DNA of 35,667 bases from Victivallales bacterium (lineage in GTDB: Bacteria; Verrucomicrobiota; Lentisphaeria; Oligosphaerales; Oligosphaeraceae). The translations under genes and the position numbers were made by a program. Below, one piece after another: positions 1 through 35,667 of the stretch. Below the pieces are notes generated by a model that was not told where the DNA came from, searched no databases, and was given only the letters and a program-made list of their open reading frames with translations. Every line of letters starts with the position of its first letter. Within the stretch, counting starts at the first letter, position 1. The stretch spans positions 1-35,667 of the forward strand of contig JAFXUD010000068.1 of assembly GCA_017535315.1 (NCBI GenBank), written 5' to 3'.

Positions 1-169
1 CCCTAGCAGACCTACCCTAGCAGACCTACCCTAGCAGACCTACCCTAGCAGACCTACCCTAGCAGACCTACCCTAGCAGACCTACCCTAGCAGACCTACC
101 CTAGCAGACCTACCCTAGCAGACCTACCCTAGCAGACCTACACTTGCAGACTTACACTTGCAACCCAGC
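1..169. repeat. 14-bp tandem repeat array (10 perfect units)
   Basis: The unit CCCTAGCAGACCTA is repeated ten times without change from 1 to 140. A degenerate unit (141-154) and a fading half unit follow. The array starts at the window edge, so its true length is unknown. Each unit can be read as two heptads, CCCTAGC and AGACCTA, which fits the heptad arrays at 1894 and 7337. The 14-base period is not a multiple of three and TAG recurs in every frame, so the array does not code. There are no spacers, so it is not a CRISPR array. Confidence 0.95.
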
Positions 170-250
170 AGATTTTTCGCTAGAGCATCCTGACAACTCA
201 AGTATATAATTCTCAAATGAAAACGCTATTCCCCAAAGGAAAGATAATGA

Positions 251-299
251 GAAAAGCCTCGCACGGGCGGCTGAATCAACCGCACCTGCGGGGCTTTTC
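251..299. terminator. Hairpin, possible terminator after the glutamine synthetase gene
   Basis: Bases 251-263 pair with 287-299 (13 bp with one imperfect position). A second short stem inside, GCGG at 267-270 with CCGC at 280-283, makes a branched hairpin. It lies about 70 bases past the stop of the minus-strand gene at 370. The following T-run is weak on both strands, so termination is likely but not certain. A small structured RNA is an alternative. Confidence 0.5.
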
Positions 300-369
300 A
301 TTACAATTTTTCGAAGAATATAGCGTTCAAATCCGCTTTTTCACCCAAATGTATCAGAACCACTTAAAC

Positions 370-1872
370 TTAGCAGTGGAAGAATTTCTTCACTAACTCA
401 AGGATGGCGGCGGGATCATCCGCGATAGAGGCGCGGAGCGTCTCGTCACGATAGGCCTCCAATTTTGCAATGACAGCATCGATCATGGCTGGGGCGAAGA
501 TGCCCTTTTCCTCGTAGATACCACGTTGTGCGGCCAGGCACTTTGCAGAGGCAACGCAACTGTCGGGAAGCTGTGCCAGTTTCTTGACTAGTTCCTTGTT
601 CTCTTCCTGGTGGATATTCACGCTAACATAGGTATTTTTAGCGATGTCCAAGGCATCGGGCTTCTCCAAACCATAGCGGAAGGCGACAGCCAGCGCGGCC
701 AGCAGCATGAAAAGGTCTGCGGAGCCATCAGGCGAACGCATTTCCACAGTCTGCTTCTGGCTATTCTTGAAGGAGACTGGCTTCTCCAGGGGATTCGCCT
801 GACTGCACATGTCCTTGTCAGCGGTCCAGCCAAGCGGCACACGAACGAGAACGGAGCGGTTGCGGTCTCCCCAGCAGACATTCGTGGGGGCCTCCTGGTG
901 GGGAACCAGACGGAAATAGGAGGTGGGATTCGTGTTGCCAAAGGCGGTGATGGAGGGGGCCAGGCACATCATGCCCGCAATCGCCTTGCGGGCAATGTCG
1001 GAAAGCACGCCATCCTTCAGCATCAGGTTCTGCCCATCCTTCATGATGCGCGTATGAATATGCAGACCAGAGCCAGCCTTGCCGACAGTGATTTTCGGTG
1101 CGAAGGTGACATCCAGGCCGTTGCTGTAGGCAAGGTTGCGGATGACCCACTTGGCAAGAAGCAGTTGTTCGGCAGCGGATTCCGCAGGACACGGCAGAAA
1201 CTCGATCTCGTTTTGCTCATAGATTTTGCCGTCCAACGTGAAATTGCCTACTTCGGAGTGGCCGTATTTGATGCGTCCGCCGACCTGCGCAATGTACTGC
1301 ATGCAGAGCTGCCTGAAGTCATTGAACTTGGCGTATGGGGCGGATTCGTGGTAGCCCCTCTGGTCGGTGGCGGGGAAACAGCCGTCGTCATCAGCAATAA
1401 CATAGTACTCAAGCTCACCCATGGCCTCGAAGACAAAGCCCGTGCTCTCCGTGAAGGCCTTGCAGGCGCGGTGGAGCGTGTAGGCGGGGGAGCTGGCGAG
1501 GGGATTGCCGTCCTTGTCAAAGAAGTCGCAAAGCAGCACCAACGTAGGCAGTTCAGCAAAGGGGTCCATGAAGGCCGTGCGGAAGCGCGGAATGACGTAG
1601 AGGTCACTGGCGCCCGCCTGAATGAAGGTGAAGAGACTGGAACCATCAACGCGTTCACCGCAGGTCAGAATCTCCTCTAGATAGGCGCCGTCGTTGATGA
1701 CGAAGTTGAGGGTTTTGAGACGCCCGTCTCCTGCAGGGTACATGAAGTTGACGTGGCGGATGTTCTCGGACTTGATATAGCCGATGATATCGGCCTTCGT
1801 GAACTCCGCTGGTGCCTTGCCGAGCTTTTCGGCAATCAGATTGCTGGTGTAGTCAAGTGTGTTTGTGCTCAT
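370..1872 (-). CDS. glnA: Glutamine synthetase family protein (type I-like)
   Basis: A 500-residue protein of the class I glutamine synthetase fold, which joins ammonia to glutamate with ATP in the cytoplasm. The metal and substrate sites can be followed: E153/E155 (ELE), E207 and E222, the GSGLH segment at 267-271, R321 in FRLVP, R337/R339 in DRNRS, and E377/R379 in VEMR. The catalytic core therefore looks complete. Between E207 and E222 there is a spacer longer than in the classical EVATAGQNE motif. WGDRNRS replaces the usual WSxRNRS. Tyr415 in KNTY aligns with the adenylylated tyrosine of enterobacterial GlnA, but the flanking residues differ, so regulation by adenylylation is doubtful. 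The ATG at 1872 follows a modest AGAGAAAG element. The upstream region is occupied by a heptad repeat array. The family is clear; a role on another amine cannot be excluded. Confidence 0.85.
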   Translation of the reverse strand: MSTNTLDYTSNLIAEKLGKAPAEFTKADIIGYIKSENIRHVNFMYPAGDGRLKTLNFVINDGAYLEEILTCGERVDGSSLFTFIQAGASDLYVIPRFRTAFMDPFAELPTLVLLCDFFDKDGNPLASSPAYTLHRACKAFTESTGFVFEAMGELEYYVIADDDGCFPATDQRGYHESAPYAKFNDFRQLCMQYIAQVGGRIKYGHSEVGNFTLDGKIYEQNEIEFLPCPAESAAEQLLLAKWVIRNLAYSNGLDVTFAPKITVGKAGSGLHIHTRIMKDGQNLMLKDGVLSDIARKAIAGMMCLAPSITAFGNTNPTSYFRLVPHQEAPTNVCWGDRNRSVLVRVPLGWTADKDMCSQANPLEKPVSFKNSQKQTVEMRSPDGSADLFMLLAALAVAFRYGLEKPDALDIAKNTYVSVNIHQEENKELVKKLAQLPDSCVASAKCLAAQRGIYEEKGIFAPAMIDAVIAKLEAYRDETLRASIADDPAAILELVKKFFHC

Positions 1873-1893
1873 TTGGTGCTTTCTCTATTGTTT

Positions 1894-2020
1894 GTGGTTA
1901 GTGATTAGTGGCTAGTGGTTAGTGGCTAGTGGTTAGTGGTCAGGGACTAGTGGTTAGTAATTAGTGTTTAGTGGTTTGTTAGCTAACAGGTGTTGCAACT
2001 AATCACTAATCACTAACCAC
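1894..2020. repeat. Heptad repeat array with inverted partner (GTGGTTA type), copy 1
   Basis: Twelve consecutive heptads in strict register run from 1894 to 1977, with consensus GTGGTTA (variants GTGGCTA, GTGATTA, GTAATTA). A 22-base spacer begins with the perfect palindrome GTTAGCTAAC (1978-1987). Three inverted heptads follow (TAATCAC, TAATCAC, TAACCAC; 2000-2020). The array separates trmL from the glutamine synthetase gene and forms the last codons and the stop of trmL. A second copy of the same design lies at 7337-7501. Confidence 0.93.
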
Positions 2021-2491
2021 TGAAGAAGTCCAGCGCGTCTGTCGTAGCGCCTCGTAAAGGGCGATGGAAACGGAGTTCGCCAGGTTGTGACTACGACAAT
2101 GGATGCCTGGCATCGGGATGGTGCGCAGTCTCTCTTTGTACTGCACGTAAAAGTGCGGCGGGAGGCCGTGCCCTTCATTGCCAAAGATCAGGTAGTCCCC
2201 TTCCTGAAACGAGGTCTCGTAGATGGATTGCTCCGTCTTGGTACTGCAGAAAAACATACGCGTTGGATGGTTGTTCTTCTGCAAGAACTCCTCCCAGTTC
2301 TCATAGACTGTCAGATTCAGGTACTGCCAGTAGTCCATTCCAGCGCGACGCAGATGCGCTTCATCCAACTGGTAACCCAGGGGGCGTATGAGATGGAGCG
2401 CCGCGTCGGCGCAGACGCACAGGCGTCCGATGGTGCCCGTGTTCTGCGGTATCTCTGGCGCCACGAGGACGATGTTAAAGCAGGGAACCAT
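2006..2491 (-). CDS. trmL: tRNA (cytidine/uridine-34-2'-O)-methyltransferase, SPOUT family
   Basis: A 161-residue SPOUT methyltransferase of the TrmL type, predicted to methylate the 2'-oxygen of the wobble base in certain leucine tRNAs using S-adenosylmethionine. The three SPOUT motifs are present: NTGTIGR at 17-23, GNEGHGLP at 104-111, and RSHNLANSVSIALYEA at 133-148, which forms the knotted cofactor site. The length fits the family. Its ATG overlaps the pheS stop by one base (TAATG), so the two are probably translationally coupled. The last residues, VVSD, and the stop codon are encoded by the inverted heptads at 2006-2020, so the original C-terminus seems to have been replaced or extended by repeat DNA. 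The catalytic part is untouched. Confidence 0.9.
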   Translation of the reverse strand: MVPCFNIVLVAPEIPQNTGTIGRLCVCADAALHLIRPLGYQLDEAHLRRAGMDYWQYLNLTVYENWEEFLQKNNHPTRMFFCSTKTEQSIYETSFQEGDYLIFGNEGHGLPPHFYVQYKERLRTIPMPGIHCRSHNLANSVSIALYEALRQTRWTSSVVSD

Positions 2492-3534
2492 TAGAATTGG
2501 TGGAGGAACCTCACATCGTTATCGTAGAGCAAACGAAGGTCGTTGATGGAGTAGCGTATCATCGCAATGCGCTCGATGCCAAGGCCAAACGCGAAACCGC
2601 TCACCTTCTCCGTGTCATATCCCACGTTCTTGAAGACGGCAGGGTTCACCATACCCGCTCCAGCGATTTCAATCCAGCCAGAGCCCTTGCAGACGCGGCA
2701 GCCCGTGCCGCCACAGACGATGCAGCTGGCATCGCACTCGACGCTAGGCTCCGTAAACGGGAAGAAGTGCGGGCGGAAACGTATCTTCGTGTTGGGGCCG
2801 AACATCTCGCGCGAAAAGACTGCCAGCGTCCCTTTCAGGTCCGCCAGGGAGACGTTTTCATCCACGTAGAGCCCTTCAATCTGATGAAAGCTCATGCCAT
2901 GGGTTGCGTCAGGCGTGTCGCGCCTGTAGCAACGCCCTGGGCAAACGATGCGCACGGGGGGCTGCTGCGCCTTCATGGAACGAATCTGCACGGGTGAGGT
3001 CTGCGTGCGGAGAATCATCGTCTCGGGGTCGAGCCAGTGGCGCTTGTCCAAGTCGAAGTAAAAGGTATCCTCGGGGGTGCGGGAAGGATGGTCCTGCGGC
3101 GCGTTCAAAGCGTCGAAGTTGTTCCAGACGTTTTCCAGATCGGGACCGTCCGCAACGATGAAGCCCATGCTGCGGAAGATGGCGACGGCGCGGTCCATCA
3201 CCAGGCTGATGGGGTGCTTGTGGCCGATGGCGTGGTGCCTAGCTGGCAGCGAAATGTCCAGAGCCTCCTGCTCCTCCTTGGATTCCTTGATTTTCGCGGC
3301 GCAAGCGTCAAACGCCTCCTGCACGCTGTTCTTGACGGCGTTCAGGGTCTTGCCGACAGCTGGTTTCTCCTCCTTCGGCACCTTGCCCAACTGGGACATC
3401 AGAGCAGGAAGAAGCCCCTTTCGCCCGAGGAACTTGGCGCGGCACTCCTCCAGTTCACTTTCATTTGTCACAGTTGCAAGGGCTTCCTGGACCTGTTTCT
3501 GGGTCTCCAGTAGTTGAGTTTCCAATTCAGTCAT
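2491..3534 (-). CDS. pheS: Phenylalanine--tRNA ligase alpha subunit
   Basis: A 347-residue class II aminoacyl-tRNA synthetase subunit, which with PheT charges tRNA-Phe. It begins with a coiled-coil tRNA-binding arm (about 1-90). The catalytic core follows: GHKHPI at 104-109, the NNFDALNAPQDHP region at 138-150, motif 2 around 200-212 (GRCYRRDTPDATH), and motif 3 at 313-328. A cysteine cluster (C267, C271, C274, C279, C282) could bind zinc; I recall similar clusters in some bacterial PheS proteins. The usual pheT partner does not follow; trmL does, overlapping the stop by one base. PheT must be encoded elsewhere. The 67-base gap to rlmL contains only a weak 6-bp hairpin. Confidence 0.96.
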   Translation of the reverse strand: MTELETQLLETQKQVQEALATVTNESELEECRAKFLGRKGLLPALMSQLGKVPKEEKPAVGKTLNAVKNSVQEAFDACAAKIKESKEEQEALDISLPARHHAIGHKHPISLVMDRAVAIFRSMGFIVADGPDLENVWNNFDALNAPQDHPSRTPEDTFYFDLDKRHWLDPETMILRTQTSPVQIRSMKAQQPPVRIVCPGRCYRRDTPDATHGMSFHQIEGLYVDENVSLADLKGTLAVFSREMFGPNTKIRFRPHFFPFTEPSVECDASCIVCGGTGCRVCKGSGWIEIAGAGMVNPAVFKNVGYDTEKVSGFAFGLGIERIAMIRYSINDLRLLYDNDVRFLHQF

Positions 3535-3601
3535 TTTTCAGCCTTTGGGTGTTTGGTGCATAAGTCCTTTTAAAGTCTTATGTATCTGGTTATGTGTTTT
3601 T

Positions 3602-4711
3602 TCAGCAGTCGTAGATGACAAGTCGGCAGTCAATACTGCCGTTTTTGAGTGGGTATTGGAAGGTGGGGCTCTTCGGAATGCTATGTACCAGCTTTGGATT
3701 GCCAGTCAACATACAGACGCGCCATCCATGGAGGCGCATCACAGCGGAGCGCAGCTCTTGGTAAATCTGGTTGTCGGCGTCCAGCCGCACCCCATAGGGG
3801 GGATTCGTCACCACAATGCGTCGAGTGTTGTCCGTCTGCAGTTCACGGAGGGGCATCTGCTTGAAAGAGAGGCGCAGTCCTGCAGAACGCGCGTTCTCCT
3901 GTGCGTTCTGCAAGGCCGCCGCATCGATGTCGAACCCCGTGATGCGGGGCGGCTGTCCATGACCCGCACGGCGTAGTTCCCCCTTCAGGGCATTCAGTGC
4001 ATCCTGCTTTTCGGGTGTGAAATCTGCCCAGCGCTGAAAGCCAAACATCTCACGCTTCAGCCCTGGAGCGATGTTGTTCGCCCAAAGGGCCGCCTCGATG
4101 ACGATGGTGCCCGAGCCGCACATGGGATCGACAAGGGGAGTCTCCCTGTCCCAACCAGACAGACGCAGGATAGAGGCCGCCAGCGTCTCCTTCAAAGGCG
4201 CCTCGCCCCCCGTCACGCGGTAGCCGCGCTTGAAGAGCGGTTCGCCTGAGAGGTCCAGATAGATAGTGGCTTTCCCCTGCGTCATATACAGAAACACCCG
4301 CACGTCGGGATTGCCTTTGTCGATGTCGGAACGTTCACCGAAGACCTTGCGCTGTGCATCCACGATGGCGTCCTTGAGCTTCAGCGCCGCCTGGTCAGGC
4401 GTGGTGCCAGAGCTTTCGTGCACAAAGGCGGCGACAACAAAGCTCTGTTTCGGCGTGATGACCTGCGTCCAGTCAATATCCAGCGCACTGCTGTAGAGTT
4501 CCGCCAGGCTATTGACCTTCAGGCGCGCAACTACCTGCATCACCCTCTGACCGATACGGGTACAGAGACAAGCACGCCAGCCATCGATTTCCGTGCCGAA
4601 AAAGGGGATGCCGCCGCGATTCAGCCGTACGGACTTGAAGCCAAGCTCGCAAAGCTCATCCCGCAGCACCTCCTCGGTCCCTGGGGCCGCTGTGACATAA
4701 TATTCGTTCAT
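3602..4711 (-). CDS. rlmL: THUMP-domain RNA methyltransferase (RlmL N-terminal-half type)
   Basis: A 369-residue protein with an N-terminal ferredoxin-like and THUMP RNA-binding region (about 1-155) and a Rossmann methyltransferase domain. The cofactor motif DPMCGSGT is at 195-202, the acidic FDID motif at 260-263, and the N-methyltransferase catalytic motif NPPYG at 303-307. This matches the first half of E. coli RlmL, which makes m2G2445 in 23S rRNA. The second RlmK-like domain of the fused enterobacterial protein is absent, as in many other bacteria. The start overlaps the stop of the upstream 99-residue gene by four bases (ATGA). The exact target base is inferred; a related THUMP enzyme acting on tRNA is the alternative. 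Confidence 0.85.
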   Translation of the reverse strand: MNEYYVTAAPGTEEVLRDELCELGFKSVRLNRGGIPFFGTEIDGWRACLCTRIGQRVMQVVARLKVNSLAELYSSALDIDWTQVITPKQSFVVAAFVHESSGTTPDQAALKLKDAIVDAQRKVFGERSDIDKGNPDVRVFLYMTQGKATIYLDLSGEPLFKRGYRVTGGEAPLKETLAASILRLSGWDRETPLVDPMCGSGTIVIEAALWANNIAPGLKREMFGFQRWADFTPEKQDALNALKGELRRAGHGQPPRITGFDIDAAALQNAQENARSAGLRLSFKQMPLRELQTDNTRRIVVTNPPYGVRLDADNQIYQELRSAVMRLHGWRVCMLTGNPKLVHSIPKSPTFQYPLKNGSIDCRLVIYDC

Positions 4712-5007
4712 TTTCCGTTGGAATTATACTGGTCGTTTGGCGGGGGACAACGGCGCTTCGCCATCTCCATCTCGTTCTTGCAGAGATGACCGCGCTGCCA
4801 AAGGTCGGCCAGTTTCTGTTCAAGCTGATGCCAGTTCTCCTCTGTCGGAGGCGTGGTATAATCCCAATCCTCGGCCCCATCAGGCAGGAACTGCCATTTA
4901 ATGGTGTGGCCGTGGAAGGTGACGCGCACCTCCCGCTTGCCCCCTTCCCATTCCTTGTCTATCCAGCCTATTGGTCGTCTCATCGTCGCACACCATTCTT
5001 CGTTCAA
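4708..5007 (-). CDS. Small conserved-looking protein of unknown function
   Basis: An open frame of up to 99 residues whose stop overlaps the rlmL start (ATGA). This supports it being a real, cotranslated gene. The sequence is rich in Trp, Glu and Lys, with no signal peptide or membrane segment. The first half resembles a beta-rich fold, and the segment PPTEENWHQLEQKLADLW looks helical. The start is uncertain: the longest frame begins with TTG at 5007, and an ATG at codon 9 (4983) lacks a good ribosome site. A GAGGTG element lies about 19 bases before the TTG, which is too far to decide. I do not recognise the family; a cytoplasmic accessory protein is the most that can be said. Confidence 0.6.
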   Translation of the reverse strand: MNEEWCATMRRPIGWIDKEWEGGKREVRVTFHGHTIKWQFLPDGAEDWDYTTPPTEENWHQLEQKLADLWQRGHLCKNEMEMAKRRCPPPNDQYNSNGK

Positions 5008-5033
5008 GCATCTGAAGTAATTATTTCACCTCA

Positions 5034-5276
5034 ATTATAATATAATACAAACGGCGAAAATGGCAAAACGTTTGTGCAATTATCCGCGGTCGCAAAAAGA
5101 TGAAATGGCGTTTGCAAACAAACTCTCAACAATATCGTTTTTCAAGAAAAAAAGCATAACGATATTGCATACAGCAAAGCATGTAGTATTTTATTTAGTG
5201 GTGGCTAATACAACCATCGCGTCGGCTGTTTTGCAAAACTCATTTTCCCCTTCCCGAAAGCGTGGATAATGAGTTT
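5034..5276 (+). promoter_or_regulatory. Structured leader and possible operator region before the pseudopilin gene
   Basis: This is a gene-free stretch of about 300 bases between divergent genes. It holds overlapping TATAAT boxes on both strands (5034-5039 minus, 5041-5046 plus). A 7-bp inverted repeat, ACAAACG/CGTTTGT (5047-5053/5069-5075), follows, then the perfect palindrome GTTTGCAAAC (5110-5119). Two hairpins come next: CAATATCGTT/AACGATATTG (5130-5139/5158-5167) and AAACTCATT/AATGAGTTT (5236-5244/5268-5276). The palindromes directly after a -10 box look like repressor operators; the hairpins may act in the RNA leader. No -35 box is convincing. A 69-codon frame at 5060-5269 overlaps all of this and is unlikely to be real. 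Confidence 0.5.
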
Positions 5277-5314
5277 AAACCTAAACATACGTTTTCGGAT
5301 AGGAGAATGCCAAT

Positions 5315-6037
5315 ATGAAAACAATCCTTCGTTTCACACTTATTGAGTTGCTGGTTGTGATTGCCATTATAGCCATCCTGGCGGCCATGTTGTTGCCAGC
5401 CCTCAGCAAAGCACGCGAAAAGGCGCGCACGATTTCCTGCACAAGCAATGAAAAGCAGATTGGTCTGGGAATGCTCCAGTACGCCCTGGACAGCGACGAC
5501 ATAATTATCTTCCAGCAGAACATGCCTGTCAAAGGAACAACCCTCAACTATCCTGGCGATTTCCCATCATCATGGACAGTGCCGCTCTATAAGTGGCAAA
5601 GCGGTATCTACCACTATGTCGGCGATGCTAAGGTCTGGCAAGACCCCTCAACGAAGAGCCAGAGCGCCAAGTTAGGCGTCTGCGGCTATGCAAACCAGGG
5701 TGCTGGTTCTGCGAACTTCGGTATGCCATACGTCGCATGGGGTGGTACGACAAGAGCCCCCTTGACTGCCCATGCAACTCCTGCACAGACCATGTGGTTT
5801 GTTTGCTGCAACGATCGGGCCGCTTCTGGACGCAACTGGACTGTCTATGGTCTCTTCCAGAATGTCGATGTCACAGATTACGGCGGCGTTAACGACAAGC
5901 ATGCTGGCGGCGCGAACTGCGGTATGATCGATGGACATGTCGAGAGCCACAGGATGGACTACTACTGGCAGATGACCACAGTGAACAGCAGCAATGCTGT
6001 CTCACGCCTCTGGGCACACTACGAACCTGGCAAATAA
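5315..6037 (+). CDS. Prepilin-type pseudopilin with H-X9-DG domain (DUF1559-like)
   Basis: A 240-residue pseudopilin. A type III prepilin-like start, [20 protein letters not shown] at 7-26, gives one hydrophobic helix with the conserved Glu at +5 of the putative mature protein. A short charged stretch follows (SKAREKAR), then a globular domain. The C-terminal part has H196, exactly nine residues, then D206-G207, the H-X9-DG motif of prepilin-type processing-associated proteins that are abundant in Lentisphaerota and Planctomycetota. Oddly, the residue before the cleavage point is Arg6 and not the Gly expected by prepilin peptidase. A good ribosome site (AGGAGA) precedes the ATG. The function is unknown; members often lie beside carbohydrate-use genes, as here. 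A long structured leader precedes it and a perfect hairpin follows. Confidence 0.88.
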
Positions 6038-6091
6038 CCTTTGCACCATCGAGGCCAGTGCTGTAGCAAGCTGAACTGGCACCTAACAAGT

Positions 6092-6143
6092 GAGGTAATC
6101 GCAAAACTCCCCCCAATGGACTTGCAAGTTTTGCGATTACCTC
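6092..6143. repeat. Perfect 17-bp hairpin of GAGGTAAT type, copy A
   Basis: Bases 6092-6108 and 6127-6143 are perfect inverted repeats around an 18-base loop, followed by TTTTG. It can serve as a terminator for the pseudopilin gene that ends 54 bases upstream. The outer arm shares 14 of 17 bases with the longer hairpin at 28924-28997, and the differing positions are compensated in both stems. It may therefore be a small mobile or conserved structured element and not a simple terminator. Confidence 0.85.
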
Positions 6144-6234
6144 TTTTGTTTGTAACATCATGCGTATATACTGCATCACGTCACAATTACGCAAGTCGTC
6201 GTTCTACATGTAATTACTTATTATCCAGCAAACT

Positions 6235-7344
6235 ATGACTGATAATCTCCTCCGTAACCTGCATTTTGACATCGGCGAGCCAGAGCCGACCGTATTCCAG
6301 AACGCCATTGACATCTACCAGGACGGCACCGTCCCCTTTGCGTTGGATGAACACGGGCGGTGGTGGGCACTCAGCGGCCACACCCACAAGGGCCACATCG
6401 GTCTCTTTCGCGGCACCTGTGTCGATGACATGCAGGAACTCTATCCCATCCACACCAATTTCGAAACGGGTGCTGCTGGCAGCGCCTTCGCCACCGTGAA
6501 GTACCCTGAAGGCGTGCGTTCACGGGGGTCTGTCTGGCCCTTCGGACTCTATGTGGTTCCTGGCAGCAGACGCCTCATTTGCTACTTTCACAACGAGACA
6601 GGTTGGAACGGCCACGGCACGGGCTATATCATCAGGGGCAAAGGCGACGGTGAGCCTGATTTCCGCCACATCGGCATGATGCATTCCGATGACGAGGGGC
6701 GCACCTGGGAGTTCGACCGTTGGATATTGACCTCCGAAGAGGTCTGCTTCAGCGAGCTCTATACCCCCGACAACATCAATGTCAAAGGGCAGCCCCAGGG
6801 CAGCACTTGCCTTGGTGCAGGCGACTTCTCCATCTACGACGACCCAAAGGGCGAGTATATCTACCTCTTCTATAACCTCTGCCACCATGACTCCGACATA
6901 GACAGTTGGCTGGATTGCGACGTCTATGTTGCGCGCACGCGACGGCGCACCGACGGACTGCTGAGCGACTTCGTGAAATACTATGACGGCGCATTCTGCG
7001 AAGCAGGAAATCTTGGGCGCGAGAGCAAAATCGTCTCGGGGCTCTGGCATCCGCGCGTAACCTGGTTCGAGCAACTTGGCTGCTACGTGCTCTCTGGCAT
7101 CAGCACAGAAGCATCCCACCGCTTCGTGACGGACACCGTGCTACTCTGCACCAGCACGAATTTGATCCACTGGAGCGAACCCATCAGCCTTGAATACAAG
7201 GGCAAGCCATTCGGCCAGCACTACTGCGCCATTGTCCCCAACCGCAATGGGCACCCATCGGTCATCCCTGGCAACGATTTCTCCTTCCTCCTCTGCTGGA
7301 ACGGCTCCGATGTGACACGCTACCGCACCACTTTTAGTGGCTAG
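6235..7344 (+). CDS. Beta-propeller (sialidase/GH43-like) protein with an Asp box
   Basis: A 369-residue protein without a signal peptide, probably a five- or six-bladed beta-propeller of the glycosidase type. A perfect Asp box, SDDEGRTW, is at 151-158. A GH43/GH32-style strand motif, STNLIHW, is at 307-313. Several other blade-like strands contain Trp and aromatic pairs. Catalytic residues cannot be assigned, so a role in sugar cleavage or binding is only inferred. No Shine-Dalgarno sequence precedes the ATG at 6235. The final codons (Ser-Gly) and the TAG stop lie in the heptad array that begins at 7337, so the true end may once have been elsewhere. The next gene is a sugar-type oxidoreductase, which fits a carbohydrate role. 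Confidence 0.72.
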   Translation: MTDNLLRNLHFDIGEPEPTVFQNAIDIYQDGTVPFALDEHGRWWALSGHTHKGHIGLFRGTCVDDMQELYPIHTNFETGAAGSAFATVKYPEGVRSRGSVWPFGLYVVPGSRRLICYFHNETGWNGHGTGYIIRGKGDGEPDFRHIGMMHSDDEGRTWEFDRWILTSEEVCFSELYTPDNINVKGQPQGSTCLGAGDFSIYDDPKGEYIYLFYNLCHHDSDIDSWLDCDVYVARTRRRTDGLLSDFVKYYDGAFCEAGNLGRESKIVSGLWHPRVTWFEQLGCYVLSGISTEASHRFVTDTVLLCTSTNLIHWSEPISLEYKGKPFGQHYCAIVPNRNGHPSVIPGNDFSFLLCWNGSDVTRYRTTFSG

Positions 7345-7501
7345 TGGTTAGTGGCTAGTGGCTAGTGGTTAGTGGCTAGTGGTTCGTGGCTAGTGGTTAG
7401 GATGTAGTGGCGGGCGTGTTCGACAACTAATAACCAACCCCTAGCCACTAATCACTTATTTCTAATTGCTAACCACAAATCACTAACCTCTAATCACTAT
7501 A
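7337..7501. repeat. Heptad repeat array with inverted partner (GTGGCTA/GTGGTTA type), copy 2
   Basis: Eleven direct heptads (7337-7413, the last two degenerate) face eleven inverted heptads of CACTAAT type (7425-7501) across an 11-base spacer. The architecture matches copy 1 at 1894-2020. The TAG stop of the upstream propeller gene (7342-7344) straddles the first two heptads. Because seven is not a multiple of three, TAG on one strand and TAA on the other appear in every frame within about 21 bases, so the array stops translation in all six frames. Confidence 0.93.
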
Positions 7502-7518
7502 AAAAGTGTGGAGCCGAC

Positions 7519-7547
7519 TTGACAAGCCTGTATAATCGGGCTACATT
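7519..7547 (+). promoter_or_regulatory. Candidate promoter for the Gfo/Idh/MocA gene
   Basis: A consensus TTGACA box (7519-7524) is followed after 17 bases by TACATT (7542-7547), which matches four of six -10 positions. A perfect TATAAT (7531-7536) lies inside the spacer but only six bases from this -35 box. Transcription would begin near 7554, about 40 bases before the start codon and just after the heptad array. Confidence 0.5.
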
Positions 7548-7592
7548 CTTGCAACATTCTACCAGGAAAAACTCTCAAGCAGGAGCATGACA

Positions 7593-8612
7593 ATGACATT
7601 ACGTTTTGGATTAGTCGGGTATGGTTATCATGGCAAGGCGGCAGTGACACCATCTTTTTACTTGAAGGATGCTGTCGGCGTAGAGTTGAAGGCCATCTGC
7701 GATGCGAACGCAGATGCAGTCGCCGCCATCGAGCGTCCTGTGGAGAAATACACCTCCGTCGATGAGATGCTGGCGAAAGCCCCAATCGATGCCGTGTATG
7801 TGGCCGTCGGCATGGAATACCACAGCCAGGTGGCCATTGCTGCGCTGAAGGCGGGCAAGCACGTCATCTGCGAGAAGCCCATGGCGCAGACGCTGGATCA
7901 GTGCAAGGAGATGGTGGCGACGGCGAAGGCAAACAACCGCATCCTCGCCATCAACTTCGAGACGCGCTACTCACAGAAAATCCAGCTTGTCAAGCGCTGG
8001 ATAAACGAGAGGCGCTTTGGACGGATTGACGCCATCCACTTCGACAATCTCTGGGACGGGCACAAGAACTTCGGCCCCGTGGCAGAGAGACGTGCACGTC
8101 TGCTCGCTGTCGCGGGCGGACTTGACTGCGGTGTCCACGAACTGGACCAGGCACGCTTCTTCCTCGGCGGCAACTGGACCACCGTACACGCAGTTGGCGC
8201 CTGGTTTGGCGAACCCTTCAACCCGCCGCCCCACATCGGCATCATCGGTGTAATGGACAATGGCCCGATGGTCACCCTGAACGCTTCCCTGGGCTTCGCC
8301 TCCCAGATCGAGCCGCGCCCGATGGTGGACAACCTGGTCGTGGCGGGCAATGAAGGCGTCGCAGTGCTCCGCACGGACGTTCTCGCACACCACACGGTGG
8401 CTGAGCTCTCCAGCAGAACCCTCTGCGAAAAGGTCGAATTCACCACGACTGGCCACGCCAGCGATATCGCCCTGCTCCTCTCCGAAGTGGCCAAGGTCGC
8501 CGCCAATGGTCCTGATACTCCGCATTTCTTTGCAAGTGGCGAGGACGGCTACCAGGCACAGTTCGCCATGGAGCTAGCCAACCGCGAAGCCCAGGAAAAC
8601 CGCGTGAAATAA
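7593..8612 (+). CDS. Gfo/Idh/MocA family NAD(P)-dependent oxidoreductase
   Basis: An oxidoreductase of about 339 residues, of the glucose-fructose oxidoreductase/inositol dehydrogenase family. These enzymes usually oxidise or reduce a sugar or sugar acid in the cytoplasm. The Rossmann motif GLVGYGYHG lies at the N-terminus. The family EKP signature follows at about 94-96. The substrate helix GGLDCGVHELD at about 175-185 carries the expected Asp and His pattern. The frame could start at 7587, but AGGAG (7581-7585) is one base from that ATG and seven from the ATG at 7593, so the second is preferred. A clean terminator follows. The substrate cannot be told from the sequence. The neighbour is a propeller protein of glycosidase type. 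Confidence 0.88.
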   Translation: MTLRFGLVGYGYHGKAAVTPSFYLKDAVGVELKAICDANADAVAAIERPVEKYTSVDEMLAKAPIDAVYVAVGMEYHSQVAIAALKAGKHVICEKPMAQTLDQCKEMVATAKANNRILAINFETRYSQKIQLVKRWINERRFGRIDAIHFDNLWDGHKNFGPVAERRARLLAVAGGLDCGVHELDQARFFLGGNWTTVHAVGAWFGEPFNPPPHIGIIGVMDNGPMVTLNASLGFASQIEPRPMVDNLVVAGNEGVAVLRTDVLAHHTVAELSSRTLCEKVEFTTTGHASDIALLLSEVAKVAANGPDTPHFFASGEDGYQAQFAMELANREAQENRVK

Positions 8613-8651
8613 ACAGCATTCCTTTTTTCACCTGTTCCACTTATAAAGTAA

Positions 8652-8679
8652 GCCCCGACGTTCGGAGAAGCGTCGGGGC
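8652..8679 (+). terminator. Intrinsic terminator after the Gfo/Idh/MocA gene
   Basis: GCCCCGACG (8652-8660) pairs perfectly with CGTCGGGGC (8671-8679) around a 10-base loop. It starts 40 bases after the stop codon. The trailing sequence CTGTATTTTG is only moderately T-rich. Confidence 0.75.
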
Positions 8680-8709
8680 CTGTATTTTGCTCCTAATCTT
8701 AACTTAAAA

Positions 8710-8801
8710 GGGACGGGAGGGACGACAGAGACAGGAGGGACGATAAAAAAGCATTAGGTACTTAGAGCTGTCCCTCTCGTCCCTCCCGTCGCTCCTATCC
8801 C
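8710..8801. repeat. Nonamer repeat array with inverted partner (GGGACGGGA type), copy 1
   Basis: Four direct nonamers in register (GGGACGGGA, GGGACGACA, GAGACAGGA, GGGACGATA; 8710-8745) are followed by a 24-base spacer. Three and a half inverted nonamers then follow (GTCCCTCTC, GTCCCTCCC, GTCGCTCCT, ATCCC; 8770-8801). The layout is direct-spacer-inverted like the heptad arrays, but the sequence and period differ. It lies between convergent genes. A second copy is at the window end (35581). Confidence 0.9.
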
Positions 8802-8829
8802 ATAAGATGTCAATCAGGAGTATTATGGC

Positions 8830-9426
8830 CTACTTCTTTTCCCTCCATTTGTTCTTTTCGCGAAGGAAATCTGTGTCGGTCAGCATCTTGAAACGTTCTT
8901 CAAGGATGGCGTCCTCGTTCTCCTTGAGAGCCTCCAGTTGCTTCGTCATACGCTGAAGCCGCTCAAAATAGTCCTGAAGCATGAAGTCGTAAGCCTCCTT
9001 GATTTTTGAGCGAAGCTGCTCCTCCAGTTTTGCCTTCTCAGCGGCGTCCTTGCAGTCGGAAATGGTACGTGCCAACTCAAAGCACTCCCTGTCAAGCTGC
9101 CCCATACGCCTCATGTTCCCGTTTGGTGTTGGCATGTACTTGCGGATTTCATTGACAAAGGCGCGGATATCGGTCTTGCGCAGATTCTCCAGGCGTTCGT
9201 ACTCCTCTGGATTATCCTTCTTGAGCTTCGACATGATCATCAGAACCTCGTTGCCGCGCCCTGGATTCCAAGCTCCCTTTCGACCATATTCACCTCCTGG
9301 ACCGCGCTGATGCTCCATGCCATTTGGTCCCCTGCCTTCTGGCGGCGGCGGAAAACCTTCCTGAGCAAACACCTGGAACATTAGTGCCGCCAACACGGCC
9401 ATCAGAATTGTGATTCTGCTTTTCAT
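8830..9426 (-). CDS. Secreted helical protein in a sigma/anti-sigma operon
   Basis: A 198-residue protein with a signal peptide (about 1-21, ending VFA|Q). A Pro/Gly-rich segment (22-58) follows, then a long, charged, mostly helical part with Glu/Lys/Arg-rich heptads up to the C-terminus. It is probably periplasmic. It sits 20 bases after an anti-sigma factor gene and shares that operon. This recalls small periplasmic sensor proteins of the Spy/CpxP/CnrX kind, which have similar Met/Arg/Glu-rich helices, but I see no LTxxQ motif. A role as envelope-stress sensor or modulator of the anti-sigma factor is an inference from context. No enzyme motif is visible. Confidence 0.7.
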   Translation of the reverse strand: MKSRITILMAVLAALMFQVFAQEGFPPPPEGRGPNGMEHQRGPGGEYGRKGAWNPGRGNEVLMIMSKLKKDNPEEYERLENLRKTDIRAFVNEIRKYMPTPNGNMRRMGQLDRECFELARTISDCKDAAEKAKLEEQLRSKIKEAYDFMLQDYFERLQRMTKQLEALKENEDAILEERFKMLTDTDFLREKNKWREKK

Positions 9427-9446
9427 TTTGTCACCTCTATCTGTTT

Positions 9447-9980
9447 TTAAAGATCGTAGAACATATCCATCTCAAGGGAAATGATGTCATAGTCAAGTCT
9501 GCGCACGCCCTCCACGTTGTTTTCCTCACTTCTGGATGAGGACTCGCTGTCAAGTGTCAGAGCATCAAGGGCGATTTCAAGCCTGTCGAGTTCATTGTCT
9601 GCCAGCGCATACTCCAAGGTCAAAGAAGGGATAACCGCCTGTAGGTTCTCCGTAGAACGCGCCTCTTTCGCCCTGTGCCACGTCAAGGCAAAGGCCAGGC
9701 AACACACGAGCACGATGGATGCGGCTGCAGCGATTGACCGCCACGCCCAGCCATGCCACCGAACAGGTTGCCTTCGGGAAGCCTTCACAGAAGCTAGCAC
9801 CTGGCTATCCAGTTCTGCAGACGGCGTCAGATGCGACTCCAGAAGCATCTGCTGCGCCTGCGCAAAAGCCTGGCAATCGCTGCATCCAAGAAGATGCAGT
9901 TCCTCATCCGCATTCAGCTTCTCCCCAAGCAAAATACGCTTCTTCACTCTGTTGCAATCGATTTGCTTTTCAGTCTTCAT
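9447..9980 (-). CDS. Anti-sigma factor, ZAS-like, single membrane span
   Basis: A 177-residue protein. The N-terminal cytoplasmic domain carries C9 and the H29-x3-C33-x2-C36 cluster typical of zinc-binding anti-sigma (ZAS) domains. One membrane span lies at about 82-100. The remaining 75 residues would be periplasmic and are acidic with Leu/Glu/Asp repeats. In this family the N-terminal domain holds the partner ECF sigma factor until a signal reaches the outer part. The sigma gene lies immediately upstream, 12 bases away, which is the usual arrangement. The acidic C-terminal tail does not resemble a known sensor domain. Confidence 0.82.
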   Translation of the reverse strand: MKTEKQIDCNRVKKRILLGEKLNADEELHLLGCSDCQAFAQAQQMLLESHLTPSAELDSQVLASVKASRRQPVRWHGWAWRSIAAAASIVLVCCLAFALTWHRAKEARSTENLQAVIPSLTLEYALADNELDRLEIALDALTLDSESSSRSEENNVEGVRRLDYDIISLEMDMFYDL

Positions 9981-9992
9981 ACCAATTGCTCC

Positions 9993-10541
9993 TCATCTAT
10001 AGTTCACAAGAAAACCCTTCAGTTTTTCAACAGCGTAGTGCATTCGTCCAAGCACAGTGTTAAGACTTGTGTTTTGAACGACTGCTATTTCCTTGAAGCT
10101 CTTTCCTACGCGTCGCAGCTCCAATACCTGCTTCTGTTCTGTTGAGAGCATCTCGACAGCCTCCTCCACAGCCTTTTCCAGAATAGCACGGTCGATTTCC
10201 ATCTCGGCTGATTCATAGCCTCCAGGCAGATGCTCATCCACCTCCACCATGCTTGCACCCTTCTGCCTACGGAAAAAGTCCATCACCTGATTATGGGCGA
10301 TGCGGCAGAGCCAGGCTAGGAACTTCTGCTGGTCATTGTATCTGCCGAAACTATTGAAGGCTTTAATCCATGCCTGCTGGAAAAAGTCGTCAATATGGCT
10401 TCTGTCGTTTGGAAGAAGTTTATTCAAGTAGGAATAGAGCTGGAGGCGATAGCGGGAATAAAGCACGTTGAAAGCAGCATCGTCACCTATACGGCAACGG
10501 CGTATCAACTCCATGTCCTGTTCCATTGTGCTTGATTCCAT
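9993..10541 (-). CDS. ECF-type RNA polymerase sigma factor
   Basis: A sigma-70 family protein of about 182 residues. Region 2 (helical, with DDFFQQAWIKAF and the following FLAWLCRIAHNQVMDFFRR segment) recognises the -10 element. Region 4 (LSTEQKQVLELRRVGKSFKEIAVVQ) is a helix-turn-helix for the -35 element. The open frame extends to 10628, but the extra 29 residues are not sigma-like, and the ATG at 10541 follows a GAGATGAG element, so the shorter form is chosen. It heads a three-gene module with its anti-sigma factor and a secreted protein. About 97 bases separate it from the LptF/LptG-type gene, so it could have its own promoter; autoregulation is usual for such factors. Confidence 0.88.
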   Translation of the reverse strand: MESSTMEQDMELIRRCRIGDDAAFNVLYSRYRLQLYSYLNKLLPNDRSHIDDFFQQAWIKAFNSFGRYNDQQKFLAWLCRIAHNQVMDFFRRQKGASMVEVDEHLPGGYESAEMEIDRAILEKAVEEAVEMLSTEQKQVLELRRVGKSFKEIAVVQNTSLNTVLGRMHYAVEKLKGFLVNYR

Positions 10542-10638
10542 TGTCTCATCTCGCTTTCTCTTTGCCTCAATGAACGCACGATTCCCTAAATTATTGTACT
10601 CATTGCAAAAAAGAAAGCAGAAATGCATTATGCACAGC

Positions 10639-11898
10639 TTACGCGCGGCGCCACATGCTCGCTACAGCGGCGACAAAAAAAGCAAGACAAGGCAAGGCAC
10701 CGCCCAGGAAAGGCGAAACGCTTCCCAACGGCTGGAACCACCCGTTTTTCACACACAGGACGCCCAGTTCTGTGATAAGATAAAAAAGCAACAGGGAGCC
10801 TACAGCGGAAGCAAAACCATTCATCTGCCCCATTCGATTCGTTGAAATAGTCAGCGCCACTCCAAACAAGGCGCCAATAAGTGCTGCCAGGGGAAAAAGA
10901 CAGCGATAAAGCAGAATAGTCTTCAAAAGGTGCAATTCGCGTTTGGAGGTAACCAGACCACTACAAAGCACTTCCCATAGTTCCGCAATGGTCATGCGTT
11001 CTCTATCGATGCTGTGCGACCTGATGTTTTCAGGCGATTCTGTATAGTTTTTCTCCAGCGTCTCAAAGACTTCCGGGGCCTGCTGCAAAGGATTCCCCTC
11101 CGTGTCATAATGCTTTACAAAGCCATTTTTGAAAACCCATCCCCCGTCATATCTGGCAGACTGTGCAGATAGCAGATATTCGTATGTGCCATCAGAGCGG
11201 TATTGCCTAACAATCACCCCAGTGGACTCTCCCTCCATGTCCAGATTGTCAATCAGCCAATCCCGATGCTCAAGCTCGAAGGCGAACGCCGCACGGGATT
11301 TCGCCTTGCCATGCTTTAGGTATTCCATCTCAATGGCATCTGCTTTCTCCAGGCAGGCAGGTCCCCAGGATTCGTTGATGGCAAACACCACGACGCACGA
11401 CACCCCAGCAATGAGCCAGACTGGAATGCAACAGGTAAAAAGGGACATTCCTGCGGCACGCAGAGCCGTCAACTCGCTGTTTTTGCCCAGCATCATGGTC
11501 ATAAAGCTGGCAGCCAGCAGGCTGGCAAATGGAATCACGTATGTGAGATTTTGGGGTTGCTTGGCAAGCAGGAACGTTATGATGACAGACCAGGGGATGA
11601 GCGGTCTTGCCGTCTTTTCCGTCGCAGAATGTCCTTTGTTATCGGCATTTTCGCCTGCATTGTCTCCTTCTGGTCGAAGAGCCTTTTCCCCATGTGTGGT
11701 TGCCAAGGCGGCCTGCTCCTGTTTTATCTTGGTATTTTCCTCCAGAAAATCCCTCATGTCGCCATTGATGGAATCCACCAGCATGAACAATGCCATGAAG
11801 CCGATGATGGCACCAACATACGGCATCGCGAAGTTCCTTGCGATGTAAGCCAGAACACAGGGGGAGATGCGTCTGGATATGGATGATTTCTGGGGCAT
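10639..11898 (-). CDS. LptF/LptG family permease
   Basis: A 419-residue inner-membrane protein of the YjgP/YjgQ family. LptF and LptG with the ATPase LptB extract lipopolysaccharide from the inner membrane and pass it to the LptC-LptA bridge. One N-terminal span (about 25-45) is followed by a charged insert rich in Glu, Lys and Asn (about 50-98). Two spans then precede a large beta-rich periplasmic region (about 185-320), and three C-terminal spans close the protein. It begins 12 bases after the RDD gene. No clear Shine-Dalgarno sequence is seen, so it is probably reached by coupling. The charged insert between the first spans is not typical of E. coli LptF/LptG. LptF and LptG cannot be told apart here. 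Confidence 0.85.
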   Translation of the reverse strand: MPQKSSISRRISPCVLAYIARNFAMPYVGAIIGFMALFMLVDSINGDMRDFLEENTKIKQEQAALATTHGEKALRPEGDNAGENADNKGHSATEKTARPLIPWSVIITFLLAKQPQNLTYVIPFASLLAASFMTMMLGKNSELTALRAAGMSLFTCCIPVWLIAGVSCVVVFAINESWGPACLEKADAIEMEYLKHGKAKSRAAFAFELEHRDWLIDNLDMEGESTGVIVRQYRSDGTYEYLLSAQSARYDGGWVFKNGFVKHYDTEGNPLQQAPEVFETLEKNYTESPENIRSHSIDRERMTIAELWEVLCSGLVTSKRELHLLKTILLYRCLFPLAALIGALFGVALTISTNRMGQMNGFASAVGSLLLFYLITELGVLCVKNGWFQPLGSVSPFLGGALPCLAFFVAAVASMWRRA

Positions 11899-11910
11899 TT
11901 CAAATAATGG

Positions 11911-12657
11911 CTAAACGGGATTCTTGATCTTGTTCGGGTCGATGACGATTCGCGTCATACGGGTTTTGGTGAAAAGTTCCTGTACTGTCTTCCCGCTAGC
12001 AAACAAGAAAAGCGGATTCAAGATCCCCAGCGCAAACAAAAAGAACACATAGAAGAAGATGCGTCCGAGCCAGTAGGATTCGCCGTTTGTCCGCACCAGG
12101 TATATCCCCCAGAAACGCTGTCCAGGCGTCTGTTGATTCAAATACATGGTGAAGATGAAATAGAGGAAGAAAGTCAGGAAATAGACAGGGAAAGCTATGT
12201 AGAAAAGATAATATGGGTCGATGATATCGTGCTTGTAGCAGAAGGCGCAAATCAGATGAAGAATGACACCCCAGACAAACATGATCAGAAGGTCTGTCAG
12301 CAATGCCATGCACCGCATGATTATGCTGGCAGTCGGAGCGGTGGCAGCGTTGCGTTTGACTAGGCCATTGGTGGCGTTTCCGCTTACATCCTCAACCTTG
12401 AGGTTGATTCTGGCCTTGATGCGTTCCCAAGGCGTATTATGCTGGGCGTTGACACGCGCCACGACCTGCTCTTTGAGAAGCGGCTTGAGAAACGGAATGT
12501 CCAGGACATTGTCCCACTTGTTCACAAGCGTGCTACGGATTTTGCAGTCAAGGTCGATTTTCCCTGTCTCTGCCCATTTAACCAGAGTCTGCTGGTCTGC
12601 GGGTTCAAACTCCTCCCCTTGCGCGTTACGAACGATGAAAAGGCGTTCATTTGCCAT
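11911..12657 (-). CDS. RDD family membrane protein with N-terminal GYF_2-like domain
   Basis: A 248-residue protein. The first 60 residues resemble the GYF_2 domain found fused to bacterial membrane proteins: a start of the form 'ERLFIVRNAQGEEFEPADQQ' with a conserved Trp and a short helix. The RDD domain follows (about 100-245). It has Arg and Asp in the first span region (MRCMALLTDLLIM), a QTPGQRFWGI motif between spans, and about four membrane segments. RDD proteins are of poorly known function; some act in ion or sodium transport. A GGAG sequence eight bases before the ATG supports the start. The gene heads the minus-strand cluster that continues into the LptF/LptG-type gene. Confidence 0.82.
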   Translation of the reverse strand: MANERLFIVRNAQGEEFEPADQQTLVKWAETGKIDLDCKIRSTLVNKWDNVLDIPFLKPLLKEQVVARVNAQHNTPWERIKARINLKVEDVSGNATNGLVKRNAATAPTASIIMRCMALLTDLLIMFVWGVILHLICAFCYKHDIIDPYYLFYIAFPVYFLTFFLYFIFTMYLNQQTPGQRFWGIYLVRTNGESYWLGRIFFYVFFLFALGILNPLFLFASGKTVQELFTKTRMTRIVIDPNKIKNPV

Positions 12658-12707
12658 TGTTCTGCTCCATTATTTCAATAATTGACCACAATTTTCGACT
12701 TGTCGAT

Positions 12708-12736
12708 TTGACATATAGAGATTCATATAATAACAT
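12708..12736 (+). promoter_or_regulatory. Candidate promoter for the GcvH-like gene and pyrF
   Basis: TTGACA (12708-12713) is followed after 17 bases by TAACAT (12731-12736). A perfect TATAAT (12726-12731) overlaps but is only 12 bases from the -35 box. It lies in the AT-rich divergent space before the gene at 12817. Confidence 0.45.
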
Positions 12737-12816
12737 AATGCTTTTAGGGGATTTTTCATCTCCTGTTTTCAGATTATTTCATAAAAAGGACAACATATAG
12801 AAAGGAGAGACGACAA

Positions 12817-13206
12817 ATGGCAGAAGAGAAGGACACACGCTCTTTTTCCAAAAGGCATCTATGGGCCAAGGTTGATGAACAAAAGGGGATTGCCTACATA
12901 GGAATAACAGACTACCTGGCTGAACAGTTGGCCGAAATCGGCAGCATTGACATGCCTGAACCAGGCGATGAGGTCGATATGGACAATATGTGCATCCACC
13001 TCTACCTTCGCAACAGAATACACCACCTGCGCTCCCCGCTGTCGGGACGTGTGATCGAATGCAACAAGGAAGTGCTGGACAACTGCAGCCTGCTCCATCT
13101 GGATCCAAACAAATATTGGCTCTACAGCATGGAATACGATAATCTGGAAGAGCTTGATCTTCTAATGGATGCACGCCAGTATGCGGAGTACGTTGACAAA
13201 CTTTGA
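12817..13206 (+). CDS. GcvH-like protein lacking the lipoyl-lysine
   Basis: A 129-residue protein with the fold and spacing of glycine cleavage H protein: HLWAKVDEQKGIAYIGITDYLAEQ at the start and SPLSGRVIECNKEVLDN at 73-89. In true GcvH the lipoylated lysine sits seven residues before the S/A-P-V-S-G turn. Here that place is Asn66, flanked by Arg65 and Arg67, and no lysine lies in the hairpin. The protein therefore cannot carry lipoate in the normal way. It ends with an acidic tail containing WLYSMEYDNLEELDLLMDA, unlike the usual end. No gcvT or gcvP is nearby; pyrF follows after 37 bases. It has a strong ribosome site (AGGAGA). Its role is unknown; a binding or scaffolding protein derived from GcvH is the simplest idea. 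Confidence 0.8.
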   Translation: MAEEKDTRSFSKRHLWAKVDEQKGIAYIGITDYLAEQLAEIGSIDMPEPGDEVDMDNMCIHLYLRNRIHHLRSPLSGRVIECNKEVLDNCSLLHLDPNKYWLYSMEYDNLEELDLLMDARQYAEYVDKL

Positions 13207-13243
13207 CTCCACTCAGGCATAGTCCCCACCAAGGAAAACATCC

Positions 13244-13924
13244 ATGACTGAACTCATTACCGCATTAGATTATCCAGATGCCAAAAGCGCACTGGAAACC
13301 GTTGACCGCATTGGCATCTCCTGCCTATGGTATAAAGTCGGAAAGGAGCTTTTCACCGCTGTCGGCCCCATGATCGTGCAAGAGCTTAAGGCGCGCGGAA
13401 AGAAGGTCTTCCTTGATATGAAATACCACGATATTCCCAACACCGTCTCCAAGGCCGTCCATTCCGCAGCAGGCATTGGCGCAGACCTGTGCAATGTCCA
13501 TGCATCAGGAGGAACAGCCATGCTCAAGGCTGCGGCTACAGCGGCAAAGGAATCTGGCATTCTCCTCGTGGCTGTCACCGTTTTGACAAGCATGGACGCG
13601 ATGGAGCTAGCCTCCATCGGTCTGAATGTCTCTCCTCAGGAACAGGTACAACGGCTTGCCCTCCTGACACAAACCTGCGGTGTCCCAGGCGTTGTATGCT
13701 CGGCACTTGAACTGCCAGTCATACGCAAATCCTGCGGAAATGATTTCATCACAGTCGTCCCTGGCATTCGCCCTGCTGGGTCGTCAGCAGATGACCAGAA
13801 GAGAATCATGACGCCAGAACAGGCAGCGCAGGCTGGTGCAAACTACATCGTCGTCGGACGCCCCATTACCAAGGCAGATAATCCCGCCGAGGCCGCAGCT
13901 CAAATAGCCGCTTCCCTGAAGTAA
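13244..13924 (+). CDS. pyrF: Orotidine 5'-phosphate decarboxylase
   Basis: A 226-residue enzyme that decarboxylates OMP to UMP, the last step of pyrimidine synthesis, in the cytoplasm. The catalytic DxKxxD motif is intact (D58, K60, D63 in FLDMKYHDIPNT). D9 of the first strand (ALDYPD) and K31 are also present. The phosphate-binding end VPGIRPAG...VVGRPIT is clear. The length is normal for the bacterial short form. AAGGAAAA precedes the ATG. It probably shares a transcript with the GcvH-like gene. A hairpin follows as terminator. Confidence 0.96.
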   Translation: MTELITALDYPDAKSALETVDRIGISCLWYKVGKELFTAVGPMIVQELKARGKKVFLDMKYHDIPNTVSKAVHSAAGIGADLCNVHASGGTAMLKAAATAAKESGILLVAVTVLTSMDAMELASIGLNVSPQEQVQRLALLTQTCGVPGVVCSALELPVIRKSCGNDFITVVPGIRPAGSSADDQKRIMTPEQAAQAGANYIVVGRPITKADNPAEAAAQIAASLK

Positions 13925-13960
13925 TATCAGACCGTTTGCTATCTAAAAGATATGTATCTT

Positions 13961-14005
13961 AATGCAACCTTTTATTTGCCAAATTTGCAAACATAAGGTT
14001 GCATT
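13961..14005 (+). terminator. Terminator hairpin after pyrF
   Basis: AATGCAACCTT (13961-13971) pairs with AAGGTTGCATT (13995-14005). A second inner stem is TTTGC (13975-13979) with GCAAA (13987-13991). The hairpin begins about 37 bases after the pyrF stop and is followed by TATTATTTC. Confidence 0.7.
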
Positions 14006-14091
14006 TATTATTTCAGATGATATATTGTGTGGTCTAAAGGGATGGAAGCGATGAACTAAAAAGCATAACACCAAGATTCCAAAGAAAGCAA

Positions 14092-14796
14092 ATGCAAGCC
14101 TGTGAATCACTTCCCAGAGAAAGGCTCATGCAGTTCGGGGCAGAGGCGTTGAGCGATGCAGAGCTACTGGCCGTGCTACTGCGTACTGGAACCAAAGGCA
14201 CACCTGTCGTCGAAATGGCAAAACATCTGCTGGAACGTTTTGATGGGAATGTTTTAAGACTATGTGATGCGACAGTGAATGAGCTTTGCGAAATACCTGG
14301 CATGGGGCTTGCAAAATCACTGGAACTTGAGGCCGCATTCGCGTTGTCAAAACGACTGGCGAGACGGAGAATGGCTTTACGCCCTGAAATGAAGTCCCCC
14401 CAGTCAATTGCCGACTATATGCAAAGGCTGATGCTTGATGCCAATCAAGAATGTTTCTATGTTCTTCTTCTTGATACCAAACTGTGCCTTATGAGAAGCG
14501 AACAGGTGACAATAGGACTTGTGGACCGAAGCCTTGTGCATGCACGCGAAGTATTCCGCAATGCCATTCGCGAAGCCTGCTCAAGCATCATTATCTGCCA
14601 CAACCATCCCAGCGGAGACGTAGTGCCCTCCGCCAATGACATCAGAATCACAAAAATGCTTTTCGATGCAGGGGAAATTATAGGCATCAGGTTACTCGAC
14701 CATCTGATAATCGGACCGCAAAAATCTAACCAGTCCAATAATTACTTCAGCTTTAGAGAAAACCAGCTTATGCCGACATCCCCCATCAAAAACTGA
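14092..14796 (+). CDS. radC: RadC family JAMM-domain protein
   Basis: A 234-residue RadC-type protein. An N-terminal helix-hairpin-helix-like domain (1-95, with RERLMQFGAEALSDAELLAVLL at 9-30 and EIPGMG at 67-72) suggests DNA contact. The C-terminal JAMM metal-binding domain (about 100-215) has E120, H170-x-H172 in HNHPSGD, S180 and D183, so the zinc site is complete. The family's old link to DNA repair in E. coli has been withdrawn and its function remains open; members are often near mobile DNA or competence genes. Here it stands alone between pyrF and a convergent lipoprotein gene whose stop lies only four bases away. The ribosome site is weak (AAAGAAAG). Confidence 0.9.
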   Translation: MQACESLPRERLMQFGAEALSDAELLAVLLRTGTKGTPVVEMAKHLLERFDGNVLRLCDATVNELCEIPGMGLAKSLELEAAFALSKRLARRRMALRPEMKSPQSIADYMQRLMLDANQECFYVLLLDTKLCLMRSEQVTIGLVDRSLVHAREVFRNAIREACSSIIICHNHPSGDVVPSANDIRITKMLFDAGEIIGIRLLDHLIIGPQKSNQSNNYFSFRENQLMPTSPIKN

Positions 14797-14800
14797 TTTT

Positions 14801-15832
14801 TTATCTTCTTTTCTTTTTAAGGTTTTGCAGATTAGATTGCAAAACTTGTTTTTCGTTCTGAAGACTGCCTATTTTATCCAAAAGCTCGGAGGGAATCCAC
14901 TCTTTTTCTTTTTCTGGCAAGATTTCTGTGTATTCATAATTCTTGCTTTCCATCTGCTGCTCAAGAAAAACTTTGTATGCCTCTTCAAGCAAAGAGTGCT
15001 TTGATGCCCAGTTTTCGGCACTTGTCAAATCAATTTTATCGTTGATTTTTGACGGCTTAGGCAAATAACCGCACTCTAGGAAACGACTCGGCAGTTCCTC
15101 ATGAAGCCGTTTGCTGACTTGCGCATTCTGCTCCTGCTGAATCTCCGCGCATTTCAAACGAAAAAAGCGTTTTCTATAATCGCCTCGGATACGAGCGACA
15201 ATCTCGTCAGGCATATCTTCAAAAGGACAAAACGTGACGCCAAATCTAGCCCCATTATCCATTATAGCATTGAGGATTCCCTCAACTACTCGCCTGGAAC
15301 CATTTACTTTGTTGAACTTGACTAAATCTCCTGTTATGCCTTTTGAATTGTCAGAGACTCGAAACATGGGATACTGTGCATCCAGCTTTGTCATTATCTG
15401 ATAAATGTTCTTGGCATCAAGTTCCCTTTCAAGTTTTTTTCTCATATCATCAGAAACCCGCTCCTTTGCGATAGCAGGCTCCTCACAAAAAACCTGGAAC
15501 ATCTTGTTCATGTCATCAAAAGCAACCGCTTTCAACAAGTCGTCAGCAATTTTGTGCTCCAGCGTGGAATATTTGGCAATCAAAGACTTCTGCAGAGCTC
15601 TGCAAATAGCGTCATGAACCTCCTCAGCCTGTTTTTCCATGGCAAGACTGTTCACAACTTCATCACGTTCCTCACGCCACTCATCGCCATTGACTATTTC
15701 GTCAATCTCCTTATCGCATTGCGCTATTTTCACCTGACATTGCTCAATCATCTGCCGCCGCTTGCTGCACCCAACTAGGAGGCAAAGCAAAACCGACAAC
15801 AAAACGGCAGTCAGCATTAAACGCCAACCCAT
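14801..15832 (-). CDS. Predicted lipoprotein, coiled-coil rich, unknown function
   Basis: A 343-residue protein with a lipoprotein signal peptide (hydrophobic 5-20, lipobox LVGC with Cys22). The mature part is almost entirely helical and charged, with Glu/Lys/Gln-rich repeats, and ends in a coiled-coil tail rich in Lys and Asn. No enzyme motif is visible. AAGGAG lies eight bases before the ATG and overlaps the stop region of the preceding DUF4838 gene, so the two are coupled. It would sit at a membrane facing the periplasm. I do not recognise the family. Confidence 0.75.
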   Translation of the reverse strand: MGWRLMLTAVLLSVLLCLLVGCSKRRQMIEQCQVKIAQCDKEIDEIVNGDEWREERDEVVNSLAMEKQAEEVHDAICRALQKSLIAKYSTLEHKIADDLLKAVAFDDMNKMFQVFCEEPAIAKERVSDDMRKKLERELDAKNIYQIMTKLDAQYPMFRVSDNSKGITGDLVKFNKVNGSRRVVEGILNAIMDNGARFGVTFCPFEDMPDEIVARIRGDYRKRFFRLKCAEIQQEQNAQVSKRLHEELPSRFLECGYLPKPSKINDKIDLTSAENWASKHSLLEEAYKVFLEQQMESKNYEYTEILPEKEKEWIPSELLDKIGSLQNEKQVLQSNLQNLKKKRR

Positions 15833-15843
15833 ACGATTTCTCC

Positions 15844-18426
15844 TTACTCAAACACAATATCTCCAAAGGCCTCAATGGAATGGAAGCCCATATCCTCCAG
15901 ATTCGGCGACCATAACATCAGCTGCGGGTAGAATTTTGTTTTCCCAACATCTTCTTTCTTGTAGGCCTCACGCCCAATATTCCACGTCCAATGTGCTCCT
16001 GGAAGCGGTGCATTTACCCCGATGGTCTTGAACGGGATGGTGACAAGCGCCGTCCACAACCCCTCCTTGACAACCGATTTGCACTGCCACTCGCCGTCCC
16101 ACGAGGGGTCGGCCTGACCATATCTGGGGTCAAGCGGGTCAGCAATGAAACCTACTGCCGCATCATAGCGGGAATCCTCTAGCGGATTGGAGATGAAATG
16201 GTAGTAGTTCTGCCTCATGCCAGAGGGGTCTATCATCAATTCCAGGCAATCTTCACGCCAGCAGGCACCATCCTTGCCGAATGCCTTGTATTCGATGCCT
16301 GAATCGACCTGCGCCTCTATTGCAAAATAAAGGTTTTCATTGTCATACGTGGCCTTGAAGCGATTCTTAAAGCCGACCTCATTCAACTGGACGCCGCCGA
16401 GTTCCTGCCATGGAAGTCCAGCCCAGGCCCCTGCTTCGAAATCAGAGCCAACACTTCCTTTCGCCTTCTGGACGGTCATCTTCTTAGTGGCAAAACCAGG
16501 CAGAATACCCGCCGCCCGCAAGGCGGTCACATTCCAAGTGAATGGAGCCGCCAACGGTGCGCGAAGACGCCCATTGACCTTGAAAGCCGCTTTGGCAATG
16601 CCCCCGAAGAGCGCCAGCTCCTTCATCTCAGGCAGGCGAATCATACGGCCCTTCGCGTCATAGAAGCCGTCAATCATCTCGTTGCGCGCCTGCACCGCAT
16701 CCGCCAACTGCTCGAAATTCGCCTTGTTGGGCATAAGACGATAGGTATTGTAGAAGGAAATACATTTCCCGAGATTCTTCACATACTCAAACTCAACACG
16801 CACCAACTTCAGACGCGCCTTCACCTGCGGCGAGGAAGTCATCGCTTCCGCACGCGAGAGGTTGTTCTCCAGTGTTTCAATCAGGTCAGGCGTGTAGATC
16901 GCACCTAAAACGATGCGTGGATTCTTTGGCAGAAGGGAATAGGAGGAAATCGGTTCAGCCTCAAAGCCGCGATTTCTCATCGGATAGACATACTCGCACC
17001 AGAGCCGCTCATACAACGTGTTGTAGAAAGTCCGCATCGGCGCATAAGCGTCTCCAAAACAGCGCTTATAATACTCCTCAAGCAACAGCTGGTGGTTCTG
17101 ATTGACATCGTCCAGCATCTTGCCATAGACGTAATAGCATGGTCCCTCCAGCCCCCAGAGTTCACCGAAGCCGCAACGGTAGATGCCCTTCACGTTGTTC
17201 TTGATGAAAAAGCGCACCTGCGCAGCACAGAAGTCAGGGGTTGTTTTTGGAGTGATGCCAGGCAGTTGGTAGAACCCCCAGTTGTAGATATAGACCGTGA
17301 AGCCCTGCTTGACGTGTATCTTGCTCCAATTGGCAAATGTCTGAGTCGTATAATTGCAAAGTTCAATGACGACATTGTCGGGAAATGAATCAAAGCTTTG
17401 GGGAGGCTTGGCAGTTGGACCATAGCAGATGATGTGCATGTTCTTTCCAGGCCTGTCTTTGAGCAGACGCACAGCCAGGGAGCGGTGGAGCACCCAGAGC
17501 TTCTCCCCGATGTCATCAGTGCCCGCATAGGCCAGGCATTTGTCACAGCCACAGGGCTGGTAGCCATCCGTCTGAGCAAGCTGGACAGTCGTGGCCCCGC
17601 TGTCCAATCTCTTCAATGCCTCCTGGTAAATCAGCTCCTGGACCTCTGGATTGGAGATGCAGAGATGATTTGCCGACGGATCGCGCTTTCCGCCTTTCAT
17701 GATGAAATACTCTGGATGGGTCTTGCCATAAACGGCAGTCGGGCAGGCATTATAGTAGGAATGACCACCATAGCTAAAAAAGGTGCCTGGACCAAAATTA
17801 TTATTCGAGTACTGGTAGAGCATCGTTGAATAACGACCAGTAGCAAAAATCAGCTTTGGAACGATTTCCCGCGTCATGTTGGCGGGAATGGATATGGATT
17901 CCGCACGGAGATAGTCCGTACCGACTGCACACGGCAGCAGGAAGCGGACATTCATATAATCCTCCATAAAGACGACGCCTGCCTTCACGGTGCCCAGGAT
18001 GCAATCCTGAAAACGCTTTCCTACATTCAAACGTCCAAAGCGATCGCGGTCATTGCCCGCAATGAAAATGCGATTGCCACGTGTAACAATGATACTATTG
18101 AAGTTCTCAAAGGAGGCTGGCTTGATGCCAAGCGCTTGAATTGCGGCGGTGTTGCCAAGGAAAAGCGCTGGTTTGCCGTCATCTGTAAACTGTTCCTCAT
18201 TGACAACGGCGGGCTTAAAGCCAAGTGTCATCTCAAAGGCATTCTGGAGATCTTTTGCAAAGCCCTCCATAATACGCTGTACATTGCCATCCTCGGAAAA
18301 TTGGGTGGGTACAACAATACGACAGCCAGTCTCCTGAGAAATGGTCAGTGAATCAGCCTGCTGTGCCACAAGAAACCAAGCGCTAAAAAGAAAGAGTTGA
18401 ATGACAAGTGAAATTGAACGACGCAT
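15844..18426 (-). CDS. Secreted DUF4838 protein with C-terminal CBM9-like domain
   Basis: An 860-residue protein with a signal peptide (about 1-22, ending LVAQQ). The first 170 residues resemble the N-terminal domain found before GH20/GH67-type barrels. A DUF4838 barrel follows, with a Cys-rich loop PCGCDKC at about 291-297 that sits where family members hold a presumed active-site or metal loop. The last 190 residues look like a family 9 carbohydrate-binding module (WREDCLELMIDPSG, then beta strands with Trp). It is probably an exported polysaccharide-acting protein; no DUF4838 activity is proven to my knowledge. The longer frame to 18648 is rejected because AAAGGTG precedes the ATG at 18426 and a signal peptide starts there. 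A coupled lipoprotein gene follows. Confidence 0.82.
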   Translation of the reverse strand: MRRSISLVIQLFLFSAWFLVAQQADSLTISQETGCRIVVPTQFSEDGNVQRIMEGFAKDLQNAFEMTLGFKPAVVNEEQFTDDGKPALFLGNTAAIQALGIKPASFENFNSIIVTRGNRIFIAGNDRDRFGRLNVGKRFQDCILGTVKAGVVFMEDYMNVRFLLPCAVGTDYLRAESISIPANMTREIVPKLIFATGRYSTMLYQYSNNNFGPGTFFSYGGHSYYNACPTAVYGKTHPEYFIMKGGKRDPSANHLCISNPEVQELIYQEALKRLDSGATTVQLAQTDGYQPCGCDKCLAYAGTDDIGEKLWVLHRSLAVRLLKDRPGKNMHIICYGPTAKPPQSFDSFPDNVVIELCNYTTQTFANWSKIHVKQGFTVYIYNWGFYQLPGITPKTTPDFCAAQVRFFIKNNVKGIYRCGFGELWGLEGPCYYVYGKMLDDVNQNHQLLLEEYYKRCFGDAYAPMRTFYNTLYERLWCEYVYPMRNRGFEAEPISSYSLLPKNPRIVLGAIYTPDLIETLENNLSRAEAMTSSPQVKARLKLVRVEFEYVKNLGKCISFYNTYRLMPNKANFEQLADAVQARNEMIDGFYDAKGRMIRLPEMKELALFGGIAKAAFKVNGRLRAPLAAPFTWNVTALRAAGILPGFATKKMTVQKAKGSVGSDFEAGAWAGLPWQELGGVQLNEVGFKNRFKATYDNENLYFAIEAQVDSGIEYKAFGKDGACWREDCLELMIDPSGMRQNYYHFISNPLEDSRYDAAVGFIADPLDPRYGQADPSWDGEWQCKSVVKEGLWTALVTIPFKTIGVNAPLPGAHWTWNIGREAYKKEDVGKTKFYPQLMLWSPNLEDMGFHSIEAFGDIVFE

Positions 18427-18482
18427 TTGAATCACCTTTAAATCTATATAAAAAAACACTTTTCCTAAGAAGAATGATAAAA

Positions 18483-18605
18483 GACCAAAAGACTGAAAAG
18501 ACCTAAACAACGCAGAGGGCACAAAATAGAAAAATAGAACACTTGAAAAACAGTTTTTTTGCCACCTGCGTCGTTTAGGTCCGTTTACGTTATTTAGGTC
18601 GTTCA
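18483..18605. repeat. A-rich nonamer array with inverted partner (GACCTAAAC type)
   Basis: Degenerate units of about nine bases (GACCAAAA, GACTGAAAA, GACCTAAAC, AACGCAGAG) run from 18483. Inverted units follow from 18566 to 18605 (GTCGTTTAG, GTCCGTTTA, CGTTATTTA, GGTCGTTCA). The best paired core is 16 bp with one mismatch (18500-18515 with 18566-18581). The spacer is AT-rich. It lies upstream of the DUF4838 gene and has the same direct-spacer-inverted design as the arrays at 1894, 7337 and 8710. Confidence 0.8.
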
Positions 18606-18654
18606 GAATATGAATCAACCCTGAACTATCTGCATTCGCGAGAAACAAACGTAA

Positions 18655-18852
18655 TCAGCCGTTCTGCCAAGGGCGATAGAACTTGCGCTTGCGTGAAATC
18701 ACATATTTCGGGGAAACAAGTACTGGCCTACGTGACTTATCACAGACAACAACTTTTCTCCCTTCCTGCTCACACGACAAATACATATTGCCGAGTGATT
18801 CATTCATGGCAGAAAGAGCCTGCTTCATAATTGAACTCATTTCAATATTCAC
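18655..18852 (-). CDS. Small protein coupled to the Zeta-like ATPase, candidate partner
   Basis: A protein of up to 65 residues, beginning with GTG at 18852 and overlapping the stop of the ATPase gene by four bases (GTGA). This indicates translational coupling. A shorter form would start at the ATG at 18840. The N-terminal half is helical with Met and Ser. The C-terminal half is strongly basic (EQEGRKVVVCDKSRRPVLV, then SRKRKFYRPW). There is no membrane segment. Such small partners often accompany Zeta/COG4185-type ATPases, so an antitoxin-like or adaptor role is plausible but unproven. The gene order (ATPase first) is the reverse of epsilon-zeta. Confidence 0.6.
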   Translation of the reverse strand: MNIEMSSIMKQALSAMNESLGNMYLSCEQEGRKVVVCDKSRRPVLVSPKYVISRKRKFYRPWQNG

Positions 18853-19484
18853 TTATCTTCCTCCTTCTTTACGGGAGTTCCCATGTTGTTCTGCTCTTGC
18901 AGCTCGCGCAGATAGCGTTCTATCTCCGCAAATAAATCCGCATCCATGATATTGCACTCGCCGCCAAGCATCTTCTCGAATATCGGAACCATCTTGGTCC
19001 CAGAATTGTCAAAGCACAGCGTCATGTCGCAGACATCCGAATATGTAAACAAATTGGACAAACTCCTTGGATAACGCCTGAAGATATCCTTCTCTGGAAT
19101 GTCATGCCCGCCTCTGGAGACACGCTCCTTAACCCGCTGAAGGGAAAAGAGGGCACTTGGAATGTATAAATAGTACAAAACCACATTCCAGTTGTTTTCA
19201 CGCCATCGGCGAATCCTCGGCAAGAATCCAGACCCCGCCAATGTCGTCTCAAATGCAAAATCCTCGCGCAGCTCTATATGCCGTTCCAGTTCCTCCAGAA
19301 AAATCTTTCCAGCCTTTGCCTGCACCTTGCCAGGGTCTTCAGGGCAAAGGTTCTTGGCTATGTCATCTGCATTCAGATAGTTTCCGTCTTTTATGTAATT
19401 CAAGATATATGAACGGGCAAATGTACTTTTTCCCGCTCCATTGGGGCCTGAAACAATATGGCAAGTAGGTTGATTATGATCCAT
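18849..19484 (-). CDS. Zeta-toxin-like P-loop ATPase (COG4185 type)
   Basis: A P-loop protein of 211 residues. The Walker A motif GPNGAGKST lies at the start (about 13-21), followed by LNADDIAKNLCPEDP, where zeta-type kinases hold the conserved Asp for substrate phosphorylation. FAFETTLAGSG is the typical second motif, and an Arg-rich region (RVKERVSRGGHDIPEKDIFRRY) provides the lid. In the family these enzymes phosphorylate UDP-sugars or other small molecules; in the COG4185 branch the substrate is unknown. The longer frame begins with TTG at 19487; the ATG at 19484 is chosen. A 65-residue gene overlaps its end by four bases. It lies between repeat DNA and the pilus-like cluster; whether it acts as a toxin is inference. 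Confidence 0.82.
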   Translation of the reverse strand: MDHNQPTCHIVSGPNGAGKSTFARSYILNYIKDGNYLNADDIAKNLCPEDPGKVQAKAGKIFLEELERHIELREDFAFETTLAGSGFLPRIRRWRENNWNVVLYYLYIPSALFSLQRVKERVSRGGHDIPEKDIFRRYPRSLSNLFTYSDVCDMTLCFDNSGTKMVPIFEKMLGGECNIMDADLFAEIERYLRELQEQNNMGTPVKKEEDK

Positions 19485-19536
19485 CAATGCACCAATTTCA
19501 GACTATGCTACAATTTTTTGAAGCAAAGCCGAAAGC

Positions 19537-19572
19537 AAAAGACTGCACTCCCTTGTAGGAATGCAGTCTTTT
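19537..19572 (-). terminator. Terminator of the secretin gene
   Basis: AAAAGACTGCA (19537-19547) pairs perfectly with TGCAGTCTTTT (19562-19572), with a small inner TCC/GGA stem. It lies five bases after the secretin stop. The flanking A/T runs could also let it act on the other strand. Confidence 0.85.
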
Positions 19573-19576
19573 TTCA

Positions 19577-22372
19577 CTAGTGCCTGAAGTCGGGAAGACC
19601 TCTCATATCGTTTGCACGAATCGGAATACCCGAGGAATCAACCAGACGAGCATTCACGAAGATGAGCATATTGGTCTTAACGGACTTTTCGCCGCGGCTC
19701 CTAAACAGATGCCCCAGTAGCGGGATGCTGCCCAGAACAGGCACCTTATCCTCGAACTTCTGGAGTTTCTCTTGGATGAAGCCACCCAGAACAACGGTCT
19801 CACCGTCCCACACAACCAACTTGGTGTTGGCAATGCGCTCGGAGAGGATGGCCGTCATACCGACCTTCGATTCGAACTCCTTGCCTTCAATGATCATAAC
19901 TGTATTGAAGGAGGTGTCATAACCAAGGAAATCGATAATCTGCGGAGAAAGTTCCATGTCGATGGCAAAGCCATTGGCGGAGACAGTCGGCGTAACATCC
20001 AGGATGACACCCAGCTCGGTCTTTTCGCCGAAGGTGGGAGTTGCAGGCGTATAACTCATGCTGCCACTGTCACCTGATCCTGTCTCAATTTTTGGCGGCT
20101 CCCAGTCTTCAGGGAACTTGCGGACAGTGACGACCTTGATTTGGGCGGTGTTGCCGCTGATGGTGGTCACCTTGGGTGCCGAAAGAGTGTTCGTAATACC
20201 CTCTTGCTCAAGAGCATGGATGACGGTATTAAAGGCGTAGTTGCCGAGAATCGTATAGACATTGAAGAGTGAATCGGCGATGCCGTCCGCAAAATAGGTG
20301 CTGGCAAAGCGGATGCCGTTGGTCAGGGAAGAGGTATCCTTGCCAAGTCCGAGCTGGAAGTTGCCGCCCTGATTGGTGAAGCCAGTGTTACCTTTGTGAG
20401 CATTGTTGGCATTCGCATTGGCAAGATAGTGGTCGCCGCCATTGCCATCGCCTGTATTGTAGGAAACGGTACCAGCGAGAATGGACCATTCAAAACCAAG
20501 GGTGTCCAAATTGGTCTGCTCGATTTCAACGACCTTTGCCTCAATGGAAACCTGGGAAGGCGTCACATTCAACTCCTTAAGGATGTTCTCGACCTTCTCA
20601 TGGTTTTCAGGAGTGTTGTGAACAACCAGCTTGCCTTGGCGAGGATAATGCATCATCGTGGCACCTGCGGGGAAGGTGACACCCATGCTCCTGAACATCT
20701 GATCAATACCGACGAAATACTTGCTGTCTGTATCGTCGTCGTCATCGTCGTCGCCAGCCTTGAACTCAATCTTGTCCATCTTTTTCCGATTGCGTTTGGT
20801 GTCAAACACACCAGCCTCGACTTCATAGAATCTTGTAATCAGTTCATCCATCGGGTTGTCAGGATGGTTGACAATGACTGCCGTACCGTCAATTTTGATT
20901 TTCAGGCCAGTGACTATCTTGATGTAGTTCAGCACTTCGCTGAGCTTAACATTGTTCATTTCCATCGTGATGGTCTTGGTGGAATAGTCGGCTTCAGTAT
21001 CGCCAGCAGGAGCAGCTCCGCCAGCTCCTGCGCCAGCATCCATGCCCATTCCCATGCCCATGTCGCCCCCCATGCCCATGTCGCCCCCCATGCCCATGTC
21101 GCCTGCAGGCGCGCCAGGCTCAGGAGCCGCTCCCATGCCCATGTCATCGGCACCGCCGCCCATGTCGCCGCCCAAGCCCATGTCGCCGCCCATGTCGCCA
21201 CCACCAGCTGCAGGAGCCGCCGCTCCAGAAGCCCTGTTCCTGACAAGGTTCAAAACAAAGTTGACACCTTCATTATCAGGATCCAAATCAATGCTCTGAC
21301 GGCGAAGTTTCTCAAAAACCTCCTGCACAGGAGTATCACGGAATTTCACGTCTGGAATAATGATGCTGTCCAATTTCTCTTTGAGGCCTGTCACCATCTT
21401 TGACTTTTGGATAACTTTTACGCCTGCATTCGTGCCCGCCCCCGCAATCAGGGGAGTGATTGGCTCGGCCCATTTCCAGCGAACCTCGGCCATGCGCTCA
21501 ATCTGCGTCGCCTTCAATTTCTCGTTTGCGGCCTTTTCCATCTCCTTGTTGATACGGGCCAGATAACGGATGGCCGTGAGATTCGTCGGGTTACGCAGAA
21601 GAACTGTCTCAAAGGTATCACGGGCATCTGCATATCTGGCATTCTGCAGGAAGACCCGTCCGCGTTCCAAGTCAATAGCCTCAAGATAGTCATCTTCCGC
21701 CTTGTCCAGAATAATAGTGCTAACTTTCGTGCGTTCCTTGAACTCAACATCCTTCTGGTCAAGGCGAAGTTGCTTGATCATGCCATCCAACTTCTTCTTG
21801 TCGGATTCAGAATTCGTCATCGTCTTTGCCTTGGTCAACTTGTTCAAAGCGTCTTCCACCAATCCCGTATCAACGTTTTCCTTGGCTTCGCGCACAAGGT
21901 AGTCCGCCCATTTCATGTTCAGTTTCACATTGGCTTCACGAATTTTCTCATCAAGCTCCAGCGCCTGCTGCGCATTGGCACCTGCGTCCTTCGCGTACTT
22001 CTGTGCCTCCCTCAACTTGTTCTGCGCCTCTTCAAGCTTGTCCTCCGCCAAAGCATGCTGATCAAGCTCCAAAGCTTTGAGCGCTTCTTCAAAGTTTTGC
22101 TCGGCAACTATCAGTTTTTCCTGGCGAATCAACGATTCACGGTTGTTCCATTCAATTGCAACGTTGGCCTTTTCCTCACGGCGGCGCACATCCTGGGCCT
22201 TGGTGGCGTCAACGTCCACTACGACATCGCCCTGTTGATCCAATGACTTTGCGTCATCCTGCGCCCCTGCATTGGAAACAAAACATGAGAATGCCAGCAT
22301 GACCACACCTGAAATCACCGCAGATGCTTTCAGGTGCTTAATAATGAGAACTCCTCTTGTTGTCTTTTTCAT
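19577..22372 (-). CDS. Secretin of a PVC-type pilus-like system (Amuc_1098-like)
   Basis: A 931-residue outer-membrane secretin. A signal peptide (about 1-37) is followed by a long helical, TPR-like region (about 60-290). An STN/N-domain-like segment (335-377 and 463-505) is split by a Met/Gly/Asp-rich insert (381-458). A poly-Asp stretch (541-549) precedes the secretin domain (about 606-915), which has IEAKVVEIEQ, NTLSAPKVTTISG and the secretin signature VPVLGSIPLLGHLF at 877-890. The order of domains and the neighbours match the Akkermansia Amuc_1098 type of type IV pilus-like secretin. It would form the channel for a pilus-like fibre or for secretion. It has its own 229-base leader, so it may be expressed apart from the four genes upstream. 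The insert is encoded by an 18-bp DNA repeat. Confidence 0.88.
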   Translation of the reverse strand: MKKTTRGVLIIKHLKASAVISGVVMLAFSCFVSNAGAQDDAKSLDQQGDVVVDVDATKAQDVRRREEKANVAIEWNNRESLIRQEKLIVAEQNFEEALKALELDQHALAEDKLEEAQNKLREAQKYAKDAGANAQQALELDEKIREANVKLNMKWADYLVREAKENVDTGLVEDALNKLTKAKTMTNSESDKKKLDGMIKQLRLDQKDVEFKERTKVSTIILDKAEDDYLEAIDLERGRVFLQNARYADARDTFETVLLRNPTNLTAIRYLARINKEMEKAANEKLKATQIERMAEVRWKWAEPITPLIAGAGTNAGVKVIQKSKMVTGLKEKLDSIIIPDVKFRDTPVQEVFEKLRRQSIDLDPDNEGVNFVLNLVRNRASGAAAPAAGGGDMGGDMGLGGDMGGGADDMGMGAAPEPGAPAGDMGMGGDMGMGGDMGMGMGMDAGAGAGGAAPAGDTEADYSTKTITMEMNNVKLSEVLNYIKIVTGLKIKIDGTAVIVNHPDNPMDELITRFYEVEAGVFDTKRNRKKMDKIEFKAGDDDDDDDTDSKYFVGIDQMFRSMGVTFPAGATMMHYPRQGKLVVHNTPENHEKVENILKELNVTPSQVSIEAKVVEIEQTNLDTLGFEWSILAGTVSYNTGDGNGGDHYLANANANNAHKGNTGFTNQGGNFQLGLGKDTSSLTNGIRFASTYFADGIADSLFNVYTILGNYAFNTVIHALEQEGITNTLSAPKVTTISGNTAQIKVVTVRKFPEDWEPPKIETGSGDSGSMSYTPATPTFGEKTELGVILDVTPTVSANGFAIDMELSPQIIDFLGYDTSFNTVMIIEGKEFESKVGMTAILSERIANTKLVVWDGETVVLGGFIQEKLQKFEDKVPVLGSIPLLGHLFRSRGEKSVKTNMLIFVNARLVDSSGIPIRANDMRGLPDFRH
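21028..21232 (-). repeat. In-frame 18-bp repeat coding the Met/Gly/Asp segment of the secretin
   Basis: Two perfect 18-bp units (ATGCCCATGTCGCCCCCC on the plus strand; 21054-21071 and 21072-21089), a partial third and several degenerate ones encode GGDMGM hexapeptides in the minus-strand protein. The repeat keeps the frame, so slippage would change the insert by whole hexapeptides. Confidence 0.85.
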
Positions 22373-22601
22373 CGGTTGTCTCTCCGCAAACTGGCCACCT
22401 CATTCTGTTAAGAGAATGAAGGAACCAGCGGTTGTATCTTTATTTTTTTATTATCACAATGACAAAAAACACATCATAATATAGCACATAAAAACACAAT
22501 ATTATGAGTAAATTATCAAAATTGATATAAAAATGACGTTTTTTACCCAAAAAACAGGGAAAAAATCATTATTATGTCAAACCACAGTCTAATTTATGGA
22601 A
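22373..22601 (-). promoter_or_regulatory. AT-rich leader of the secretin gene with a stem-loop near the start
   Basis: There is no gene in these 229 bases. On the minus strand they contain TTGACA-like and TATATT-like boxes in strongly AT-rich DNA. A 7-bp stem (22400-22406 with 22413-22419, loop of six) sits about 28 bases before the secretin start. GAGAGA before the ATG is a weak ribosome site. An independent promoter for the secretin is likely; its exact position cannot be fixed. Confidence 0.45.
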
Positions 22602-23846
22602 TTACTGCCTCCTAAAATTGCGCCCTCTGCCAGGCCCTGGTTCAGCCATTCCAGGCTCCATTCCTGGCTCCATCATCATATCATCCATGCCTCCCCGACG
22701 ACTTTCAATAAAATCATTCTCCATATTGAAGAGCCGCAGCGAAAACTCCTTTTCAACTTTCCCCTTAGCCTCTTTCAGTAATCCGACCTTAACTGTATTC
22801 TCTGCCTCATTCGCTTCTAAAACACGATAGTACTCGACAACCCTTGAATTCGTCTTGTTCTTCACAAGAGGAAACTCATCGCCTACACGACGGGTAATCA
22901 CACTGCGGCGGAAAAGCATCTGGGCATAGTTCCGATCCCGTGTGGTCAGGTACAACATCCGCACCATCAAATTCCTGTGGAAGGTCTTGCGTCCTTTCTT
23001 GATATTATATGTCTCCGTTGGAGCATTTTTTTCAGAGACAACCACGTACGGAACTGCCATGGAGCCTTCACCATCAAAACCAGCCTGATGAATGGTAAAA
23101 CCAGCTACTTCATCCCCCACTTGACGGGTCATTCGACGCATCTTGCGCTGCTTGGGGTCGAACGCCATGACAATCACATCCCATTTCTTCACGTCATCAC
23201 TATTGTTGCGGTCAATGTCAACCAGTCCCAAAGGCACCTCCGTACGGAAGACCTTGTGCGTACGAAGCAGATTTGCCAGATTCGGAAAATCCTCCGCATC
23301 ATCCATCTTGGTTCCCTGTTCATACTCCTCTATGTTCAGGAAACCATCGTTGTCATAGTCTAGCCTGGCGTCCGACGGATCGCGATAATTCAGGATTTTG
23401 GAGGCAATTTCAACCTTGTCTGGGATGCCGTCGCCGTCCGTATCATCCCCTGCCGCCGTCTCTTTGCCCATTTCAGGCTGCTCCGTTCCACAGAATGGGC
23501 ACTTGTCTGAAAACAGGGAAATTAGATAATGGCAATTCTCATTCGCGCAGAGGATGAGCTTGTTTGGCTCAATCATGGATCCTTTCGGCGTCGGTGCCCC
23601 ATCGTCTCCTAGGATGTTCAGTATTTTTCTGGGGTCGTTCAAAAACCTGCCTATACCATATTCCCCTGCGCCTTTCTTCTCAATAATCCGTCCTACAGTA
23701 ACATCATTATTCGCCTTTCTAATCTCCTCGTCAATCGTTTTTTTAGTATTATTACTTGAATTCATAACCATGATAATGCCGACGAGGAGGCAGACCAGGC
23801 AGAAAGCCAAAATCAGCTTTTCATAATGTTTGACTAAGAATTCCAC
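22602..23846 (-). CDS. Amuc_1099-like pilus-system protein with zinc ribbon and TSP3-type repeats
   Basis: A 414-residue membrane-anchored protein with one span (about 10-28) at the N-terminus. A zinc-ribbon-like set, C100, C105, C116 and C119, follows. Two calcium-binding-type repeats come next: DDTDGDGIPDKVE (134-146) and DYDNDGFLNIEEYEQGT (163-179), the thrombospondin type 3/EF-hand pattern. The following 200 residues are beta-rich and unlike anything I recognise. The end is low-complexity (about 384-409, with two EPGM units). Its place between the Amuc_1100-like gene and the secretin matches Amuc_1099. It is probably an inner-membrane part of the apparatus with most of its mass outside. 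The next gene starts 229 bases on. Confidence 0.78.
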   Translation of the reverse strand: MEFLVKHYEKLILAFCLVCLLVGIIMVMNSSNNTKKTIDEEIRKANNDVTVGRIIEKKGAGEYGIGRFLNDPRKILNILGDDGAPTPKGSMIEPNKLILCANENCHYLISLFSDKCPFCGTEQPEMGKETAAGDDTDGDGIPDKVEIASKILNYRDPSDARLDYDNDGFLNIEEYEQGTKMDDAEDFPNLANLLRTHKVFRTEVPLGLVDIDRNNSDDVKKWDVIVMAFDPKQRKMRRMTRQVGDEVAGFTIHQAGFDGEGSMAVPYVVVSEKNAPTETYNIKKGRKTFHRNLMVRMLYLTTRDRNYAQMLFRRSVITRRVGDEFPLVKNKTNSRVVEYYRVLEANEAENTVKVGLLKEAKGKVEKEFSLRLFNMENDFIESRRGGMDDMMMEPGMEPGMAEPGPGRGRNFRRQ

Positions 23847-23874
23847 AATATGTTCTCCTTACTGGTTAGGCTCT

Positions 23875-24924
23875 CTAATCCGCATTCTCTTCGGTCTCTT
23901 CCGTTTTCTCCTCTTCCTCGCGATTGAAGAGAATCATATCAAAACGCAAAGTCCACTTTGTGGTCTTGTGCTCATAAACCAACAGCTCCTGCCGTCTCTG
24001 GGGAAGCTCCACCAAATTCGTTGTGCGGCCTGCTGCATCCCCCATACCAGGCTCCATATCCATGCCTGGTCCCATATTGTCCATGCCGCGTTTTCCACGC
24101 CTGCCTCTTCTTCCGCCACCCTCCATATCCATCTCCATGCCAGGCTCGCTCATACCTCCTCGACCCGAACTGGCACTGGAACCGCTGATGGCCGTATCCT
24201 TGATATCCTTTCCTATTTCGGTGGTCTTGTCATCGGCAATCAACTCAAAATACTTGAAGAAAAAGAGATTCTTGTCAGCCCGCGACATGAGGTTGATCAG
24301 GTTCTGTGCGGCAGCAGGCTTTGCAATGATGGTTAGTTCAATGGGAAGGAACTTATAGGAACCTTCATCCTGCTCCAGAATGCCTAGAGGCCTTGAGAGG
24401 TCCTCAAGGCTGTCAATCTTGGCCTTCACGCATGTCTCCAACACAATCTTGATGGCGGCAAGGTGCCTGAAAATAGAATCCAAGTCATCCTTGTTGGGCG
24501 GTTGTGTCGCTTTTGCGATGGCATCAAACGTGAAATACTCGCATTTGGAAGAATATTCGATGTTGTTATCCTCCAAAAAAGAGCGCATTTTTGCAAGCTC
24601 GTCCTTAAGAGTTCTAAGAGCCTCAATGGAGGTTTCAGGAACAGTATAATTCAACTGGAAGCGCTTCGTCAACTCTTGCTTCATCTGCTTAACCCCAGCC
24701 TCGGCAACTTTCTGATTCGTCTCCGCGATTTTGACGTTCTCGTCATTCAGTTTCAGGTTCTCCTTAGCCACATTGGCGAAATCCGTCATCTGCTTGGCAG
24801 CATTGTCCACTTGCGTTTTCTGCTTTCCTGCCGCCATGGAACAACATACGCCAACCGACAGTATCGCTATCACGCATACCAGCGTTATGAGCCAGAATCC
24901 CCAATTGTTTTTCAATAAGTCCAT
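23875..24924 (-). CDS. Amuc_1100-like PilO-type pilus-system protein
   Basis: A 349-residue protein with the architecture of Amuc_1100, the Akkermansia outer-surface protein related to PilO/PilN. One N-terminal span (about 9-28) is followed by a long coiled coil (35-90) and then two ferredoxin-like halves. The second half contains FLPIELTIIAKPAAAQNLIN and the strand FKYFELI at 224-230. A disordered insert (248-300, Met/Gly/Arg/Glu-rich) lies where Amuc_1100 also has an Ala/Pro-rich loop. The closing strand TLRFDMILFNR and the acidic tail echo the end of Amuc_1100. It should sit in the inner membrane and link PilM-PilN to the secretin. Homology is judged by eye from fold order and key strands. 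Confidence 0.82.
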   Translation of the reverse strand: MDLLKNNWGFWLITLVCVIAILSVGVCCSMAAGKQKTQVDNAAKQMTDFANVAKENLKLNDENVKIAETNQKVAEAGVKQMKQELTKRFQLNYTVPETSIEALRTLKDELAKMRSFLEDNNIEYSSKCEYFTFDAIAKATQPPNKDDLDSIFRHLAAIKIVLETCVKAKIDSLEDLSRPLGILEQDEGSYKFLPIELTIIAKPAAAQNLINLMSRADKNLFFFKYFELIADDKTTEIGKDIKDTAISGSSASSGRGGMSEPGMEMDMEGGGRRGRRGKRGMDNMGPGMDMEPGMGDAAGRTTNLVELPQRRQELLVYEHKTTKWTLRFDMILFNREEEEKTEETEENAD

Positions 24925-24994
24925 TATTTATCCTAGGTTTGTAAGGGTTTTCATTTGTTCCGTTGGATTATGGAAGGTCATCATGCCCCCAGAC

Positions 24995-27031
24995 TCAAGG
25001 CATCATCTCAGGTCCCATTTCGCCGCCACCGCCGCCAGAGCCCTTGCCAGACACCTTCAGATATTCGACAGGGACAGCCAGTTTCACCTGCATCCTGAAA
25101 TTGGAATAGTTCTTGAACTCATCGGAAAGGCTGTAGTAGGTGATGGCCGTAAGGGTTGGCTCGGCATCAAACAGAAGGCTCATGCGCAACGCGGCGATGA
25201 AGGCCTCCTCGGGCGTACTTCCAGAACTCTTCATCTCCTTTGCCATCAAATCATTGAGCGAAACCTTTGGCTTCGGCTTGGCTTCACCCTCATCCTCGCC
25301 GTTTCCCTCTTCTCCACCCTCTGGCGTCGGGACACTCTTTTCAACAGGGAATGGGAATTCAATCTCCTTGCCCAAGCGGAACGTCACCCCGCGCTTGTCA
25401 GGGGTCACGCTGGTGCCTGAAATCGTAAAGCCACCAATCGTCACAGTAGAACCAGAGGCTCCACCGCCACCGCCTTCGCCGCCAAAATCAGCGCCCGCAC
25501 CAAACATATCATCGCCTGGACCGAACATGTCACCCATCATGGCGTTTTCAGCAGCCTCCACATTGCTTTTCACCTCAAAGGGCTTCACCTCGCCTTCAAT
25601 TGGGCGAATGGATGTTATCCAAAGATTATCTGGCTTTATCCTATATATTTCATTGAGGATGGCAGGCAGTTTCGCCTGCCGTAACAGCAACTCGCCAATC
25701 GCCTCCGCCTCACTTTCACTGCTTGAAGCGGCCCCCATTGCATTCTTGATTCTATCGATGAAGGGTTTAACCTTGTCGTTCTTTATCTTGGCCAGTTTAA
25801 CATTATGGTCTTCATACTTTTTCGTCCTATTATTTATACCAAGCCATACAAAGAGAAGCATGAGAATCACCGAAACCATCGCCATCACAAAATAAGGCTT
25901 CTTCTTGTCAAAATTCTGCTGGCGACGGATGTTTGCAGGAATAAGACTCAATTCAATAGGGCATTGGGACGCATAGCGCAACCCCAAGCCGATGGCCTCG
26001 CTGAACATATGGCCAACCTCCACAAGTCTTTGCTTGTCAACAGTCGGCAACAGATTCACACACTTGAACGGGTTGAAATACTCTACTGGAATCCCCAGCT
26101 TCTCGGAGAAGAAGGTGTCGCAGTATGTGAGGATGGAACTACCACCCGTAATATACATCTTGGTCGGACGCGTCCCCTTCTGCTGCGAACAGTAGGCGTT
26201 TATCGTCCTGGTGATTTCACTCCAGAGGCGCGACATGACATTGCGGACTATCTTGGAGACATTTGCCGCCGTCTCTGACTCTGGCTCCGCGTAAGCACCA
26301 CCCAAGGCAACAAAGCCGTGATGTCGCTTAAGCTCCTCTGCCTCAGGCAACCCAATTCCGAACTCCTTGGCTATCTGCTGTGTGATGGTGTATCCTGCAA
26401 TCGGAATGGTTCTAGCGTAGAAGCGTTCGCCTTCGACAAAGATCAGGTTGGTTACCCTGCCACCAATGTTCAGGATGATAGCCGATTCGCCGTCATCCCC
26501 TATTCCGCAGGCTCGTGCCGTATTATAGCAGGCGGCAGAGGCGACGTCAATCAGAAGCGGCACGCACCCAACCTGGCTGATGGCCATCGTAAACTGATCG
26601 ACAATGTCATTCTTGATGACCACAGACATCAAATCAATGGAGTCATCGCTGGAATTGGAAATCAACTGGTAATCCCAAAGCACTTCGCTCAATTGGAATG
26701 GGATGTTCTGGGTCGCCTCAAACTCAGCCATCTGCTTGATCTTCTTCCTATCATAATTCATGAGGGGAAGCCTGTTGAAGCGGATGAGCGATGACTGGCC
26801 AGACATGCAAACCAATGCCTTATTCGCCGTGAAACCACCCTCCGCCAGCATCTGACGGAGCAATCCCGCGACAACCCCCATTCGGGTTCCCTCCGAAAGT
26901 TCCTCCTCGTATTCACGATAGGCGAATCGCGACAGGGAGACAGCGGCGTCAGCTCCCGTGAAATCAAATTCACACAGCTTAACACTGGTTGCGCCAATAT
27001 CAATGGCAAGTATTTTATCTTCTCTGGCCAT
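24995..27031 (-). CDS. PilM-PilN-like fusion protein (Amuc_1101-like)
   Basis: A 678-residue protein. Residues 1-365 form a PilM/FtsA-like actin-fold domain: IDIGATSVKLCEF at 10-22 (phosphate-1), the second phosphate motif ILNIGGRVTNLI at 186-197, and an adenosine-type motif YITGGSS at 293-299. A membrane span (379-399) follows, then a coiled segment and a PilN-like ferredoxin region (about 410-480). A Met/Gly/Asp insert (495-528) and an acidic Gly/Glu/Pro-rich segment (567-590) precede a further alpha/beta half (595-660) and a Gly-rich tail ending GPEMMP. Cytoplasmic PilM and membrane PilN are separate proteins in most type IV pili; here they are joined. It would couple the cytoplasmic ring to the envelope parts. 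Confidence 0.87.
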   Translation of the reverse strand: MAREDKILAIDIGATSVKLCEFDFTGADAAVSLSRFAYREYEEELSEGTRMGVVAGLLRQMLAEGGFTANKALVCMSGQSSLIRFNRLPLMNYDRKKIKQMAEFEATQNIPFQLSEVLWDYQLISNSSDDSIDLMSVVIKNDIVDQFTMAISQVGCVPLLIDVASAACYNTARACGIGDDGESAIILNIGGRVTNLIFVEGERFYARTIPIAGYTITQQIAKEFGIGLPEAEELKRHHGFVALGGAYAEPESETAANVSKIVRNVMSRLWSEITRTINAYCSQQKGTRPTKMYITGGSSILTYCDTFFSEKLGIPVEYFNPFKCVNLLPTVDKQRLVEVGHMFSEAIGLGLRYASQCPIELSLIPANIRRQQNFDKKKPYFVMAMVSVILMLLFVWLGINNRTKKYEDHNVKLAKIKNDKVKPFIDRIKNAMGAASSSESEAEAIGELLLRQAKLPAILNEIYRIKPDNLWITSIRPIEGEVKPFEVKSNVEAAENAMMGDMFGPGDDMFGAGADFGGEGGGGGASGSTVTIGGFTISGTSVTPDKRGVTFRLGKEIEFPFPVEKSVPTPEGGEEGNGEDEGEAKPKPKVSLNDLMAKEMKSSGSTPEEAFIAALRMSLLFDAEPTLTAITYYSLSDEFKNYSNFRMQVKLAVPVEYLKVSGKGSGGGGGEMGPEMMP

Positions 27032-27074
27032 AATGTTCCGTTATTATATTGCTGAATGGCTCACGGGTTGCAAA

Positions 27075-27686
27075 TCAATTCGTCTTCTCGAACTCGTAGT
27101 AGTCAAAGTCCATCGCAGCGAAAGGCGTCTTGCTCTTCGGAAGCAGGGCATTCGGGAAGGACTGCATCTTGTCCAAGGAATTATACCAGTTGTTCGGCAT
27201 ACTGTTGCTACGCTTTTCTTCACGGGCCACCCGAACTCCATCCACATAAAACTCCACATAGACGCTGATTTTGCCACTCTCGATGCGCTTTGAACGGAAA
27301 TAGCGCCTGAAGAACTTCGGAGAAACATACGCGCAGAGATTATGTCCACGCCCATCTTCCACATCCAAATAGGTGATGGCCTGCGTCAGCCCCGCCACTT
27401 TCCCCGTATCTATCTGGATGGCTACAAGCCAACGAACTTCCAGTTCGCCAATCCATTCCTTTTTGGACTTGCTGTCAAACTCGACATCCACACGGAACCA
27501 GCGTTCCTTGGCCCCCTGCGAACCACGCAGTGAATCCTTGAACTGGGGGGTCACCTGGTCTTTCAGATCAATTTTCTTGATCTTGATTTCAGCGCCTCCG
27601 CCTCCCTTCTGCGCATAAACGGGCAAAGCAAAGAAGACAACAGCCAAGATGACCATTGACCTGAACAACTGTTTCCTCATTGACAT
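27075..27686 (-). CDS. Amuc_1102-like secreted pilus-system protein
   Basis: A protein of about 203 residues with a signal peptide (about 1-25, ending VYAQK). A beta-rich domain follows with repeated strands such as RWFRVDVEFD, GELEVRWLVAIQI and KISVYVEFYVDGV. This fits an immunoglobulin-like fold, as I recall for Amuc_1102. It lies first in the cluster, the same place as in Akkermansia. The frame could open at 27695, but GAGGA touches that ATG and lies nine bases from the ATG at 27686, so the later start is preferred. It has no membrane span besides the signal peptide and should be periplasmic or exported. It is the only apparatus protein here without a Met/Gly insert, though it begins KGGGG after the signal. 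Confidence 0.75.
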   Translation of the reverse strand: MSMRKQLFRSMVILAVVFFALPVYAQKGGGGAEIKIKKIDLKDQVTPQFKDSLRGSQGAKERWFRVDVEFDSKSKKEWIGELEVRWLVAIQIDTGKVAGLTQAITYLDVEDGRGHNLCAYVSPKFFRRYFRSKRIESGKISVYVEFYVDGVRVAREEKRSNSMPNNWYNSLDKMQSFPNALLPKSKTPFAAMDFDYYEFEKTN

Positions 27687-27741
27687 AAGTAGCATTCCTC
27701 AGAGAATAATGTATGTTTTATCCTGTTTTTTGACCATTGAC

Positions 27742-27783
27742 ACGTCATATTCAATTTGCAAAAAAACAAAAACAATATGACGT
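27742..27783. other. 10-bp hairpin upstream of the pilus-like cluster
   Basis: ACGTCATATT (27742-27751) pairs with AATATGACGT (27774-27783) around an A-rich loop. It sits in the 176-base AT-rich space between floA and the first pilus-system gene, about 50 bases before the latter. It could be the floA terminator or part of the pilus promoter region. Confidence 0.5.
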
Positions 27784-27871
27784 AATTAACACTATACGCT
27801 CTCTTTTTTAATATTTCAAGAAGATTCCCCAACTTTTCTTGTAAAAAAGGCAAAAAACGCAGAAAAAAAAC

Positions 27872-28858
27872 TCATTGCCATTTGGTGTTAAAGGGTTCAA
27901 GAGGCAAAACTGGCACGGAATTTCCCATTCGCCCCGTATTCAAGGCGCTGGCCATGGAGGCTGGAATTGCAGCCTTTGAACTCTCAACCTGCCCCCGCAT
28001 CTCCATCGTCACGGATACCATCTCCTGCTTGGCCGCCCTAGCGTTCGCATGGCGCTGCGCCGCCTTCGCCTGAGCGATTCGCTTGTCCGCCGCCGCCTGC
28101 TCGGAGCGCAGACGTGCATTCACATTCTCCCCGACCTGAAGCTCTGAAATATCGACCGAGACGATTTCATACTGCAAGTTCTCATCCAGCTTCTTGGAAA
28201 GAATCTCACGCGTGATGATGCTCGGATCCACCAGAATGTCCCGATGCGATTCAGCACGACCGATGGCGGAGACAATCCCCTCGCCAACGCGTGCGATGAC
28301 CGTGTCGGCACCTGCCCCCCCTACCAGCTTGTCCAACCGTGTGCGAACCGTGATGTTCGCGATGACAATCAGCTTGACACCGTCCTTGGCCACCGCCTCA
28401 ATGCCATGCGGCTTCTCCCTGCCGACAGGCTGCGGACAGACCAGCACGACAGGCTTGACATGGGAATCCACGGCCGCCATCACGTCCCGCCCAGCCAGAT
28501 CAATCGCCGCTATCTGCTGAAAAGAAAGAGGCAGCCCTGCCTTGATGGCAGAAACGGACGCGGATACGACACGCGTCAAATTGCCGCCCGCCTGAATATG
28601 GTCCTCCAACATCTCGCACTCGACTGGAACCCCTGCACGCACAAGCACTTTAAGATTCTCAACGATGAACCGACGGTTCAGTTTCTTGAAATACATCCGT
28701 AAAAAATCACCATAGCCCACCTTGCAGCCAATTGCCTTCGCTTCCACAAGCAATCCAGTCGCCTGGATGCAAAAATTGGCCATCCAAAGCAAAATCCCCA
28801 GTACAACCAACACGAACAGGCCAACGATAATCAAAAGAAATGTAATTAGCAGATTCAT
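27872..28858 (-). CDS. floA: Flotillin-like protein FloA
   Basis: A 328-residue membrane protein of the FloA (YqfA) family, which organises functional membrane microdomains. A hydrophobic N-terminal hairpin (about 3-27) anchors it. The SPFH-like domain (about 30-230) includes KLNRRFIVENLKVLVRAGV and the AAIDLAGRDVMAAV segment. A helical, Ala/Glu/Arg-rich part (about 240-310) gives oligomer contacts. Length and order match the family. GGGAGG lies five bases before the ATG. It stands between the pilus-like cluster and the rpmH operon, all on the minus strand. A long hairpin and the terminator of the rpmH operon separate it from khpB, so it has its own promoter. The neighbouring pilus genes may or may not be related in function. 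Confidence 0.93.
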   Translation of the reverse strand: MNLLITFLLIIVGLFVLVVLGILLWMANFCIQATGLLVEAKAIGCKVGYGDFLRMYFKKLNRRFIVENLKVLVRAGVPVECEMLEDHIQAGGNLTRVVSASVSAIKAGLPLSFQQIAAIDLAGRDVMAAVDSHVKPVVLVCPQPVGREKPHGIEAVAKDGVKLIVIANITVRTRLDKLVGGAGADTVIARVGEGIVSAIGRAESHRDILVDPSIITREILSKKLDENLQYEIVSVDISELQVGENVNARLRSEQAAADKRIAQAKAAQRHANARAAKQEMVSVTMEMRGQVESSKAAIPASMASALNTGRMGNSVPVLPLEPFNTKWQ

Positions 28859-28923
28859 TCATCCTCCCAGGCCTGAAAAGCGGATTTCATAGTGGAAACA
28901 AGTACACCAAAGAGGTGATTTTC

Positions 28924-28997
28924 AGAGGTAATGTCATAACTAGCGCGAAATGCACCCATTTCTTGGCGCATTTCGCGCTAGTTATGACATTACCTCT
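28924..28997. repeat. Perfect 30-bp hairpin of GAGGTAAT type, copy B
   Basis: Bases 28924-28953 and 28968-28997 are perfect inverted repeats of 30 bp around a 14-base loop. The outermost arm, GAGGTAAT/ATTACCTC, is identical to the hairpin at 6092-6143, and 14 of the first 17 positions agree. It lies between the terminator of the rpmH operon and floA. A stem this long without a mismatch is unusual for a terminator and suggests a cruciform-forming or mobile palindromic element. Confidence 0.9.
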
Positions 28998-29009
28998 TCA
29001 AAGACGCAA

Positions 29010-29036
29010 AAAGGGCCAAAGCACCTTTGACCCTTT
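29010..29036 (-). terminator. Terminator of the rpmH-rnpA-yidD-yidC-khpB operon
   Basis: On the minus strand AAAGGGTCAAAG (29036-29025) pairs with CTTTGGCCCTTT (29021-29010). A single G-U pair exists only in the minus transcript, and TTTTT follows. It lies 14 bases after the khpB stop. The strand-specific wobble supports the minus direction. Confidence 0.85.
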
Positions 29037-29050
29037 TAATATCCACAATT

Positions 29051-29608
29051 TTATTGTTCTTTCAACTTGACCGTGATTTTTTTCCCGCGGTTCACGTCAG
29101 CCTCCGCATCGCTGATTGTCTCCACATCGGGGTCATTCTCAAGAGTCACATGGATGATGCGGCGTTCAGCGGGACTGTACGGACCTATGACACGCGCCTT
29201 GCCCAACTTCTTGACCTCTTTCGCGATGTCCTTCGCCAAAGCCTCCAGCCTGGAAATCTCCTCGCGAGGAAGCCGACCATGTCGCTCCACCTCTTTCGCG
29301 GGAGCCTCGACGCAATAACCATCGACGTCAATGGTGAACCATGGCACGCGCCCCTTCTCCTCCATGTTGCTGACGATCCTGTTCAGGATGAGCTCCAGGC
29401 ACTCCAGCGTCTGGCCATGCTTTCCAATGAGCCTTCCCGCATCCTCGCTGGCGACCAGAAGCTTGTTTTCGCCAGCATTATCCGAGATGGTCACCTGCGA
29501 TTGCACATCCAGCATCTCCAGCATCTTCGTTAGTGTCTGAACGGCTTTCTCCGAAAAAACCACCTTTTCACTGCCCTGATTGTCGGCTAGTTCTGTTGTT
29601 TCCGTCAT
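29051..29608 (-). CDS. khpB: KH/R3H RNA-binding protein KhpB (Jag)
   Basis: A 185-residue RNA-binding protein. A KH domain has GRLIGKHGQTLECL (about 63-76, the GxxG loop is GKHG). An R3H domain follows, with ERRIIH (about 149-154) and the closing strand RGKKITVKL. The N-terminal Jag_N domain present in many Firmicutes is missing; the protein begins with a short acidic leader. In other bacteria KhpB works with KhpA on many RNAs and lies next to yidC, as here. It is the last gene of the operon. No clear Shine-Dalgarno sequence precedes the ATG; 35 bases separate it from yidC. Confidence 0.93.
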   Translation of the reverse strand: MTETTELADNQGSEKVVFSEKAVQTLTKMLEMLDVQSQVTISDNAGENKLLVASEDAGRLIGKHGQTLECLELILNRIVSNMEEKGRVPWFTIDVDGYCVEAPAKEVERHGRLPREEISRLEALAKDIAKEVKKLGKARVIGPYSPAERRIIHVTLENDPDVETISDAEADVNRGKKITVKLKEQ

Positions 29609-29643
29609 AGTTCAAATCCAATTATTCGCTGCGGTTGAATCGG

Positions 29644-31458
29644 TCACTTCTTTGCGGAAACCTGCACAGGAACCGCCACTGGCGGCACCAGCTTGTTCGT
29701 CAAGTAGGTCTGCAGGATGCCAAGAATATAGCTAACCGAAAGGTAAAGTGTCAATGCGGAAGGCATGCCGTAGAAGAGCACCATGAAGAATATCGTCATG
29801 AAACTCATCATCTTCGCCTGCTGCGGATCGGGATTCGGCGTCATCTTCTGCTGGAAATACATCGTCAACCCCATGAGCAAGGCGAGGGGGCGAATGGGAA
29901 TCGCCTCTGGCGAAAAACTCAGGGTATCAGGCATCGAAAGATCGTAAGCCCACAGAAAGGATGCGTGCCGCATCTCGATGGCGTTGCGGAAAGTGTTGAA
30001 CAAGGCAAAGAAAACGGGAATCTGGAGCAACATCGGCAAACAGCCTCCCAACTGGCTCACATTGTTCTTCTTAAAAAGCTCCTGCTGCTTGCGGTACATC
30101 GTCTGCGGATCGTCCTTGTACTTGGCGCGAATCTCATCCAGCTCGGGCTTCAATGCCTGCATCTTGCGCATAGAGACCGTACTCCTGTGCGACAACGGCC
30201 AGAAAATAATCTTGACCAGAATCGTGAGGATGATGACAGCCATACCGTAGCCAATGCTCTTCGGAAACCTCTGGCTAATAAAAACCAGCATACGAAGAAG
30301 CATACGGCTGATCCAGCGCATCCAGGCGGGGCGCCAGAAGAAGAAACGGTCCATCTCCATGACCGCCTCCAGACCATTTCTGTAACTACAAAGCCGTTCG
30401 AACATCTTGGGGCCCGCGTAAGCCACCACACTCCATTCCTGCATCTTTCCAGGCTCAAGCATGACAGTCGGGAGAATGGCACGGACATGGTAGCGAGCCT
30501 CTGGTCGGGTCTCAACCCCTTCGCGATACGCACTTGGAACCGCTGCGCACTCGACACCCGCAAACGGCGAATCCTTCAGCCAGAACGCCATGAGAAAATA
30601 CTTGGAATGAACGCCAGCCCAGCTACACATCGTGGTCTCAAGAGCCATGCGTTCCTCGGGCTTCATCTTGGCAAGTGCCTTCAAGTTGAAGTCCTTCGTC
30701 TTGCCATTCGTAAAGATACTCAGGCCACCTGCAGCCTCACCGCGCCCCGCCTTGCGTTCTGGGGCAACAGAAGTCGGCATCGCGGAGCCTTCCAGTTTGT
30801 ACCCCTGCAAGGAGATATTCTCCTCTGACAGATTACTGATCTGCACCTTGTACTCAAGTTCATAAGGCCTGCCCTCGACAGCCGTCCAACTCTCCATTAC
30901 CTTCAACTTGCCATCTTCGCTCACGCGCGTTAGAAAGAAGGTCCGATTCTCGTCCCTGTTTGCATCTTTAGCGGAAAAGGCCCCTGGAGCTGTCAGAGCC
31001 AGAAAGGGGTAGTCGTAGTTCGCCAGTTGCACAGGCTCCGCTTTGTCATCAGGATTCTTCTGGAGTTCCTGAAGGTACTGGTCAAGTGTGATGGAGAGGA
31101 TGCCGCTACCGTCCTCGGCAACATCGGCCTTCAGTCCATCCTGTTGTGCCAAACGGCACACTACCCTCTCGGTCTTGGGATGCGGAACTAGTACATCGTT
31201 GTAAAATATCGAAGCAGCCTGGGCTTGCTCATCTGCCTTTTGGACAGGGGTGGATTGCGCGGCAGTCGATGCCTCCTTAGCCGTTTGCGCTGGCTGGTTA
31301 GCCTCGTTGTTTTCGACAGTCTGCTCTGCAGGCTGATCAGGCTCCTGCGGCAGGTTCTGCGGCACACCTGGCTTGAAGTAGAAAATAAGCACAAAGGCCA
31401 ACAGGGATACGCTCACGCCTATCCAGGTCACACTGTCATAGTTGCTTTTGCTTTTCAT
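29644..31458 (-). CDS. yidC: Membrane protein insertase YidC
   Basis: A 604-residue Gram-negative-type YidC that inserts and folds inner-membrane proteins. Span 1 (about 9-27) is followed by a Gln/Ala/Glu-rich linker (about 35-85) and a large periplasmic beta domain (about 90-370). The conserved insertase core (about 385-600) has five spans, the cytoplasmic arginine in FWPLSHRSTVSMRKMQ, and the helical hairpin ALKPELDEIRAKYKDDPQTM. The C-terminus lacks the long basic tail of some homologues. The gene follows yidD by about 38 bases and has no visible Shine-Dalgarno sequence. The periplasmic domain and overall length match Gram-negative rather than Gram-positive YidC. Confidence 0.97.
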   Translation of the reverse strand: MKSKSNYDSVTWIGVSVSLLAFVLIFYFKPGVPQNLPQEPDQPAEQTVENNEANQPAQTAKEASTAAQSTPVQKADEQAQAASIFYNDVLVPHPKTERVVCRLAQQDGLKADVAEDGSGILSITLDQYLQELQKNPDDKAEPVQLANYDYPFLALTAPGAFSAKDANRDENRTFFLTRVSEDGKLKVMESWTAVEGRPYELEYKVQISNLSEENISLQGYKLEGSAMPTSVAPERKAGRGEAAGGLSIFTNGKTKDFNLKALAKMKPEERMALETTMCSWAGVHSKYFLMAFWLKDSPFAGVECAAVPSAYREGVETRPEARYHVRAILPTVMLEPGKMQEWSVVAYAGPKMFERLCSYRNGLEAVMEMDRFFFWRPAWMRWISRMLLRMLVFISQRFPKSIGYGMAVIILTILVKIIFWPLSHRSTVSMRKMQALKPELDEIRAKYKDDPQTMYRKQQELFKKNNVSQLGGCLPMLLQIPVFFALFNTFRNAIEMRHASFLWAYDLSMPDTLSFSPEAIPIRPLALLMGLTMYFQQKMTPNPDPQQAKMMSFMTIFFMVLFYGMPSALTLYLSVSYILGILQTYLTNKLVPPVAVPVQVSAKK

Positions 31459-31496
31459 TTATTATGATTAGTTATGCAATAATCAAGGAATTTGAA

Positions 31497-31757
31497 TTAC
31501 CCGTTCCGTTTCGGGGGAACAGGGTCATACAAGGAACCGTGATAAAAAGGGTGACAACGCGCGATGCGCCACACCGTCAGCAGACCGCCTACCACCACGC
31601 CGTGTATCGTCAATGCCTGCTTCGCATATTCCGAACAGGTCGGCTCAAAACGGCAGCAACGTGGCTTAAGCGGCGAAAGGCACTTCTGATAGAACACAAT
31701 AACCTGACAAAGCAATCTACGGGGCAAAAGCCAAATCGTTTTCATCAGGCTGGTCAT
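31497..31757 (-). CDS. yidD: Membrane protein insertion efficiency factor YidD
   Basis: An 86-residue YidD. It helps membrane protein insertion beside YidC, although its mechanism is unknown. The family signature is complete: FYQKCLSPLKPRCCRFEPTC, SEYAKQALTIHG, and WRIARCHPFYHGSLYDPVP, with four conserved cysteines. The start lies two bases after the rnpA stop. A perfect AAGGAGG inside the last codons of rnpA, six bases from the ATG, provides its ribosome site, so the two are coupled. Confidence 0.96.
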   Translation of the reverse strand: MTSLMKTIWLLPRRLLCQVIVFYQKCLSPLKPRCCRFEPTCSEYAKQALTIHGVVVGGLLTVWRIARCHPFYHGSLYDPVPPKRNG

Positions 31758-31758
31758 A

Positions 31759-32142
31759 TTAGGCCTCCTTGAAAGCCCCGTCTAGCAGATTCTGCACAGC
31801 CCGTTCTGCGTCCTCCAGCACCTCATCCAGCTTGGCTGAAAGCATCCTGTGCCTTGGAATGAACACAACCCAGGCAGCTGGAAGCCAAGGAAAGAGGCGG
31901 TGGTACACCTCCCGAAACAGCCGTCGTGCGCGATTGCGCTCGACAGCCAGCTTCGAGTAGCGTCTGGAGATTGAAAAAGCCGCCCTTCCTATTCCGTCAG
32001 GCGGCAGTTCCAAAATATTCACAACGCAATATCTGCCTGCGAATGAATGACCTTTCGACCGTACAAGGGTAAACTGATCCTGGCGGTTCAACCGAGCCTT
32101 CCAGCCATCAATGCCTGCCTGCGGTGTCTCCTGGTCATCCAT
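31759..32142 (-). CDS. rnpA: Ribonuclease P protein component
   Basis: A 127-residue protein cofactor of RNase P, which matures the 5' end of tRNAs. The RNR signature is present (SRRYSKLAVERNRARRLFRE). FTLVRSKGHSFAGRY at the N-terminus and WVVFIPRHRM match the usual strands. It begins 11 bases after rpmH and ends two bases before yidD. The N-terminal 20 residues are more acidic than usual. The RNA subunit gene is not in the window. Confidence 0.95.
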   Translation of the reverse strand: MDDQETPQAGIDGWKARLNRQDQFTLVRSKGHSFAGRYCVVNILELPPDGIGRAAFSISRRYSKLAVERNRARRLFREVYHRLFPWLPAAWVVFIPRHRMLSAKLDEVLEDAERAVQNLLDGAFKEA

Positions 32143-32153
32143 TAAAACAACGA

Positions 32154-32288
32154 TCAGAGCGCCAGGCGTTTGCGACCGACGCGACGACGGTTCGCCAGAA
32201 CTTTGCGACCGTTTTTCGTGGCCATACGGGCGCGGAACCCGATGCTGCGCTTGCGGGAGAGTGTGTGGGGCTGGAATGTACGTTTCAT
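32154..32288 (-). CDS. rpmH: 50S ribosomal protein L34
   Basis: A 44-codon gene. It starts ATG at 32288, begins [19 protein letters not shown] and ends RVGRKRLAL with TGA at 32154-32156. These are the family hallmarks: MKRT(F/Y)QP, then GFRARM, a [12 protein letters not shown] region and a basic end. AGAAGGA lies nine bases before the ATG. It heads the operon rpmH-rnpA-yidD-yidC-khpB. The 174 bases upstream are AT-rich with several weak -10-like boxes. No dnaA or DnaA-box cluster is seen beside it, unlike the arrangement in many bacteria. Confidence 0.97.
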
Positions 32289-32462
32289 ACTCTGATTCCT
32301 TCTATCAAGGGTGGCTTTATGCGCCCATCTCTGGACGCGATTTTACAATATACAATCGTTAAAATATAATTCGTTTTCGCCTAATATCAATCCCATACCC
32401 CGTATTTTTTGGCTATTGACAGTATTTTCTGAACGAATAAACAAGAAAAATGCACCATCTCT

Positions 32463-34559
32463 TCACAAATGCAGCATCCTGCGGTAGGCGGCGATTTCGC
32501 GGAGGGCGGCGTTGACCTGACGGATTTTCCACTCCAAGTGCCAACGGTCACAGACATATTCCATACTGGCCTCCCAGCCAAGACGGGAATCTGCCTCAAC
32601 GGATGGTATCGTGTCCTCCGCGTTGCGAATCTCCTCATAGGCGATGGCCTCAATGGCATCTAGGTGCTTCTCTGCATCCGCCGCATTGTCACTGGCAACC
32701 ATCGCCACGTTCTCGCGCCACCATTGCTTGATGTGGATTGTCGTAATAATGGAGTTGCGGATGAAGTGGACAAGGGCGCAGAGCCGTTCCATCTCGTCCG
32801 CCTTCGCGGGAGCGACCACCGCCCTTCCCTGCTCCACCAACTGAAGCCCCTGGTTCCAAAGCGCCAACATCTTCTCCAGCGAACGCAGTTCTGCTGGGTA
32901 GCGCAGAAAACCAGGAGTTTGCTCCGCATTCTCATACGGCGTGTAGAATGTCTTGATGATGCGATGCCCAAAATGTGCACGTGGGGCGGTCGGGAACTGT
33001 ATCTCCTTGTTCACCATCGTGCGCGAGATGTTCGGCTGGAAGATGAAGGGATAGGCGGCCCCCACGCGCCACGGACCATACTGATCCTCATTGGAGGCAA
33101 TGTAGTGATCCATCGCCTCGCTCAGAATCTTCCAAGCCTTCAGTACAAACGGTGCTGCCTCCTTGCCATAGTCGCGCATAGCAATCTTCGCGAGGAGCTC
33201 GTCGCAGTCGGGGTTGATTTCACGCCAAGAGGCCCACTTGCCGATATCGGCGGCGACGCAGTTCCACCAGCCGTAGTGATGTGTCGCGTAGTGCGCATTT
33301 ACCCCCCACTCCGCCTGCGCCTTGCGTAGATGCTGCGAACGCTTGTACCAGCGTTGCGGCACGGGAACGTATGGCACACATCCAAAGTCCCAGCAGACGC
33401 CTGCCGTGTTCACATTCCCCTGAATCGGTATCCCGAGGCGGTGCGCTTCCGCACACTCGCTTATGAAGTAGTAGCCTGGATTCTGCGCAGAGATGGTGTA
33501 GTCCATCACAGGCGTATGCAGCCCCTCCAGCGTCCGCTGCGAGAATATTTCGAAAGTGACGCTGAGGGAGACATTCTTCGGAAAGTTCGCCAGAAACTTC
33601 TTGCGCAGCTCGAATGGCTGGTAGCCCCAGTTGTAGGTGCTGTAGCAGACCTCCGCCGTCGGCTTGACTTTGTGGACGGCACGCTCAATGCACTGGATGA
33701 ACGCAGGATAGTCCGAGCAAGGATACCAACCAGGGCTTGGACGCGTGTCAGGGATGCCATCGACGACACTGTCCCGAAAACGCTTGCCCGTGGTGGCGGG
33801 ATCCTTGCTCGGGAACTCCAGCGATTCGCCACAGAGACCGATGGCATCGGCATCTGGATAGCGCCTGAACAACTCCCCGTAGATGGAATCGAAGAACTGC
33901 TCCGCATCGGAGTCGTCGGGGTGCTTGAAGCTCTTGAGGTAGTTGAAGATGGCCACCTCCAGTCCCAGGCGTTTTGCGCGGCGTATGATGTCGTTCAGGT
34001 TGCAAGGGCCCGCAGCCGTCACGTCAAACTCCTTGACCATGACAGCGATGGCATCATAGCCCGCGTGTATGAGGGCCATCAGCTCCTCATCGGGATATTC
34101 GTCGATGCCGCAACCCGAATGAACTTCGCGTCGTCGGTAGATGGGATGGCGCTCTAGATGCCCCAATGGCAGCACGGGCGCCCCCTCCAGGTTCATCATA
34201 TCCTCAATGTGGACGACTGCCCGCAGCAGCATGGCGGCATCTGACGCGGTAAGCACGATGCGTTCCCGCGAAACGTCCAGCGTGAAGCCACGCTCCGCAA
34301 GCGGCGCCAATCGCAGTTCAAACTGCCTGGCGATGGCGGTGCCATCAATAGCGACGGAGAGTCCCTGGCTCACCTCCAGATAGTCGCGAAAATCTCGCAC
34401 GGCAATATGAACGAGTTCTTCTGCATCCGTCTGGCAACTCAACCGCCAAGCTGAGTTCAGCAGGACTTCGTTCTCGGTGGGCTGCCGTTCGGGATTACGC
34501 ATCCCCTTGCGATGGTACTCCCAGTGGCGACGACGGAAATCGTAGTTCTGTTCCTTCAT
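32463..34559 (-). CDS. GH20-like glycoside hydrolase, cytoplasmic
   Basis: A 698-residue protein. The N-terminal part (about 30-125) resembles the GH20 accessory (20b) domain, ending AAMLLRAVVHIEDMMN. A TIM-barrel region follows, opening with RHPIYRRREVHSGCGIDEYPDE, and contains IGLCGESLEFPS and WGYQPFELRKKF. The last 200 residues are helical. A catalytic acid pair cannot be assigned with confidence; the classical GH20 Asp-Glu pair is not evident. There is no signal peptide, so it would act inside the cell on an imported sugar. It is preceded, nine bases away, by a creatininase-family gene, and the two form an operon. It may represent an uncharacterised family. Confidence 0.78.
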   Translation of the reverse strand: MKEQNYDFRRRHWEYHRKGMRNPERQPTENEVLLNSAWRLSCQTDAEELVHIAVRDFRDYLEVSQGLSVAIDGTAIARQFELRLAPLAERGFTLDVSRERIVLTASDAAMLLRAVVHIEDMMNLEGAPVLPLGHLERHPIYRRREVHSGCGIDEYPDEELMALIHAGYDAIAVMVKEFDVTAAGPCNLNDIIRRAKRLGLEVAIFNYLKSFKHPDDSDAEQFFDSIYGELFRRYPDADAIGLCGESLEFPSKDPATTGKRFRDSVVDGIPDTRPSPGWYPCSDYPAFIQCIERAVHKVKPTAEVCYSTYNWGYQPFELRKKFLANFPKNVSLSVTFEIFSQRTLEGLHTPVMDYTISAQNPGYYFISECAEAHRLGIPIQGNVNTAGVCWDFGCVPYVPVPQRWYKRSQHLRKAQAEWGVNAHYATHHYGWWNCVAADIGKWASWREINPDCDELLAKIAMRDYGKEAAPFVLKAWKILSEAMDHYIASNEDQYGPWRVGAAYPFIFQPNISRTMVNKEIQFPTAPRAHFGHRIIKTFYTPYENAEQTPGFLRYPAELRSLEKMLALWNQGLQLVEQGRAVVAPAKADEMERLCALVHFIRNSIITTIHIKQWWRENVAMVASDNAADAEKHLDAIEAIAYEEIRNAEDTIPSVEADSRLGWEASMEYVCDRWHLEWKIRQVNAALREIAAYRRMLHL

Positions 34560-34568
34560 TGTGCCACC

Positions 34569-35318
34569 TCATTCTATCTCGAAGCCCAATGCCTTCTCAA
34601 TGCCGCGCGAAGCAGCCTCCAAGGCGGCCTCGCCATACTCCGCACTGGCCTTGATACCCTCACGGGCATACCAGAGCGTCCCATCGATGCGGTCCAGCTC
34701 CACCAGTTCGGGGAACATCGCCATTGTCTCGCTGGTCTCGCAAAGACCTGCATGGTCGCCCACAAACTTGTATGGACAATTTTTGGTCGGAATTCGCCTG
34801 AACGGGTGGAACTGTATCCAGGCAAAGGGGTTGTTGCCACCATAGTAGTCTGCGTACTTCTCGGTTCCCCACCACCCTTCACCCTGGTGCTTCTCCAGCC
34901 AGTTGAAGATGGTGTGACGAGCCGCTGTGCGGAACGCCAAATCAGTGGGCATCCCCTGCTCGAACTCCTCGCCCTGGTGCGCAATGAAAAGGTGAATGTT
35001 GCGGAAGCCGACACGCAGCAGGCTCTGGAACAGATCCTCCGCCATGGGAATCAGATGCAGACAATCCACCTGCAGACTCCCGTTCCCCTCGGGAGCCGCC
35101 ACCGCGTACGATGCACATCCGTACAGGAACGGCGGAAGTACCACGATTTCAGGATGTCGCTTCTCCACGCGCTCCACCGCGTTCATGCAGACAAAACTGT
35201 CAACGCCCAACGGCAAATGCTCCGCATGATACTCCACGACACCAACAGGCAACACTATAGGTACATTCTCTTCAATCGCTTTCCGCACCTGATATGGCAA
35301 CATTTTCAAATACTGCAT
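34569..35318 (-). CDS. Creatininase family amidohydrolase
   Basis: A 249-residue enzyme of the creatininase/creatinine amidohydrolase family. The N-terminal metal motif VGVVEYHAEHLPLGVD (25-40) has E29, H31 and D40. The second region is IAHQGEE at 112-118, where most members have NGHGGN, so one ligand position is unusual. The third, DHAGLCETS at 188-196, provides E194. The family hydrolyses cyclic amides or formamides; some members act in cofactor or sugar pathways. Pairing with a GH20-like gene (nine bases apart) suggests an amide-bearing sugar as substrate, which is inference. The start follows an AAGGAGAAAC element. Confidence 0.85.
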   Translation of the reverse strand: MQYLKMLPYQVRKAIEENVPIVLPVGVVEYHAEHLPLGVDSFVCMNAVERVEKRHPEIVVLPPFLYGCASYAVAAPEGNGSLQVDCLHLIPMAEDLFQSLLRVGFRNIHLFIAHQGEEFEQGMPTDLAFRTAARHTIFNWLEKHQGEGWWGTEKYADYYGGNNPFAWIQFHPFRRIPTKNCPYKFVGDHAGLCETSETMAMFPELVELDRIDGTLWYAREGIKASAEYGEAALEAASRGIEKALGFEIE

Positions 35319-35580
35319 GGTTTCTCCTTAATGGTAAACGGATTGCGTTTTGCCGCAGTCGCAGCTTCGCTCCACACTTGCTGAGTTCTGTCGCCCCCTG
35401 ACGGAGGCTCCGATTTTGCCTTCTATGACGAATAGAGGGAAATATAATGACAATAGAGTTATTTACAAGTTCAGAATGCACAAGAAGCGGTGTGTTCGCC
35501 GTGCCAGACAACAGGGGTTTGCTTCGTGAAAGCGAAAGTAACGACGGCGACCTCGCTAATACTCCTGAATTACGCCTAAT
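35319..35580. other. Gene-free stretch, possible repetitive DNA
   Basis: No convincing gene lies here. From about 35448 both strands stay open in one frame each up to the following nonamer array, without family likeness. AT-rich DNA near 35430-35450 could hold the promoter for a gene outside the window. The stretch directly before the nonamer array may itself be a repeated sequence; this cannot be tested within the window. Confidence 0.4.
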
Positions 35581-35667
35581 GGGACGGGAGGGACAGGCGG
35601 CACGGGAGCGACAGAGCAAAGTCCCTAACGCAATTTGGCTGTCCCTCCCGTCCCTCCCCGCCCCCCC
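35581..35667. repeat. Nonamer repeat array with inverted partner (GGGACGGGA type), copy 2, cut by the window end
   Basis: Direct units GGGACGGGA, GGGACAGGC, GGCACGGGA and GCGACAGAG (35581-35616) are followed by a spacer. Inverted units GTCCCTCCC, GTCCCTCCC and CGCCCCCCC (35641-35667) then reach the window end. It has the same design as copy 1 at 8710-8801. The last unit has drifted to a C-run. Confidence 0.88.

Follow-up and report, generated by a model that had tools for sequence, protein, structure and literature searches.

A GcvH-like protein clade without the lipoylation site, encoded next to pyrF in Lentisphaeria and possibly coupled to an undescribed membrane protein family

The window analysed here, the whole stretch of 35,667 nucleotides of contig JAFXUD010000068.1 (Victivallales bacterium, assembly GCA_017535315.1), encodes a protein resembling the H-protein of glycine cleavage, in which asparagine occupies the position of the lipoyl-lysine. 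The locus raises the question of whether an H-protein can persist without its cofactor site and, if so, in which role. The initial annotation had proposed a stand-alone gene with a new function, for example the binding of another protein or of nucleic acid through an arginine-rich hairpin. The features of the locus are as follows (positions in the window).

10639..11898, minus strand: LptF/LptG-type permease, next conserved neighbour (Pfam LptF_LptG, 150.9 bits)
11911..12657, minus strand: RDD-domain membrane protein, divergent upstream neighbour (Pfam RDD, 41.2 bits)
12803..12807, plus strand: AGGAG, likely ribosome-binding site as judged from the sequence, nine bases 5' of the ATG
12817..13206, plus strand: lipoate-free GcvH-like protein, 129 aa (open reading frame with ATG start, Pfam GCV_H)
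12988..13032, plus strand: hairpin (residues 58-72) that bears the lipoyl-lysine in true H-proteins (AlphaFold2 strands, gapless alignment)
13003..13005, plus strand: codon 63, Tyr in the window protein (motif count)
13012..13014, plus strand: codon 66, AAC (Asn), the lipoyl-lysine position (alignment, motif count)
13244..13924, plus strand: pyrF, orotidine 5'-phosphate decarboxylase (Pfam OMPdecase, 225.6 bits)

The window protein passed the gathering cut-off of Pfam GCV_H (PF01597; 77.1 bits vs. 22.2) and missed those of the gcvH equivalog TIGR00527 (64.7 vs. 115.85) and of PRK01202 (79.3 vs. 117). Structure prediction with AlphaFold2, for which an alignment of 37 sequences was the input, gave a model with pLDDT 91 that superposed on the bovine H-protein 3klr over 122 residues (Z 21.0, rmsd 1.4) and matched the lipoylated Escherichia coli H-protein 3ab9 with Z 20.6. 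In a fold search, the model retrieved H-proteins, then GcvH-L (Z 15.2), the next row reaching only Z 7.0. The predicted hairpin consists of strands 58-64 and 68-72 joined by a turn at residues 65-67, and the alignment with the Thermotoga H-protein 2ka7 is gapless throughout this element, the lysine of its ESVK motif aligning with N66. The window motif reads Y63 L64 R65 N66 R67, so that E63 is replaced by Tyr, S64 by Leu and A67 by Arg. The window protein is therefore confirmed to adopt the H-protein fold and to lack the lipoylation site; both the retained fold and the asparagine flanked by two arginines, as originally claimed, were borne out. The protein is like GcvH (TIGR00527, PRK01202) in length, barrel-sandwich hybrid fold, hairpin and P-L-S/T-G turn with G77, and shows 23-30% identity and Z 17-21 with solved H-proteins. 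Unlike GcvH, it lacks the lipoyl-lysine and the E-S-x-K-A motif, falls under the curated cut-offs, and occurs in a genome in which neither GcvP over its cut-off nor GcvT was found.

Orthologues were detected in 42 of the 47 genomes of the window's order, which includes Oligosphaera ethanolica; the remaining genomes (G025, G028, G032, G042 and G044; G, L and C numbers are labels of this study for genomes, loci and contigs) are drafts that are 68-88% complete. Outside the order, four more genomes of the class carry the family, namely G047 (130 bits) and G060-G062 (110-121 bits). The class/phylum scans drew on 197/387 genomes, sequence-level inspection covered L096-L099 and the next-best L100-L102 and L107-L110, and the contig scan used one peptide pattern, so distant members may be missed. 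In a tree of 73 sequences, a branch with 100/100 support separates 43 lipoate-free rows (39 from alignment A1 and the four L096-L099, the partial sequences L033, L045 and L046 being excluded) from 30 lysine-bearing or other non-clade rows chosen from many more; the stem is long, at 1.19 changes per site. One of the non-clade rows, C_L069, has no lysine and does not belong to the clade; it is part of the tree but not of the 29 rows in the motif count below. Locus L069 of genome G046 (2114-2779, minus strand) encodes a GcvH-like protein of a second kind, likewise lacking the lipoyl-lysine; it has 221 aa and an N-terminal hydrophobic stretch, and by eye its neighbours are a 4Fe-4S protein and a membrane protein resembling NrfD.

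Comparison of the two groups showed that the whole E-S-x-K-A lipoylation motif is replaced in the clade. The lysine-bearing H-proteins have E63, S64 and K66 in 29/29 rows and A67 in 28/29. In the 43 clade rows, position 63 is His in 40, Tyr in the window protein and in G033, and Gln in G060; position 66 is mostly Asn (13), Ser (8), Lys (7) or Thr (7), with some other residues. Glu63 is absent everywhere in the clade; position 66 is variable and is lysine in seven members. These include the nearest relative of the window protein, G033, from the same genus, which is 92% identical and has the tip SKR. The best reading is that lipoylation was given up once, early in this Lentisphaerota lineage, giving rise to a lineage-specific paralogue family.

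The presence of K66 in 7/43 members, the nearest relative among them, raises the alternative that these proteins still carry a lipoyl or octanoyl group, through K66 where present or through another lysine. We regard this as highly improbable, since the remaining 36 members have other residues at position 66, none of the seven has Glu63, and the length of the hairpin tip differs by one residue in L136, L144 and L149. Moreover, the columns that are invariant or nearly so in the clade, among them D51, E52, C59, R78, D88, E106 and D108, contain no lysine.

Strong purifying selection acts on the clade. In a list of seven hand-picked pairs of close relatives plus the window pair, dN/dS ranged from 0.014 to 0.142 in 7/7 scorable close pairs; the comparison of the window gene with that of G033 gave pN 0.04 and pS 0.75, with dS saturated. 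A pseudogene or decayed gene is ruled out by these dN/dS values. A sequencing error at codon 66 was likewise discarded, because the adjacent motif positions are changed too, throughout the clade; a horizontally acquired or contaminant gene was dismissed, as the gene is found across the order with conserved neighbours.

The variability of the hairpin tip also bears on the proposed binding of nucleic acid, for which R65 and R67 flanking N66 in the window protein had been the argument. The RNR tip is not conserved: the search for homologues with the same hairpin found position 65 to be Pro (9), Ala (7), Gly (7) or Ser (5) in most of the clade rows, and R67 in 23/43. The proteins are, in addition, acidic throughout, with pI 4.69 and a net charge of -12 in the window protein and a pI between 4.3 and 5.3 across the 35 further clade rows in alignment A2. 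Nucleic-acid binding through this hairpin can accordingly hardly be entertained.

Another alternative is that residues on the hairpin strands have replaced the lipoate chemistry and that C59, H61, H63 and H70 bind a small ligand or a metal. These residues occur in 39/43, 33/43, 40/43 and 32/43 clade members, respectively, whereas only 4/29 lysine-bearing rows have C59, and H61, H63 and H70 are not among their common residues; in the AlphaFold2 model, C59, H61 and H63 alternate along one strand. However, the window protein itself has Tyr63, about one quarter of the clade lacks H61 and H70, and positions 61 and 70 are not kept in distant members, so that a site of this kind appears unlikely.

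The genomic complement of glycine cleavage and lipoate genes was considered in relation to a further possibility, namely that the protein regulates lipoate or glycine metabolism or acts in it as a decoy: it would bind partners of the H-protein (lipoate ligase, octanoyltransferase, P- or T-protein), itself remaining unmodified, and compete with or recruit them. The H-protein fold (Z ~21) would suit such a role, as would the presence in the window genome of two further H-proteins, on contigs C21 and C9, both with the lysine in an ES(T/N)K motif, and of two proteins of the LplA/LipB type (lipoate ligase/transferase-like). The expectation that a true gcvH might exist elsewhere in the genome was thereby met by two lysine-bearing copies. 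Against a decoy, no GCV_T match was found in this genome (95.6% complete), and its sole GDC-P match scored 22.7 bits, under the cut-off of 26. GcvP over the cut-off was found in 26 of the 47 order genomes, and the 42 genomes with the lipoate-free protein divide into 24 with it and 18 without it; its occurrence therefore does not track that of glycine cleavage. As originally stated, no glycine-cleavage gene lies near 12817-13206, and no lipoate gene was seen adjoining the GcvH-like gene in the loci examined. The glutamate three residues before the lipoyl-lysine is important for lipoylation, as mutagenesis has shown, and it is the residue replaced throughout the clade. We consider a decoy function to have a low probability. 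At locus L161 (G000:C21; 808-2733 and 7383-7751), a lysine-bearing GcvH lies ~4.6 kb from open reading frames that by eye resemble dehydrogenase E1 alpha/beta.

Among known relatives of the H-protein is LbpA, the lipoate-binding protein of the sHdr sulfur-oxidation system, whose lipoyl-lysine is strictly conserved and which for the most part has two conserved cysteines close to its termini (PMC6067878). Like LbpA, the window protein is GcvH-like, has a probable role outside glycine cleavage and belongs to a gene cluster of its own; unlike LbpA, it lacks the strict lipoyl-lysine (N66 here, K66 in 7/43) and the terminal cysteine pair, its only cysteines being C59, C82 and C90. Two further models, TIGR03077 ('not_gcvH') and NF045810 (GcvH_rel_desulf), describe H-like proteins that NCBI separates from GcvH, and the window protein stayed below the cut-off of each (27.6 vs. 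144.05 and 34.4 vs. 150, respectively). We take TIGR03077 to be the Chlamydia type. Simiate/Abitram (FAM206A) is not known to have the lipoyl-lysine. This eukaryotic protein is thought to be derived from the H-protein and to have another role, is ~20% identical to it and is reported absent from bacteria (PMC3859600); H-protein descent and a new role liken it to the window protein by description. Lipoate assembly and GcvH are covered in PMC10332631, and the literature search for GcvH-like proteins without the lysine, at the level of search listings, returned no match recognised as this clade.

The gene neighbourhood gives a different picture from the stand-alone gene first assumed. The GcvH-like gene ends 37 bases before pyrF in the window, and in relatives it heads a conserved unit formed by the GcvH-like gene, a gene for a membrane protein that we call MID, and pyrF. 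A pyrF gene on the same strand was found downstream in 38 of the 41 loci from relatives, the remaining three being cut off by the contig end, and in 39/39 testable members of the order, window included. Upstream, the RDD protein, which in relatives has a GYF_2-like N-terminus, had a blastp match in at least 24/41 relatives' loci, and so did the LptF/LptG neighbour; both counts are lower bounds, because the loci mostly had only ~1.5 kb of flank.

The MID gene, of ~210-310 codons, lies between the GcvH-like gene and pyrF in most relatives, and in 19 of 37 loci (L046 excluded) the two frames overlap, the stop codon of the former sharing 4 or 1 bases with the start of MID. In O. ethanolica, the GcvH-like gene is located at 8001-8387 of L120 and MID at 8387-9094. 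MID was found in 40 of the 47 order genomes, in 39 of them beside the GcvH-like gene, whereas in the 40th (G044) MID lies ~200 bases from a contig end. The search of these 47 genomes did not detect it in the three genomes of the window's genus or in G002, G025, G028 and G042, and no copy was found elsewhere in the window genome at E 0.01; G025, G028 and G042 have neither MID nor an orthologue of the window gene. The model of MID (pLDDT 85.7) is that of a predicted helical membrane protein, in which we read six membrane helices, and a P-F-x-x-W motif is invariant. No Pfam family exceeded its own cut-off in 26 MID members. Comparison with solved sequences gave weak partial matches only (best E 0.1, to helices of cytochrome oxidase subunit 2), and the fold search returned only helical-bundle resemblances, the best of them (Z 10.2) to a designed protein.

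Elsewhere in the class, other families have MID but not the GcvH-like gene, and PyrF is present in 10 of 14 such loci examined; by eye, RDD/GYF_2 and LptF/G-like genes are often divergently upstream of MID there too. In L170, L173, L174, L177, L178, L179 and L181, MID is directly followed by pyrF with the GcvH-like gene absent, and in three genomes (L171, L175 and L180) the two are separated by a gene for a protein of 605-669 aa that looks repeat-like by eye. MID and pyrF form an undescribed conserved unit of the class. As MID occurs with PyrF and without the GcvH-like gene in other families, this unit looks older, the GcvH-like gene having joined its head in the window's order. Outside the order, the GcvH-like gene and MID are adjacent in G047, with no PyrF match within the 11-kb locus, and in G060-G062, from another family, the GcvH-like gene lies apart from both MID and pyrF.

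These arrangements are relevant to the alternative that the protein is a partner or regulator of PyrF in UMP synthesis. Proximity favours it, with pyrF downstream in 38/38 testable relatives' loci and 37 bases away in the window. Nevertheless, in other families PyrF adjoins MID where no GcvH-like gene is present, and the GcvH-like gene is away from pyrF in G047 and G060-G062; the link between the two looks inherited from the older MID-pyrF unit, and a PyrF partner is rather improbable. Co-evolution estimated from distance matrices is equally high for both candidates (partial r 0.64 with MID and 0.66 with PyrF): 0/1000 permutations reached the MID value, and MID is not singled out from PyrF. 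Residue 63 is His in 37/37 rows where MID adjoins and in 3/6 where it does not, although the row-wise Fisher p of 0.0016 overstates the case because the rows are related and represent about two independent changes.

We tentatively favour, with somewhat less than even confidence, a non-catalytic module for protein binding, which most likely serves MID as a partner or peripheral subunit in the cytosol, with H63 as part of the contact surface. An H-protein paralogue would have lost lipoylation and then been kept for protein binding, as the retained fold, the new conserved surface and the lack of a cofactor site suggest. The GcvH-like protein would reside in the cytosol as partner or peripheral subunit of the co-encoded MID, to which adjacency, overlapping frames and the distribution of His63 (37/37 vs. 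3/6) point, and the contact surface would be the former lipoyl hairpin with its new H63 together with the conserved D51, E52, R78, E106 and D108. Against this coupling, MID must be dispensable in places, as it is absent from the window's genus and from G002 and is not beside the gene in G060-G062, and it also adjoins pyrF in families that have no GcvH-like gene. In the window's genus, where MID would have been lost and only the coupling to pyrF remains, the protein would act without MID or with another partner. What the data establish is the fold, the absence of the site, the single clade, the selection and the gene neighbourhood; protein binding, MID as partner, the cytosolic side and the role of H63 are inferred. 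A narrower version, in which the protein is a cytosolic subunit or regulator of the undescribed MID family and the hairpin with its near-invariant His63 is a docking or active element, is possible but doubtful. Of the roles first put forward, a non-carrier function is thus the natural reading, and protein binding, probably with MID, is likelier than nucleic-acid binding, which did not hold.

LbpA and other non-canonical H-protein relatives retain lipoate, whereas this clade has dropped the cofactor site. The complete loss of the site in a fold that strong selection preserves points to a use of the H-protein scaffold apart from swinging-arm chemistry, and to an old carrier protein that has taken on a new role. 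Annotation by Pfam only would label the window protein as a glycine-cleavage H-protein, despite no GcvP or GcvT having been found. MID, an orphan membrane protein family present in several families of the class, gains a candidate partner from the conserved pair, and the H63 pattern provides a prediction at the level of a single residue. If the proposed coupling is true, Lentisphaerota would have a membrane system based on an H-protein that carries no lipoate.

Follow-up and report, generated by a model that had tools for sequence, protein, structure and literature searches.

An Amuc_1098 to Amuc_1102-like gene cluster in a Lentisphaeria genome and its probable type IV pilus-type motor operon

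Five adjacent genes on the minus strand, in the order 1102-, 1101-, 1100-, 1099- and 1098-like, are found in a Lentisphaeria (Victivallales-like) genome within the stretch of 35,667 nucleotides analysed here (hereafter the window). Together with the gene just upstream of them, they are as follows:

27872..28858, minus strand: FloA flotillin-like gene, just upstream of the cluster (PF12127, 5e-87)
27075..27686, minus strand: Amuc_1102 (MUL2A)-like secreted protein with a Sec signal peptide, first gene of the cluster (NF042424)
24995..27031, minus strand: Amuc_1101-like PilM-PilN fusion of 678 residues, with a cytoplasmic actin-like domain, a transmembrane helix and a periplasmic PilN-type part (PilM_2, NF045709)
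23875..24924, minus strand: Amuc_1100/PilO-like periplasmic protein of 349 residues with a single transmembrane helix and a Gly/Met-rich disordered loop (NF038287, Foldseek)
22602..23846, minus strand: Amuc_1099-like membrane protein of 414 residues, with a transmembrane helix, a zinc ribbon, two calcium-type loops and a C-terminal beta-rich region (NF042425)
19577..22372, minus strand: Amuc_1098-like secretin with a TPR-like N-terminal region (Pfam Secretin, NF042912)

The first-pass annotation had read these five consecutive genes as following the order Amuc_1102 to Amuc_1098, and an NCBIfam profile search agrees position by position, each protein matching the family of its own place. Only the 1102-like protein passes its equivalog cut-off (79 bits to NF042424, cut-off 55). 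The fusion (386 bits to NF045709, Amuc_1101; cut-off 650), the 1100-like protein (34.5 bits to NF038287, E 1.5e-8; cut-off 180), the 1099-like protein (40.7 bits to NF042425, E 2e-10; cut-off 50) and the secretin (370 bits to NF042912, Amuc_1098; cut-off 750) all fall below theirs and are therefore distant homologues, not equivalogs by NCBI's rule. All five reading frames are intact and conserved, separated from the 1102-like gene to the secretin by gaps of 43, 70, 28 and 229 bases. The 1102-like frame is open from position 27695, with a GAGGA motif that is better spaced for the ATG at 27686, and its product is 45-49% identical to Lentisphaeria homologues in the equivalent position. Genes upstream of the cluster in the window are floA, a khpB/jag-type gene, yidC and rnpA; a gene of 328-340 residues occupies the place of floA in the Lentisphaeria loci L043, L045, L046, L060 and L063.

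The identities originally proposed for the PilM-PilN fusion, the zinc-ribbon protein and the secretin are borne out by profile matches and motifs. The fusion matches Pfam PilM_2 at 2e-29. The profile of the 1101 family aligned to Myxococcus PilM (5e-72) and PilN (2e-10) in the PDB, GspL not being among the 20 matches listed, and across the family members Pfam PilM_2 was found in 50 out of 50, T2SSL in six and then as weak matches. Judged by these profiles, the fusion is homologous to PilM and PilN rather than to GspL of type II secretion. The secretin matches Pfam Secretin at 6e-33 and scores 370 bits to NF042912 compared with 152 bits to GspD and 134 bits to PilQ, the latter two both below cut-off. 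In published work, Amuc_1098 is named PilQ (PMC10688800).

Sequence-only searches of the PDB with the 349-, 206- and 414-residue proteins returned nothing meaningful. For the 349-residue protein, an AF2 model was built from six Lentisphaeria sequences only, with no Akkermansia sequence in the alignment, and reached modest confidence (pLDDT 58, pTM 0.46). Its ten best Foldseek matches in the PDB are all Amuc_1100 crystal structures (6lad, 6kny, 6laf; best E 8.5e-7), the next being PilO in a type IVa pilus model (3jc8) and the PilO of Pseudomonas (2rjz, probability 0.97). The kinship with Amuc_1100 claimed for this protein thus finds support in a predicted Amuc_1100/PilO-like fold, while a model at pLDDT 58 tests the claim of two ferredoxin-like halves only weakly. 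The acidic end that had been likened to that of Amuc_1100 is present in the sequence (EEEEKTEETEENAD) but is not conserved, being absent from more distant Lentisphaeria homologues. Pfam PilO is matched by one of 56 members of the 1100 family. At 16% identity to Akkermansia Amuc_1100, host signalling by the Lentisphaeria homologue cannot be inferred.

The 1099-like protein carries zinc ribbon cysteines at C100, C105, C116 and C119 and two calcium-type loops (DTDGDGIPD and DYDNDGFLNIEE). Among 61 homologues, the residues D163, D165, D167, F169, E174 and P188 are a nearly invariant family signature, NF042425 is matched by 58, the Pfam TSP3 calcium-binding repeat by 33, and a CxxC motif occurs in 41. 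A zinc ribbon is part of the family consensus; it is missing from the 1099-like protein of the Akkermansia genome examined (locus L084). The expected structural match to Amuc_1099 did not appear: a fold search with the AF2 model of the 414-residue protein (pLDDT 58, pTM 0.35) gave no significant match, and the assignment stands on the family signature and the NF042425 match. Pfam PilP had no match among the 1099-family members, and Pfam T2SSC (GspC) had none in the window's protein or the 61 family members. Because the fold search gave no significant match, we place this protein in the PilP/GspC position from its gene position only, as a putative subunit.

The cluster had been pointed out as lying outside Akkermansia; according to our analysis such a location is the rule for the phylum. 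At E <= 0.001, matches to 1101, 1098, 1100 and 1102 were found in 188, 187, 149 and 75 of 195 Verrucomicrobiota genomes, respectively. Since the PilM and secretin models also match ordinary control genomes, the threshold for 1101 was tightened to E < 1e-30, at which 170 of the 195 genomes retain a strong match. In 60 loci sampled from about 46 families of the phylum, a layout of ~210, ~570, ~340, ~350 and ~900-1100 residues recurs nearly throughout, with exceptions mostly at contig ends. The gene order is kept in the Lentisphaeria loci L043, L045 and L046 as well as in nearly all of the 60 sampled loci, and is therefore beyond chance. In a tree of 64 PilM-PilN proteins, a branch supported at 100/100 sets the window's class apart, and families are generally followed; because the tree follows taxonomy, 1101 is, as far as the tree can tell, vertically inherited within the phylum. 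According to a published description (PMC13174399), Akkermansiaceae and other Verrucomicrobiales share a conserved MUL2 locus (Amuc_1099-1102), which Methylacidiphilales lack. The family models and this conservation within Verrucomicrobiales are thus already public, and the window's cluster is one unexceptional instance of a system shared across the phylum. Neither an extension of MUL2 to Lentisphaeria nor a motor assignment was found in our literature search, which covered mostly open-access papers; what we add is chiefly the motor assignment and the finding that pilT is missing from the operon of Akkermansia.

As had been observed at first reading, no pilB, pilT or pilC was matched within the window. 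The suggestion that the motor must be elsewhere or absent holds in its first part and fails in its second, as a genome-wide check located the following operon on another contig, C7, with Walker motifs intact:

C7, 54956-56686: pilB1, best score to PilB
C7, 56745-58448: pilB2, best score to GspE and above the GspE cut-off
C7, 58536-59630: pilT, passing the pilT_fam cut-off (455 vs 319 bits)
C7, 59823-61067: pilC, best score to GspF

No genes of the envelope half were found beside this operon in the 19 kb read. The genome as a whole encodes four PilB/GspE-type ATPases, several PilT-type proteins and two full PilC/GspF-type proteins, along with two prepilin peptidase loci and about 100 prepilin-type starts. 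Two further PilM-containing gene sets, on C46 and C71, could share parts.

In relatives, the two halves are joined. A genome of the window's class, G055, carries 1101-1100-1099-1098-1098-pilB1-pilB2-pilT-pilC contiguously on one strand; in G157, pilB1-pilT-pilB2-pilC lies directly upstream of 1102-1101-1100; and in G015 the same four motor genes are followed by four prepilin-like genes and then by the five-gene cluster. Within the window's genome, each of the eight motor proteins of G157 and G015 is matched best by the corresponding C7 gene, with margins of 67% over 43-44% for the next match of PilT, and 38-46% over 24-26% for PilC. Across the 195 genomes, 166 have both 1101 and a C7-type PilC, four only 1101, six only PilC and 19 neither, a count with thresholds of our own choosing in genomes that are not independent of each other; four of the six with PilC but without 1101 match 1100 and 1098. 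Going by these gene comparisons, the pilB1-pilB2-pilT-pilC operon on C7 is orthologous to the motor genes of these relatives and is very probably the motor of the window's cluster, present in the same genome.

The C7-type PilT, defined by E < 1e-115 at a clean gap in the score distribution, is absent from 61 of the 166 genomes with 1101 and PilC. These include all genomes of genus g39, which we take to be Akkermansia, the L084 protein being recognisable as Amuc_1100 from a reading of its sequence rather than from a named record. The motor locus there consists of contiguous pilB1-pilB2-pilC-prepilin without pilT, pilB2 being separated from pilC by just 70 bases. Akkermansia still has more distant PilT-type proteins (~1e-94), by which a filament might be retracted. 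The window's system thus shares with Amuc_1098-1102 (MUL2) of Akkermansia muciniphila five homologous genes in equal order and the Amuc_1100 fold, but differs in its low sequence identity and sub-equivalog scores, in a 1099-like protein that has kept the zinc ribbon, and in a genome that has kept the cognate pilT.

We posit that the five genes very probably encode the envelope-spanning half, that is, the alignment complex and secretin, of a Verrucomicrobiota form of the type IV pilus machine that would be powered by the C7 operon. This reading is built on what was observed, namely homology, gene order, the joint occurrence of the two halves across genomes and their union in one operon in relatives; the physical assembly, the identity of the filament and its pilin and the roles of the 1099- and 1102-like proteins we infer. 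The PilM-like domain would sit at the inner membrane on its cytoplasmic side and, being fused to its PilN partner, would link the cytoplasmic ring and the periplasm within a single polypeptide. As PilO, the Amuc_1100-like protein would pair with the PilN part, and the 1099-like protein, at the PilP/GspC position, would connect the inner-membrane parts to the 1098-like secretin as the outer-membrane gate. The zinc ribbon and calcium-type loops of the 1099-like protein might stiffen or regulate it, and the 1102-like protein may be an exported accessory or minor-pilin-like part. Extension of the filament by way of the PilC platform would fall to PilB1 (PilB-type) and PilB2 (GspE-type), and its retraction to PilT. 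With the type IVa pilus of Myxococcus and Pseudomonas, such a machine would have in common the PilM and PilN homology, the PilO-like fold, the secretin and PilB, PilT and PilC on C7. It would differ in the fusion of PilM and PilN, the 1099 family in place of PilP, the additional 1102 protein, the paired PilB1 and PilB2 and, in the window's genome, the unlinked motor. Against a pilus speak the two further PilM-containing gene sets, the large number of candidate prepilin genes, the near absence of Pfam PilO matches, the lack of any PilP match, the unmatched 1099 fold, and the slightly higher scores of secretin, PilB2 and PilC to GspD, GspE and GspF than to type IV models.

These last scores, together with one relative bearing pseudopilin-like genes at the junction, make a type II-like or hybrid role the main rival. 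A type II secretion system proper we nonetheless regard as unlikely. The fusion would then act as GspL, the Amuc_1100-like protein as GspM, next to GspC-like and GspD subunits, and GspE/F with pseudopilins would export proteins. The fusion does have the GspL layout, a few members of the 1100 family match GspM models, the last of the four prepilin-like genes in G015 is large like GspK, and the operon's pilT is missing in Akkermansia. However, a cognate pilT, in which the system departs from Gsp systems, is present in the window's genome and is a neighbour of the cluster in the genomes G055, G157 and G015. The 1101 family, with PilM_2 in every member and T2SSL in few, is of PilM and PilN rather than GspL homology, and the closest fold of the 1100 homologue other than Amuc_1100 is PilO.

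An evolutionary scenario that draws on both systems is offered tentatively, as one that we hold to be possible but somewhat doubtful. The 1098-1102 complex and pilB1-pilB2-(pilT)-pilC would represent one ancestral type IV pilus/type II hybrid with paired PilB- and GspE-type motors, from which the Akkermansia lineage and several others lost the dedicated retraction ATPase, so that a retractile pilus became a device that can only extend or that resembles a secretion system; in this scenario Amuc_1100 would belong to the platform, as a buried protein of PilO type, and would not be a surface subunit of the pilus. Research on Amuc_1100 treats it as a probiotic protein, most often portrayed as located in the outer membrane and associated with the pilus. 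Its phylum-wide place beside PilM-PilN and the secretin, its PilO-like fold and its N-terminal membrane anchor point to a role in the periplasmic platform, and its effects on the host would therefore be secondary. With the motor partner named, function becomes testable, in Akkermansia as the question whether pilB1-pilB2-pilC drives the MUL2 apparatus and what consequences the lack of pilT has.

In place of the type IV pilus machine proposed here, the window by itself, which holds no motor gene, could suggest a relic with no motor, or a surface complex that has no working motor and only a structural or signalling task. This is very improbable and was rejected on account of the C7 operon: an orthologous motor with intact Walker motifs is present in the same genome, 1101 and PilC occur together or are missing together in most genomes, and the five frames are intact and conserved. 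A recent acquisition of the cluster from a gut bacterium resembling Akkermansia, to serve host signalling, for which a gut habitat might be suggested by a goat-rumen MAG (81% identity) among the nearest named relatives, all of them Lentisphaeria/Victivallales genomes, is hardly credible and was rejected on the PilM-PilN tree, in which the window's own class is fully supported, the 1100 homologue being moreover so dissimilar to the Akkermansia protein, and the same cluster being carried by another of these named relatives, Oligosphaera ethanolica.

The motor locus of the genome that we assign to Akkermansia from its Amuc_1100 protein (L142; G113 C1:1896000-1914000) carries pilB1-pilB2-pilC without pilT, and the same arrangement is found in three other lineages (L143, L144 and L145). 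Among the 166 genomes that carry both the 1101 gene and a PilC of the type encoded on contig C7 of the Victivallales genome, the corresponding C7-type PilT is missing from 61.

Beyond the window cluster, the Victivallales genome contains two PilM-type gene sets, probably type IV filament or secretion systems that exist in parallel:

C46:15923-23100 (L052), 622-aa protein, PilM-N, single-TM proteins of 310 aa and 234 aa, together with a PilB of its own
C71:32250-41000 (L059), PilM-N, 290-aa and 217-aa proteins, with further genes close by

Prepilin-type N-termini (PF07963) occur at approximately 100 places in this genome, which is far more than any pilus requires. Many of these proteins are 220-330 aa long and encoded in tandem groups. 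Prepilin-like genes were located in the window and, in genome G015, between pilC and the 1102 gene:

Window 5315-6037, prepilin-type N-terminus (PF07963)
L095 1240-5223 (G015), three genes for short prepilin-like proteins, plus one whose 704-aa product resembles GspK

A prepilin peptidase match on contig C80 of this genome (14367-15065) falls into two separate stretches of a single 433-aa frame, suggesting that the domain is interrupted by an insertion.

Several genomes from the class to which the window belongs carry two secretin-sized genes in tandem after the 1099-like gene:

L136 11030-15692 (G055), tandem pair; likewise in L072, L070, L073 and others

Directly downstream of the window secretin lies a Zeta-toxin-family kinase-like gene (18849-19487, minus strand).
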